This document shows, in pieces, positions 1 through 64,000 of a DNA stretch of 64,000 nucleotides. Every line of letters begins with the position of its first letter. Position 1 is the first letter of the stretch. The stretch spans positions 1 to 64,000 of the forward strand of contig JBBELK010000372.1 of the NCBI GenBank assembly GCA_037783545.1, written 5' to 3'. The stretch comes from Henricia sp. BOLD:AAB3569. Its lineage: Eukaryota > Echinodermata > Asteroidea > Spinulosida > Echinasteridae. The notes beneath the pieces are model-generated. The model did not search any database. It was not told the origin of the DNA and was given only the letters and a program-made list of their open reading frames with translations. The translations under genes were made by a program, and so were the position numbers.

Positions 1-70
1 ATCAGTGCCTTGTTAGTATTCAACAAACTTCTATTCTGATCAATAATTTAAATCTTAAGAACAATGATAA
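1..70. repeat. Dispersed repeat fragment, shared with 38393-38470
   Basis: Starts ATCAGTGCCTTGTTA, then continues through ACAAACTTC and ATCTTAAGAA words in the same order as the stretch at 38393-38470, with small indels. Truncated by the window edge. Confidence 0.5.
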
Positions 71-124
71 ACTATCGATTCATCACACCGTTGCACATGC
101 GCAGTAGGATAGAGGCGCAGTTGC

Positions 125-276
125 AGGGCGTGTTTGTTTCACGACAGATCCGAATCCAGATCGAGTTTAATACCGCGCAGAAACAAACGAAACTGCTCTC
201 AACTAGGAATTCAAGTCACGTGAATTGGATCTGCGCAGATCTGAATCTAGATCCGTCCGTAACAAACTCGCCCGTA
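125..276. mobile_element. MITE-like inverted-repeat element
   Basis: Ends are imperfect inverted repeats: GGGCGTGTTTGTTTCACGA on the left and the complement of AACAAACTCGCCCG on the right, both continuing into AGATCYGAATCYAGATC. About 150 bp with no coding capacity. Single copy in the window. Confidence 0.55.
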
Positions 277-1143
277 ATATATTTGACAGCGGAGGTCACG
301 TGTCAATGCTGCTAAGCGATTGTCAGTGATTTGCATATAGGTCATTGTAACTACATGTAATCTTCTTATTCGTGTGATTTTAAAATACATACGTGCTATA
401 AAGTTTTTGTAAATACACATGTACAGTAATTTAGTGTAAAACTTCGAAATGTAGAAGCTAGAAATTGAAAACCTAGAAGCTACATGATTTTACTTTTGCT
501 TTTTGTGTGACGGGAGTCTAGGAGGAACGTGGGGTGGATGGAGTGTTCAGTCCCGTGGGTGTTGTTAACGTCTTGATCCATTGAAGATTTTCTTTTGTGG
601 GGCGATCGTATAAAAAATGTATGCGTTGTTTGTTTTGCATGTTATCTTTCGCAAGATGGCGGGCCGGCAACGTCAAACGGTTATTCGTTCTGTCAGACTA
701 TGGAGAACAATAATCATATAGGAGTGAAACGTCTAGCATGCAGGCAATGTTTTTTCTGCCTTTTTTAAAATTCCTTTTTTAGAAGATTTTTTCGGTCATT
801 AACCTGGCGTTCATACTTGTCATTGTTGGCAGATTTCTCCTCGAAATTCATTAGTGTCTGCGGAGCGAGTCTAGTAATTGACGTAATTAAGTCAAAGACA
901 ACTTTTATTAGCGGCGGGCCGCTTCCCCATGGTCGTCAAACGAGCATAATTCCGCGGTGATTGCGTCGGCAAGACCGGTGAAAGAGACTGGGATATAGAG
1001 AGGGGAAAAACAACGATAACAGTCTGCGATTGGTGAAGTTGCCGAAAAGCTGAAAAAGCGCGCGCCCATACTCACCGGCGCGCTCTCCCCGTCGCAGTGG
1101 AGGTTGCACTAAGTTATCGCAGCACCATCATTTTGGCATTCAA

Positions 1144-1267
1144 GTGTGCATCAAGTACACAGGGCTACGACGGCAGCTAGATGCAAGTGCGGATGCCAAG
1201 AAACTGGCAAAAAGAACAAGCGAAACGCGCATGGCAGATCACACATTGGGCCACAAAAATAATAGTG
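1144..1267 (+). other. Possible upstream 5' exon (weak)
   Basis: An open stretch from 1144 ends at a textbook donor G|GTAAGT (GT at 1268). It follows a CpG-rich, promoter-like segment at 1040-1100. If spliced to 4422 the reading frame would not match the Sp8/9 frame, so it could only be a non-coding 5' exon. No acceptor upstream of 3680 is convincing. It could equally be chance. Confidence 0.2.
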
Positions 1268-3030
1268 GTAAGTGCACTCGCTTTCAAGAGGGGCCCCGCG
1301 AACGTCGCGGAGCGCGGCAAAGTACCGTGCCGCTGTTTCTCCCTCAACAACTCCCGCGCGCCCGGCCACAAGAAAATGACTCCGGCTCCATGAATTATGT
1401 AAAATGAAACCATCATCCCAAGTATTTTTACAGTATAATTTGCGACGGCGGGTTAAAACATTTTTTGTTGAATAAAAATAAAAAGGGGTTAAAAACGGCG
1501 CGATAAACATTCCGAGATGTTTTGAAGAGCGAGCGGGGATAGTGGAGTTATACGGAATTCAACCAGGGGTCCCTTTGGACTAATTTGGTTAAACATAACG
1601 GCAAACGGACAGTCACCTTTTTGTGGCTGTCATTAACCAATTCGCCCGGGTGTTCCCAACGCACCCTGGCGCTCTGTTTAAAACCCTGTGAGACCCTATG
1701 AGTTGCAATAATGCATCAAAAATTGGGTGTGATACGAAAATGTTTGGACGCCAGCGTTGCCGTGTTTTGCCGCTGGCGGCGTCCTCCTCAGATTTCGTGT
1801 GAAGTTTGTCTATACGATTTTTACAAGTAGCAAATTGACATGCCATTTTATTTTTATAACAGTATTCATGGATCTAGCACCAAACTATTCAACACCAAAA
1901 ACTTGAAAATGAAAGGATATCAAATAAATAGGAGAGTTTGCAAAAATAATGTAAATCCATGCTGTTGCACACTTTTTTTGAAACGAAATGGCGTCTGTCC
2001 AACCGTTCATGTCATAACTCTTGGTACAAAACAGGTTCGATTCACGACAAGAGTTAACTATGTTTCGCGGCTTATACATGCCTTCATTTGCATGTTTTTC
2101 AAGTTGTTGTTGCGTTTTTCCAAATAAACCTGGCAAACCTTTCCCAAACCTTAAACGAAAACAAGCAATCCCCAAACACCAAAACCAACCTTGCAAACAT
2201 AAAAAATAACGGAATAAGTAGAAACAACAGACGAAACAAATGATAGCAACTAAACGTTCGACGCCATCTATAGTAGCTCAAATAATATCATGTTCTTGTA
2301 CATTAACAACGAAGGTACACGATGCATGCATGTGTGTGCAGTTGCATCTGTTTTGCAAGTCTTGGGTAATATTTCACATTCATAACGCCCGTTTGAAGTG
2401 GTCGTGAACGGCAGAAAGGTTACTTGAGGTCACGGTCCAATGAAATTCATCATTCTCCTAACCTGTCAATCGTGTATACGTACGTGCACACAATCGTGCA
2501 AAACCCGCGATACGTTTAGTGCGTGAAGTGCCATCAGCTAAGTTAACTTTTCAAGGCAAACACACCCTCCAAGTCGTTGGGGGCGCTGTTCAAGGCCAAA
2601 ACGCCACCATTTTGCCGGTCAATGGCCTCACAGCTCGCGGCTAGCCGTTGTTACGACCCCCTAGTGTACAATATTTAATCTGGCGGTGGCTAACCGAGCG
2701 TATGACCAGACCAGACAACAACTGGCCAGATATCTTCCCCTTTTGTCCCAAATACACACAGAGAAGAGAAGGAGAAAGTCAGATCTTAATCCGCCTTTCA
2801 ATGGGCAGTTTTCCGTCCCGTTGAACCCCGCGCCACCCGGCTAGTTGTTTTGGCGCATTGTAGTCGGCCGTGTCCCGGCGATACACAAGTCGGTTGTGAC
2901 CACCCTTTGGGTCGATCAATTCCGGCCCTTGTCCTTTAACAGGCTCATAAAAAAAATCTCAACTGCTGAAGCTGTGTTTCTTGTTATTGCGTCTGTGTTC
3001 CTTTCTCCTTGCGTCAAACGGGTGTCGGAT

Positions 3031-3073
3031 GCTTCGCCCCATTTCCACTTCGCCCCATTTCCACTTCGCCCCA
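3031..3073. repeat. Short tandem repeat, about 16-bp unit
   Basis: The unit CTTCGCCCCATTTCCA is repeated head to tail about two and a half times. The CACTTCGCCC core also appears, mostly inverted, in the array at 59186-59360. Confidence 0.75.
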
Positions 3074-3579
3074 CCTATGCTATTTAGCCGGCAATCGGTC
3101 AATAAAATAGGAAAAAGAGTCAGGAGCAGTCGGGAACCGTCGGGAAGTAGTCAGAAACCGTCAAGGAAATTAATAACTGTTTTTTTTTTTTACTTCCACA
3201 TCAATTTTAGGCCTAGTCTTTAGTTTTTAAAAAGTGAAAATATGGACATTAAAGATATTTTATATTAAACGATTGGTTAAAAACTGAAAAGTGTTAATAT
3301 CGAATCGATTTCCACAAAGACACGTTTGTAGTTTTATACGATTACATTAATTTCGGACGATTTTTACAAAACTAAAAAAAAAAGACTTGCAAACGATTGA
3401 TTAGATGTTTATTTCGGCGTTGAAATTGCCACATTATACCCGAGCCCTCTCGATTTGAATTTAAATGAAAAGGCGACTATGCCGAATCGGCAAAGCCGTC
3501 AAAAGATCGCGATGCTTAGCTCTATACGATGAGGATGCTTCAAAAACAATTAATTTCTAAGTTGGCGAATAATTAAAGA

Positions 3580-3679
3580 AGGTCACGTGCGGTCTCGGCC
3601 AATAAAAATCGCAGAGGCAGTATTTTGGGTATACGCATGCACGTGGCTCGATCAGCGTGCATATTTTAATCGGGTAATA
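3580..3679 (+). promoter_or_regulatory. Candidate proximal promoter of the Sp8/9-like gene
   Basis: Immediately upstream of the candidate first exon lie two CACGTG E-boxes (3583-3588 and 3640-3645), a CCAAT box at 3599-3603 and an AT-rich stretch ATATTTTAA at 3661-3669. Motif clustering is the only evidence. Its location fits a short 5' UTR. Confidence 0.35.
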
Positions 3680-3706
3680 ATGATGGTTGGGTCCTTGCTG
3701 TATACG
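3680..3706 (+). CDS. Sp8/9: Candidate first coding exon of the Sp8/9-like gene
   Basis: ATG at 3680 (a second at 3683) opens a nine-codon stretch reading MMVGSLLYT that stops at a consensus donor, ACG|GTGAGC, with GT at 3707-3708. Splicing to 4422 is phase 0 on both sides and gives [26 protein letters not shown]. Vertebrate SP7, SP8 and SP9 likewise begin with a tiny exon encoding about seven residues containing a Ser-Leu-Leu or Ser-Ile-Leu core, joined in phase 0 to the Sp-box exon. Position, phase and the SLL core all agree. What is inferred is that this ATG and not another is used; no transcript evidence is available here. Confidence 0.55.
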
Positions 3707-4421
3707 GTGAGCGCTGGATATCTGAGCGATGTATTGATTAATGGCAGATAGTCATAATCACCCATAGCTGCCAGTCACTGCGTGCCAGTCAGTCATTCGA
3801 CCGGTGATCGAGGGGAGAGTTTGAGGCCAGAGTCGGGGTTGGGATGCGTCCGAGGCGTGGTAGTGCGGATCTGAACTCGCCTTGTCACGGCTAGCTAGCT
3901 GCCCATCCAGTTGACCTCGCGCAGTCATCGAGTGTCTATATACGCGGCTCGCGACCGGCACTGGACGGCCGGATACGGACCGGGGACTCTCTTGCTCCGA
4001 CAGTCAGTGATTATGTGGACTGACTCGCGCTGTGTCCGTTCGTGTCTCTCGCCTCACAGTTAGTGATCGGACGCCCCGATGATGAGACTTAGCTTTCCAT
4101 TATTATAGTAGGTTTATTGTGCCATGGTGATAGATATAATTCGTTTTCCGTCGTCTTTGGTGAAGTGAAGCTTGTATTGTCACCGAGGAGTTTTTGCCGT
4201 TTGTAGCATACACGCGCCGAGACCATATAATTCTGGTTAACACGCCTTTCCGTTTTAAACCCGTTTCTGAGATTTTGCGCCCTTCAAGCGTACTGATGCT
4301 GTTTCGGCAATGAATTTCATACCATTTCGGTCGGCAAAACACAATAAACGCATTTGGAATAAACTCTGGTTACTTTTTCCTGGTTTTTAATATTTTCTGT
4401 ATCTCTTGTTTTTGTCTACAG
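3707..4421 (+). other. Predicted phase-0 intron of the Sp8/9-like gene
   Basis: 715 bp from GTGAGC to a pyrimidine-rich acceptor (TTGTTTTTGTCTACAG). The 5' half (about 3760-4080) is unusually GC-rich and contains TATATA at 3937-3942, so it could double as an alternative promoter producing transcripts that start at the ATG 4455. No other coding potential is seen. Confidence 0.5.
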
Positions 4422-5840
4422 GAACAGCCACGTCTGGGAACCACACCACTAGCCATGCTAGCTGCTACCTGCAATAAGATTGGTACCAAGACCCCGCCCC
4501 CACCCATCGCTGATCCCCCTAGCCCCAAGACTGGCAAAAGTTTTCTCCCCTTTAAGAAGAACTCTTCCATGTCGGATCTTCCGTCGGCTCTGACAGAGTC
4601 CAGGATGCCGTCCGTGCCAGTTTCAGCCAACGGGTTTACTCCTTACTCCATCTCGCCCGCCGCGGCTATCCACAACTCGTCCCTAACCAGCACCTCGGCC
4701 GCCGCGGCGGCTTACAACGAGATGCTCATACACGGTAGGACTTCTCTAAAATCTAGCCTACCCTGGACTTCTACGGACTCTGCGTCCCAGCCAGCAATCA
4801 TCCACAAACTCCACGGAACCACGGCGGATCATTTAGTGTGCCCCGGTATGCCCCTGTGCCCTCATCCGTACGAGTCCTGGCTGAAAGCGTCCACCGCGGC
4901 CGCGGCCAGTATTGCCCGGGACTCCGGCTCGGCTTCGACCCTCAGCTGGTGGGAGCTGCGCGGTGGATCGAGCTGGCTGGACCTTCACCCGAGCACGGCC
5001 GTAGCACTTAGCTCTCAGTTTCCCAAATATTCCAGCTACGCCGCGGAGTGTGCGGCGTTGAACGCGACACACCCCGTCTTCAACTCCCCAAGCGGTCATC
5101 CATTTTTGCCGGCTCCTCCACTATTCACACACGAGAGTCTTGGATCCTTAGTAGCCCCGGCTGGGTATGATCTGATGAGTCTTTCCCATATGCGATCGCC
5201 CTTCCTAACGCCGAGTGGTTTCAGCGGACTGTCGCTTTCGTCTCGGGCCAATCGTCGCTACACCGGACGAGCGACCTGCGACTGCCCGAACTGCCAGGAG
5301 AACGAACGGCTAGCCGCGGCCGGCCAGCCCATCCGCAAGAAGAACGTCCACACATGCCACATACCGGGATGCGGTAAGATTTACGGCAAGACGTCCCATC
5401 TAAAGGCTCACTTAAGATGGCACACGGGCGAACGCCCCTTTGTGTGTAACTGGTTATTCTGTGGTAAACGGTTCACGCGTTCGGACGAGCTACAACGCCA
5501 TCTGCGAACGCACACGGGTGAGAAAAGGTTCGCCTGTCCTACGTGCAACAAACGTTTCATGAGGAGTGACCACCTCAGTAAACATATCAAAACTCACACT
5601 GGTACAACGAGCAGCAGCGGCGGCACAAGCACCAGCAGCACCAGCAGCACCAGCAGCAGCACAAGTTGCGGCAGTTCGTCCACCGGCAAGAAAACTACGG
5701 TTACCGCAAGCGGAAGCGAGTCTGAAGCCAGCCCGGGTGACCCGGGCAGCGAGCGTAACCCGTCTCCGCTAACAGCAAAGACCGCCAATTCCACCTCGAC
5801 CAGAAACCAACACACCGAGGTAAAAATGATAACGTCTTAG
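4422..5840 (+). CDS. Sp8/9: Sp6-9 group (Sp8/Sp9-like) zinc-finger transcription factor, main coding exon
   Basis: Nuclear DNA-binding regulator that, by family, binds GC/GT boxes and acts in ectoderm, neural and appendage patterning, often downstream of Wnt. Counting from the ATG at 4455 the protein is 461 residues. It has an N-terminal Sp-box-like motif [13 protein letters not shown], which straddles that ATG; HPYESW at 137-142 and a Trp-rich stretch at 164-177, both typical of Sp6-9; a Buttonhead box CDCPNC at 275-280; and three C2H2 fingers: C301/C306/H319/H323, C331/C336/H349/H353 and C361/C364/H377/H381. Base-contact sequences [16 protein letters not shown] and RSDHLSKH are intact. Ala runs lie at 82-86 and 148-152, and a Ser/Thr-rich tail from 383. 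The acceptor TTTGTCTACAG ends at 4421. From there 11 codons ([11 protein letters not shown]) run in frame into the ATG and match vertebrate SP8/SP9 N-termini, so 4455 is probably an internal or alternative start. Sp5 and Klf are excluded by the HPYESW and Trp motifs. The family assignment is secure; orthology to SP8 versus SP9 is not resolvable, since one gene usually stands for the group in invertebrates. Confidence 0.96.
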
Positions 5841-6650
5841 CGTCTTAAAGACGCGACAAGAGACAATAAAAACAGCCACGTAGTCTTGCAGAAAGTATTC
5901 TGACAAAACACCAGTTTTTCGTAAAAATAAACTGTCAACAAATACCACAAAAGCTAAAAACAACAAAGAAATGTGTGTTTATATAGATATTATTTTGACC
6001 CAGAGCTCCCGATTGTGAATTCTGCACAAGTAATTTCGCGCCAAAATCGTGGCGCCATTCTTATAGACAAAATTAAAGCAGAGATATTATTAATTTATAA
6101 GTGTGTGTGCGTGTAAATAATACTGACGATAATGTCAGCAATTCAGAACACCTATTCCCATGTAAGATGAAATATAGACATCACATAAACAAAGGGTAAA
6201 AACCTGACACTGGTTAATGCAAATAATATAATTGTGAAACGTCTGTGCAATATCCGTAATAGAACTCTGTTTTTGGTGCAAACAACATGCGGATATTATA
6301 TTCACTGGCAGTACTCTTTTGGCATTTTCATGTGGTTGATTCCAAATGACCCAGCTATCGTATTTTGTTTTAACGGACTGACCAATTATCTTCAGTTCAA
6401 TTAAACGTCTCAGCAAAATAATTACTATTATACCACAAGCACGTGTCGCCGACATAAAATGACACAAAACCAGTATGTATGTAGCCACTATATAGTCACT
6501 TGTTCATAAACGCGACGCCATGTTGTATATGAAAAGACAAAAGAACAACAAAAATGTTGGTATGGCAATGTTCACTTTTTGCCTAACGCTATCAAGGATA
6601 ATAATTTTTCTGTTTCCTTGAAATAAAGTGTTTGTGACAGATGCATGGTT
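5841..6650 (+). other. Probable 3' UTR with polyadenylation signals
   Basis: Downstream of the TAG stop at 5838-5840 the sequence becomes AT-rich and loses coding character. Canonical AATAAA hexamers occur at 5865-5870, 5926-5931 and 6622-6627. The last is followed at once by a GT-rich stretch (GTGTTTGTG), the best-looking cleavage context, so the UTR may be about 0.8 kb, with shorter alternatives. Confidence 0.5.
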
Positions 6651-6769
6651 TTATCACCTCCATGGTTTTATTATTTTCACGGACATGTATAGCTTTCCAG
6701 TCCACTGGTTGTCAAAATTTACAACCGTGACCTACCAGAAATAATTCAGTTTAGAGAACAGTAGATATG

Positions 6770-7015
6770 AGTTAAACCCCATTACACCATTTGCAGCGAC
6801 CCAAACTTTTACTTCATGTGTTGGCAAAAAAAACCCTGCTAATTACCATTCATTCAACGCAAAAACCATGCATGGATTTTTAAGATTTTCTGAATTATTA
6901 CTGCATCTATGAGGCTGAAATATCTACAAGGTACATTGGCAACATTGTTCTTTAGTTATGTAATGCTGCTGTTCCTGAAATTCGTCAAGGGTTTAATCTG
7001 CAAATGATGTTAGGC
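6770..7015. repeat. Dispersed repeat R3, copy 1
   Basis: AT-rich dispersed repeat recognisable by ACCATTCATTCAACRCAAA, CCATGCATGG and TTCTTTAGTTATGTAATGCTG words. Related stretches at 18520-18600, 21700-22090, 29300-29480, 53590-53770, 54976-55265, 60925-61150 and 62640-62840 share them in the same order. No open frame of note and no clear terminal repeats. Transposon class unknown. Confidence 0.65.
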
Positions 7016-7288
7016 ATGCAAATCACTGAATATTGTTTGGTAAAACGGCAACGTGAATAAGGAATATCAATTCAAACTTTTTACCTAAAAATCTGTTTGT
7101 AAAACCGTTGAAATCGTTGTCTGATTTAGGAAGATAAATCTATTAGGCGTTGAGCTAATAAGTTTAGGGGAAAAAAGTGGCAATAAGTGGTTGTTTTTTT
7201 CTGATGACATCGCATTATGATTAGTAATTTTTACTCATTCGACAAAGGCCTTAAAAACAGACTCAAACAGGGGCACTGGTAAGAACAT

Positions 7289-7424
7289 AGGTCATGTCGT
7301 TTTTATACTTATTTCAAGTCTGACTTGGTGTATAATGTACCCGTTATGCATATATGGTACTTCCTATATTTGGTGAAGTATGCGCGATTTCAGACTTGAA
7401 ATAAGTCTGAAAACGACAGGACCT
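7289..7424. mobile_element. MITE, long-terminal-inverted-repeat hairpin
   Basis: AGGTCATGTCGTTTTTATAC on the left is mirrored by CTGAAAACGACAGGACCT on the right, and both continue into CTTATTTCAAGTCTGA, giving about 35-bp arms around a 65-bp centre. Non-coding; one copy in the window. Confidence 0.7.
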
Positions 7425-10337
7425 ACCCCCCGTAGTGGATGTCTGCAAATTATCTTACCGTTACCCCCCCGTCTTAAATGATATATTTTCTAAAAGCAAG
7501 ACACATCTTCGTTTGAGTTTTCTTTTTTTACACGAGAACATGTTCGTTTCTGCCCAAGATTTTTGAGCATTTACTAAAGAAGGACCGATTATGCTTTTCC
7601 ATTTATTTCTTTAAATCAACGCGACAACATTTACAAAACAAAACAATTATCCATTATGTTCAAAGTGAGAAGAGAGAAAAAGACAACGTGAGAGTGAGAG
7701 ATTTTGCGAGAGACAACGAGAAAGCAAACTACTACGCGTAGGATTATTCTAAAGTGCAAGAAAAATAGATGTAAACTCATGGTACTTTTGTTTCTGTTAA
7801 CTTGTTGACTATAGTAGGCCTATCCTGTAGCGTACTACCTCATTCTCAGGTATCGCACAAAACACGAGTTATGTCATCTGTGTTTCAATTTATTAAAATT
7901 ATTTGTCCTCGACCATGTAAAACAAAACACCGTATAACAAAATGCACACAATTATAATTTTGATTAACAACTCTTAAGAGTTTAGTATTATAAGAGAAAA
8001 CTTAATTTAGTCCACACTGATGGTGATGTTCAGGGGATGGATTTTTTTATCCCCGTTTCCTAGATTAAAATGAACTTAAAAATAAAATGAAACTGTAAAA
8101 AAAAACTTTCCAAAATTTTGACTTTTTTTTTCTTCCAAAATTTATATCAGTGTGAATATTTTGAATGAGCAGATAATGTCAACCTTGCCATTGTCACACA
8201 ATATGTGTACAATCGAATAATTTTATAAACTTAGCATGGGTGTTTTCGCGTCATAACCAGAGACATGTTTTTGACTTAAATACTGGTTTTAACCAATGAA
8301 GGACTGCGTTTGCCGACCGCCAAAGCTGACCATTGGTCGAATCCGTAGTGACGTCAGAAACCTGTTTCTGCTTGTGATCGCGAAAACAGGCCCCTACACT
8401 CGTGATTTATTAATTCAGACAAAGTCAACAGTCTGGCGTCTGGACTTAAAATGACACTAATACAATTGGACACATTGAAGTAACTGGACCAGACTTTTCG
8501 GCTCGCTAATATGGCTGTCTTAAAATACCGATTCAAACATAAAGGCTTTTTTCAATGCTTATGATTGTCAGGTTTTCACGTGTTTATCATTTCATGAATG
8601 TAGAATGGTGCTTTATTATTAAAAATGAAAGAAAAACTCGACACAAAGACATCGTAAGATGGCCGCTTTGGCCATCTTACGACCCCAAAATAGTCTGGTT
8701 CCGGTGGCTTCAATGACATTCAATGATATTCCATGTGTATATTACGAGTCTAAATTTAGTTTATTGTGATGCCTGTGAGCTTACTTCACGAGAAAAAGCT
8801 TTGCGAAATGTTTACTTGTGGGAAAAAAGGTCACATTTTTAATTGTTTAATACAATTATGTTGTATAAGTGACAAATTGTTCGAGGGACGTATCTTGCTC
8901 TTTAAAAATTCATTGCCATTTTTAACCATAATTACTGATTTTATAAATATGACATATTGTCAATCTAAAGTGACGGGGCTTTGGTATATTGGAATTACAT
9001 CTTTTTATTTTTCAATGATTTTTTTAAAGATTGGGAGAACAGCTTCTCACTGTTTCAGATTTTATATTTTCCGGGACGTCGGGATTATGGCAAAAGGTAT
9101 TTTATAGTATAAAAAACGTACAAAAAGTACGAAAAATGTTGTATTCAATCGAAGAGGTTCATGAATATTGGGCGTGGTTTTGGGAGATGGGTGTAGGCTT
9201 TAGCCTGCAGAGTTAATAAAACAATGTTTTTTTCTCTTCACTCTTTGTTCATTTTTGTCTAGCCCTTCTCAGAAATGTCGGGTCTAAAACCGTGCCGAGG
9301 AAAATGGCGATTTCATTTAATATCCCCTTGGACGTATATTCTATTTGTTAACCTGAATGTTCTGTTATAATAACTGAATGTTATATAATAACCTCCCTTA
9401 TTGTTTATAAAAATGTTCTGGAATCATTCAAAATTGGTAAAACTTGGAACATGAACAAGCTTATATTAAACATGTGTTACAAGCTTTCCTGTTTGCCACA
9501 AGATTTTGGCCTTTCAGTATTTAATATCCAACCTTTTTTTCTTCCTCTGCGACAGTCGTAACAAACAAGCACGGCAAACCTCAAAAGACAGACATTTCCC
9601 AACTTCAAAATATGGCATTTGAAAAAAAAAATAAAAGCGTTAACTTGCAACAAATGTATTCATGCATCGTCTTCAAGCGAGTAAAAACGGTAGACGCGTT
9701 TTCATGTTTAAATTGGCCACTGCTCTGCAACATTGTAGTTTTAGATTATTAAGTCAATTATGATTCGCACAAAGTATTCACAGCCTTTAAAGTATATTGT
9801 CAGCGCTCGGTTTCCTCTTGAAAAATAGTTATAATTAAAAATTGATATTTTCTTTATTTTTTGAGGTTATGTGCTTCTTAATAAGAGATTGCTAAAATAT
9901 AAACCCACTTCCTAAAACTCATGGAACACAAGGTTGTCCCGAAAAATGTCAAAAACTCCAGTTTTTGTTCTGTAACAAATCGGAAAAAAAACCGGGAAAA
10001 AAATCCATTTTAAAAACTCAAATTTATTTAAAGTTAAGTCTGCCGCGAGCACAAATAATGCACCTTTAAGCTGATGATTTTATTTTTCATTCTTTTATCT
10101 TTTTCTTTATTTCTTTGGAATATGATTTATCAGACGAGACATATTATATTGTTGCGCATACTCGTCGCCTGTCCCACAGGTGTGTACATATTTAAATGTA
10201 AGAGTGTATAATTACCATAAGTATAGAGTGTGGGATATAATTATTGATATTATAAATGTTGAATAAAATGATTGTCCTATAGTGTAAACACTTGTGTCCG
10301 AGTTTCATGTGTGGTCTGGTTACTCAGATGACTATTA
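7425..10337. other. AT-rich intergenic DNA
   Basis: No gene or RNA recognised. Contains one perfect hairpin (8652-8682) and AATAAA-like words. Frames at 8766-9107 and 9031-9216 are low-complexity, AT-driven and show no family features. Confidence 0.6.
8652..8682. repeat. Perfect 13-bp-arm hairpin
   Basis: TCGTAAGATGGCC, a 5-base loop (GCTTT), then the exact reverse complement. Both arms carry an AAGATGGCC YY1-like word. It may be the collapsed remnant of a MITE. Confidence 0.8.
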
Positions 10338-10577
10338 CACTGCAAAAACTGTGGTGTTATATTAACACCAGTGGTGTTGTCTTATATAGATACCAACCCT
10401 GGTGTTAAAATTTAACACCATAGGTGTTAGTTTTGATTCGTGCACTTGGAATAAATGCATTTTTATTAACACCCTAAGTGTTAAAACTAATACTTGTGGT
10501 GTTAAAACTTAACACCAGGCTTGGTATCCATATAAGACAACACCACTGGTGTTAATTTAACACCAGTTTTTGCAATG
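10338..10577. mobile_element. Palindromic MITE C1, copy 1 (uninterrupted)
   Basis: 240 bp with ends CACTGCAAAAACTG and CAGTTTTTGCAATG. It is almost entirely a palindrome made of repeated GGTGTTA/TAACACC words and TATAGATACCAA / TTGGTATC arms. A second copy at 35021-36189 is interrupted by two other insertions, and this intact copy supplies the empty-site sequence for one of them. Confidence 0.85.
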
Positions 10578-10669
10578 CAGGGATATATTTATAATGCCAA
10601 AGGTTATAGTTAATCGGCTCCAGTCTGTGTTGTTAATTTCAACGACATGTAAACAATGAAAACGACATA

Positions 10670-10895
10670 AACATTATGGAGCATAAAAAAAAACCAAAAG
10701 AAAAAGAGGAAAAAATTTCTCCATTTTTTGATTACAAAAAAATAGTAAACGCAGCCATGCGTAACAAAGCTGCTGTGAATAATTTTATATTTCAACTTAA
10801 TGCAAAAGAAAATTTAAAATTTTGATTAAGCTCGTTTTTGAAGAAAAATCACGTTTCTTTTGTTGCTCTGTAGGCCCTATATAGGATGGCTTTTG
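10670..10895. repeat. Dispersed repeat R5, copy 1
   Basis: Shares ordered words (TTTCTCCA, TTTGATTA, CAACTTAA, AAAGAAAATTT, CGTTTCTTTTGTTGCT, CCTATATA) with 25800-26045. Function and class unknown. Confidence 0.5.
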
Positions 10896-10935
10896 TTCAC
10901 AAAGCAGGTTATATGCAATAAAATCCGAGGTGTCA

Positions 10936-11057
10936 TGTAACATAAATGTCGGCATAGTCGCCAGGTCCGCGAGATCGCCATCCTATTTATCGGCCACTGT
11001 TCATCAATTTGGTGACGAGGCCACGGACCTGGCCACTATGCCAACATTTGCGTTACA
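10936..11057. mobile_element. MITE with about 34-bp inverted termini
   Basis: TGTAACATAAATGTCGGCAT on the left is mirrored by ATGCCAACATTTGCGTTACA on the right, continuing through the CCAGGTCCG word. Small, non-coding, nearly hairpin-shaped. Confidence 0.75.
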
Positions 11058-11661
11058 AGGTATCTCCTTAACCTCCAACAGTGCGTGTATCAAGACATAC
11101 ACGAGTAACTACACAATATTTACATACATGTATTTCGAACGCCCAGAAATTGCAATTTCAAGTATACATTTTTATGTCATGCTCCATAGACTAAGTGCAT
11201 GGAGTCTCAATGGCGAACGTGTATATGCATGGTATTTCTCCCCAATGGGTAATTGTGATAAGAAGGATCTTACCGTTGTGGTAGTTTTCTTCGCTCTCCA
11301 ACGATCCCAGGTATATTTGCTGATAGAATGAATATCCTCAAATGTCAGTTTCGTTTTTGGAAGTTCTGCAAAATCCTTCTGAAAACGTAATTCCAAACTC
11401 TGTTAGAATCGACATGACGCGAAGAACTAGTATACGACGTCTGTAGACAACACATGTACAGTATTATTTCCTACGAACCACAACGGCTATATTCCACAGA
11501 TCAAAGGTAACGATTTATGCAACGAGGATGGGGTGGTATAAGCTATCTCCATTGCTTGGCCACGAAAACTAACACAACACGTTCCAAACGTTTCCAGCTT
11601 CATACCAATATGAAAATCCATACCAACAAAATCCATTATACAATGAACTATACCTTGCTCA

Positions 11662-11808
11662 ATAGACCGTATCGAATAGCCGCCATTTCGTAGGGCACCT
11701 TTTGTAATAAACCGTTCAACAATGGAAGCACAATATGTGCAACCATGCATGTCCTCAAGGAACAAAGAAACTGCCCCACGAAAATGGCGGCTATTCGATA
11801 CGGTATAT
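11662..11808. mobile_element. TA-flanked MITE M1, copy 1
   Basis: About 147 bp. Termini GACCGTATCGAATAGCCGCC and its reverse complement lie directly next to TA. M1 copies are also at 13047, 19339 and 21094. The TA target and GACC ends suggest a Tc1/mariner-type mobilising transposase (inference). Carries a GCCGCCATTT YY1-like word in each end. Confidence 0.85.
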
Positions 11809-11826
11809 ATACTGCCACTATACCAA

Positions 11827-12012
11827 GCACGATATGTGGCAAAGGGACTCCCCCCTAACGCCCCTATACCTCAACACACTCTTCCCTTTTGTTAACGCAC
11901 CAATCCCCCTTAAAAACTTAAAGGAATTCCTTGGAAATTCCTTGGATGTTTGAGACACAATGGGGGAACAATGGTAGGGGTGATGCCGTCTGCCACATAT
12001 CGTGCTGCATAT
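11827..12012. mobile_element. Inverted-repeat element M2, copy 1
   Basis: Left end GCACGATATGTGGC is mirrored by GCCACATATCGTGC at the right, with an inner GGGACTCCCCCC and a conserved body (CACTCTTCCCTTTTGTTAACGC, GGATGTTTGAGACACAAT). Other copies: 12018 (left-truncated), 19674 (interrupted), 27722 (interrupted) and 28407 (reversed). Non-autonomous. Confidence 0.85.
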
Positions 12013-12017
12013 GACTG

Positions 12018-12167
12018 CCGCTGTACCTCAACATACCGGTACTCTTCTCTTTTGTTAACGTATACCAACCCCCCTAAAATCTGAAAGTTAAAATTCCTTG
12101 GATGTTTGAGACACAATGGGGAAACAATGGACCGGGTACCCTCTGCCGTATATCGTACTGTATATGT
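12018..12167. mobile_element. M2 element, tandem left-truncated copy
   Basis: Begins within the M2 body (CCTCAACATACCGG) right after copy 1 and runs to a diverged right end (TGCCGTATATCGTACTGTATATG). The left terminus is missing. Confidence 0.7.
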
Positions 12168-12311
12168 TGGAGGTTAAGTCGGATAATACCGCTTGGTAAC
12201 GCGCCATTCGTGACTGAGAATGGCGCCTATACTTCGGCCATTATCCTTTACATTGTGGCCATCTTGGCATGAAATGGCTCAGACACAAAATGCCATATTT
12301 CCATCGATTTT

Positions 12312-12544
12312 ATTAAGTGTTTAGCACTACAATTTTGCTTAGCACAAAAGTTATTTGCTGTGTAAAAATTAGTTACCAGCCAAACATGTATATCAACTTG
12401 TGTTCTTAGCAGCAGTAATTACAGAATCCCAGCCAATCGTATACAATGTACATCTTATACGATTTTGGCTCTGAAACAATTTTTGCAAATACACTTATGC
12501 TAAGCAAAATTTTTACCGCCAAGCAGCTTTATGAAATTGGCCCC
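12312..12544. mobile_element. Diverged copy of the GGGGCCAATTTCAT element (N1)
   Basis: The right end reads AAGCAGCTTTATGAAATTGG followed by CCCC, as in the intact copy at 53875-54122. Inner TTGCTTAGCAC and TTACCAGC words match. The left end is not recognisable. Confidence 0.6.
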
Positions 12545-13046
12545 TGATCTATATGCGTGTGTACAATGTCTGGCATCCGACTTCGAGAAAGTTGGCAACT
12601 GGTGTTGGGGTGGGGTTGCTGCTATGTGTGGGGAGGTTTTACGCAAAATGTATCTTATAGACATTGGCCTTTAATATCATTTTTAGAAATGGATCGATGG
12701 ATTTTGGGGTTATATTCAAAGAGTTAAATACAGGGTGTCCTAGGAAAAAATAAACAAAGATTAAATTGATAATTACTCGATAATTACTGAGAAATTTGAA
12801 AAACGGCAGTACTGTTAATTTCATCACCATATCTTCTTGCCTATCACACCAAGAAATAAAAAATACCTTCATGGATGACTGGGCACAAATGGTTAAAAAA
12901 GACCCTGTCAGAAAGAGCTTTGTACCAGATTATGAATATCATCAGCTGAAAAGGGCTAAACAGGATTAATAGTCAAATTAATTAAATAATCACTTTAAAA
13001 TCCTTTATTCAAAAATAAATGTTCATGTTTCCAATGAGATCACTAT

Positions 13047-13196
13047 ATAGACCGTATCGAATAGCGCCATTTCGTGGGGCACCTTTTGTTACTTAAACCG
13101 TTCAACAATGGAAGCACAATATGTGCAACCATATTGCATGTCCTCAAGGAACAAAGAAACTGCCCCACGAAATGGCGGCTATTCGATACGGTCTAT
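13047..13196. mobile_element. TA-flanked MITE M1, copy 2
   Basis: Termini GACCGTATCGAATAG and CTATTCGATACGGTC flanked by TA on both sides. About 150 bp and the best-preserved ends of the family in this window. Confidence 0.9.
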
Positions 13197-13239
13197 AGGT
13201 AAAGAGGGGGTGATCCAGGATTTTCCAAACGGTGGTGGC

Positions 13240-13266
13240 GGGGGGGGGGGGGGGGGGGGGGGGGGG
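13240..13266 (+). repeat. 27-base G homopolymer
   Basis: An uninterrupted run of G immediately downstream of the M1 copy at 13047-13196. Able to form a G-quadruplex, and a spot where assembly length errors are likely. Confidence 0.9.
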
Positions 13267-13827
13267 CGCAGATACCCCAAACGGTTGCGAAAGTTATCGA
13301 TAATTAAAACAATGATTTTTAAATCAATTATTGAGCTTTTTGCTCTGTTTATCTTTGTTCTAAATATTGACGAATGTATTCATAATCTGGTACAAACTAT
13401 TTCTGACAGGCTCGCTTTGAACCATGCATTGGTGCCCAGTCATTCCGGATTTCTTGGTGTCGTAAGAAAGCTCCATATGGTGAGTTTTCGCTCTTCTGTT
13501 TACGTATGCATTGCGCCGATGTGGGCGCCGCCATTTTGGTTTAACGTACATGTACATACAAAGCAGCACCAATTTGTTCTGGCGAAATGAGTCAGATGTC
13601 TCGTCATTAAAATGCGACAATATAATAAAAATTCTGGGCGGCACCCGAAAATCGCCGACGGTACCACCGCTGATTTCTGGATATGGTCGCGAAAACTCAG
13701 CCCAGACTGAGAGATATCCGACTCATTGCGAGCTGAAATCAGATTCTCCATACCAAATTATCACGTGATATAACCATTCCCAATCAGCGAGGAGCAACTG
13801 CAGCACCGTGTTTCGAGACTACCAGTT

Positions 13828-13972
13828 GGCTTCATAGCTCAATCGGTATAAGGCAACTGCACGTTAACCCTATAGCTCCATACAGGGTGTATGTGAAATC
13901 ATATTGATTTTGGAGGGTTGAGGAGTGTTATGGTTAAGCAGAAGGTCCGCGGTTTGAATCCCGGTGGAGCCA
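13828..13972 (+). pseudogene. tRNA-like sequence with a 70-bp insertion in the anticodon loop
   Basis: Acceptor halves GGCTTCA and TGGAGCC pair with one G-T. The A-box (TAGCTCAATCGG) and B-box (GGTTTGAATCC) are present. The anticodon stem CTGC/GCAG closes a loop ACGTTAA (GTT at the anticodon position) that is split by about 70 bp between two GTTAA copies at 13863 and 13933. The T-stem has two mismatches and position 33 is C, so a functional tRNA is unlikely. It could be a decayed intron-bearing tRNA, a tRNA struck by an insertion, or a SINE head. Confidence 0.45.
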
Positions 13973-15332
13973 ATAATTTTCACTGAATCCAGATTTTCCA
14001 AACTCATGCATATTTGGCCACATTTTTATCAGTACAGTACAATACACAGTATACAATCTTTGAGCGTTGTCATCGTTCTACGTACAAAATGGACAACTTT
14101 TGAAATTCTGTCGCGAACGTATGGTGTCTTCATATTTCGGAAACTGGGGACCCGGCGGAAAGTGGACCAAAAGCATCAAAGCGGAAAGATCTGGGTGTCG
14201 AAACGCAGTCAAGCGATGAATAATGAAACGAAGCACGGCCCATTTTTCGAGCTGCGAGTGTGACGGCGATGTAGGCACGGCGGGAAACGCGTTTGTCGGC
14301 GCGGCGTTGTATATAGGTGTTGAGCGAGCGACTCTTATGGTTAACTACGATCCCTAAGCCACATGAATTCGGGATTTTGGGGCCTCTTAGTTTCCCCAAG
14401 GTTTTTCTGGATTTGTACAATTTTCTTACATGTAAATAATCTTTTATTCTTCAAAATCAATTGAGACAATCAAGAGTTATGTCATTGTTTAGGCAGCAAA
14501 GACACATCCTATTCATGAACCAGATCTGATTATTTGACAGCAAAAACTGGCCGCCCAGTAAGTGGAATCTTCTCACTCAAAAATTGGGGTTTTTAAATCT
14601 GCACTTACTGATGCTTAATGAGTCATTTTAAAGAAACAAATTATTATCAACTTCTCAACTCTTACCCAAAATTCTATATGAATTTGAAAATGTTTTCAAA
14701 TTTCAAGATATATATCTAATTTGAGTGCCAAATTTTGTTTTAAAAATACAATAAAATCCGATTGGAATCGTGATTCCTATGAAATCGTAATTAATTCCAA
14801 AACGATGGAATCATGACCTAAGCCTACATCAGAGGTCGTGGCTTGTTTTCCTCTAGCATCAAATTGTCTTTCTTCCAATGATTTTGGAGAATATATCTCA
14901 CAATTTCAATTCATTTCCACAAAAATTAATAATGAACGAATTTACTATGGCTCTGCGTGACTGTGACACACTGACCCATTGCGACCGGCAAAAGTCTTCA
15001 GCTCCCGGCTCAGTAATGCGGCGAAACTCGGTCATTGCCACCGGAGCCGAAGGTCGACCGGCCGGTATGGTCATCACATCCACCGGCACACGAAGGTCGT
15101 CTCCAGTCTGGTGCGATGATATAAAAACCGACAAGGAGGGCTGGACATTGGAAAGAGACTACAGGGCCGGGTTGGGCCGAGGGGAGGAGTTTTAAATTGA
15201 GTAAATCCATCCAGAGAAGCAATAGCAGATGCGGAGGAAAATGAGAAAAACATCTTACTTAGAGATGATTTCAAGATGGCTCGCTTGAAATGGCCAGAAA
15301 CTGTTGCATTAGAACTGTGCTCAAAGCAGCTA
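13973..15332. other. Intergenic DNA with a CpG-richer block
   Basis: Mostly AT-rich. At 14930-15190 base composition shifts and open frames appear on both strands (for example 14878-15195), but no domain, splice framework or homology is recognisable. I assign no gene. Confidence 0.5.
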
Positions 15333-15519
15333 CAGTCGAAAATCGATAGTACGAGCCCTGCTAATACAACAGTCTGCTTATAACAAGGAAAGTTATTGAC
15401 CCCAGTCCTTTGTTCCTGGTTCATCGTTATCAAACCCGATAATACAATATTCCAGTTATAACAAGGAATCCGCATAGTCCAAAAAAACAAAACACCTCTT
15501 ATTAATGACGGTTGACTGC
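15333..15519. mobile_element. pogo/Tigger-like MITE
   Basis: Ends CAGTCGAAAATCG and GGTTGACTG with inner GTTATAACAAGG / CTTATAACAAGG words. The arrangement resembles the CAGT...CTCGTTATAAC termini of pogo-type elements. A related copy lies at 45189-45336. Class call is by terminal motif only. Confidence 0.55.
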
Positions 15520-15644
15520 ATTAAACTGCAAGAGGTACTAATAGTATTACAGGATATCGTGGTGCCTATATATATTACCACACAAATGAAAGTTTTGGTA
15601 TTCGGCAGGATTCCAACCCGAAATTTCATGCATAACTAAAGGTT

Positions 15645-15923
15645 CATTGTAAAAACACTTAGTCAAATTTGACTAGAAAACAGTCCAAACATTGCACCCA
15701 GCTGACCATACAGGCCTAGTTACTGATAAATGAATAGAAATAGTTACTAACAATGAATCTGACTCCGCCTGGTAGTTGTTTTAACTAGATATCTATTTGA
15801 CATTACGAGGATTCTAGTCATCCTGATTAGAATATCTAGTCATACCGACTGATTTTCAGTTGCACCCAGCTGACCCTTAATTGTCTAGTTATTTTTGCCT
15901 AGAGTGTTTTTTTTTTTAGAGTG
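15645..15923. mobile_element. CACTGTAAAAA-type MITE
   Basis: 279 bp. Ends CATTGTAAAAACACT and AGTGTTTTTTTTTTAGAGTG are inverted, with inner CAAATTTGACTAG / TTGTCTAGT words and a repeated GCACCCAGCTGACC. It belongs to a loose set of elements with CACTG(T/C)AAAAA ends. Confidence 0.6.
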
Positions 15924-16075
15924 GTGCTTGCTCTTAACGACGACGGGGCTTGTCCTTCCTATAGCCAGCAACTAATGCTTGCAAAATGAATTCCAACCAT
16001 AGAAATCAAATTTAAAGTAACAGGTGAGCGAAATGGCTAACCACTGTAGGCCGGCAATGTCACAAGAAACATCCA
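15924..16075. repeat. Dispersed repeat R8, copy 1
   Basis: Ordered words GTGCTTGCTCTTAACGAC, GCTTGTCC, AACTAATGYTTGCAAAATG, AATTCCAACCATAGAAATC and AAGTAACAGGTGA recur at 18776-18905 and, reversed, at 27537-27670. Confidence 0.65.
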
Positions 16076-16399
16076 TGAATTTGGATACAGTTCAAAGACG
16101 GCCTACTGTTGCATCGTAGCAAAAAACAAACAGTATGTGTATTTTTAACATAGTTTTGATGGTACGTATATTGCACTTTGCAGCCAATACTTCAACAAAT
16201 ACACCTTACTTTCAGCACTCCTGTCTGAGTGCAAACATAGCACAGAAAGGTAGTGCAGTATTTTTTTCTGGACAACATTTAAGCGGTCATTACCACGGAA
16301 GATAGACCTTCTAGTCTTTCCAAATCTCCGTACAGAAATTCCGTAATCCATATTCCTTCTTTTTTTCCCGTAAGGAACCCCGATCGCCACCTCAAGCAA

Positions 16400-16720
16400 G
16401 CGTCTCATACCGTGTCCGGAACGGTACCGTACCGGGCGATAGACGGGGACTGACGGGGTCGACTTCCGTTAGCTCTTCAGCGGGCATTGCCCCGTATTCT
16501 CCCCCGGGGGCTCGCTAGCCGTGACCCTGACTCCTACGCCAGCCGCCGGCGACGACTAACTCTGCGCGACGTCTTTAATAACAACCATGCATATACGCGA
16601 CACGGGACGGCGGCGGCCCCGTCCGACGGGCTGAAGGGTCTTTTTTACAGTGGCTTGACCGGGAGGTCGGACCGTTTCCAACCTCTGGTTTTTGCCGATT
16701 TTTTGTGCATCTTCATGTAA
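16400..16720. other. CpG-rich block, no gene recognised
   Basis: Markedly GC-rich against AT-rich flanks, with GGTACCGTACC and GACGGGG words and a 77-residue open frame at 16487-16720. No motif or splice framework supports coding. A regulatory CpG-rich element is possible. Confidence 0.35.
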
Positions 16721-16816
16721 GTTCAAGAAGTCACATTTCTTTGGTAATGATTATAGGGGAAGAACATCAATCACATTCTGTTTACAAAATAAATTAAAAT
16801 GAGAGACAAATCGTAA

Positions 16817-16890
16817 GGGCCTTATCGGGATTCGAACCCGAGACCTCTGACTCACCGGGCAGACGTTTTACCAGCTGAGCTAGTTTAAAG
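16817..16890 (-). pseudogene. tRNA-like sequence (T1), copy 1
   Basis: On the minus strand: CTCAGCTGGTAAAAC, then TCTG...CAGA, then CTCGGGTTCGAATCCCGA and TAAGGCCC. The T-arm is perfect, but the D-stem is broken and the anticodon loop has 10 bases, so no functional tRNA. A closely related copy at 24738-24811 has the same defective anticodon arm, pointing to a spreading tRNA-derived repeat. Confidence 0.6.
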
Positions 16891-17866
16891 GAACGTGTTA
16901 AGATTTTCCAGAAAATGGATTTTGTTCTTACCTATACGATCATATAAAGTACATCCCTCAAAAAAGTGAAGAAAACAGGAAATCTGCAATCTCCAATTTG
17001 GATGTGGAAGCAAAGAAGTTGGTGCGATCACTGCACTTCTTTATGGAACGGATAAATTAGTTTACGAAGCATCGGTGGTTTTTTGACAATATTCTTGAAA
17101 AGATATAAATTGAAAGCGCGAAATTTCAGTATGGTAATGAGAAAAATTATGAAAAAAATATGGTATATTAAAATCTCAACATCCATGGGGAAAAAATGGG
17201 GGGTTCAAAAATGTGATCTGGACACGGTCCTTTAAATTGACTCATCAAGCATCGGTAAATGCAGATTTGAAGGAAAACCCCAAATTTATAAGAGTGAGAA
17301 AATTCTCAGATTTTGTGAGGAAACACCTCAGCCTGTCTCACCTGTTTTGTAAGGTCTGAAGCCATGATCAACTTTTTAATTCTTTCCAAACAAAAATCAT
17401 AAAAATTCCAACAAACAGGTAAAATCGGATTTTTCTTTACAAACTCGACTAACAAAAGAATATATATCTGACCAAATGTTACAAAAGACACGTGCAGATT
17501 TCTCAAAAGACCATTTCTCTTGCGATTACTAAACGGTTTGGGATTCCAGCTAATTCCAGGTAATCTTGCCCAATAATTCAAATTTCATCTTTTAATCCGG
17601 GACGTAAATGTCAAGAGAAGTAGCCAGGATTATCAGGCTTTGTGAGGCTCCTAAGCCTTCTTGTAATCATATGGGGAACACTTGAACCTTTCACATGTTT
17701 GCGTTACCTGAGAAAATAATTTTTGTTTTCATCACAAGTTGGATTTTTACATCGCTACAATCTTTCCTCTGTCTATTTTCATCTGTCTCTGTGTTATTAA
17801 TTTAAATTTTCATTAGATTTGACGATATCAGTTTTTTTTTTAGTAGAAAAGAATATTTGCGGTGTG

Positions 17867-17940
17867 TATAGACGATAATTAATGCTCTTTCTTTATGTCT
17901 AAAGCGCCCTCTGTTGAAAATTTGTCTTATTTGGTTATTA
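17867..17940. mobile_element. Left-end fragment of the TA-GACGATG MITE
   Basis: TATAGACGAT followed by CTAAAGCGCCCTCTGYTGAA matches the left part of the element at 22207-22406. The right end is absent. Confidence 0.65.
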
Positions 17941-18519
17941 CTATTTCATCGGACTGTCTGATTGAATTTTCGTAATATAATAAGTGACCTTTCTGCCAAA
18001 AAACGGAATCAGTCCTCGGCAACCATAAGGACAAGGCTTGAATTTCGTGCGGAACGAACAATGTGAAATTGAGCGGGTTGGTATTTTTTTCATATTTTCG
18101 TCACACCAAATCGATTCACGCGCGCCACCGGAAAAAGAGCCGAGCTCGCGCAGACGACAGGCTGGAGAAAGGCCGAAAATTCCCCGGTAAAAAGGGTTCA
18201 AATCGGACCCCTGAGAAACTCAATCTCCAATCTTGCGTCTGCGCAGTTCTTGCAGTTAGCGGTCATTGCTCCTAGCTATACCCCCAACGGGTGTTTTTGT
18301 AATTCCCGCGAACGGTACGGTCATAATGTGCCGTCGTGGCTGTTATTTATCTTCAGAGGAAATGACGACCAAACCTGCTGATGTCCCAAATATTGTGACC
18401 CTGTCTTGGATTAAAGGCCATTACATCTTTTGCAATGACCCAACAATTTACTCAGCCAGTTGACAAGAAAATAATATTGAAAGTAGATGGTTCTTTTTTG
18501 TATATATGATTTTAACAAC

Positions 18520-18600
18520 TGAAGGTGGTTTTAAAAAATATATAAAAAATTGTTTACCATTCACTCAACGCAAAAAGCCATGAATCAATATTTTCCTTCA
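18520..18600. repeat. Dispersed repeat R3, fragment
   Basis: Only the central words of R3 remain (AACTGAAGGTGGTTTT, ACCATTCACTCAACGCAAA). Confidence 0.55.
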
Positions 18601-18775
18601 GTGGTCTCTGTTCACTTTATCTTAATTTCCACTTTATCTGTCCACTTTATCTTTCCGTTCAATATATCTCCAAAACATTTCAACTGGTTCTGAGAGAACC
18701 CTATTTTCATGTTAGGCCACCAATATGGGATTTTCGTAATGTATGCAAATTATATGCATACTTTAATAACAAAAG

Positions 18776-18905
18776 GTTGCTCTTAACGACCACAAAGCTT
18801 GTCCGGGGCTTGTCCTACCTTGCAACAACTAATGTATGCAAAATGAATTCCAACCATAGAAATCGAATTTAAAGTAACAGGTGAATGAAACAGCTCAGCA
18901 CTATA
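18776..18905. repeat. Dispersed repeat R8, copy 2
   Basis: Matches R8 from GCTCTTAACGACC to AAGTAACAGGTGAATGAAA. The fold-back element that follows appears to sit inside or at the edge of this repeat. Confidence 0.65.
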
Positions 18906-18914
18906 GAACATATC

Positions 18915-19324
18915 CATAAATTTTGGGTGATACTATATACCGGAAAACACCGGAAAACACCGGAAAATACCGGAAAACACCGGAAAACTCACCGGAAAAC
19001 ACCGGAAAACATACTAAATACCGGAAAACACTAAATACCGGAAAACACCGAAAAACACCGGAAAACATACTAAATACCGGAAAACACACTAAATACCGGA
19101 AAACACCGGAAAACATACTAAATACCGGAAAACACACTAAATACCGGAAAACACCCGAAAGCACTTAATAACACCACCCCCACTACCTGCAGAAAACACC
19201 ATAAAATACTGTTTTCCGGTGTTTTCCGGTATTTAGTATGTTTTCCGGTATTTAGTATGTTTTCCGGTGTTTTCTGGTGTTTTCCGGTGTTTTCCGGTAA
19301 ATAGTACTACCGTAAATTTTGATG
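18915..19324. mobile_element. Fold-back element built from inverted CCGGAAAACA satellite arrays
   Basis: About 410 bp. The left array (18939-19160) repeats ACCGGAAAACA, interspersed with TACTAAAT, some twenty times. The right array (19211-19300) is the same satellite in reverse complement. About 50 bp of non-repeat DNA separates them. Outer ends (CATAAATTTTGGGTGATACT on the left, and CCGTAAATTTTGATG on the right) are also an imperfect inverted pair. Architecture resembles fold-back transposons, whose long terminal repeats consist of short tandem units. Confidence 0.75.
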
Positions 19325-19338
19325 CATTGCATCGGCCT

Positions 19339-19488
19339 ACAGACCGTATCGAATAGCCGTCATTTCGTGGGGCAGTTTCTTTGTTCCTTGATGACATGCA
19401 TGCTGGTTGCACATAATGTGCTTCCATTGTTGAACGGTTTAAGTAACAAAAGGTGCCTACGAAATGGCGGCTATTCGATACGGTCTAT
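19339..19488. mobile_element. TA-flanked MITE M1, copy 3 (reversed)
   Basis: Termini GACCGTATCGAATAGCC and its mirror. The body runs opposite to copies 1 and 2 (GTTCCTTGATGACATGCATG first). Confidence 0.88.
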
Positions 19489-19673
19489 TGCCCTCATTGG
19501 TTTGACAATGTGTACACCCTTTGTCGCTTCAGCTCGATTGACCTCGATTGTCAGTTATCAAAAATATGGTCAACATATCATCTGCAAAACGATTCAATGG
19601 GAATGTATTTTTTAAAAACATGACTGAAGGTAACTTCAAGCATATCGCATCTTCGCATGCTACATTATACCCA

Positions 19674-20474
19674 GCACGATATGTGGCAGAGGGACTACCC
19701 CCTAATACCCCAGTCACAATTAGCTTGCGATGGGTTTGCGAGTAGTTTGCGACGGATTTCTAAGCATTTTCGGCCGGGGCCCCACGGGACTCCTTGCGGC
19801 TGCCGGGTCATTTTTGGGCATCGGGCGGGCATCGAGTTACTTTTAACTCGGACTTTAAACCTGGTGCGGCGTTTCGCATCGCAAACTGATCGCCAATAAA
19901 TCGGTCGATACGTGGCCGATGTCCGGCAGGGCATAGCGAACATCGGGCGGGCGCCGGGCCAAATTTTGGACAACCCTACAGACAATCCATATATCGGCCA
20001 GGCGCCGCCCAGGCGCCGCCCAGACGCTAGCCGGGCCCCGCCCGGCGTCCGGCTGACTTGGCGGCGCCCGGCCGGAAATCGGCCAGACATCGGCCGGGGT
20101 ATCGCAGGGACATAGGCAGGACACCGGCCGATAAACGGGCCAATAATTCGACCCCATTCCGTCATGGCAGCGTGCGGGGCACTTTTAATTGTGACTGTGA
20201 CCGCCCAATCGCGCGATCTTTCGCCGACCTCTACACGCCGACCGATGCCTATAAATCGCACACGCCGCCCGGCCTCCGCTTTAATTGTGACTTAGGTATT
20301 ACGCCCCTATACCTCAACACACTCTTCCCTTTTGTTAACGCACCAATCGCCCCTAAAGACTGAAAGGAATTTCTTGGAAATTCCTTGGATGTTTGAGACA
20401 CAATAGGGGAACAATGGTAGGGGGGCGGGGGGAGGGGGGGTGGAGTCCGTTTGCCACATATCGTGCTGCATATG
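19674..20474. mobile_element. Inverted-repeat element M2, copy interrupted by a 595-bp insertion
   Basis: The left terminus GCACGATATGTGGCAGAGGG breaks off at 19704 and the body resumes at about 20300 (ACGCCCCTATACCTCAACAC), reaching the right terminus CCACATATCGTGCTGCATATG. Removing the insertion restores the order seen in the 11827 copy. Confidence 0.85.
19705..20299. mobile_element. CpG-rich TA-flanked insertion element
   Basis: Inverted ends ATACCCCAGTCACAATTA and TAATTGTGACTTAGGTAT lie directly beside TA on both sides (19703-19704 and 20300-20301), consistent with a TA target duplication. The interior is strikingly GC- and CpG-rich, with CATCGGGCGGGC, AGGCGCCGCCC and CGGCC words, unlike the AT-rich host element. 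Long frames on both strands (for example 19695-20261, minus) are compositional; no transposase motif is seen. Class unknown. Confidence 0.75.
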
Positions 20475-20729
20475 GGTCATTCTATAAATTTGGGGTCCAC
20501 TTTTTCTGTCCCCGGTACATCTGACATCTTGTAAAATGTTGTATTTTGTAAATTTCAGGACATATTCTTTAAATGCCTTCTATTTCAAAGAGTGATTACA
20601 TAAAATACAATTCATAAAAATATGGTTTGAAAGCATTTTTAATAATACTTGTATGGCAAATAGCATGTCAGGTGTAACGGGGACAGAAAAATGTCACACG
20701 TTGGACCCCAAATTTATAGAATGACCCAT
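20472..20729. mobile_element. MITE W1, copy 1
   Basis: ATGGGTCATTCTATAAATTT on the left and its mirror on the right, then GGGGTCCA and GTCCCC / GGGGAC inner words. It abuts the right end of the interrupted M2 element. Second copy at 51152-51389. Confidence 0.85.
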
Positions 20730-21093
20730 ATGTGCTCCATGCATTGCGGGACTCGCCCATAAAGTTAATCTACCGTGAACATACCTGCCGAATGAAGTTG
20801 CCATTTTCCGTCACTGCATGACAGTTGTTGCCGACAAAGAGAAGTAACGAAGATTTGTTTTATCTGGTTAAACCGCATCTGGCCGCATGTTTGATGATGA
20901 TGTGTGATTCTCGAGATTGTGATGCATTAAAGTCGCTTACTTTTAAAGTGAAATCTGGGTATAACCAAAATAGGAACCCATTACAGATTTAGAAGACATT
21001 ACTGAGACGGTAGTACGCACGCGTTTAAATACCTCCTCTGCTAAACAACGATGTCGTATACAAGAAATAGTTATCAAAATAAAAACCGTGCTA

Positions 21094-21251
21094 ATAGACC
21101 CTATCGAATAGCTGCCATCTTGTAGGGCAACTTTTGTTGTTTAAAATGGTCCATAATATAAACACAAAATTAGCAACCAGCATGCATGTCCTCACCGAAC
21201 AAAGAAACTGCCCTATACAAGATGACATGAGCTATTCGGTATACGGTCCAT
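21094..21251. mobile_element. TA-flanked MITE M1, copy 4 (diverged)
   Basis: ATAGACCCTATCGAATAGCT on the left; GCTATTCGGTATACGGTCCAT on the right with a small insertion. The body keeps the ACAAAGAAACTGCCC word. Confidence 0.8.
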
Positions 21252-21699
21252 TCCTTTGAGTTCGACTTATCTGAAAATACTGTCCATTGTTTTAAAAGTG
21301 TATCATATTTTGTAATATTTAAATCCAAACTCGCATCCAATGTACCAGGAAATCTTCTTGTTCTGTTCATTTTTATCTTAATGGATTCTACTTTTTGATT
21401 CAGCAGATTTTTACTTATTGTGATTTCACAGTGTAAAGAAAATCACAAATAATTTCAGCAACGAGCAAGCTTCGCCTTGCTGCAACATAAAATTACATCT
21501 CGACTTGTTGTCGATTTTCCATTTCATTCATCGGGTGTAGAAAATTTCAGGAAGACGGGGAGATTATTGGGGGCTCGGAATGTCCCGGGCGTGAGATTAC
21601 GGAGCTAGTTGGGAAATCCAGTAATTGACTAGAACGGGGGCTTTACAGGGTTGGGGTGGGTTCCGTACGAAGACGACGACGTGCGAAGCCAACATAGAC

Positions 21700-22090
21700 C
21701 CTAATTCATAAAGACGCCATTTTCAATCGTATTCCCGGATCATTTTTTATAAAATTTAAAGCCCATGCAGTACATCATTTGCAGTTACCCAAAATCTACT
21801 TCATGAGTTTACAAGAAAAAAACGACAAAAAGTGTTGATAGCAATGGTAACAAATACCACATGAAGTTGTCCGTGTAAAATGGTACGTTTCTGAGAGAAA
21901 TTGCCAACTGAAGTTGTTTTTTTTAAAAAGTTGTCTGCAGACAACGTTTTTTACCATTTATTCATACACAAAAACTATGCATGGATTTATCAGGTTTTCT
22001 GAAGTATTACTGCATCTATACTAAAATGTATACAAGGTAGTTTATCAGCATTATTCTTTAGTTATGTGACTCTGTTCTTCCCGTTTTAAA
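21700..22090. repeat. Dispersed repeat R3, long copy
   Basis: The most complete R3 stretch: CATTTGCAGTTACCCAAA, TGTTGATAGCAATGGTAAC, AAATTGCCAACTGAAG, CTGCAGACAACG, ACTATGCATGGATTTATCAG and TTCTTTAGTTATGTGACTC in order. Confidence 0.65.
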
Positions 22091-22206
22091 AAGTTTTTCA
22101 ATCATGTAATTTGTCTTTAAACTACAGAATGAGCGGCGCCAGACTACAATACGTCTGAACCACTGACTCAGTGGATATTCAGTAGCATGGTTATGCGGCC
22201 ATCTTA

Positions 22207-22406
22207 TAGACGATGTGCTCTTGTTTGTATATCTAAAGCGCCCTCTGCTGAACATTTGTCGTCCCGTTTGGTATAAATTTGGTTTGGAAAAGACGATTTG
22301 ACGTGCGAGCTCATTCCTAAACCAAATTTATGCAAAACATGATGCATGCACATAACGCCTAAGGCATGTTTTAGTTTGCTGTGACGCCAGAGGTTACATC
22401 GTCTAT
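22207..22406. mobile_element. TA-GACGATG MITE, copy 1
   Basis: 200 bp between TATAGACGATGTG and ACATCGTCTATAT, i.e. a GACGATG/CATCGTC pair beside TA. Fragments at 17867-17940 (left end) and 52148-52353 (right part). A GCGGCCATCTTA YY1-like word lies just outside the left end. Confidence 0.75.
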
Positions 22407-23410
22407 ATTACATTCCACTTGAAACATGTACTCCAGTGAAGATATAGTCAAGAAAATTGTCTATAGAGTAAGATGTCGGATGGTTACTTGATTCAGGGAG
22501 TCACCGTCAGTCTACTATATAGGTCAGTGGTTTGAACTGTGCGTTCCGAATATCTTGGCACCACTCCAATCAGCATTTTACATTGTATAACGCACTATAT
22601 AAAACTGTGGGACGCAGGGGACACGATTCAAAACGGCGTATTCGTGTTCGTCTTTAACAGAAAAAAATCCCTTAATGGTTCAGTGCTTAAATTTGAGTGT
22701 AAAGCCATCACTGCCAAAGAATGACGTCTTCACTTGAGGATCTCTATTTTGAACAACCAATCAATTTTTGTGAATTTAAAAGAAGATTTTGCCCGAAAAA
22801 CTAAAAAGCTGAGACCAAAATAGTTGCAGCACATCAAAAGCGGTGGATACGCCACGCCACGCCACGGTGGACTTTTCTATCAACTTGACGAGGTGCGTGC
22901 GGACTTTGGCTCAGATTTCCCCGTGTTTAGACATGGGCAACATTTGGTAGGACTCTTAGCCGCGTCAATTGACGCCTTCACTCGGCGGCTGGGGTTGTTT
23001 TGGAGCTCGACTCACCCCTAAACCAAACCCTCATCAAGCGGTGTTGATACAAACTCCATGCCCCGTGCGCTCTCAGGCCTATAGCTAGCTGCAATCACCT
23101 ACATTAGACGAGAGTTGAGCGCGTATGCACCCAACGACCAATGCATGTTTGGAAAAATATGGGAATCATTTTCAGAAATGTGTGGTTACGTTTTCTCACT
23201 TTCTTACTTCTTTTTTTGAGTTTCCATACAGAAATAATTGTATTTCTTTTGATAATTTTTTTTTAACGTCCCTATTAAAATTTCTGTATGGCAAATTTAA
23301 AGGGAAAAATTGGGATATAGGCCTATAGGCCTAATTATGTCACAAATTTTCAGAAAATTGTACTGACGAGGAAATTGAGACGAAAATACACGCGTATCGA
23401 CAAACTGACA

Positions 23411-23492
23411 TAGACCTTTTGCACTGGCGGCCCTTTTGGGGGCAGGTTGTCTTATGTAAATGATGTAACAATAGATCAACAATCTCCTACTC
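23411..23492. mobile_element. MITE M3, left part, split by a SINE
   Basis: TAGACCTTTTGCACTGGCGG then GGGGGCAGGTTGTCTTATG and AAATGATGTAACAATAGA match the intact M3 element at 44105-44250. Homology stops where the SINE begins and resumes beyond it at about 23800. Confidence 0.75.
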
Positions 23493-23495
23493 ACT

Positions 23496-23800
23496 AGACG
23501 TGGTGGTCTAGTGATCGGACTTTCGGGTGATATGTCCGTGGTTCGAAGCCTGTTCACTGCTATCGCGTTGTGTCCTTATAAGACAAGACATACTACTCCA
23601 CATTATTTGTCTTTCTCCGCCCAGGTGTATAAATGGGTACCGGCAAATATTGGTTGGGAAACCCAACTAACTGCTGGGAGACTGGCATCCCATCCAGGGG
23701 GAGTAACAATGCTCATAGTCACTCCATGCCATGGAAACCGGGGATGAGTACCGGCCGTATAAGCTTGGCTCGTGAAGCGACTTTACCTACCTTACTACTC
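23496..23800 (+). mobile_element. tRNA-derived SINE inserted in MITE M3
   Basis: The tRNA-like head has A-box GTGGTCTAGTGATCGG and B-box GTTCGAAGCC. The body holds GTTGTGTCCTTATAAGACAA, CCCAGGTGTATAAATGGGTA and CTCCATGCCATGGAAACC words, typical of conserved-central-domain SINEs of marine invertebrates (attribution by recall, not search). ACTCA occurs on both sides, a possible target duplication. Confidence 0.7.
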
Positions 23801-23808
23801 ATACTAAT

Positions 23809-23886
23809 GCATGACACGCGGTAACAATGAGATTGTCACCGCGTGTGACATTGACACCGCGCATGACAATGAGATTGTCATGCATT
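23809..23886. repeat. Serial hairpins (right part of MITE M3, expanded)
   Basis: The word CATGACACGCGGTAACAAT alternates with its reverse complement several times, separated by GAG. The second hairpin, GCATGACAATGAGATTGTCATGC, has perfect 10-base arms. M3 at 44105 has only one unit of this (CATGCATGACGCACGGTGAC), so this copy is rearranged and its right terminus lost. Confidence 0.75.
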
Positions 23887-23889
23887 ACT

Positions 23890-25780
23890 CAAGCCGTGAT
23901 TCCAAATTACCCGTCGTGTTTTACTACTTGCAAATTCCGCACGGTTACTAGGTGACGTCATTACACCGAGCATTCCGCCAGATACCCTGCCGCGAGCTCG
24001 GGTGGTGGTGGCGGCTGCCACCGGGGCAAAAAGAACGCTCTGGTGTAAGTTGGTGTTACACAGTGTTATATAGCTTCTCGAAGGCCTCTAATGACACCCG
24101 AAAACCACGATAAAACTATATCTAAAGCCATTCGCTACAAAGGGACGTTTAGAACGCGACGTCCGGATGGTCGAGTCGAGAACACATTTCTATATACTGT
24201 CTATCTCATTGCTCACCATTGTCAAAGGTGTGTATTATATTGGCAATACGCAATACAGGCTGGCTTCACTCGATATATATTCCTCTTCTCTTACAAATTT
24301 TCGTTTTTGGGTATTATGAGCGAATTGCACATCAATAGATCTGTGGCTTTGTATTCCATCAAAAGGATGGAGCAAGTGTTGTTTAAAGCACATTCTGGAC
24401 GGAGGTACCCCGCGCTACACACGCTATTATAACCTAAATATACATGTAAACCCCTGCAGCTGTGACAGAATTTACCAGCACAGCACACCATACAGAATAC
24501 GCTGTCTATCATGCAAATGTTGCGACTGAAATAAGATTAACTTTTTGAGACGAAAATGAGGTCCCGATGATCAAAAACGCAAAATAAGACATTTTGGAAA
24601 AAACAATTGTCCCATTCTACGTCTGGCCCATCTTTCTATATATCTTACATCAGTTTCTGAACGCAACAGCTGGCATGGTGCATAATCACTATTGGATTTA
24701 AACAACAAAACTTGGGATGAGAGAAACATCGTATAAGGGCCTTATCGGGATTCGAACCCGAGGCCTCTGACTCATCGGGCAGATACGCTCTACCAGCTGA
24801 GCTGTAAGGCAAAGTTGTATACTCCTTCGGTTTCTGAGGCACTTTTTATAGCCCCAAATCGCCATAACTCAGCCAGAATTACCTTTAGGAGCTTTGCGCA
24901 GGAATCCTTCTTGCTTGAATCAGCAACTCCAGCATGTAAGTTCAATGATCTTATAACCACTCGGCCATATGTATTCTTCTCGGCAAAACATTTCTGGAAC
25001 CGACTCGGTCGCTTTTGATATATCTCGAAAGACCATAAAACAGTCGTCATGAATTTATCGGAGAGATAGTCAACTCCCCGAGACGCCCAAGTCGCGTATA
25101 ACCACCATCAGTTCTTACAGGTCACGGGCCCCGGAGCAAGTTGGGGTATAAACCACCCCTCATTCCCCCCAGTAGCCCCTGGCGGTGATCTCTCGGTGGA
25201 TTTGGGCCGTGCATCCTGGTTTAATCCCCGGTCAGCAATCAGCCTAAATTGGCCGGCCGCAGTGGTGGTCAGGCATGGTCTTGTTCGACCCAAATATCGT
25301 TGACCCTGTTTCTGTTCGTGCCTTGTCATGTGGCGCAATAAAGGTGACCGCAATTAGCGTTGGTCCATGACTGTGATGCAATGGGTTTCAGCTTCAGTCT
25401 CGTGCATGAACCTGCGGCCAGGTCGCTTTATGTTGGTCATCTGGTCCCGATGAAGACAGAACTCGGATCCATCTGAATAATGCTTCGATGGGACGACAAG
25501 AGAGCCGATCCTGTGTGATTATACCTTCAGAAACAGAGAGAAGAACTATTGAATCGCGAACTGTCTTACAGGTCTTTCGGTTTTCGAGAAAATATAGTGA
25601 AAACTCGACAAGTCAAAATATGCTTATTCAAAGACCATACTATAGCTAACAGACCCCTTTTCCCCGTTAAATGTATAGCAAACCACGCACAGCTATCCTG
25701 AGGCTTAAAGAGGTTTTTAAACAGGATGCAATTTGGTTGTTCATTGAACAAAATAATAAGTAAACTTTTCTAGTTAAAAG
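23890..25780. other. Intergenic DNA
   Basis: No gene recognised. A CpG-rich patch (23930-24060) and a mixed-composition patch (25105-25480) with frames on both strands show no domains. It contains the tRNA-like sequence at 24738-24811. Confidence 0.5.
24738..24811 (-). pseudogene. tRNA-like sequence (T1), copy 2
   Basis: Minus strand: acceptor GCCTTA/TAAGGC, intact D-arm GCTCAGCTGGTAGAGC and intact T-arm CTCGGGTTCGAATCCCGA. The region between is two bases too long and gives TCTG(10-base loop)CAGA with no U33, so not a standard tRNA. About 90% like the 16817-16890 copy. tRNA-derived repeat or recent pseudogene. Confidence 0.6.
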
Positions 25781-25799
25781 TTGTAGTGTTTGTCATTAA

Positions 25800-26045
25800 A
25801 AATCAAAATTATCTGTCTTGCATTTCAAGCGCAAAATGTTTCTCCACTTTTTGATTTAAAATCGCAATCAATCTGTTATGAGAGTGGGAATTTTTAGCAC
25901 ACATATGCTTTATACAATCATGCACAACGAAGCTGTTATGTTAATATTTCGATGTCAACTTAAATACAAAAGAAATTTTCAAATTTGATTAAACTGAAAA
26001 TGTGCGTTTCTTTTGTTGCTATATATAGGTCGGTCCTATATATTA
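25800..26045. repeat. Dispersed repeat R5, copy 2
   Basis: Same ordered words as at 10670-10895, ending CGTTTCTTTTGTTGCTATATA. Confidence 0.5.
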
Positions 26046-27536
26046 CATGTATTTGCGAAATTTATTTTTCTTGTTGGTATTACGTCAACTATATATCCAC
26101 CAGTCCCACGGCCCTCTTCCGCGTCTACGAGTTGTTTACATGTTGAGGCGGCCCCTCCTCCCACATTCTGTGAAACATCTTGATCATCAGTATATCCTCA
26201 AGTCCCAAGAGGGTTCATTCCTCTCCCCTGTGACCCCTGGTTTAAACCTAGCACAGCCTCTTCCCCTTGGGCTAAACAACACAAACCCCGGCCGTGCCCC
26301 CTACGCTGATCCGGCCGCGGACTGATGATGGAGCAACGCTTGGGGGCGCCCCGCCCCGGGTCAAAGGTCCCCTGATCCCCGGAAGAAAATCCAACAGTTC
26401 CGTTGTTGACGTTCCCATTCACTTCAACCCTTGTGAATGACGATTTGTTTTGCAAGACGCTTAAATAAAGGGATAGCTGGTGAATTGGCATGATACGATT
26501 GATTAATTGTTAAAACGAAGACACTGTCTGGTAGATTACCGGAATGTAAAAACTTTGAACTGAGCTAAGACTTTTGTCTGAAATTTAAAGTTCATAAAAT
26601 AAAATGAAATTTAATTTTAAAGTTAAATTTTAAAGTAAGTTTCCCCTATAATAATGTGACATTTGGAAAGGTATTTACCATGAAATATCGGTGTCATTTT
26701 ATTTGAATCCCAAATTTGAATTCATATCTCATTGACTATTCAAGGTGAAATGTATTTTATTTTTGTAAAGACTGGGACGGGAAAAATTATGAAACAAATC
26801 GCATTCTCTCAACTGAAATAATGATTTTTTTGAGGTCTTGCTATTCTCTGGATTAATTTCCAATTAAATATAGCTACAACTTTCAAAAACAAAACCTACT
26901 TCAAAAAAGTCAAAAAATTATGTCAACAAATATCCTCTTTAGGCTGAATTTCTGCTTCCCACATTTGTTTTCAAAAAAGAACTCTCTTCGAAGAAGAAGG
27001 AAAAAAAATCGCTCGTCTAGAATTTCCAAAGTTTATGTTCTGTTACCTCACCTGTTGTGGGGCTGACAAGAGAGGGGGCTTTGGACGCTGAATCAGCCTG
27101 GGCCAGCTGCTCCAGGATTTTGCTGGCTTGTTTGTTGGGCTTTGGTATTAGCACATGTACAGCCGGTCACACGCTGACGGCTTCACAAAATCGTCCCTTG
27201 TTTGTGTCGTCCACAACTGTTTTATGTCTGAAACGTAAAATTTGAAGTTTACTGCTGACCACCGAATAAGGCCTACGCCGTAATCCAAATTGATGGTATT
27301 TTTCGTTTTCACATGCACACTAAGTATCCACTTGTTGCTGTGTGGTGCACGCGGCAGGTATGAAGTACAGAATCCATACGTGTACACCGTAGGAGAGCAT
27401 GGCATAAAGCAACCAGACTGCTGCCTGCTATGGGAAATGGCGTGCACCTCGTAGCAACAGTAGCATAGTATACGACCTTCTAAACTGCATTTCGTTTGAA
27501 AGTGAAGTATTCGGAGCGGCAGCATTATGCAGATGT
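26046..27536. other. Intergenic DNA
   Basis: A pyrimidine-rich patch at 26100-26400 carries overlapping frames on both strands without recognisable domains. AT-rich DNA follows. Frames at 27057-27245 and 27148-27525 show nothing recognisable. Confidence 0.45.
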
Positions 27537-27670
27537 AACGCGCAAAAGGCTAATTCATTTTGCATAAAGTAGTTAGTGCTGGGTAGGACAAGCCCCGGAC
27601 AAGCTTTGTGGTTGTTGAGAGCAATTTGTTTTTGTTAATGCATGGATTTGCATACATTACGAAAATCCCC
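27537..27670. repeat. Dispersed repeat R8, copy 3 (reversed)
   Basis: TTCATTTTGCATAAAGTAGTT, GGACAAGCCCCGGACAAGC and TTTGTGGTTGTTGAGAGCAA are the complement of the R8 words at 18776-18905. Confidence 0.6.
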
Positions 27671-27810
27671 CGTTGGAATAGTTTTTATGTCTCGGTTGTA
27701 CCTTGCGTTGATGCGTTGTGACAACACACTCTTCCCTTTTGTTAACGCACCAACCGCCCCCTAAAACCTGAAAGGAATTCCTTTAAAATTCTTTGGATGT
27801 TTGAGACACA

Positions 27811-27973
27811 ATAGACTGCCGAAGTGAATACGTCATCTTTTGTTGGTTGCCTAGGCAATTGGCTCTAAACAAAAAATTACTGAACCGTGTCCCTGCGCTT
27901 TGCAATGGTACATTTTTCGACGGCCATGATAGTTTAGAGCCAATTGCCATGGCAACACACTTCGGCTGTCTAT
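27811..27973. mobile_element. TA-flanked MITE (GACTGCCGAAGTG) nested in M2
   Basis: TAGACTGCCGAAGTG on the left, CACTTCGGCTGTCTA on the right. The inner GTTGCCTAGGCAATTGGCTC is mirrored by GAGCCAATTGCCATGGCAAC. About 163 bp, largely palindromic. Confidence 0.8.
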
Positions 27974-27981
27974 ATGGGGCA

Positions 27982-28229
27982 ATAGACCTTTATCACGGTG
28001 CCGCCATCTTCCTTTTTCTCCTATTAAAGTGAACGTAACCAAAGCGAGGCTTGCAGAAAAATAGTTTGGTCCCGTTTTGTGTGCATAACAATGGCACAGG
28101 CGTTGCGCGGACAGTGATTCTCAACGGGAGATTACACGCGCTATCGCGCGGTCGCGCAGACGCACTGATCGTACTTGACACGTACTGTGGGAACAACACA
28201 AAGGTGGACGCACCGTGATAAAGGTCTAT
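27982..28229. mobile_element. TA-flanked MITE (GACCTTTATCACGG) nested in M2
   Basis: TAGACCTTTATCACGGTGCC on the left and CACCGTGATAAAGGTCTA on the right. A GCCGCCATCTT YY1-like word follows the left end. The interior is CpG-rich (28100-28160), with no coding capacity. Confidence 0.85.
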
Positions 28230-28406
28230 GGAAGGGGGAGGGTACCTTCTGTCACATATCGTGCTGCATCTGTCCTATAGCTTCTAGCATACTTCACGTG
28301 CAATGCAAATGGTTCGAATTCCACCCGAGCATGCTTTGGACAGCATTGCGCATATTATAGCGTTAATAAATTACACCACAAAGGGGCAAGCAGTAGAGCC
28401 TTTGAA

Positions 28407-28597
28407 CATATGCAGCACGATATGTGGCAGAGGGTATACCCCCTACCATTGTTCCCCCAATGTGTCTCAAACATCCAAGACATTTCCAAGGAACTCCTTT
28501 CAGTTTTTTAGGGGGTGTTGGAGCGTTGACAAAAGGGAAGAGTGTGTTGAGGTATTGGGGCGTTAGGGGGAGAGTCCCTTTGCCATATATCGTGCCT
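28407..28597. mobile_element. Inverted-repeat element M2, reversed copy
   Basis: CATATGCAGCACGATATGTG to TGCCATATATCGTGCC, with the body (AATGTGTCTCAAACATCCA, GCGTTGACAAAAGGGAAGAG) in reverse relative to 11827. Complete and uninterrupted. Confidence 0.85.
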
Positions 28598-28754
28598 GGT
28601 ATACCTTTGCAGTAGCGGCCATTATTGGTGGCAATGGAAAAAGTAAATGTCTGTCTTGTGACGCCAAAGCGTTTCCCAAGATGGCTGCCGTATACCCTAT
28701 TTACCTGGGTGGGGCAGTTCAATCGTGTTCCTTGGATCAGTCCTACATAGTGCA

Positions 28755-28972
28755 AACTGCAAGGAATTTTTTAGAGGGCAGCTAAGGCTCTTGAGATGAC
28801 AAAGAAGGAGATGCAGTTTTAGAAGTGGGAGGAAAAACCCCAGGGAAATTTCCTGGGGGAAAACCCACGCGGTCAAGTAGAGACTGCAAACCCAATCCAC
28901 ATGCACGCGCCGGAATCGAACCTAGGACGCAAGAAAGAATCACTACGCCAACCCGACCGTCCACAACCGACG
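28755..28972 (-). mobile_element. tRNA-derived SINE S1, minus-strand copy
   Basis: On the minus strand: A-box-like TTGGCGTAGTGATTC, B-box GGTTCGATTCC, then GTTTGCAGTC, TTGACCGCGTGGGTTTTCC, CCCAGGAAATTTCCC and CCTCCCACTTCTAAAACTGC. The body resembles the Deu-type central domain of deuterostome SINEs (from memory, not searched). Plus-strand copy at 44371-44590. Confidence 0.7.
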
Positions 28973-29189
28973 TGTGTCTGCCATCTTGGTCAAGGTAAAA
29001 CAATGTTATGTCTTGGGTGGTCCCCGGTCCGCAGGGACGCCCGTATTTCTCTTAGAGGATAATTATACCAAAAAAACAAAAGACAATGTGCTCAACAAGT
29101 GCAACTCATACATTATTGAACACGAAGAACAAGTAACACTACACCACCGAATAGCGGATATATGAACTTCACAAAGAATGGAAAGTGCA

Positions 29190-29250
29190 GCGATGCCCCG
29201 CAGTATATGGGCGCCGCCATTTTGTCCGAATACATGTACTGCATGGGCAA
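29190..29250. repeat. Dispersed fragment around a YY1-like word
   Basis: GGGCGCCGCCATTTTG followed by TACATGTAC also occurs at 13523-13553, suggesting a small shared repeat. YY1-like core at 29213-29224. Confidence 0.45.
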
Positions 29251-29299
29251 AGATTGACGTTTTCGCGTACAACTGTTCGTGTGTTGCCATAGAAATTAA

Positions 29300-29480
29300 T
29301 TTATAAAAAAACACCTTCAGTTGGCAATTTCTCCCATACCAACAAAGGTGCCATTTTACACGGGAAAAACCATGAGGTGTTTGTTATCATTGCTATCAAC
29401 ACTTTTAGTCGGATTTTCCTTGTCAACTCGTGAAGTAAAATTTTGGATAATCCTGATCGTGAAAGTGACCTATATTGCTT
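29300..29480. repeat. Dispersed repeat R3, reversed fragment
   Basis: CACCTTCAGTTGGCAATTTC, GTTATCATTGCTATCAACAC and GTCAACTCGTGAAGTAAAAT are the complement of the R3 words at 21700-22090. Confidence 0.65.
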
Positions 29481-32400
29481 ATAAATTATGGAAAGCGCCG
29501 CGTGATGTATTCCTTTTTTGTTTAAAAAAAGTTGGACAATAATTATGGCAGGCATTGTCTCTGTGTGCTTAACGCCCTTTTCAGAAGCAGGAGGATTGCT
29601 CATATACTGTAGTTTACATTTGTATTCCCTCTATTTTTGTTAGCCAGAGGTCACGCACATGTGTAGTCGGTTGATATTGGAATAAATCCTTTAAGAACTC
29701 TTTCCCCGCGGTTTGCTCAAGCCAGAAATGCCCTGCCTTCGCTAACCGAACCTCTCCATTCTTTCCTTTTCTCCGCCAATTGAAGGGTTTCGTCGGGGCA
29801 ATAATGACCATTCTGCTCCCAATCTCTTAACGTAGAGTGGCGAATTTGATTGGAATAAATAATAGCATTAATAAAGAGCTAAACAAGCAATTAAAATGTC
29901 CAACCACCCCAAGTCGGCGAGGGGCAAAAACATGCTACAAGTGTTTGACGTCGGCCGCTTATTTTATTGCGAGACGCAAGACAGATTGTCTGTAAAAATG
30001 ACTCGATGCGCGGCAACAATGGGTCTTTTTTTCTGTTCACTTATCAAAAGCAACGATCTGTCGCCATAAAGCTGTTCCTTGAGGCTTGGATGGGGGAAGA
30101 GAAATTCAGAAAACACGGAGCCATGTCCCCGAGCTAATCATTCTACCCGTATTTTACTGGCAAAATAATTAAAGTCGATTTGACGGTGAATGCGACGTGT
30201 TGAAATAACATCGGCTGGACGAGGGATGCCCGGGCCGCGCGTATTGTTCTAACCGACGAACCTCAAGAAATTAGGAGAAAAAGGGGGAAATATTGGACGT
30301 GGAAAGTCCGAATGAGGGATGTTCAAACATGAGAGATGTGGGGGTACAGGACGGAGAGATGTATCGAGCGAGTGACTGAGTCACGGGCAGCAGGCGGGCA
30401 AGCAGGCCTGTGGAGCCCGCAGCAAAACGCGATTTGGAAACAGTTGCTATTTTGTTTGACCGCAGGGTGCCCCTTGCCGGGCTGGGGGCACCCCGAGGCA
30501 TCTCCCTCTTGGTGGCTGTTGTATGGTGAATGGGTTGGAGGGTTATTTACCAACTGCCAGCTGGCAGGAACGGGTTGAGGAGCCGGGAGCAGGCGAAGGA
30601 AGGACAACTAAACTTGGGTTATTGCTGGGCAAAGGTATTTGCCAATATGCAAGTATATTGACATTCTTGGAGGCCGGGCAAAGGGGTGGGGGTGAACGGG
30701 GGACAGTTTGGAGTAGTATGACCCTAAGGGTGTCTCGTACAGGGGGACAGAGGGCGCTGATGTAAAAATGAGACCCGGAGCGACGCTCGATTTGCGCCGT
30801 CTTCAGTCCGGCCGAGCCACGGCGAGGCGGCACCAACTCACCCACGTATAGCCGCGCGCGGTACGGTGTTTAGGCCAACACAACCAAAAGGCAACTTTGT
30901 TACATCGTTCGTCGGTCACTCACCCCGTGCCTTTTGTCACGGAGTATTCGCCCCCGGCTCGACCTGCCCAAACACGACGAAGCTTTGAATGCAGAAGGTG
31001 GTTGTGTCGCGGCGACAAGACGGCTCCGATGACAACACTAACGTCCACGCCGCCCTCAACTCCGCAAAGAGAAAGTTGTAAAACACTCAACTTTGACTGT
31101 TGTGCGCGTTGGCCGGGCCAACCCCGCGGCATTCGTGCAATGCCGCATGCATTGTTACATCCAAATCTTTACCTATAACGACAACGTCCTGGGTCAATAT
31201 CATAACCGCAAACACTAAGAATTGGAAAGAACTTTTGAAGAAATTTGAGTGAAGGTGACAAATTTTGTTTTTGTTTCTGATGGAAAGGTTTCCGTTGTTT
31301 CCCCAACTATTTCGTGTGTGAACCCCATTCCTATAACAAAACCACGCCACACAAATTTAGCCTAAATGCCATTTTCGGCGTCATTGTCTCAGAACGGACA
31401 AATCTTGGCAGTATTTAAACAAAAATAACAATTAATTGATAATTAATTGGCAATATTAATTACGATGTGAATTTAGATTCCACATTTCAATCAATATCAT
31501 TCGGCATTTGCTCACTCGTTTCGTGAACGTAGTCAAAACGGTTTCCCATTGAAGAGACAAAAAAGTCGAAAATTCTTCAGGCAAAGAATATTTAGTCTTC
31601 ATTGCCGTTTATAAAAGTAGACTGTTTTGAAGTAAGAAGTGATTGAGTTGTTTTAAAAAAAAAGTTTCCAAACCTGGGCGTCGCCAGAACTATACGCGAT
31701 GTACACCTTGCCGATAAAAACAAAGCACTCTTTGCTATATAGACGAAAATCGGCAAGGCTTCCTACTCACAATAAGTTAGGGATATTGGTGTGGTTCAAT
31801 GTTGGATTTTTTTAATGACTTTTTTTCCACCTATTCCTGGGACAAGTTGAGTTCGTCATGCAGATACAATTGTCTAATCATACACAAAATCATTCAAGCG
31901 GAATGCATACCCTCAATAAAATATCTGCGTACACCCCACAATGTTTCAAGGCAAGTTTCACAACAAGATCTTTGCCTCGCTCCAAACTGCCAGTTACTGC
32001 GGTTCGCCATGCACATCAAGAGAGTTAATCACTCATTTATACCAAAGAAGGCCGCCATTTTTATCGTCATACTCAACTTTACAGACAGACATCGATCCAA
32101 GTTTAGCCTATGATCTTGGGGAGTGCCCAATTCTCGCCTAGACTAGTATAAGAAAGCAGCGTATAAAAGCCAAAAACCAAGGTTAACAATATAAGAGCAC
32201 TTGAGAAAGTGAAGTATCACTTAAAAACGACAATTAACCGGAGAAATATATCCAATTCGACAGTGAAAAAGACTGACGGTACAAAAGGAACAAAGGCCGG
32301 TGTAGAGTGACGGATTGTTACCGTAATATTTCCGCGGGGCCGTACGGCGAGTTTACTTCAGGTCATTGCCCCCTAAAGTTAATTTTCCGGGATAACACAT

Positions 32401-35020
32401 TTCAAGTTCCAAACCACCGACCTTTTAGCATGTGATAAATTAAGAATATTGTTTGTTCATTTGGTCTAAAAACAAAAACGGCAGTAGAACAGAAGTTCTG
32501 GTCACTTGGAGACACTTGAGAAAGATATTATGTCATTCAAAATCTAGAAATTGCGGTTGAAATTTTTTTCAACAATCGTCAGATAATTTTAATATTGATA
32601 AAAACAAGTAACCACTGGCACCCGGCAAAAGGTTTTAATTGTATAGAAATCGGGTTTATGTATAGGCCTACTCCTAATACCTTAAAACAAATAATGTTTA
32701 AACGAACAGAGCGAAAAGAAACAATGATGGGCCTTTGGAGATGTAATATTAAAAAGGAATACTAATTTAAAATAAGTTTTAGGATATTTTACACAAAATC
32801 AAGCAATTAAAATATAATAATTTTATTTCGCATTTCAGATTGTCTTTGAAATATTAATTTTAACAAAGTTGTTAAAATTAAGTTAATTTTGCCACGTTAT
32901 GAATTCGATGGGATGCTCATTAAACACTTCAGCATAACAAGCACAAACTCCACTGTTGAGTTGTGAATATTTAAAACAAAATCAATAAAATTCGAAATGC
33001 CTTGTCTAGAAATCCGACAGATTGCTCAAAATGTTTGTTTGTGGGGTGCTCAGCATCCTATTTTCAACATTTCCGTGCATCACGGCTTCTTATTTTGTCA
33101 GATTGAAGAACGGCCATACTTCGTGGCGTACCGATTTAATTAATATGAATAATCGTGCAACGGTCTTGGTCGATTGTAAAGAACGCTGGTCATTGAACCC
33201 CGATGCCCCGTACCGTATACCGGGAGCGATGCGTGCATGCCCCAAATCACCGACCGCGGCCACGGCTCAACCGCGCACGGCGCTCAATCGATACCGGAGT
33301 TATGCCTTACTTGCCCCGTTGAAATTTTGCCTCCGTCCGCTGGTCAAGCACAATTACCAAGACAAGACGAGGCACGAGTCTAATTAATTAAAAAAGGGGG
33401 ACCAGGACTGGACATTGAGAAGGGGCGGATCGATGCCGGCTAAATGGGGGCGCCCGATGGCCGACATGGTAGGGGAACTTGGAGAAAATGGCAATGGCCT
33501 TAGTCGAGGTCACTGACTGGGCTTAGAAGGATCCCTAAAACGTGTGTCTAATGCAAAAAGTGAAAATCACTCTTTTTATAGCCGTATAATTGACAACTCG
33601 TTCTCGAGTGGACATTTCATACTCTCTTAGAGTGTTTTTCACACTGGAAAGGAGTTAAAAACAAATTAAGTGAAGTTTCCATTCGAAAATGAGCTGTCCC
33701 ATATATAAAATAAAGGCTTTTTACATTTTAGAGATAAGAATTATGATACGAATGATAGATTTTCAAATTCTGTGGAAAGTTTGACTCGTAAATTCACGTG
33801 ACATTTGTCTTGTTTTATGAAATAAAATGGGTGCAGGCATATAACTCTTCAATTTATTGATTCAAAATTCTATGTCGTACTATATTTTTACGGAGTTCTT
33901 AATTATGAAGTTTTGTTAACCTCTCGTTTTTGGTTGAACCATATCCCTTTGATCATGAGCATTGTAATTCACTACATGCCAATTCTTCGTCGGGTCTCCC
34001 ACATAGTATTTAGTTTGACTTTTCTTTCTATAAAGCATAAAAAATATAATTAAGTAAAACACTATATAGTGTGGCCTTTTTCGATGGTTTTCAATTGTTT
34101 TATAAAACAAAATATTGCGCGTTTATAACAAAATGTTTCTTCTGCATTTTGCTAAGTCATAATAAACTAACAAAATGGTGCATGGAATTTATTGAGAGAA
34201 ATTACACACTCTACATAATATTTTTGTAAATTGTACTTTTACAACCACAAAACTTGGAACAAAACTGTACTTGTCCTTAACAAAAATGAAATATTTTGTA
34301 CATATACGGTCAGATACACTCAACGCGTTTGAAATACTTTACTCTTTTCTTTTCCCCAAAGAATTATAGAAAGAATCCCGCCTGTCCATTTCGCTTCATC
34401 ATTTTCGCGCACAAAAAATAAGCTATCTCGTGATGCTGTGAACAAATTTATGATTTGTTTGACCAAAAGGAGATATCGTAATTTACGGGTTAAATGGAAA
34501 TAGAATGTCCGCATAAATCGTCTCAAGTATCCCTCGTCAGTGGAATGGTAAACCTTGTCAGTTAAATTACCCGCTAAAGTGTCAAGAATCATTTATCTTG
34601 TTCACAATTTATCCGAGTCAATTTTAAGCATTTTTTGGGTCGTCATTTGGGGACGATAGCCAAAAATAGGGGCGGGCACTGCCTTGAAAATAGAAAGGGG
34701 CACGTTACTGAAAGAGGATGAAATATTGCCCTGGGGAAAATGGCTCAACGATTTTACTTTAGCCTCAAATATTTATCAATATTAAGCAATATAATTCTGA
34801 TTGGAAAGTGTATTGTACATATCAGAAGTAGAGGGTCCCACAAAAAAGAGGAACTATATGTTGTCAGCAATACGCGTTTGCGAACACTACGCATACACGT
34901 GAGAAACGCTTAAACTTGTTTATACTGACGTTTACAATTTTTCATAATTTAACAGTGAATTAAAGCGTTTAGCGTTTGACTTCTTAAACGCATTCCATTG
35001 TACGTGTTTAAAAGTGTCTG
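29481..35020. other. Repeat-poor intergenic DNA with a CpG-rich block
   Basis: About 5.5 kb almost free of recognisable repeats. The CpG-rich 30190-31180 segment has frames on both strands (for example 30336-30578, 30323-30607), with no domains or convincing splice framework. A TCF/LEF-type word CCTTTGATC is at 33952-33960. Likely cis-regulatory DNA for the nearby developmental gene (inference). Confidence 0.4.
33541..33660. repeat. Small inverted-repeat repeat, shared with 55917-56025
   Basis: Ordered words GTGAAAATCACTCTTTTTATAG, GTGGACATTT, CTCTTAGAGTG and TTTTTCAC match 55917-56025. Several CACTCTTTT/AAAAGAGTG mirror pairs. Probably a MITE related to the CACTG-ended group. Confidence 0.45.
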
Positions 35021-35077
35021 CACTGCAAAAACTGGTGTTAAATTAACACCAGTGGTGTTGTCATATAGATGTCTGGG

Positions 35078-35182
35078 GCGCGTTCAATAGCGCAATACGT
35101 ACGCCGGTATTGGGTATTTTCCTATACCTTCACTGTTGAAGGTATTGTCGGTATGCATACGTATTGCGCTATTGAACGCGCA
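35078..35182. mobile_element. GGCGCGTTCAATAGCGC hairpin MITE nested in C1
   Basis: GCGCGTTCAATAGCGCAATA on the left is matched by its exact complement on the right. The 105-bp element is nearly all palindrome. CTGG on both sides is a possible short target duplication. Confidence 0.85.
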
Positions 35183-35335
35183 CCTGGTGTTAGGTTTTAT
35201 CACACAAGTCTGCATTAGTTTTAACACCTATAGGGTGTTAAAAATAATGCATTTATTCCAATTGAGGAATCACCCATGGTGTTAAATTTCAACACCAGAC
35301 TTGGTATCTATATAATACAACACCACTGATGTTAA

Positions 35336-36161
35336 AGGAACACACCGGCTTTGTTGGGCTATTTTGGGCTCGAAATAGACCCATACATTATTCTGAAGCG
35401 CCTTCGAGAGTAAATTAGATATATCCTGAAATAACGCCGTCAAATTTGGCCGTTTTTGAGCACTTCTGAAAAATTCAAGGTCACGTGACTTTTCGGAACC
35501 AAATTCTGGTTCCGAAAAGTCACGTGGTCTTGTGAGTTAGTTGTATTTCCAGCCGTATAAAAGTTTGTTACTGCAGAACTGCACCAAATTCAACTCTGAT
35601 TCCCCCCAATATTTATAAGTAATTAACAAAAGAGAGACTATTTATACAGGTATGAAACAAAGTTAAACATAAGTATGAAAATTCGAACATAATTGTTTGT
35701 TTCGAGAGTCCGGAGAACGGGAGCGAGCGCGTGCTACGGCAGGCTACCGTGGAGTATAGGATATTTGTCCCGCGCAGCACGGCAAATAGCCTGAGTGCAC
35801 ACACACACATATGTGTTGCTTCGGTGTACGTTCGTGAAGAAAAAACATGATGCCAACTCCTCAAAAGAAAACGGAAATTCCTATTCGGTCGTCAAGCTGT
35901 CCAGTGAAATCGTGAGCAGAAAATTTGAGATATCCTGAGCAGGAGAAGAGCGAATCGTTTGTGACAAAGTCGTGAGGCTCGTGCGTAGTTGCAACGGCTG
36001 GTAAAGCGTATAACCTGTCTTTTGGCCGTTTTTGTTAATTTTGCACTTCTTTAGTAAATTACAGAATATTTTGATGATCTTTTTTCACAACGACCATCAA
36101 AAAAGTATTGTCAATGCTGCTACATCACTAAATCATGTAAACAGTAGGCCAGTGTGTACCG
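35336..36161 (+). mobile_element. TTAA-flanked element P1, copy 1, nested in C1
   Basis: 826 bp bounded by TTAA at 35332-35335 and 36162-36165. Ends AGGAACACACCGGC and CCAGTGTGTACC are inverted. Contains a perfect 20-bp-arm palindrome (35482-35501 and 35507-35526) centred on CACGTG arms, followed by a GTATAAAAG TATA-like box at about 35553. No transposase frame. TTAA target use suggests a piggyBac-type transposase mobilises it (inference). Confidence 0.88.
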
Positions 36162-36189
36162 TTAATTTAACACCGCAGTTTTTGCAGTG

Positions 36190-38185
36190 TGATGGAAATG
36201 TGGCAGTTAGACATAAACACATTATTCAACACGTTTTGAAAGTTTGGTCCTAAAAATGAATGTCGTCCAATAATAAACGCTGTATTTACATAATGTACGT
36301 ATACCAAAGAGAAAGCTACAAAATAGGTCCAGGGTTCCCTAGACGCGGCAAGGACACTTTGTGGATCTATATTGTCACATCATTTATATATGAAAACCGG
36401 CCCTCTGCCATGGCCGCCGGTGCAGAGGGTCTATATTGGAATGGTTTGCTCGTAAAATGCAGCGATGTGTGTTGCCAGGGTTAAAGCACGATAGCACGCA
36501 CACGCGTGAACGTACGTTCATCCTCGATCTCATATGTATGACCATCGACATATAATAGCGAACGATTCTCCAAAACTGCAATAATGTAAAGGAGGTGTCT
36601 GGTTTCTGGTTTCATCTGGAGCAAAATCATGGTACTAGACAACAAGGAACCACATGTTTTTGTTTTTGCTTTTTCATACATCTTTGAACAAATCATCTTC
36701 TGAAAAAATGACAGCTACTGTCATCTTGTACATGTATAATAAAATATCACCTTTAATAAGCTATATTTCGGCATTTATACCTATGTGTTGAATGATACGC
36801 GCATTGCATGATATGGTCATTTAGTATGCATGATGTTGATTTGCACGTCTCAAAAAGCCCGTGCACAAACCACAGTCAAATTTGCATCAATTATTCAATT
36901 TCTTTAGGATATCGTTATAATGACATCGGAAAAACATCCCCGCAGAGCTCTTCATTTGCCGGCGGAGACTGATTCCCAGTTGAGATGAAACTGTATCTTC
37001 CAAATGAACGAGCTTATTATCAGGAATTGCGGAGTTTCATCCGTTGTCTGGGGACGTCCCAAACCCCAGAGTCGACACCTCTCCTGCAAACGATATTGTT
37101 TTCTTTATCGCTGAACCTCCCCCGCTTCGCACCCCTATAACGGGGAAGTTTATCACCGGGAGTACGCACACACCACACTCGGTGCGGCTAGCGAGCCCGG
37201 CCATGGGTCGCACCGGGGGATCATAGGCATCGGCTCCCGGTAAATTACGCCATGGTTCGGGTTGCTGCCACTCGGGGATTGGGCCCGGTGTCTGGCCCTT
37301 CCGTACACCGACACCCGATAGGACCAACCGCATTATTCGCACGAACCAGAGAGACCGCGATTTTTCCCCGGGAAGATGAAATTACTGCTCGGGATGCGCA
37401 ATGCAGCGAGTCAATGTTTTCACTGGTTTCCCAAAGGGGAGATGGAAAAATACTGGGGTGATTAGGCCCGGGCGATAATGCGACTATGAGGCGATTTTAA
37501 TATGTAATCTAATGCTAATCCTATTTGTAATTACCTCCAACGATAATGTAAGTTGACCAATCCTTACTTACAACAGGCATACGATCCTTTCATCCTTGTG
37601 AATTTTAATCTGCGGGACATTTTTATATAGTACCTTACACATGACAATACTATAAAAATCTGTTCGCAACAACACTGCGATCCGAAAATGAAGAAAAAAA
37701 CTCCCTTAAAAAATTATAAAAGAATGCCGATTGCAGAGACGGTGCAACAGACCCTTTATACACGGCGGCCATCTTGGGGGCAATCACATTGTCATGCACC
37801 GAGCGTCATGCATGATCTATTTGTCAGAACACTGGGGGAAACCTACAAGGCGTTAAAATCGGGCTTTGTATAGCTCATCTTGCGGAGCATCTTCCCGTTG
37901 TGGCATAGCGGCTGGAGTTTCAAAGTACGGTTAAAAATAGGAGAGGTTGAGAGATGTAACATATTTATCGGTCAGTAACGTGTATATGAACACTCTTGTG
38001 GCACGGCTGACCGCACCAGCCTCCGTAAGACCCGCTGAGGCAGGGTGCGCCACTCTGTCTGTAGTGAGCCCCTGAGCTCCTGCCATTCAAGAGCTGTTTG
38101 AGAGACGCGCGGCTCTTGAGGTCAGCTCATCCCACGCAGGTTTCAATGACGTTAAAAACGCAACATAATGGGTTTTCTGACAGCC
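36190..38185. other. Intergenic DNA with a CpG-rich block
   Basis: The 37030-37460 block is GC-rich with frames on both strands (37037-37342 minus, 37252-37461 plus) but no recognisable domain. An M3 fragment lies at 37747-37824. Otherwise AT-rich and unassigned. Confidence 0.4.
37747..37824. mobile_element. MITE M3, deletion derivative (reversed)
   Basis: ACAGACCCTTTATACACGGC, GGCCATCTTGGGGGCA, then TCACATTGTCATGCACCGAG and GTCATGCATGAT correspond to one end plus the inner word of M3 at 44105-44250, in reverse. The other end is missing. Confidence 0.65.
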
Positions 38186-38190
38186 ATTAA

Positions 38191-38322
38191 AGGCACAGGC
38201 TCGTCAGCAATGCGCGCCCGCCAAATGTGTGCCACGCAATACGCAGCTCCATAGCAAAGGCATGGAGCTGCGTGTTTCGAGCACGAATTTGGCGGGCGCG
38301 CATTGCTGACGAGCCTGTGCCT
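38191..38322. mobile_element. TTAA-flanked perfect-hairpin MITE P2
   Basis: 132 bp between TTAA sites (38187-38190 and 38323-38326). Arms starting AGGCACAGGCTCGTCAGCAA match over at least 36 bases without mismatch. An inner ACGCAGCTCCAT/ATGGAGCTGCGT pair is also perfect. TTAA target and AGG ends resemble P1, but the sequences differ. The lack of mismatches suggests a recent insertion. Confidence 0.92.
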
Positions 38323-38392
38323 TTAACTACAGTATTCTCCCACTGTCACTAAAGCGGACCAGTTCTGAAAGCACTCTCAGAGTGACTAGCAT

Positions 38393-38470
38393 ATCAGTGC
38401 CTTGTTATCCACAAGTTTACTTTTAAACAAACTTCCGCTTTTATCAAGAATTGATATCTTAAGAAAATCG
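38393..38470. repeat. Dispersed repeat, shared with the window start
   Basis: ATCAGTGCCTTGTTATC, ACAAACTTC, TCAAGAATTGATATCTTAAG: same order as 1-62. Confidence 0.5.
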
Positions 38471-41400
38471 CGTTTCTTGTTAGGAGAGTATAACATGTAT
38501 AACTTTTCCTCAATTCCAAATTAAATCCCCGCATCTTGTTTTTAGCCGCAAAAGAGCTCGCTATACTGTTTTGCATTCCGCAAGACGACGAATAGCTAGT
38601 GCAAACTCCGGCACGTCTTTGGCCGAGCGTGACGGCGCGGGGAGAGACGACCCGTACAAAGCCCTCTCTTCAGGGAAGCCACATAACGCGGAATTAAAGA
38701 GCCAATTTCCACGGAGTCTTGAGTTTCAAGATTCGATATCGAATGAACAGGGAACGATTTGCATTCAGCGAGAGAACAGAGTTTGCAGACACCTTGCGTG
38801 TAGAGCGCTAGAGGTTCACGCTCTAAGTGAGAATAATTTTTTAAGAGAAAAGTATATACACAGTAAAACGACAGGCTATTTTTAAGATCATTTTGAAGTA
38901 TACAGGGTTTGCAGTGCCAAAAATGTTTAATCATGGCAAACACTTGACTGAAAAAAGGCTTACTAAAATGTTTTCTTTAAAAAAAAAACGATAATAGGTA
39001 AATTTATAAAAATGTGTGTGCACACCTTTTTTTTTTTACAAGGGCGCCCTCATGTAATATAATTATAACTCCGTTTTCCTTGCACTATAGCCAGGGAACC
39101 AGCCTAAATAGAATGGTGGCTTTCCACAATGCCTAAACCACTTGACGCCGTAGGACGTTTAAACACGCCAAGATTTCCGCATCGAAGGAACCAACATGTT
39201 TAGGAGAAATTCACTTGTTACTGCTTGTAACGTCTATACACTCGCAGTAATTGACGAGGGAAATTGACAAAACAGTATATAACAAAGCGGCATTGGTGTG
39301 TACAATGACGGTGTCTCGATATAACAACAATACGTCACTGCGCATGGTTAATGAGTTCAGTTGTTTTCCTTCCTCCACGCTTCAATTAAAAATAAACTCG
39401 CGCCTACGAACAGCAATGTTTAAACAGCTAGAATCCCCCCTTCCACATTGTTTTAGTTTTTCTGTTTATCATGGAGGTGTATGTGTCTACAACACCATCA
39501 CAACTTGTTTTTCACAAAAAATCGACAGACTTTTGCCCAAAACGTAAAGCAGTTCCGACCCTCTTCACCCAAATTCTGAAACGCTCGAGGTCACTCGGCT
39601 TGTTTATCAACAGGGTTTTGACGTCATCCTGAGAAACATACAAAACGGTCTGTGCAGTATTGAATAGAAAATACACGAAGTGAATGTTTATCATGCCTAT
39701 TTTGTCCTTGTAATTCAAAATACAAACGTGAAAAACACTTCATGTAATATGACAGCAATCTACTATTACCTGTTTTGTGAAAAAACGATGAAATTGTGGC
39801 TCACAGTGAAGCTCTTTTGAAGTAAATACTGGTGCATTGCGACGGGTGGTTTTGTCACGGAACGAACGGCATTCACAGCGGTCTGTGTACGGTCCACTAC
39901 GGGCGTAGTTTCCACGTGTTTGGACATCGGCCGTACAAGTTATAGAATGAGCGACTAATTTTTCTCTCTCTTGGTAATAGAAAAGAAAATCTTTCTGCTC
40001 TTTTTTTTCACAGTGTCTGGTAAAACATGCAACCACGCAGCTACTGGGCATATCTCTGGCTTTTTGGAACAACAAAATTCTTGAAAAAACACCATCTAAA
40101 AGAGACGGTTTTCCATGTTTTTTGCGTGTAAACGTATGGAGCTAACTATCGTGTTGACTTCTCTTTCTCGGGATTGCGTCACGGGGTCACGCGCATATCA
40201 TGAATACCTAATGAGCGTTTCAGAAATCGCGAAAATCTCATTTTCGAAAAGCGCACTTTTGCTTGCAATTTATCCACTTAAAACCGACAATTAAAAAATA
40301 ATAAAAATCCACGTCGGCAAGAGGGATGTTTGGACTATCGAAAAAAGCCTAAATGCTGGATTTTCGTCAAGGGAGGATTCTTCCTATTTAAAATAATCTC
40401 GGCGTTAACTGGTTAAAAGCATAGACACTGTTTTCCGTAATAAATATTGTTTTCTCGAAACGGGTTTTTTTTTGCATACAGAATTGAAGACACGCGTCGA
40501 CCATACTTAGGAGTATATTCCCAAGACAATGTTTTGCCTAGACTGCACTTAACATTATATTTATATAGCGAAGATAGTATAACCAGTCTAGACAAGGCAT
40601 TGCTTTTGGAGTACTAAGATGGCGGGCGGGGGATTCAAACTTATACTCAGGGCGTTGCCGCATCCAGTGGTTAGATACCGTTGGTATAATGGTTCCTTGG
40701 CGTTAATGTTTGATGCTGGAGTAGATGTCTTTTTAGGCTCTTTCCGAAAAGTCAGTGATTTCCATATTGAAAGTTATTAAACAAAATAAGAGATCAAGTG
40801 TCGGCCAAAATTAAATCATCGGACAATGACGACCGTTTCAGACTTCAGTTGATTTTCTGTTCAATTTGATGTGGTAGAAGCAAGAAGTTTGAAACCAATT
40901 TCACTTGCCAATTTAAAAACATTTGCTAAATTAAACATAATCTAGTAAAAGGTACAAATATTTAAAATTTAGACACATTCAGATTGAAGTGCATGATGAT
41001 GAAACCCAAAAGTCGAAATACGCCTGCACATTTCTCAAATTTTCTGGACTTTCTTCTCAGCTTGCATGAACGGTGGTGTCGTAAAAGATCTCACATAATC
41101 TTCACTCGTGGCTTTTATTTTCTGTGTCTAAAATTGACAGAAGATATTTTTTATCTAATTTGTCGATTGGATTTTGCGCCGATCCGTCAGGCATAAAGTG
41201 CGCATTCAGTTAACACCTCGCGGAGCTCCTCGAAAACACATCGCAAGCCCACCTGACTGCAAAAGACAGCCAGCGCTCCGGGCTAATTTATTTCCCCCTT
41301 TTTTGCTTCTTATCAGAAAAATAGAGAGTGAAAAGAAAGATAAATCTCATCTGATTTGTTTCGCATCTTCATCCCGGCGAAAAACCAGCCGGGGGCTGAT

Positions 41401-41726
41401 TTCATTTCTCACACTCCATTACACGCTGGGTATTTCTTCGCTTATTGCTCGCGAGGCGGGATCCGCAGCGCGGGAAACCCGCAGAAGCAGAGATAAATGT
41501 TTATCTCTATATCATCAAATTGTTTGGAGCGTTGTTGCCTCAGTCACGTGATCTGCCTGACCTTGGGGATGGCGAAAGTCCTTTTGCGCATGCGCAGTCA
41601 CCATGGGTGCCCAAAGTGATCTAGTTGATAATTTGTTAATTGGTTCTGAAAGTAAGGTTATTTTGTGAGTGGATGAGACATTTTAGATTTTGTTTCAAAA
41701 CAAGCTAGTGTTTAATTTTGAGCATC
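38471..41726. other. Intergenic DNA
   Basis: No gene or RNA recognised. A YY1-like AAGATGGCGGGC lies at 40616-40627 next to a weak tRNA-like stretch. Frames at 38571-38885, 39740-40075 and 41174-41551 lack domains. Unassigned, partly GC-rich at 41200-41580. Confidence 0.45.
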
Positions 41727-41730
41727 TTAA

Positions 41731-42525
41731 AGGGACACACCGGCTTTGTTGGGCTATTTTGGGCTCGAAATAGACCCATGCATGATTCTGGAGGTCCTTC
41801 TGAAATAGACCGAAGAGAACCTGAAAAGAAACCACAAAATGTGGCCGTTTTTGAGAATTTTTCAAAATATCAAGGTCACGTGATTTATCGGAACCAGATT
41901 CTGATTCCGATAAATCACGTGGTCTTGGAGTTAGTTTTATTTCCAGCCGTAGAAACCTGCGCAAAGTGCGATTTGCTTTTGTTATTCGTGCATGGTTGGT
42001 TTCTCTTCTTGTTGGAAAATAATGTCCTACGAACACTATGTACATACCGTATTTTCCAATTTGTACACAAATCTGCCAGCAGATTTCTAAGAAGGGTTTC
42101 TGGGTGTTGATACAGACGAGAGAATCTCTCAGATTTTCGCGTCTTCGCTTCGCGGCGATAAATAATATCCGAAGAAAAAACAGCTAACTATTGAGGGCGC
42201 TAAAGACGCCAAAACGTTGCGTTCGAGTTGCTTCCTAGAGTCAGCGCTGACCTGGGGGATCATGATGAGTCAGGGAAAACAAGGGAACGAGGTTAAACAC
42301 GTGTCGACCCATATCGAACGCCACTTTTATTTACAAACACATGATACATAATACATCGTGACGACTGGTACAGCGTATAGCCCAACATTTGTCTCTTTTG
42401 TTAATTTTAAACATTTCTAGTTAATTACGTGACATTCTGATAATTTGTTTTCACAACGACCATCGAAAAATTATTGTGAACGATGCTAGATGGCTACATT
42501 ATAAACAGTAAGCCAGTGTGTCCCT
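41731..42525 (+). mobile_element. TTAA-flanked element P1, copy 2
   Basis: 795 bp bounded by TTAA at 41727-41730 and 42526-42529. Ends AGGGACACACCGGCTT and AAGCCAGTGTGTCCCT. The internal palindrome at 41877-41898 / 41900-41921 has 21 of 22 positions paired. The TATA-like box of copies 1 and 3 is lost (GTAGAAAC). Confidence 0.9.
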
Positions 42526-44100
42526 TTAAATTGGTATACCTACAGGTATATCGAAACTAGGGGAAAAACTCGTTACCTTTTGTGCAGTGTGTCTATATGG
42601 CACATCACAGAGCCTAAATCGGTGTAAGTAAGAAAATTAAAAGGTTTTACTGCTATACACTAAGGTTTTCTAACGACAAAATTGACTCTCTGTTGAATAT
42701 AATGGCGACACGAGAAAGAATCCCTGGTGGCTAGATCATCCTACGTTGTCCTTTTTGAAAAAATAGGATCGTGCGCACAACTTACAGTGACGGCCTATAG
42801 CCTGGGCCATGGTCCGGGCCTGGGCTGAAAGATGGAGCGCCCTCTTTTGATCGATCGCACTTTACGGAAAATAACTGCGTGAACTTGTGCTTAAAACCAT
42901 GTAATTTCAACTCGAAAAAGTTAAAGTGGACACTGCACTTTCGACTTTCTTTACCTACCGGATATCGTATTCATATATTCAAGGTTGATGATCTGTTATC
43001 GATTTTAATCGATAAACCAGAGCTCGGAAAATCTGCTGACCGATTTTCCCCCGGTTCGGAAATCGGGTACTTGCACAGCCAGCCATCATTTTTAGGGCTT
43101 CCCACGGGTTGGGGTCACGGGACTGGGTCAAACCATTTACCTCGCGAGGGAGCCCGCTCGCCTGGGTCAACGCCCGGCCCATTGCCAAACTCGTTACGCT
43201 AACGTTTCGTCATGCCGGTGTTATCTCGTTAAATTAACCTCCCTGATGCGTTACAGATGCGGTAACTTTCCTGCCCCCTCGCCTGAATCATCCTAGTCAA
43301 TTCTATTCAAAGACACGGGGAGGGAAACGGGAAACGGGGGTGCTTATTCACTAGTAAACCCGAGAAACATTCCCATAATGTTGCCGAACTTTTGCAGGGA
43401 TTGCGCGGGGGCCAGCCCGGGGTCACTTCTCGGAGCTCACAGTGATTCATCAACATTACTGCGGCATATATCTTGTGTCGTTTTGTTGCGAGTTTTGTTG
43501 TCGTGTTGCGTTGTCCTGGGGCACTGGGGGAGGGCCAACCGACAACCAGGGATTCCAATCAGAGGGGCGAGAGAGGCTAAAAGGGGGACGCCAGAACTCT
43601 CCTGGGTTGGGGTCATCCTGACTGGGTCAGCCCTCCTCCATACACCGAGTCGCGGTCATCAACCCGCTTCTCTCTAAAGTCTCCACCACATTTTTCCTTC
43701 CTTTGGATTCTGTGAGACGCTGTAAATCATATGAATACTTCTCCGTTTGCGCAGCCAATGGCAGTTTTTTTACGGGCCTGTACACAAGGTATACGACCCG
43801 TTTGGGGACAACCTTCAATAAAGCTGGATAGAAACCATGCATCAGCGGGGAGTGCGACAGTAAATTTGACAGCCATATTTATTCCACGCATCGGGTTCAA
43901 AATCCTCCAGATTGTTGGAGTGAATTTTTCCAGACCTTTTCAACATAGAAACGAAAACACACACAGTAATGTTTGCTAAATGTAAATCACGCTAATTTCA
44001 TTCCTAGATTGATTGACTTTCAAAGAAATTAACCCGAAGCTTTCCCATTCCTGGCACCACACGGACATAGAGAATTACAGCTTATAACATGTTAATATCG
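42526..44100. other. Intergenic DNA with a GC-rich block
   Basis: 43010-43690 is GC-rich with frames of 69-107 residues on both strands, none with a recognisable domain. No repeats recognised. Function not assigned. Confidence 0.4.
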
Positions 44101-44104
44101 CACA

Positions 44105-44250
44105 ATAGAGCTTCTGCACCGGCGGCCATGACAGGGGGCAGGTTTTCTTATTTAAATGATGTAACAATAGAACCACAAAGCACCTATCATGCATGACGCA
44201 CGGTGACAATGTGACTCCCCCCTGTCATGGCCGCCGTGCAAAGGCTCTAT
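44105..44250. mobile_element. TA-flanked MITE M3, intact copy
   Basis: TAGAGCTTCTGCACCGGCGG on the left is mirrored by CCGCCGTGCAAAGGCTCTA on the right, then GGCCATGACAGGGGG arms. 146 bp. Reference copy for the split one at 23411 and the deletion derivative at 37747. Confidence 0.88.
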
Positions 44251-44370
44251 AGCAGCATTCCAGTATTTCCACACTTTAATACAAGTACATTTATTTTCAA
44301 TTTAACAAAGAAAAGATTATAAATATATACATCCTTGAAGTAATCCATATTTTGCACTGTAGTTCTTTTA

Positions 44371-44590
44371 CCTCTGACGTCCCGGGTTCGATTCCTGGGT
44401 TTGCAGTCCCAACTTGACCGCGCGGGTTTCCCCCAGGAGATTTCCCCGGCGTCCTCCCACTTTTAAAACTGCATGTCCTTATTCGTCATTTCAAGTTGAT
44501 GATAAGTATATTTAAAGTTAATACCTTATAATAAATGGCACAAAGGGCCTTAGTTGCCGAAGGTGTTTTAAATTAACAACAACAACACAT
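44371..44590 (+). mobile_element. tRNA-derived SINE S1, plus-strand copy
   Basis: B-box GGTTCGATTCC, then GGGTTTGCAGTCCC, TTGACCGCGCGGGTTTCCCC, GGAGATTTCCCCGG and CCTCCCACTTTTAAAACTGC, ending in an AAC-repeat tail (AACAACAACAACAC). 5' head truncated relative to 28755-28972. Confidence 0.72.
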
Positions 44591-45188
44591 ATTAGTCATG
44601 ATGTCTGAATAGGCCCTATATATTTTCCCTGGCTCCACTTCAAAGCCAAATAGTGCACTTTCTCAGGCTCGATTTTACCCCAAATTTTTCACAGACCAGT
44701 CTTGCATCTTGGAGTTAACACTTTTTTCTATCACACATAAAGTTTTGGAATCCAAAAACTCCTATTCTGAAGAATATTAATTGAGTATGTGTAATATGCT
44801 CCTTGGCGCGTGGATCTGACCACTGTTTTATTGCCTATACATATGTGGCCAGCGGTCCACTGTCCAACTCGGACGCGCTGTTCATACCATGTACCACCAC
44901 GCATAGTTGATGCCATCCGTGCCCAGCACACGCAGACCAAACGGACCAAGCGACCGCAGAAAGCGAGCTCGACCATTGGCCGTACGTGGTCAGTCAATGC
45001 AGTGACCCTCTCGTAATTTGGGTCAACACGAGGTCCATTGGTCAAAAGTTTTATATGTCACGCCCCAGTGGGCGGAGTTAGATGGGTCTTCGTTCATGGT
45101 TAAAGTGGATCGTGAAAAGAATTGTTTAAATGCAATGGAATTAGGCCTATATAATATTGGCTCTTGGTGTTATTTTCAGAAATGAATG

Positions 45189-45336
45189 CAGTCAAACCTC
45201 GTTAATAAGAGGTCTTTGCAGAAAACATTGTTATAACAGGAACCTTGTATTATCAGGAATGAAATAAAATGAAGAGTAAGGGATTGGGATCTACATTTTG
45301 TCTTGTTATAAGCAGAATGTTGTATTAACAGAGCAA
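45189..45336. mobile_element. pogo/Tigger-like fragment
   Basis: CAGTCAAACCTCGTTAATAA at the left, the classic pogo-type terminus pattern, with CTTGTTATAAGCAGA inside. Related, in opposite orientation, to 15333-15519. Confidence 0.55.
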
Positions 45337-45544
45337 TGAAAATCAGGGAATAAAAAAATATAATTTCTTGAAAATAAGTAGGCCTACATTACATCAATTC
45401 ACAGCAAAGTTCTAACTATTATTTTCTTCAAGTGTAGTTACATATTTCTTAATTATTTGGTATGTGTTTTGATGTCTTATTATAGCCTACATGCATAGAA
45501 CACTTGTATCATAGGACAAATCTTTCCATATTCTATTCGCAATT

Positions 45545-46804
45545 CACTGTAAAAACGGTTGTTTAAACGTTTTAAACAATCGGGGTGGTTCGTGTGCCCT
45601 GCTTACAGGAACACACCGGCGCACTGTTTACATCATTGGCACTAATTTGTTGATGGTCCTTGTGAAAAAAGATCGTCAAAATGTCCCGTAATTAACTTTT
45701 AAAAAGCTTAAAATTAACAAAAAGGGTCAATAGTCGGGTTATAGCTTTACCAGCCGTTCATTATCGCGCGAGCCTCACGACTTTGTCGCAAACGATTCGC
45801 TCTTCTCTTGGCAGATTTTGCTTTGGATATCTCATTTTCTGCCGATGATTTCACTGGACAGCCCGGACCACTGAATAGGTTTTTCCGTTTTCTTTGGAGG
45901 AGCTGATATTTATGGTTTGTCTTTATGAACGTATATACCACTGGAGCAACCGGCTGTTGTGACAGTTCCGCGTGGAGCTAGAGTAGGTGTACAGACTAAA
46001 AGACCTAATGACGAAATACACCCGGCGGTCTGGCTGCACGAACCACGACACTGTACCGGTCGCAGTGTGTGTGTGCCACGGGGCTAAATGTCACATTCAC
46101 CCGTACACTGTTCACGGTGGAACTCGCTTCGGTTCTTCGGACTTTTTGAGTCAAAATGTTACGTTCGATATTTCATAGTTATGTTTAACTTTGTTTCATA
46201 ACCTGAATAAATAGTCTCTTTTGTCAAATACTCATAAATATTTTGAAAAAAAAATCAGAGCTGAATTTGATGCAGTACTGCAGTAATAAACTTTCATATA
46301 TACGGCTGGAAATAAAACTAACTCCAAGAACACGTGATTTATCCGAACCAGAAATCTGGTTTAGATAAATCAAGTGATCTAGATTTTTTGAAAAATGCCC
46401 TAAAACCGCAAAATTTGGTGGTTTCTTTTCAGGTTCTCTTCAGTCTATTTCGGAAAGACCTTCAGAATCTTGTATGGGTCTATTTCGAGCCCAAAATAGC
46501 CCAACAAAGCCGGTGTGTATTTTTAAACAACTTGTGAATATTTAAACATGGCACATGAATTACAACCCCGTATGTTTTGAAGACAGGTGACATAAGGCCT
46601 TTTGATTTGTTTTTGAAAGTCTGTGAAAGTCTATTTTGTTACTAAAATAGATAATATTGATGGGAATCGTTTCCTTTTAGTTACATTTTCTTTACAAATC
46701 AAAAAAAAGATCAAATTTCGAAAAAATGCGAAAATTGAGCTAAAGTGAATACGGTACCTCGCATTTTCTAGTTTACACCGTCACTAAACCGTTTTTCTAC
46801 AGTG
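45545..46804. mobile_element. CACTGTAAAAACGG-ended element carrying a nested P1 copy
   Basis: Left end CACTGTAAAAACGGTT; right end AACCGTTTTTCTACAGTG. The P1 copy at 45607-46522 takes up most of the length. The remaining host DNA is about 340 bp of AT-rich sequence with TTTAAAC words. Confidence 0.65.
45607..46522 (-). mobile_element. TTAA element P1, copy 3 (reversed, diverged)
   Basis: Ends AGGAACACACCGGC and GCCGGTGTGTATT; target site TTAC on the left (decayed TTAA) and TTAA on the right (46523-46526). Palindrome at about 46331-46377 with several mismatches, plus a TATATA box in the position of the copy-1 TATA. 916 bp, the longest of the three. Confidence 0.82.
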
Positions 46805-49800
46805 CTTTTGCAATGGGTGTTTTTATAACCGACTTTTCCATGTTTCAAGCCATCACCATGACAGCGGCGTTTCACTTCAGTTCTCTATTCTCTTGGGCGT
46901 CTCACTGAACTTTGACCTGAACACGTGACACTGACTGCGATTGGCCTATCGTACACAAGTTCATGTTGCACATTATTTCAGTAGATAAACTCGCAACGAT
47001 AACCCGCTCTGTTTGACCCGAGATCTATAAGTCGGCTTTTTCCTACAGAAGTTGTCTCCAACCTGCAGAAAACTAAGAGCTGTGAGCACATGATAGGTTC
47101 AAGCGTGGCCCAGCAAGTTGAGTTTTATTTTTGTATCGACATTCCTAAGTCGTCTCACAAAATTGAATTCATCAAAATTATTGTTTCCATTATGCCTATG
47201 GCCCAAAAAATCCCACACTAAACTTGTCTCAATCGACGCATTGCAGAGTTTCTTTTTCTCATATACAATGTCTCATTGTCGTCTTCAAGTCCCTTGACAT
47301 TGTGGAAATTATTGAAATCAAATATTGAAATCAAACTTTTCATTTTCGAATGTAAAAGAACTCTCGCGAAACGACATGCGAGTGAAGAATAACCGCATGA
47401 CCCTGCGTATGTTACACGGAAGGGCTGCACCATGCAGTTTTATGTTGTGCATACAAGCACATGTTTTGCGCATTTGTGCCGCTAAAATACAAAGATATGA
47501 AATAAATCGATATAAGTGAGAAAGAAGGTTGAAATTGTAGTGGTAAAATTACAAAGGTTTGACACCATAGCTCGGAATGAAGATAGAATCGGATCTCGAG
47601 GTCGCGCGCTAAAGGGACTCCGTCCATGACTGGGCGTATGCCGCAGCTATAGACAGCATATTTTCCATTGAAGATCCTAAAAAGTAATGATTTTACTTTC
47701 TTGTAACACAAAAAGTCAGTAAGTTTTATTGATCTTTTAGCCGTACTTTGAAGTTAGAATGTTTTCCATTCTAATTTAAATTCGTGCTGTACGTTGTAAA
47801 TAAATATACGTATCCCTGTTTTGTATTGTCTCTAACGAGACTAAAACAGCTGCGACCAAATAAAAAATGAAACTGGGCCATGTTTGGAAGAAATTCCTGT
47901 AAACAACAAATGCATGTCCATCACTGGTTAACGCGCAGGCGACGACAAAATGTGGAACATTCACACGACAGGGGGAGTAAAAAGACACAAAGAGAGAAAA
48001 AATGTGCCATGAGCCGTGGAAATCCGCATTTGAGCTCGCAGCCATGCGCGACGGCTGAACTGCCGACCCCGGCTTACAGTCATCGGTAGGCGCACCCGGC
48101 CCGATCAGCATGGCCATACGGTCACACGGCTTAACCCGACTACGATTTCTCGCGGCCATAATTGAAAGAAAACATGAAAGTGTCAGGACTATGTTACCCT
48201 GCGTGCTTAATGGGCAACATTTTTGGCCCCAACGCTCTGGGGAAATTAAGACACATCGGGTTAATGCTGTCCTTCCCTTTTCGGTACAGCGACGGTTATG
48301 TCTGGCCTGTTTTTCGGGGGCGCGTCGGCTGAGAAATCTTCTCACATCGAGAGAAAAGGACGGAGCGACCGAAGGGTTAATGGATGCCGGAATAAACAGA
48401 CTCAATGTGTTAGCGCGTTCAGCTGTATCGGAGCGGGGCCGTGCGTGGCTTGGCTACGGCATGATGTTATCCCGGCTACCGCTCGGGCATTGCCGCACCG
48501 TGGTTAAACAATCTTACGGCTTACTTTTGTTCCCAGACGGCCGCCTCTAGCCATCGAGAACCCGCTACAGTAACGAAAAGTCATGCCAGTAAAAAACACA
48601 ACTACACCACTGACTTGCAAGCCATCACGCAAATACTACAAGGGAAGCTTTTCCGCAAGATTTGTTGCGGGGCTTTTTCGTTTTTCCTCGGAGATTTCGG
48701 GGTGGGAATTATCATCGAAAATTTGTTCAAGGCGGATGAAACTTGTCGTCTGGTAAGTGGAATGGTTAACGTGTATATACGGATAGAGCTGTTATGATAT
48801 TCATTAAGTTCGACATGGCATAGTTGTGTTGATTTCGTTTGGAACACCGACTTGAAGAACTCGACATTTGCAACAACTGTTACTATTTACGTACTATTAT
48901 TTAAGAGAGTTAGCAGAAACATTATTTACAATCGTATAGGGCATTGTGCAAGGATTTAAATACCTTTCTTTGATTCCTTTTTATCGTTAATGAAGTAACG
49001 GTTACCCACACAAAGTTAGACTTTGTTTTTAAGCGAATCAGATAAGTTATAATCTTAACTTATGCATAAATATACGACGAATGACTTCTGCTTACTTCAA
49101 GACTATAACCGTACACAAATTACCAAGATGGTGATTCGATAGTTTGTTTTGCAAAAACTGAATAGTTATTGTTTAGATAATTATTATTTCGGATGCAAAG
49201 GATGCTTTAAAAACGCAAACAGACTAGAAATGAAAACATTAACAATTGCAAGTTAAAATTCATTTTTAAAAAATCTCTCTTTGCAACAGTACCTAGGCCT
49301 ATACCATGTGCATTGTAACGTTTGTATAATACGTGGCGAAGGTCGCGTTTATCCGCCAAAGCACTATGAAAACAAAAACAAACCTAAGTCTTGCTTCGGG
49401 CACCAAAAGCCAGTCGCATTCAATACGAGAACAAAATGTAACTTTTAAATGTTTATTTTTCTCACAAATGGAGTGAAAGTGCCAGTGGGCATTTTTTGTT
49501 CTTTTGGTCGTGCCTTTTTTTCACGAATCAGCCTGTCTCGTGTTCACTCCGGTAATTGCGTGTTGCTCGTGTAGAAATGCTACAGTACGAATTCACATCC
49601 ATTTAATCGTAACCTGAGCGATTAAAATGCTTTTTAAGAAGAACCGTATTTGGGTTAGGATTGTTAAACGTTGATTTCATTTGCGACTACGATTTTGCAC
49701 ACAATTACTCTGGTGGAAAATATGAAATTGTGACTTTGCTTTTGCCATAATCCATTGTGCTTAAGGTGTTTCTCAAAAGCACTTGGTGTTGACTTTCAAT

Positions 49801-51150
49801 TTTGACAAACAAACAATATTTATATCACAATATGGATGTATATACTTTTCAGCGCGGTTCAAAAGTATAGTTGTCACCTTAATGAGCACTGTTTTTCTGC
49901 ATTGTTTTGTTTTGTGGTGCGTAGGCCTATATTTTCCCACCACCATTTCATTTCTGGCAAGAAAAGGTTTACTTATTCATTTCGTTAAAATTGTATGAGT
50001 ATCAATATTCTATAAACGAGAATCTCAATTACACAAGTAGAAATGTCATGTTGACAGAGATTAGCAAAGTCATACATAAAATGCGAGTTGTTTTAAAGAT
50101 TGCATTAAGATGGTAAAATACAGTTGATTTCAAGATTATGTTGCGAAACTAATGTTTTAATATTAAGAAAAGGTCATTGATTTTAAAAGTAGCTGGGTTA
50201 GTGTAAATTGCATTGGGAAATTGGATATTAAAGACCTACACTTCAAAAGAGTTTGACGACTTCGAGGAAAATTCCTTTTTTTTTTCTGCAAACGATTTAT
50301 ACTCGGGAAAGTGTTGATAAAGGGCGACAGAAGGAACGCAATCTGAATTAAATTTACATTCATCCCAGCTTCATTTGAAACAATAAAAATTCAATGAATG
50401 GCAAATGAGGCCCGGAGTTGTTTTTTCGTGTTTGCCGTGCGTACGAGTGCGGCGTATCAGCTGAGCGTGCGACAACCCGACGCCTCTGCCGTTGACTGAA
50501 TGCTAAGTCCCCCACTCAACAATGCGGCACAGCGCCGCTCGAGTCCTTACTGCGTAAGTGGGGAATACATTGGCGGATCCCCGGCACGTACGCGGCTGTT
50601 CCATAGGGGGACGTCGTTAGCGCCGACTTGGCACTTGCGACGCTGGCAAAACCCATGTTTTATGGATGAGATTTTAACACAAAATGGCGCTTTAACTCGC
50701 CCATTATTATAGATGATTCAGCCGCTTAGTTAACCCATGGAGGAAGGAAATAGTTAAACACATTTTCGTTTCTTTGAGCTCATCCGAATTCTAGACGTTT
50801 TTATTATACTGACGTCATGATCCAAAAGGTGTTTTGAAATCAAACGTAATGAAAAAGTAATGTTGTTCTAGTAACCTACTTTCTAATTCATCTACTTTTT
50901 TATTCAGCACAAACCAACAATGGTCAAATAGCCATGGCTTACGTCCTTGAAATTAAAATCTAAATGTAAACAAAAGATAAATCTTGTGAATTTCGATACT
51001 TTCAAATGATACAGAAAATATATAGCATATACGTGCATCTAAACTGTTTAATTTAGCAGGTGTATGTTAGTAGATCTTAAGCAAGTTTAAAATTGAGAAA
51101 TAAAGCTTTAATAACTGTTAATAGGCCTATCCTAAACAATGTTTTTGACA
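46805..51150. other. Repeat-poor intergenic DNA with a GC-rich block
   Basis: 47880-48550 is GC-rich and carries the longest frame outside the Sp gene: 209 codons on the minus strand (47776-48405), overlapped by 146 codons on the plus strand (48110-48550). Neither has a domain, signal or splice framework I recognise. A TCF-like CTTTGATT word is at about 48969. AT-rich elsewhere. Confidence 0.4.
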
Positions 51151-51151
51151 T

Positions 51152-51389
51152 ATGGGTATTTCTATATTTTTGTAGGTGTCCCCCGTTACATTTTACATCT
51201 TGTTTTTGTAAATTCTGGACACATTCTTTAAAAACTTTCCATCTCAAAGAGTGAGTACATAAAGTACAATTCATACAAAATGGTTTAAAAGCATTTTAAT
51301 GATTTTTGTACGAAAAATAACGCATATCAGGTGTAACGGGGGACACTAAATGTCACACTTTTGGACCCCTAATTTATAGAAAGACCCAT
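51152..51389. mobile_element. MITE W1, copy 2
   Basis: ATGGGTATTTCTATA to TATAGAAAGACCCAT with the same body as 20472-20729 (TCAAAGAGTGAGTACATAAA, CAGGTGTAACGGGGGACA). About 80% similar by eye; the left end is more decayed. Confidence 0.8.
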
Positions 51390-52147
51390 ATCGTCAAAAC
51401 TGGGAAACGTGCGATTTTCAGGACCGAATTCAATTCACATATTTGACATCCCAACTCATCAAAATGACCAATAAAAGTAATTTAAACGTTTCTATAATAT
51501 TTCTGTTCCTTATTTTAGTCAGTCAAAAGCATGCAAGGGCTTGATCCAGTCACAACCTTATGTCACCAACCTTTGCCTGACAAAAAAGTCCCCTTATAAG
51601 CCTTTTTCTTTTGTGTTTTTCTTCTCGCTAAATGTTGAACTTTAGGTCTCAATTTTGAATGTAAATCTGTTCTTTTTTAAAAACGAATCCAAGTCGTAAC
51701 ATGACACCCGAGGCGTTCTAAAATGCGCGTCGAAGATGCCATAATATGACGAAGTTATAATGTTGTTTAAAATTGCAGCAGCTGAGACCCACGGGCTGCT
51801 AAAACAATTATATTTACTGGAACATGAAGACTTTTGTTTGCTCCTTTGCACCATACACCGACGTGTCATGTGACTCGCTCCCGAGCAATGCTGGAAGGCT
51901 TATAAACATTGCAGAACATTTTACGAGCAAATCATTTTGGATTTTGATAAAGTTATGAAAACTCAGTATCCACTTTCAGAGGACGAAGATTCAAAATTCA
52001 ATTACAAAATTAACTTGTGAACATTTATGTTATTAACTGCAATATACTTAAAATTCTTAAGGAAACCGTTACGGAAGAATAATAAAAAGTCATTATACCA
52101 GCCGAACCTTAACCTATATGACCCACTGATACCCTTTATTTAAATCT
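51390..52147. other. AT-rich intergenic DNA
   Basis: I see nothing assignable here. Confidence 0.5.
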
Positions 52148-52353
52148 TGCCTGCCGTTGTGCGCACGCATCATGCTTTGCATAAATTTGCTTAGGGAATG
52201 ATGTCAAAGGTATCCAAATTCAAAGCCGATGTGACCGCCGACCTCATTCCCTATCCAAATTTATGCACAGCAAGATGCGTGCGCACAGCAATAGCCACAC
52301 CCCTAATGTTTTGATGCCTGCCGTGATGTCAGAGGTCACACCGTCTATACCTA
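52148..52353. mobile_element. TA-GACGATG MITE, right part, with a hairpin
   Basis: CCAAATTTATGCACAGCAAG to GAGGTCACACCGTCTATA matches the right half of 22207-22406. A mirror of the same stretch (GTGCGCACGCATCATGCTTT, CATAAATTTG) precedes it, so this copy is an inverted-duplication derivative. Confidence 0.6.
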
Positions 52354-52502
52354 ACCATAGCATAATCAACCACACCATAGCATAATCAACCTAACCATAT
52401 AGTACCGACCTATAACCAACCATAACCATAGCATAATCAACCATAACATAACCAACCAAAGCCTGGCCACCAACCAAAACTAACCACAACCATAACCATA
52501 AC
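52354..52502. repeat. Tandem repeat of ACCATA / AATCAACC words
   Basis: Imperfect repeats of ACCATAGCATAATCAACC and shorter AACCATAACC units abut the MITE right end. Confidence 0.8.
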
Positions 52503-53589
52503 TCTGAACATACCTCTTTTCTTTATATAGTCTATGCCAAACTAAAAAGATATCCTTGTTGCTGGCTATTGATTTAGTCAAACAAAAGAAATAAAGCTAT
52601 GAGGTCCGATTTATATCGCCATGTTAATTTCATAATGTTTGCATGGTAATATATTAAAGTTGTATTTGAATAAACGTACAGGGTATAATGGTCAACGTTG
52701 TAGTTTATCCTTCATTTTCATGTCCACATTAATCTTTTTTGTTTACTGAACTGTTTCCTAACATTTTATCCACAAGTTTGGCTTTTCATAAGTTTTGTAT
52801 ATTCGCGATACGACCCAGTCAAAAATACCGATTAGATAATCGATTCATTGACTGATTGATCCAAGCAACAAGACCATTTCGCCAATAAAATGTTTTAATC
52901 ATACGATATGATTCAATTGTCGAGTGAAATAATCAGGAAAATTTCCCCTAAATATAACTCGGAAGCACCCACGATATGAGATAAATCCTGATATGTCGAC
53001 ACTACCCAATGATCGCGCCATGTACTTCTCTGATGATGTCATGGGGTCAAATGTCAAATGTTGCCGACCCCATGGTTTGCAGCACATACACATGTACAAC
53101 CCACCGTGTCAAAAGATGACAAAATGTATACAGTTGCTCGAAAGATCAGTGGCGGGTCACTGTGCGCATGTATCTGTGATGTAGACACAATGTGTCAGAT
53201 TGTAAAATGTAGTCCGCATATTGAAGAAAGTTCCGCGGTGCATGCATGTAGTTTAAAGGTACATGTAGTTTAAATGTATATGTAGTTTAAAGGCCATTGT
53301 ATCATTTGCAAGAATTTAAAGAATTATCACGAATTTGTGGTGATTTGTATATTTAAACAAAGTGATTTTATTATTTAAATTTGTATTTCAACCCGGGGAG
53401 TGAGCTTGTGATGGACCACTTGGTATTTTCTCCCAACCCTTGATAATGTCTTAAATTTAATAATAATAAAACAGCAGTACATAACTAAAGAATATATTTC
53501 CTTTCAATATAATAAGAATTACATCTATAGTGAATGGGTAAGACCTCTTCACGATAGGCCATCAGCGTAGCGTTGGCATGGATTTTTTA
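52503..53589. other. AT-rich intergenic DNA
   Basis: No gene recognised. A short GTACATGTAGTTTAAA word is repeated three times near 53250-53295. Confidence 0.5.
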
Positions 53590-53770
53590 AAGCACTTTCA
53601 GTTGTAGATTTTTTCCAACATAACAAAGGTAGCCTACCCAACCAACCACGCCGGAAAGAATCGTGTGGTGTTTGTTACCATTGCTATCAACACTTTTAGT
53701 CGCGTTTTTCTTGTCAACTCGGAAGTAAAATTTTGGGTAACTGCAAATGATGTATTGGGATTTAAAGACA
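53590..53770. repeat. Dispersed repeat R3, reversed copy
   Basis: GTTACCATTGCTATCAACAC and GTCAACTCGGAAGTAAAATT then TGATGTATTGGG mirror the 21700-22090 copy. Confidence 0.65.
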
Positions 53771-53874
53771 ATTTCCAAATACAAGGACGAATATTATTGT
53801 ACCATGTGCATGCGTGTTGTGAAATGTATACCCGGCCTTCCGCCCATTGTGATTATTGGGGTGCATGCTTGTAC

Positions 53875-54122
53875 CAGGGGCCAATTTCATAGAGGTGTTT
53901 AAGCACACAAAATTGCTTAAGCACAAAAAACTCTTGCTCAGTAGAGTATGTTACCAGTGAAATCCTCATGTGATAGAAATATTATATGACCAGTTTTAGA
54001 GGACTGTTTCATTACCATGACAATCACATGAAATTTTTGCTGGTAACCTCATTTTATCAAGTAAGGTTTTTCATGCTTAAGCAATTTTTCATGCTTAAGC
54101 AGCTCTATGAAATTGGCCCCAG
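53875..54122. mobile_element. GGGGCCAATTTCATAGAG MITE N1, intact copy
   Basis: GGGGCCAATTTCATAGAG on the left and CTCTATGAAATTGGCCCC on the right, with inner TTAAGCAC / GCTTAAGC and TTACCAG / CTGGTAAC mirror pairs. 248 bp. A diverged copy is at 12312-12544. Confidence 0.88.
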
Positions 54123-54510
54123 ATGTGTACGTATAAAAGGGGACCTTTTAGCTTCGAAATTCCGAGAAATGTTTGTCAAAATACATTTCATGATAATGAT
54201 TCGTATGCGGGTAAATTTTAAAGGTATCACACGATTGGTAAACTATTAAAAAGGGTGTTATTTCCAATCGTAGAAAACGAAAGCTAAACAAGGCATTTTT
54301 CATGAGGGCATCTATGTCTAAATGTCATATAAATGTCATAGAGTCCCATTAATTGTACATCATTTGTAGATCAAGGACCCCGTTCTCACTTCAGAAATCG
54401 CTTCGTTCGACGAAGATTAGTTAATCATCGATAGTTAATGAAGCGTGCGTTCACAAAGATCGAACGAATATCGAATGAAGAGCGGTACAGTTAACATTAG
54501 GCGACTACTT

Positions 54511-54973
54511 CACTGTAAACAAATTTGGTAAATATTTACCTAACATTTTGCCCAACGTTGAGCAAATAGTCAGCTCAACCAATAGTTGGTTAACATGCAA
54601 AACACACTTGATGGGTACAACAATTTACCTATAGTATACCTGGCCAATAAAACGGTATCTCAACAACTTGGTGAAATGAATTCACCAATAAATTCGCAAA
54701 CTTAGCTCGCTTTAACCAACTTTACAAACGTCTCCAAGCTAATCTACCCAATGTTGGGCAAGTCGCCCTATTATTCCCCAGCGCATGGTCAAAGTTTATA
54801 CCCAGAACAATTTGCACCCATTTCTTGAAGAATATTATGCCCAAACTCCATGACTCCAAACATGACCAACAATTTGTATTTATTCAATATCCACCAACTA
54901 GAAAAATAACGAGCAACAAATGCAGAATTCTGTTTACCCTGCAACGATTCATTTGCCCAATATGTTTACAGTG
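54511..54973. mobile_element. CACTGTAAACAAAT-ended MITE
   Basis: CACTGTAAACAAATTTGG on the left, CCCAATATGTTTACAGTG on the right. The interior repeats CCCAAYGTTGRGCAA words in both orientations. 463 bp, non-coding. Confidence 0.72.
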
Positions 54974-54975
54974 TT

Positions 54976-55265
54976 GAAGCTGTAGGAGGCCCAATTTTGT
55001 TTTTCATGAGTTGACAAAAAAACAACTGTTGATAGCAATGGTAACAAACACCACATGAATTTATTTCTGTCCAAAATGGTATTTCATGCTGGAAATTGAC
55101 AACCGAAGGTGGTTTTCTATATAAAAAAAAAGGTTTTCTGCAGCATCGATGCTTGTAGTTAAAAAATTCTTGAGGCTAGTTTACCAACATTCTTCCTTAA
55201 ATATTTTACACTCTTATTCCAAGAATCTGTAAAAGGTTTTATCTTGCAAATGATACATTGGCCCT
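54976..55265. repeat. Dispersed repeat R3, copy
   Basis: TGAGTTGACAAAAAAACAAC, GTTGATAGCAATGGTAACAA and GAAATTGACAACCGAAGGTG then TTCTGCAG, immediately downstream of the CACTGTAAAC MITE. Confidence 0.65.
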
Positions 55266-55916
55266 TTAAAGCAGTGCAGTGATTACACCAATTTTGTTGC
55301 TTCAGTTCCATATCCAAATTGGAGACTGCAAATTTCCTGTTTTCTTCCCATGGATATTATTTTGCGGAGGTTACGTGATTGTTAAGTTATATCGAAATCC
55401 GCTCTCTGAAGAAAAACAAATCTGGACAAGCTCCTTCAAGAAATATCTTTCACCTATTTACCACATTATTTTTGTAGTCTTTTCCGTTCTCTGAAATTCT
55501 TGTTCGGAATATGCATGTGTATGTATAGGTAACCCCACATAATTTCGGAGCCTGAGATGCATCATGTTCGCGAATGGGATGGCAAAATCGGATATCGCAA
55601 TTCCGACCGTCGTGTTTCATTTTCGACTGACTCGTGAATTTAGATAGAAGTTTGTCCCCAGTGGTGAAGCAGATGTAATTATAAAGTCCAGTGCCTTTGA
55701 GCGCCATGTATCTTGTCACGTTCGTCTTCTCTGTCTTGTCAAATGCAGCTAGTACTGGCACTAATATAATTTCGACAGCTGTTTCGACAGCTGTTGCTGA
55801 AGTAGGCATATGCTCAATGAGATCTTAGTAAATAACAAATAAATAACAAATAAACATATTTTGACCTCCTTCTGCATACGTATACAATTTATAAAAATAG
55901 CATTTGAAACTTAACT

Positions 55917-56025
55917 GCACTCTCTAAAAATAAGAGTGAGGACGACTCTTTTTAGAGCCATTATATAAGAGACACATTTGGAAGTGAATATTTCACTCTT
56001 TTGGAGTGATTTTTGATTACAAGAT
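55917..56025. repeat. Small inverted-repeat repeat, shared with 33541-33660
   Basis: GCACTCTCTAAAAATAAGAG, GACTCTTTTTAGAGCC, GTGAATATTTCACTCTTTTG and GAGTGATTTTTGATTAC in the same order as the other copy. Confidence 0.45.
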
Positions 56026-56115
56026 TACTTGATTGGAAAAATGGAGCTTTAAAGCCAAATCTGTAAATGCGATCCCCGTTGCGAAATATTTCGAACCGGC
56101 CATTCAACACCGGCT

Positions 56116-56190
56116 AGCTCGGTGGTCGAGTGGTTATAAGACGTCTGCCTTGTTTGCAGGAGGTCGTGGGTTCGAATCCCACCCGAGCAC
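56116..56190 (+). tRNA. tRNA-like sequence, possible anticodon TGT
   Basis: Acceptor GCTCGG/CCGAGC, anticodon arm TCTGC-CTTGTTT-GCAGG and T-arm GTGGGTTCGAATCCCAC all pair; U8 and A14 are in place. The first acceptor pair is A-A and the D-arm (GGTCGAGTGGTTA) is of the long-variable-arm type, although the variable loop is short. It could be a marginal gene or a tRNA-derived repeat. A 3'-half-like fragment (GGTTCGAATTCCACCCGAGC) also occurs near 28312. Confidence 0.4.
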
Positions 56191-56291
56191 GCTATAGTTG
56201 AAGCTTTTTATAGTGTCCCGGGAAAGCACCGAGTATACAGTGCTTATTTACGTCGGGTAAGAGCAAAACAAACCCTAATTAACAACTGTGG

Positions 56292-56377
56292 AGTACCGTG
56301 GCCGAGTGGTTTGGGTCATTGACTCGCAATCATGGGTGAAAACTTGGGGATGCGGGTTCGAATCCGGCTGCAGTACC
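56292..56377 (+). pseudogene. Serine-type tRNA-like sequence (long variable arm, CGC in the anticodon position)
   Basis: GTGGCCGAGTGGTTTGGG D-arm, anticodon loop CTCGCAA, long variable region, B-box GGTTCGAATCC and partly matching acceptor ends (GTACCG/CAGTAC). Two extra bases sit between the T-arm and acceptor, and the anticodon stem is broken, so probably not functional. Lies 100 bp downstream of another tRNA-like sequence. Confidence 0.4.
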
Positions 56378-59185
56378 TGTGCCCTATGAGATTTTCACTT
56401 AAAGCCACATTACATCATGTATACAATGACCTAAGGAAAACCTTACTGAAAGTGTTGAAAGCAATGAGATTATTTTCTTCGGTTCAAAATATGAATTGTT
56501 TGCCTGTAGGAATTTAACAACTGAGCGCTGTGAATGCATAGCAAAAAACACACTAGCTTCTTGTTGTGAAACCCTTCTGCATCTTATGTACTTGTAGCCG
56601 GAAATATACATGCTAGATAACCAACACTTCTTTATTCCGTATGTATGCATCTCCAGGAATCCATCTTCAAACGGACCAAAATATACGTGTGACAACTCCT
56701 TTGTAACATTGTACTTGGACAGGCATTTTCTTACAGTTAATACTTCGTAATATAGAAGAACTGAGGTAAATAGCACTTAATTGTTTTGAAAATTAACAAT
56801 CTTTCAAAACACAAGAACGTGAAACCAAGATGTCTTGTCTTCATCAACCGTACTATACAACAGGTCGATAGTCGAAGGTTCAGTTCTCATATTAAAAAGA
56901 GAAATTCCGACGGAATGTTTCTCCTAAAATGTGTTTTTCCGACAGGTCGTATAATACCGACAAGAAATTGTTCAGAAAAATATATACAATAGATTGCTGC
57001 TCCGATTGGTTTTATTGTAGTTTCTTCCAAAACTGCTTTTGAGCGATTTTATTTTTTAATTTGGATGCCCCAAGGCCTAATTAATATCAAACATTTTTTT
57101 CTCGAAAAAGTAATTCTTCCAAAAGAAATATTTATGATGAAATTTCGCTGGCCAAGGTGCAATTTTGTAATATAAATTACATCAAAAGAACAATTAATTT
57201 ACCATTACAATTATTTTAACATTAGAATGACTAAAAATGCGATGGCCAGGGGTATTTAATTCGTTAACATTTCTGCGCCATCAATGACTTAAACAGCCGA
57301 GAAAATCTGGACAATCTTGTCATCTTTTTATGACACGTTTGTGACGATGTAAAAATCTCGCCGAAGGTTTCATTATCTAGCGAGCCGGGGATAATAATCT
57401 CCCCGAGGACGGCCGTCGGGGGCCCCTTGAAGAGCGGCCGCGAGTCCCGCTTCAGTGCGAACCATCCTGGAGTACATGTTCTTGTTTTGCTTCCAATCGA
57501 GTGTGTATACGGTTCTGAATTTGTGTCTTTTGATCCCTAGTTAGTTAACATATTCATGAGTCTCTATAGACCAGATGGACAGTGGATCCAGAAGCTTTTG
57601 AAGGGAATTTTTTAACCATGCAAAACGACTATAAATCGGACCTTTTAAGCGGGCGTCTGATGGTCCAATCCTGTACGCGTGTGATGCAAATTTCTATCGA
57701 CATTACATTGAGGGAAAATTTTGCTTCAGATAAAAATTCTCAATAAAATTCACTCGTTTAGAAGTGGTAAAATTTATGCAGAAAATCCAATTTCCATTCA
57801 TGGAAAATTAGTCGAAACTTATCCACGACACTTGAGATTAGGCCTATTAAAATATTTTTGATTGTGCTAAAACGGATTTGGCTAAAAGGAAAGGAATATT
57901 TTATAAGCATCAGAATTAATGTATCGTAATCGCGTGAAGAACCAGCATTTTACTTGGAGGCCAACAATTAATTTATTTGTCACAATCGTTGTTTGTTTTT
58001 TTATATCTCAAACTTCGCAATTTTGTTTGGCTGCATTGCCGTTTGAAATCCCCATACCATACCGATTCCTGAGCGCTTTGTCTTGGTCCGTATCCCTTTG
58101 TATTCCCATTGTAAACGTTGTATAGAATCATGTTATATTGAATTGTTTTGGTACACAACGGGTGAATAAATGGAAGAAATAATTTAGCAAAATGTTATAT
58201 GGAGCAAAACTGTTGTAATTCATAAAAATGCAAAATCCTGCACAATTTCACAATTTTCTTTTAACAAATAGAGGAATTTCAAATTGTCATTATAAACGAG
58301 GTGATTTCTTTTGTGATAACATTTGCAAATGAAAAGACGCATGATGTAATACAATGGCTAAGCATCGAAAACGAGGTTGCCGGTGCTAATTTGAAAGTTG
58401 TTTGGTGACCGACTTTTGTGACCGATTCAATAACTTGGAAAACTCATAATTTTTTATATTCATAACACCAAGTAAATGCATCAAATTAATTTAAAGATAT
58501 AATAAAAAACAGTGAAAATATTATTTTATAGCTTGCTATAATTGTTTAACTTGTATAAGTAGCGTATAGGATGAACCTAAGTTTGAAGGGGGCACAAGGA
58601 ACTTGCGGTTTATTTATATATGCATCGGAGTGGACAGATGGAGCGCTCAGATACGCGAGTGTATACTAGATTTTGTTGCAATCAGTCATCAAGATATTTT
58701 GTAAAATATAAATGCAGATGTTCCGTGTGTCCCAAATTATTTCGTTTTAAACCATATAACTTTATAACTCCAAATTTCGGTAAGGCCCAGTGAAATTTTA
58801 TTCTGGAAAATGTCTCGTAAAGTTCATGGTTCAATCCGTTTGCTCATCTACATTTGGGCATTTGTGAAAATCTCGGGGACTAAAGGAATAAACAAGTTAT
58901 AGCTAATTGCTGTTTTAATATTAATTGAATCAGTAATTTGGAACCTTTTCTCCCGTTGAAATGTAGTTTCGAATAGGACAAAAACCGATATAATTAATCA
59001 GTCAAAACATACATGGATCTTTAAGCTACCTTAAAGATAATATACATGATTGGTAAACTGTTACAACTAGTTTTATTCCCCTGTGTGATTGAAGATATGA
59101 ATGATTAAAACCAACCTGAGCAAAAACAAGCTCCGTACTTCGTCTAACTTTTGAGAAAACAGTCAAAAAAGGGTTTGCAGTCATT
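56378..59185. other. Repeat-poor intergenic DNA
   Basis: Mostly AT-rich. A GC-rich patch at 57370-57470 (CCGGGGATAATAATCTCCCC, an inverted pair) is flanked by unusually plain sequence. No gene recognised. Plausible conserved regulatory DNA. Confidence 0.4.
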
Positions 59186-59360
59186 TCGTCCTAAAACCAC
59201 TTCGCCCTGAACCACGGCCTGTGCACGAAGTGGTTTTAGGACGAGGTGGCATTTGGGCGAGGTAGTGTTTGGACGAAGTAATTTGGGGTGAAATGGCACT
59301 TGGGCAAAGTGGTTTGGGGGCGAAATTGCACTTGGGCGAAATGGTTTTGGGGTGAATTGG
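59186..59360 (+). repeat. Degenerate tandem array of TTNGGGCGAARTGG units
   Basis: About ten imperfect units such as GGACGAAGTAATTTGGGGTG and GGGCGAAATGGTTTTGGGG on the plus strand. At least one CTAAAACCACTTCGCCC unit runs in the opposite orientation at the left edge, giving a partial fold-back. Same core as the array at 3031-3073. Confidence 0.8.
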
Positions 59361-60924
59361 ATTTACGTCTTGCGAGACGAAAAATAATTGTTTTGCTTAT
59401 TTCTCTTAACACTTCAGACAAAACCATTTCTGCCGTCATCATGTTTATATCGTGTAGGCCTAAGTTATGTGTAAATTTGTGAACATTTCTGATTCTTCGA
59501 GATACTAATCAATGTGTACTGTTTAAATCTACCAAATAATTTTAAACTATAGTTGAGATAAACTTAAAAGGACGAAGTGTTGGGTTTCAACAAGGTACAT
59601 GTAATAAGGTGAGTTGAATTTTAGTTTAAAATAAAATAAAATAAGCATTTTTATTTTTCAAACTTTTGGTCCTGCTTTAAAAAAATAAACAAGAAATATA
59701 TTGATTAACTAAATCACGGTGTTCAGTCGTGCTCTCATTCAAAGTTTGACTGTCATGAAAATTTTGCTTGAAATTAACGAAATTTTTTAAAACCAAGTTG
59801 TGTGTATACAAACTAAGGCACATTATAAAATAAGAGCAATGTCGTTTCACATTTTTGTGCGCGGCATTCGTTGTTTTAAAGAAGTAAATGTCAACGGTTG
59901 CACAAGCCTTATTGGCTTTCAGCAAATGCCTTACAACGTATATCATTATAATAATTCTTAAAAACAATAATGATCACTGTTGTTTAATAATTTTATAAAA
60001 AGTGACAAATATTAATAATCTTTAAGGCACATATGTTTGTTGGTCACATGTAAGAAAAACAGATTACAAAACATTATAACATCTTGCATATAATTTCCAG
60101 CATTCAGAAAAATAAGTAGAATTTGTTAGCAATGTTTGAGTAATAAATCATCTTTAACGTCGTGTTGCGGTTGTTTGATGCTGTTTTAGGATTCCGTATA
60201 CTATACTATACAATATATCTTATTTTAAATTCCCTGCATGAACAGAAACTTTGTAAATTTACCTTTAACCCGACTATACATCTTGCACCGATATCTGACA
60301 ACAGAACTGTGGATTTTGTTGCATGATTTATGCTTTTCGTCTAGTTTCGGCCCAAGCAAAAGCGGCACCGTTGTTTTTTTAACCGGTTGTCAGCCCTGCT
60401 TATCACGGGACTCCGAAGGCGCTGATACCCGGGGCTTCAGACCGTCGGCCACGGCCTCTAGCCCGGGTGACGGGGCCTCGGTCGCCGCAGTGTGTTTGGC
60501 GATTTAAGATGACGAGCGCCGATTGATTCCGGATTATGTCGCTGTCACGACCGAGAGTTTATCTCAGACTGTGAAATATCTCGGGATGGTGCGAACTGGC
60601 ACGTTGTCCGTTCGTCCGGCGGCCTTATACCGCGGCTGGGGTCCTCCAGGCCGGACCATCTCTTCACTTTACGGCCTAGGGAGTGACGCAAAAACACGCT
60701 TCCGTCAACATTTCGTCCATAGACAGTCTTCTCTCGTGGAGCTATAGCTATAAGAGGCGCCAAGGTTAATACCAAGATGAGAATAGATGCGAGGATTTTC
60801 GCACCAATTTGGCAGGTTGTTTTAATCTATGCAGCGAATGTGCTGTCGGTCACAATCTCATGTCATGATATAAATCATGCACGGTGATGCAGAAACGATG
60901 GAAAAATCTAAAAGATGAACTCTA
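59361..60924. other. Intergenic DNA with a CpG-rich block
   Basis: AT-rich to 60350. Then a CpG-rich block at 60350-60780 with frames on both strands (60238-60507, 60523-60747, 60545-60775 minus). No domain or splice framework seen. Confidence 0.4.
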
Positions 60925-61150
60925 AAACACTCTTGTCAAATCACATATGGTACGTTTGTGGGTGAAATTGCCAACTGAATGAGCTCTTTAAAAAAAATCA
61001 TCTGCAGATTGTTTTTTTACCATTCATTCAACACAAAAACCATACATGAATTTTTACGGTTTTTTTGCTGAAATTTCTGAAAGAAAGTTTATCAACATTC
61101 TTCAGTTATGTAATGCTGTTGTTCCTGTTTTTAAAAATTGTAATCAAATA
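60925..61150. repeat. Dispersed repeat R3, copy
   Basis: TGAAATTGCCAACTGAATG, CTGCAGATTG, ACCATTCATTCAACACAAAA and TTCTTCAGTTATGTAATGCT in order. Confidence 0.65.
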
Positions 61151-62639
61151 TATTCTTTGATAAAAAATGTTCTTTATCCGAAATGGATATTTTGCTTATT
61201 GCTTGATTATGAGTTCCCATTTTGTGCAATTCAGCCTTTGGCTGCAAAACAAGATGGAATAAAACAATAATAATAGTACTTATAATAATACATGATGTAA
61301 AAATAACTACCAACGATGTAATGGGGCTTTGACCCGGCTATCTCAAACCACAAAGGTGCCCACTTGTCCGAGTCCTTTTCTCCCCAGCCTTCTCCTTCCT
61401 ATCTCTCCAAGATTCCGTTTTCTAAAGCCTGAAATACGATTGTTATCCCTTTAAAATCTACCCCAAGGAACCGTCGTCTATATATGATTTTGTTTTGTGC
61501 TGACGTGAAGTTCCTTGCTTGCAGGCAAAAATGTGGCCATAATTTATACGTATAGCATTGCAACCAATATCCTGTTGATCTGTGCACAGAAGGTTTCCAT
61601 CACTGTACATGTATATTAATATTTTTAAAGTTCGGTAAAGCTCTCTGCAAAAACTTAGTCTGAATTCACCAATAATTTCAGGACCCTCCTAAAAATATAT
61701 ACCTTCTTTCTCTTGTTCAATTCTAAGATGCATCAACCCAAGTGTTAATTTTATTTCTCAAGGAAAAAACCTCAAGACGTGTCGACCTGGAAAATCTCTC
61801 CACAGAAGTCTCCCGCAGAAGGTCCCTCCTCTTGATGATTTCTGGCGCCCGGTGTTTCACCAAAACATCTCCTGCAGGAAACCCAGAAATAAATCGCTCA
61901 GAGAAGCAAATCACAAACCGCAAATTTCCCAGGACTCTTTTCCGGCACTCGCTGTAGACCCCAGGTCTTGACAAAAAACAGGAGCAAGTTTATTCCCTGA
62001 CTCCCTTCCAATTTCAAGTAGGTGCAAATTTTGCGAGCCTGGCTCATTTCTGATAGCCCCTTTTTAATTTGAGCATAGTGTTGAGCCACACGTATCAGAA
62101 ATGAGCCATTACAAATCAGGAACATTCTTCGCAGTTTCGGTTATGTAAAAATGATGGTTCGGATTGAGAGCTCTTTTAATGCAAACATATTTTGAAGTGT
62201 GATAAAAACCATTTTGACAACTTTGCTTTAATGGAAACAAGAAAAAGAATTATGTCTTTGGTATTGATTGCAAGATTTTTAGTTTTCGAGACAATGCATG
62301 TGCCCGCGTTCAGAATTTAGTAGCACCGTGCATCACCACTTTGCAAAAATCAGCTATGAATTTTTCGCACTTTAGAAAATTGCAATGTTTAGGCCTAACT
62401 CATCGCCGCAAAGTTTTTATTTCGGATATGTGCGAAGCCAGCGATTATAAATGTCTACCTTCTTGGCCCAATTGGGCTGTAGTTTAAGTCCATCACAAGT
62501 TACTGAAGATCGCCAAACGTCAATTTTAAAAGGCTCGTTGCATCGTTTGCAAATGAATTTGTTTTGAAAAATTTCAAAAACAAAAGCATTACATATTACA
62601 TATCTAAAGAATAATATTGATAAACTGCCTTGTGGAAAT
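61151..62639. other. AT-rich intergenic DNA
   Basis: No gene recognised. The frame at 61723-61974 (minus) and its plus-strand partner at 61742-61957 have no domain. Confidence 0.45.
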
Positions 62640-62840
62640 TTCAGCCACATAGATGCAGTAATACTTCAGAAAACTTTAAAAATTTAAACATGGTTTATGT
62701 GCTGAATGAATGGTATACCATTTTTGCACGGGGAAAATCATTTGGTGTTTGTTATCATTGCTATATCAACACTTTTTAGTCGAGTTTTTCATGTCAACTC
62801 ATGAAGAAGAATTGTGGTCAGTGCAAATGATTAAATGGGG
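62640..62840. repeat. Dispersed repeat R3, reversed copy
   Basis: ATGCAGTAATACTTCAGAAA, GTTATCATTGCTATATCAAC and GTCAACTCATGAAGAAGAAT mirror the R3 long copy. Confidence 0.6.
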
Positions 62841-64000
62841 CTTTAAGTCGTTACCTTTTTATACATAATTCACTATAATACCAAACAAAAAGACCGAAAT
62901 ATGTTATAACTGCAGGCGAATAATACAAGTCATCTAGTCTGAGCCATTGGGTGAAATTATGGTGCACGGTGTCTTGCCATTTTCAAGAAAGTGAAATTTA
63001 CGTATCTATTTAACACTTGACTTCTTGAAAATTGATAGCCTGTTGCCTTTTCTCTCGGGTTTTTAAATCCCTCGGGAAAGAAAATCCATCTTTTTCTAAA
63101 AAAAACAAAAGACGTATTGTTGATTCAAAACTTGAATAGTAGTTACTTATTAAAAAAACACAATTGTGCTTGCGTCGTGCGTTCAGATGCAGCAAGTGCA
63201 GCAAAATAAACTTAAAAAGCTGGACAACATGACATCTTCATTTCAGCGCAAACCTCGAAGAGTGAGAAATAACATTCTTGCACGATCAGATTCATTACAA
63301 AAAGTTACTGAAACCATACATTGGCATTTACAACTGACCTATTTGTGCTGTTTCTGTTTCAAACATTTTCAAGACAGTAGTGGTTTAGCTTACGGCTCTG
63401 CCACACCTTCGCTGTGTCGCCGATTCGGCAGTACGTGATTTGACCATGAATAGTTCCTAGCCGGACACGAAAGCTAACGCAATCTAGCCTATATTGTGCC
63501 AGATTGTCATTTCTGTGCCCACTCGAGCATCGCCTGAATTAATCGACTTCATTATAGCCCATGACGTGAGGGAGGGAACACTTTGTGATAGCGGATCCAT
63601 ATTTCAAACGGCTTTTAAATTTTTAACGAGCACGCTGCCGGCTGGGACAGCAGCGCGCGAAGCTGGGGTCCGCTCTGCCGTCATTTGGCCGTTCCGCACC
63701 GCGGTGTTTCCCCGGCCACGCCGCGCTAGCTTCGATGAGCCGCGACCCCCACGGCGGCCCCGCTCCCAGCGGTACTAATGAATAGATGATTACGCACTTT
63801 GGATGAAATTTGCGCCTCCCGGAGGAACGAATGCGACACGCCGCAAATGCTTGTCTTGTTTCCCGGCACAACTCCTCGTCATTCGGGACTTTGCAGGAGT
63901 TATCAGACGTGCGAATCAAGAGACCCCACTGCTGTGGTGTTTTTGATTTTAATCCTGTGCTCTGCTTCAGATTTCAGACTTAAAAATTCCCGCGATAGAC
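62841..64000. other. Intergenic DNA ending in a CpG-rich block
   Basis: AT-rich to 63400. From about 63600 it is CpG-rich with overlapping frames on both strands (63494-63778 plus, 63623-63919 minus). Could be the edge of a neighbouring gene or a regulatory island; the window ends before this can be judged. Confidence 0.35.

Follow-up and report, generated by a model that had tools for sequence, protein, structure and literature searches.

The arms of a short palindrome inside P1, a 0.8-0.9 kb non-autonomous DNA transposon, differ between types of the element at paired sites. As pairing is a property of the types whereas individual copies decay one arm at a time, the most likely origin of this covariation is in source elements, from which their descendants inherited it.

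P1 copies, ends, and insertion sites

The palindromes of all three copies in the window (the whole stretch of 64,000 nucleotides analyzed) sit inside P1, about 150 bp from its left end. The features are as follows.

35336..36161, + strand: P1 copy 1, type A, 826 bp (ends, empty site, three-copy alignment, genomic copies)
35332..35335 (left) and 36162-36165 (right), unstranded: TTAA target duplication of copy 1 (empty-site comparison)
35336..35385, + strand: left 50 bp of copy 1 (TIR plus subterminal stretch), near-identical across the three window copies
35476..35532, core 35482-35526, + strand: palindrome of copy 1, arms 20/20 paired (folding, pairing count)
41731..42525, + strand: P1 copy 2, type B, 795 bp, flanked by TTAA left and right (ends, three-copy alignment)
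41871..41927, core 41877-41921, + strand: palindrome of copy 2, one arm mismatch
45607..46520, - strand: P1 copy 3, type C, 914 bp, flanked by TTAA and GTAA (ends, alignment)
46331..46376, - strand: palindrome core of copy 3, three arm mismatches, with a type-C right arm at site 14

Copy 1 is inserted in another palindromic repeat, a relative of which (10337-10577) serves as a visible empty site. At the point matching the insertion the uninterrupted relative reads GTTAATATAAC, and TTAA flanks P1 on both sides. The host repeat (35018-35331 and 36166-36190) is itself palindromic and seems to carry a further palindromic insert at about 35074-35178. The interior of P1 is largely common to copies 1 and 3; copy 2 matches both only near the two ends. 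The first 50 columns are no better conserved than the remainder (departures of 0.074 among 75 genomic copies of types other than A). With fixed search strings over loci L001 to L090, a few of which overlap, TTAA stands before 40 of the 41 left ends found and after 81 of the 90 right ends. The termini are AGGGA or AGGAA where undecayed: copy 2 has AGGGA at both ends, and AGGAA is found on the left of copy 1 and on the right of copy 3. The opposite ends of these two copies (right in copy 1, left in copy 3) depart from AGGRR.

A TTAA 4-bp duplication with 5'-RR ... YY-3' ends marks the Kolobok superfamily (PMC9587614), and TTAA with AGGRR termini marks the T2-MITE (PMC6004289). P1 shows the TTAA duplication and both the RR...YY and AGGRR termini, and by target and termini it is classed as a family of non-autonomous Kolobok/T2-like DNA transposons. 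PiggyBac was rejected as a candidate: it shares TTAA, but the termini of P1 are RR/YY (AG...CT in copy 2), a contrast drawn in PMC9587614. The T2-MITE of Xenopus, of the Kolobok superfamily, resembles P1 in its TTAA, its AGGRR termini, its lack of autonomy, and its amplification in subfamilies, whereas the main text of PMC6004289 mentions neither palindromes nor subterminal features, and an internal covarying hairpin was not seen there. Our literature search, which did not extend to Repbase, returned no paper on this P1 element or joining Kolobok, TTAA, MITE, and palindromes. The interest of P1 lies in its surviving series of paired types.

Within the window, nhmmer found no further P1 left end above threshold. 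Exact left-end strings had no match in viral contigs or GTDB genomes, and copy 1 had none among phages or plasmids by blastn, as expected of an animal repeat. The window was treated as animal DNA on the basis of the Sp/KLF-like zinc-finger frame that it contains.

Genomic copies

The source genome (740.7 Mb, 2,104 contigs) was searched with copies 1, 2, and 3, giving 1,253, 2,399, and 1,874 first-look candidates, respectively; 40 per query were scored. Loci L001 to L030, chosen as best matches when the query included the palindrome, carry identical palindromes in 30 of 30 cases; as the palindrome was in the query, this identity is uninformative on pairing. A left-end query without the palindrome returned 40 places, 27 of them new and fetched, and at 7 of these 27 there is no alignable palindrome. 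Twelve further listed places were fetched as well. One degenerate core pattern, in which sites 8 and 11 may be any letter in either arm, matches 1,478 places in the genome.

Two contigs carry a P1 array with ~8.3-kb spacing, three copies per contig (L051 to L053 on C1246, L056 to L058 on C383), probably duplicated or allelic. Near position 1712 of L002, two P1 copies lie head to head at one junction, starting at query bases 37 and 242.

The palindrome in the window copies

The letters and coordinates of the palindromes in a preliminary description of this DNA proved correct on direct check. In element orientation, arm mismatches number 0 of 20 pairs in copy 1, 1 of 21 in copy 2, and 3 of 21 in copy 3. 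The outer palindrome letters of copy 1 are CAAGGT/GTCTTG, with G.T and T.G mismatches. Folded as RNA, the palindromes of copies 1 to 3 reach -42.1, -36.9, and -27.7 kcal/mol, with z scores of -9.9, -9.7, and -7.1 (200 shuffles each). Of the seven short-loop hairpins listed in the window, the copy 1 hairpin comes first and the copy 2 hairpin third, in a ranking made without a shuffle control. No Rfam family overlaps the hairpin at the gathering threshold.

The paired differences first described between copies 1 and 2 are real, at site 8 (C-G in copy 1, T-A in copy 2) and site 11 (T-A in copy 1, A-T in copy 2); besides these there is one unpaired stem change. Under random placement the paired differences have a P of ~0.002. 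In a neutral three-copy simulation, at least two paired sites arise with a frequency of 0.015, falling to 0.0006 when so few arm mismatches are also required. Copy 3 had been taken for partly decayed. It does have its three arm mismatches, but rather than a decayed copy 2 it represents a third paired type, as its right arm and its relatives indicate (TCCG / CGGA at site 14); in its left arm CCG reads CTA, as CpG decay would produce.

Paired types across the genome

A covariation test over genomic copies shows that the paired changes extend beyond the window and to a third site. The test used 27 aligned copies (25 distinct) from L001 to L060 and the window, leaving out L002 to L030, the 8.3-kb array repeats, and L031, which is copy 2. 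The score is 0.047, against 0.032 (SD 0.004) in shuffles, and 0 of 500 shuffles reach it; the shuffle control leaves relatedness in, and shared descent makes the association over copies look stronger. Sliding the partner arm lowers the score. Three pairs are changed on both sides in these copies, a number reached by 18 of the 500 shuffles.

Among 126 copies (111 distinct, the sample being partly near-identical type A), the left letter and the complement of the right letter are T/T in 88 and C/C in 34 at site 8, A/A in 85 and T/T in 35 at site 11, and G/G in 59 and C/C in 23 at site 14. Sites 8 and 11 had been recognized from the window; site 14, the third covarying stem site, had been missed. 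Each of the remaining 17 core sites has a single paired state with one-sided departures only.

At least four types, C (copy 3), B (copy 2), D, and A (copy 1), can be told apart by their paired states. A hand count of 100 listed matches among the 1,478 gave 91 of type A and 6 of type B, the other 3 having a mismatch at site 8. Hybrids with a type-A left arm and a type-B right arm in the site 8/11 pattern have 0 matches. For type D there are 10 matches, spread over 7 contigs; one contig holds four of these, as an apparently duplicated pair. In type D, site 11 is changed and site 8 is not, so that one paired change separates it from B and another from A. Given this in-between type, a simultaneous change at sites 8 and 11 is not required, and separate changes are suggested. 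We infer, with no outgroup, the order C to B to D to A. One copy, L072, has the type-B left and the type-D right letter at site 11 and is thus mismatched there; as a single copy, it may reflect a private change.

A pattern that leaves site 14 open yields 283 matches, with fully symmetric centres counted twice. By hand count, 98 distinct places listed comprise 75 paired (37 G-C, 38 C-G) and 23 mismatched (12 G.G, 11 C.C), a left-right association with an odds ratio of 10.7 that is inflated by descent. Mismatched forms being this widespread, perfect pairing seems not to be required for transposition. All four site-14 letter combinations occur with a one-base centre, and when centre length is considered along with the two arm letters, seven of the eight combinations are present (hand count); the occurrence of all four points to exchange between copies or repeated mutation. 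Two copies, L120 and L121, have the hairpin centre AGAATCT, the reverse complement of the usual AGATTCT; this is one-letter evidence for a centre inversion, and could alternatively be a point change.

Decay of resident copies

The preliminary description proposed that the hairpin is maintained, and held that many unpaired changes in the arms would speak against this. Among resident copies such changes are what we find. From a tree built on flanks only, for 105 distinct copies (30 of type A; 21 were dropped as duplicate, short, or gapped), parsimony counts 126 private changes (fewer than three descendants) arm by arm, 79 left and 47 right, and 25 shared changes. Only 4 of the 126 private changes form same-branch pairs, two in number, which lie on single-copy branches and may be tree noise; same-branch paired changes number five in all, at sites 8, 11, and 14. 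As most private changes are one-armed, resident copies decay without regard to pairing, and zero arm mismatches of 20 are seen in only 13 of 75 non-A copies. Maintenance therefore does not hold for dispersed copies; what stands is pairing as a property of the types, and thus of the sources.

Some mismatches are widespread. The outer G.T and T.G persist in 108 and 94 of 126 copies, and an unpaired A.C at site 21, the type-A form, occurs in 33 of the 126.

The two arms do not decay alike. In the 75 non-A copies, the left arm departs at 72 and the right at 27 of 1,275 letters (P = 5e-6), and the right arm, at 0.021, departs less than the left arm or the flank; in 16 flank-selected copies the arms are alike (16 and 13 of 272). 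Palindrome and flank conservation in the three window copies are 0.867/0.811, 0.800/0.789, and 0.889/0.878, so that the palindrome is hardly above the flank. However, the flank is uneven on the copy 1 branch, with 1 of 60 positions changed in the first 60 columns, 22 of 86 in columns 60-146, and 1 of 34 in the block after the palindrome. The proposal that the palindrome simply evolves like its flank is qualified by this unevenness and by the right arm, the least departing part.

A TATA-like string and E-box letters

A TATA-like string reported downstream of the palindrome in copies 1 and 3 is indeed present. By type, 31 of 35 type-A copies have it, most of these copies being near-identical best hits, against 6 of 91 others, and from these counts it appears to be mainly a type-A feature. 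It may act as a promoter in type A, and a family-wide promoter role is not supported by this distribution. The CpG letters of the left CACGTG have departed at 27 of 150 positions and those of the right at 4 of 150 (75 non-A copies); the 16 flank-selected copies go in the same direction, with 6 and 1 of 32.

Origin of the paired changes

In the explanation that we prefer, paired changes would arise in a few transposing sources and be copied into their descendants. A mutation in one arm of a source would be copied to the other arm by template switching during DNA synthesis (quasi-palindrome correction), and exchange between copies may have added the mismatched site-14 forms. We give this combination of source-element origin and arm-to-arm copying about an even chance. 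Template switching is slightly favoured because it can rewrite an arm in one step, needs no function, and fits swaps without a wobble step: the interchanges A-T/T-A and C-G/G-C account for two of the three paired changes, and no G-U step joins such states. It has been proposed to make and repair RNA stems, its role in their maintenance being called less clear (PMC8794818), and arm-matching mutations in yeast are generally attributed to it (PMC3820800). The hairpins of PMC8794818 resemble that of P1 in paired stem changes, mismatched intermediates, and possible centre inversion, but are RNA genes with reconstructed ancestors, whereas P1 is a transposon whose hairpin forms survive as genomic copies. 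Similarly, the quasi-palindrome mutations of PMC3820800 extend the identity of imperfect arms, in an experimental yeast mutation assay rather than in an evolutionary record such as that of P1.

Several observations count against arm copying. Long tracts should have erased the outer G.T and T.G mismatches, both of which persist, and the copying is deduced, no event having been witnessed directly. An origin of the site 8 and 11 changes in one tract was dropped once type D was found, which removes the one-tract footprint that had favoured template switching. No indication of arm copying is seen in two other palindromic families of the window, a badly aligned copy excepted, although these controls are weak, their palindromes being longer and less perfect than that of P1. 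In one family, none of the changed sites among three copies is paired and 38 are of other kinds; the three comparisons with its poorly aligned fourth copy each show 2 paired sites, alongside 36, 41, and 42 others. A second family has 0 paired and 36 other changed sites.

Selection on the sources could instead keep the arms symmetric, through a protein binding both arms (a transposase, or a bHLH-type factor on CACGTG) or through a cruciform or transcribed hairpin needed for transposition, a reading that we consider possible though somewhat less probable. The three paired sites and the paired in-between type D are consistent with it, as are the 17 of 20 core pairs without a second paired state, the rarity of mismatches at sites 8 and 11 (3 among the 100 matches listed), and the right arm's low departure relative to left arm and flank in non-A copies. 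The right outer letters also fit, being TCC, TTC, and GTC in their inferred order, the last two of which would pair as RNA wobbles at one or both places. Yet mismatched site-14 forms are common (23 among the 98 places listed), the site-21 mismatch A.C accompanies type A, which is the most frequent type among those listed, an alignable palindrome is absent at 7 of 27 flank-selected places, and the window palindromes are hardly more conserved than their flank, uneven as that flank is. The more specific idea that the hairpin is a working part of transposition, as a cruciform or paired site recognized by the transposase or as a hairpin RNA made by the source, is doubtful.

Ectopic recombination or conversion between types B and C might have reshuffled the arms, with pairing mostly a matter of whole-palindrome inheritance. 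The near-equal counts of G.G (12) and C.C (11) among the 98 places listed are as reciprocal exchange predicts, and the seven of eight combinations of arm letters and centre length agree, but exchange leaves the origin of the second paired state unexplained and the left-A/right-B hybrid has no matches; as the main cause it is improbable. Chance double substitutions in sources, noticed through the selective eye of a reader, would account for there being only three paired sites, with an association inflated by shared descent. Against such coincidence stand the value of 0.0006 for the window copies in the neutral simulation, the covariation score that no shuffle of the 27 copies attains (under a control that keeps relatedness), and the later appearance of a third paired site and of type D, which make chance unlikely; we regard it as the least credible reading.

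Template switching and selection bear on a general question, whether stems become and stay perfect by mutation bias or by selection. More than 1,000 fossil P1 copies, with mismatched forms and stepwise paired types, could separate the two, as dead copies show the mutation process alone and the succession of sources shows what kept amplifying. If the hairpin does work in transposition, P1 would be a DNA transposon with RNA-like stepwise compensatory evolution, its intermediates preserved as dead copies.

Other features of the window

At 59186-59244, outside any P1 copy, lies a further hairpin, whose perfect arms of 19 bp enclose a 21-nt loop. A pair of tRNA-like repeats, perhaps SINE heads, is found at 16799-16881 and 24717-24811, the second of which reaches the Rfam tRNA threshold. 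An array of short ACCGGAAAAC-like units at 18935-19167 is followed by an inverted array at 19210-19299. The open frame at 4314-5840 encodes Sp/KLF-like C2H2 zinc fingers, with matches to C2H2 and KLF chains.
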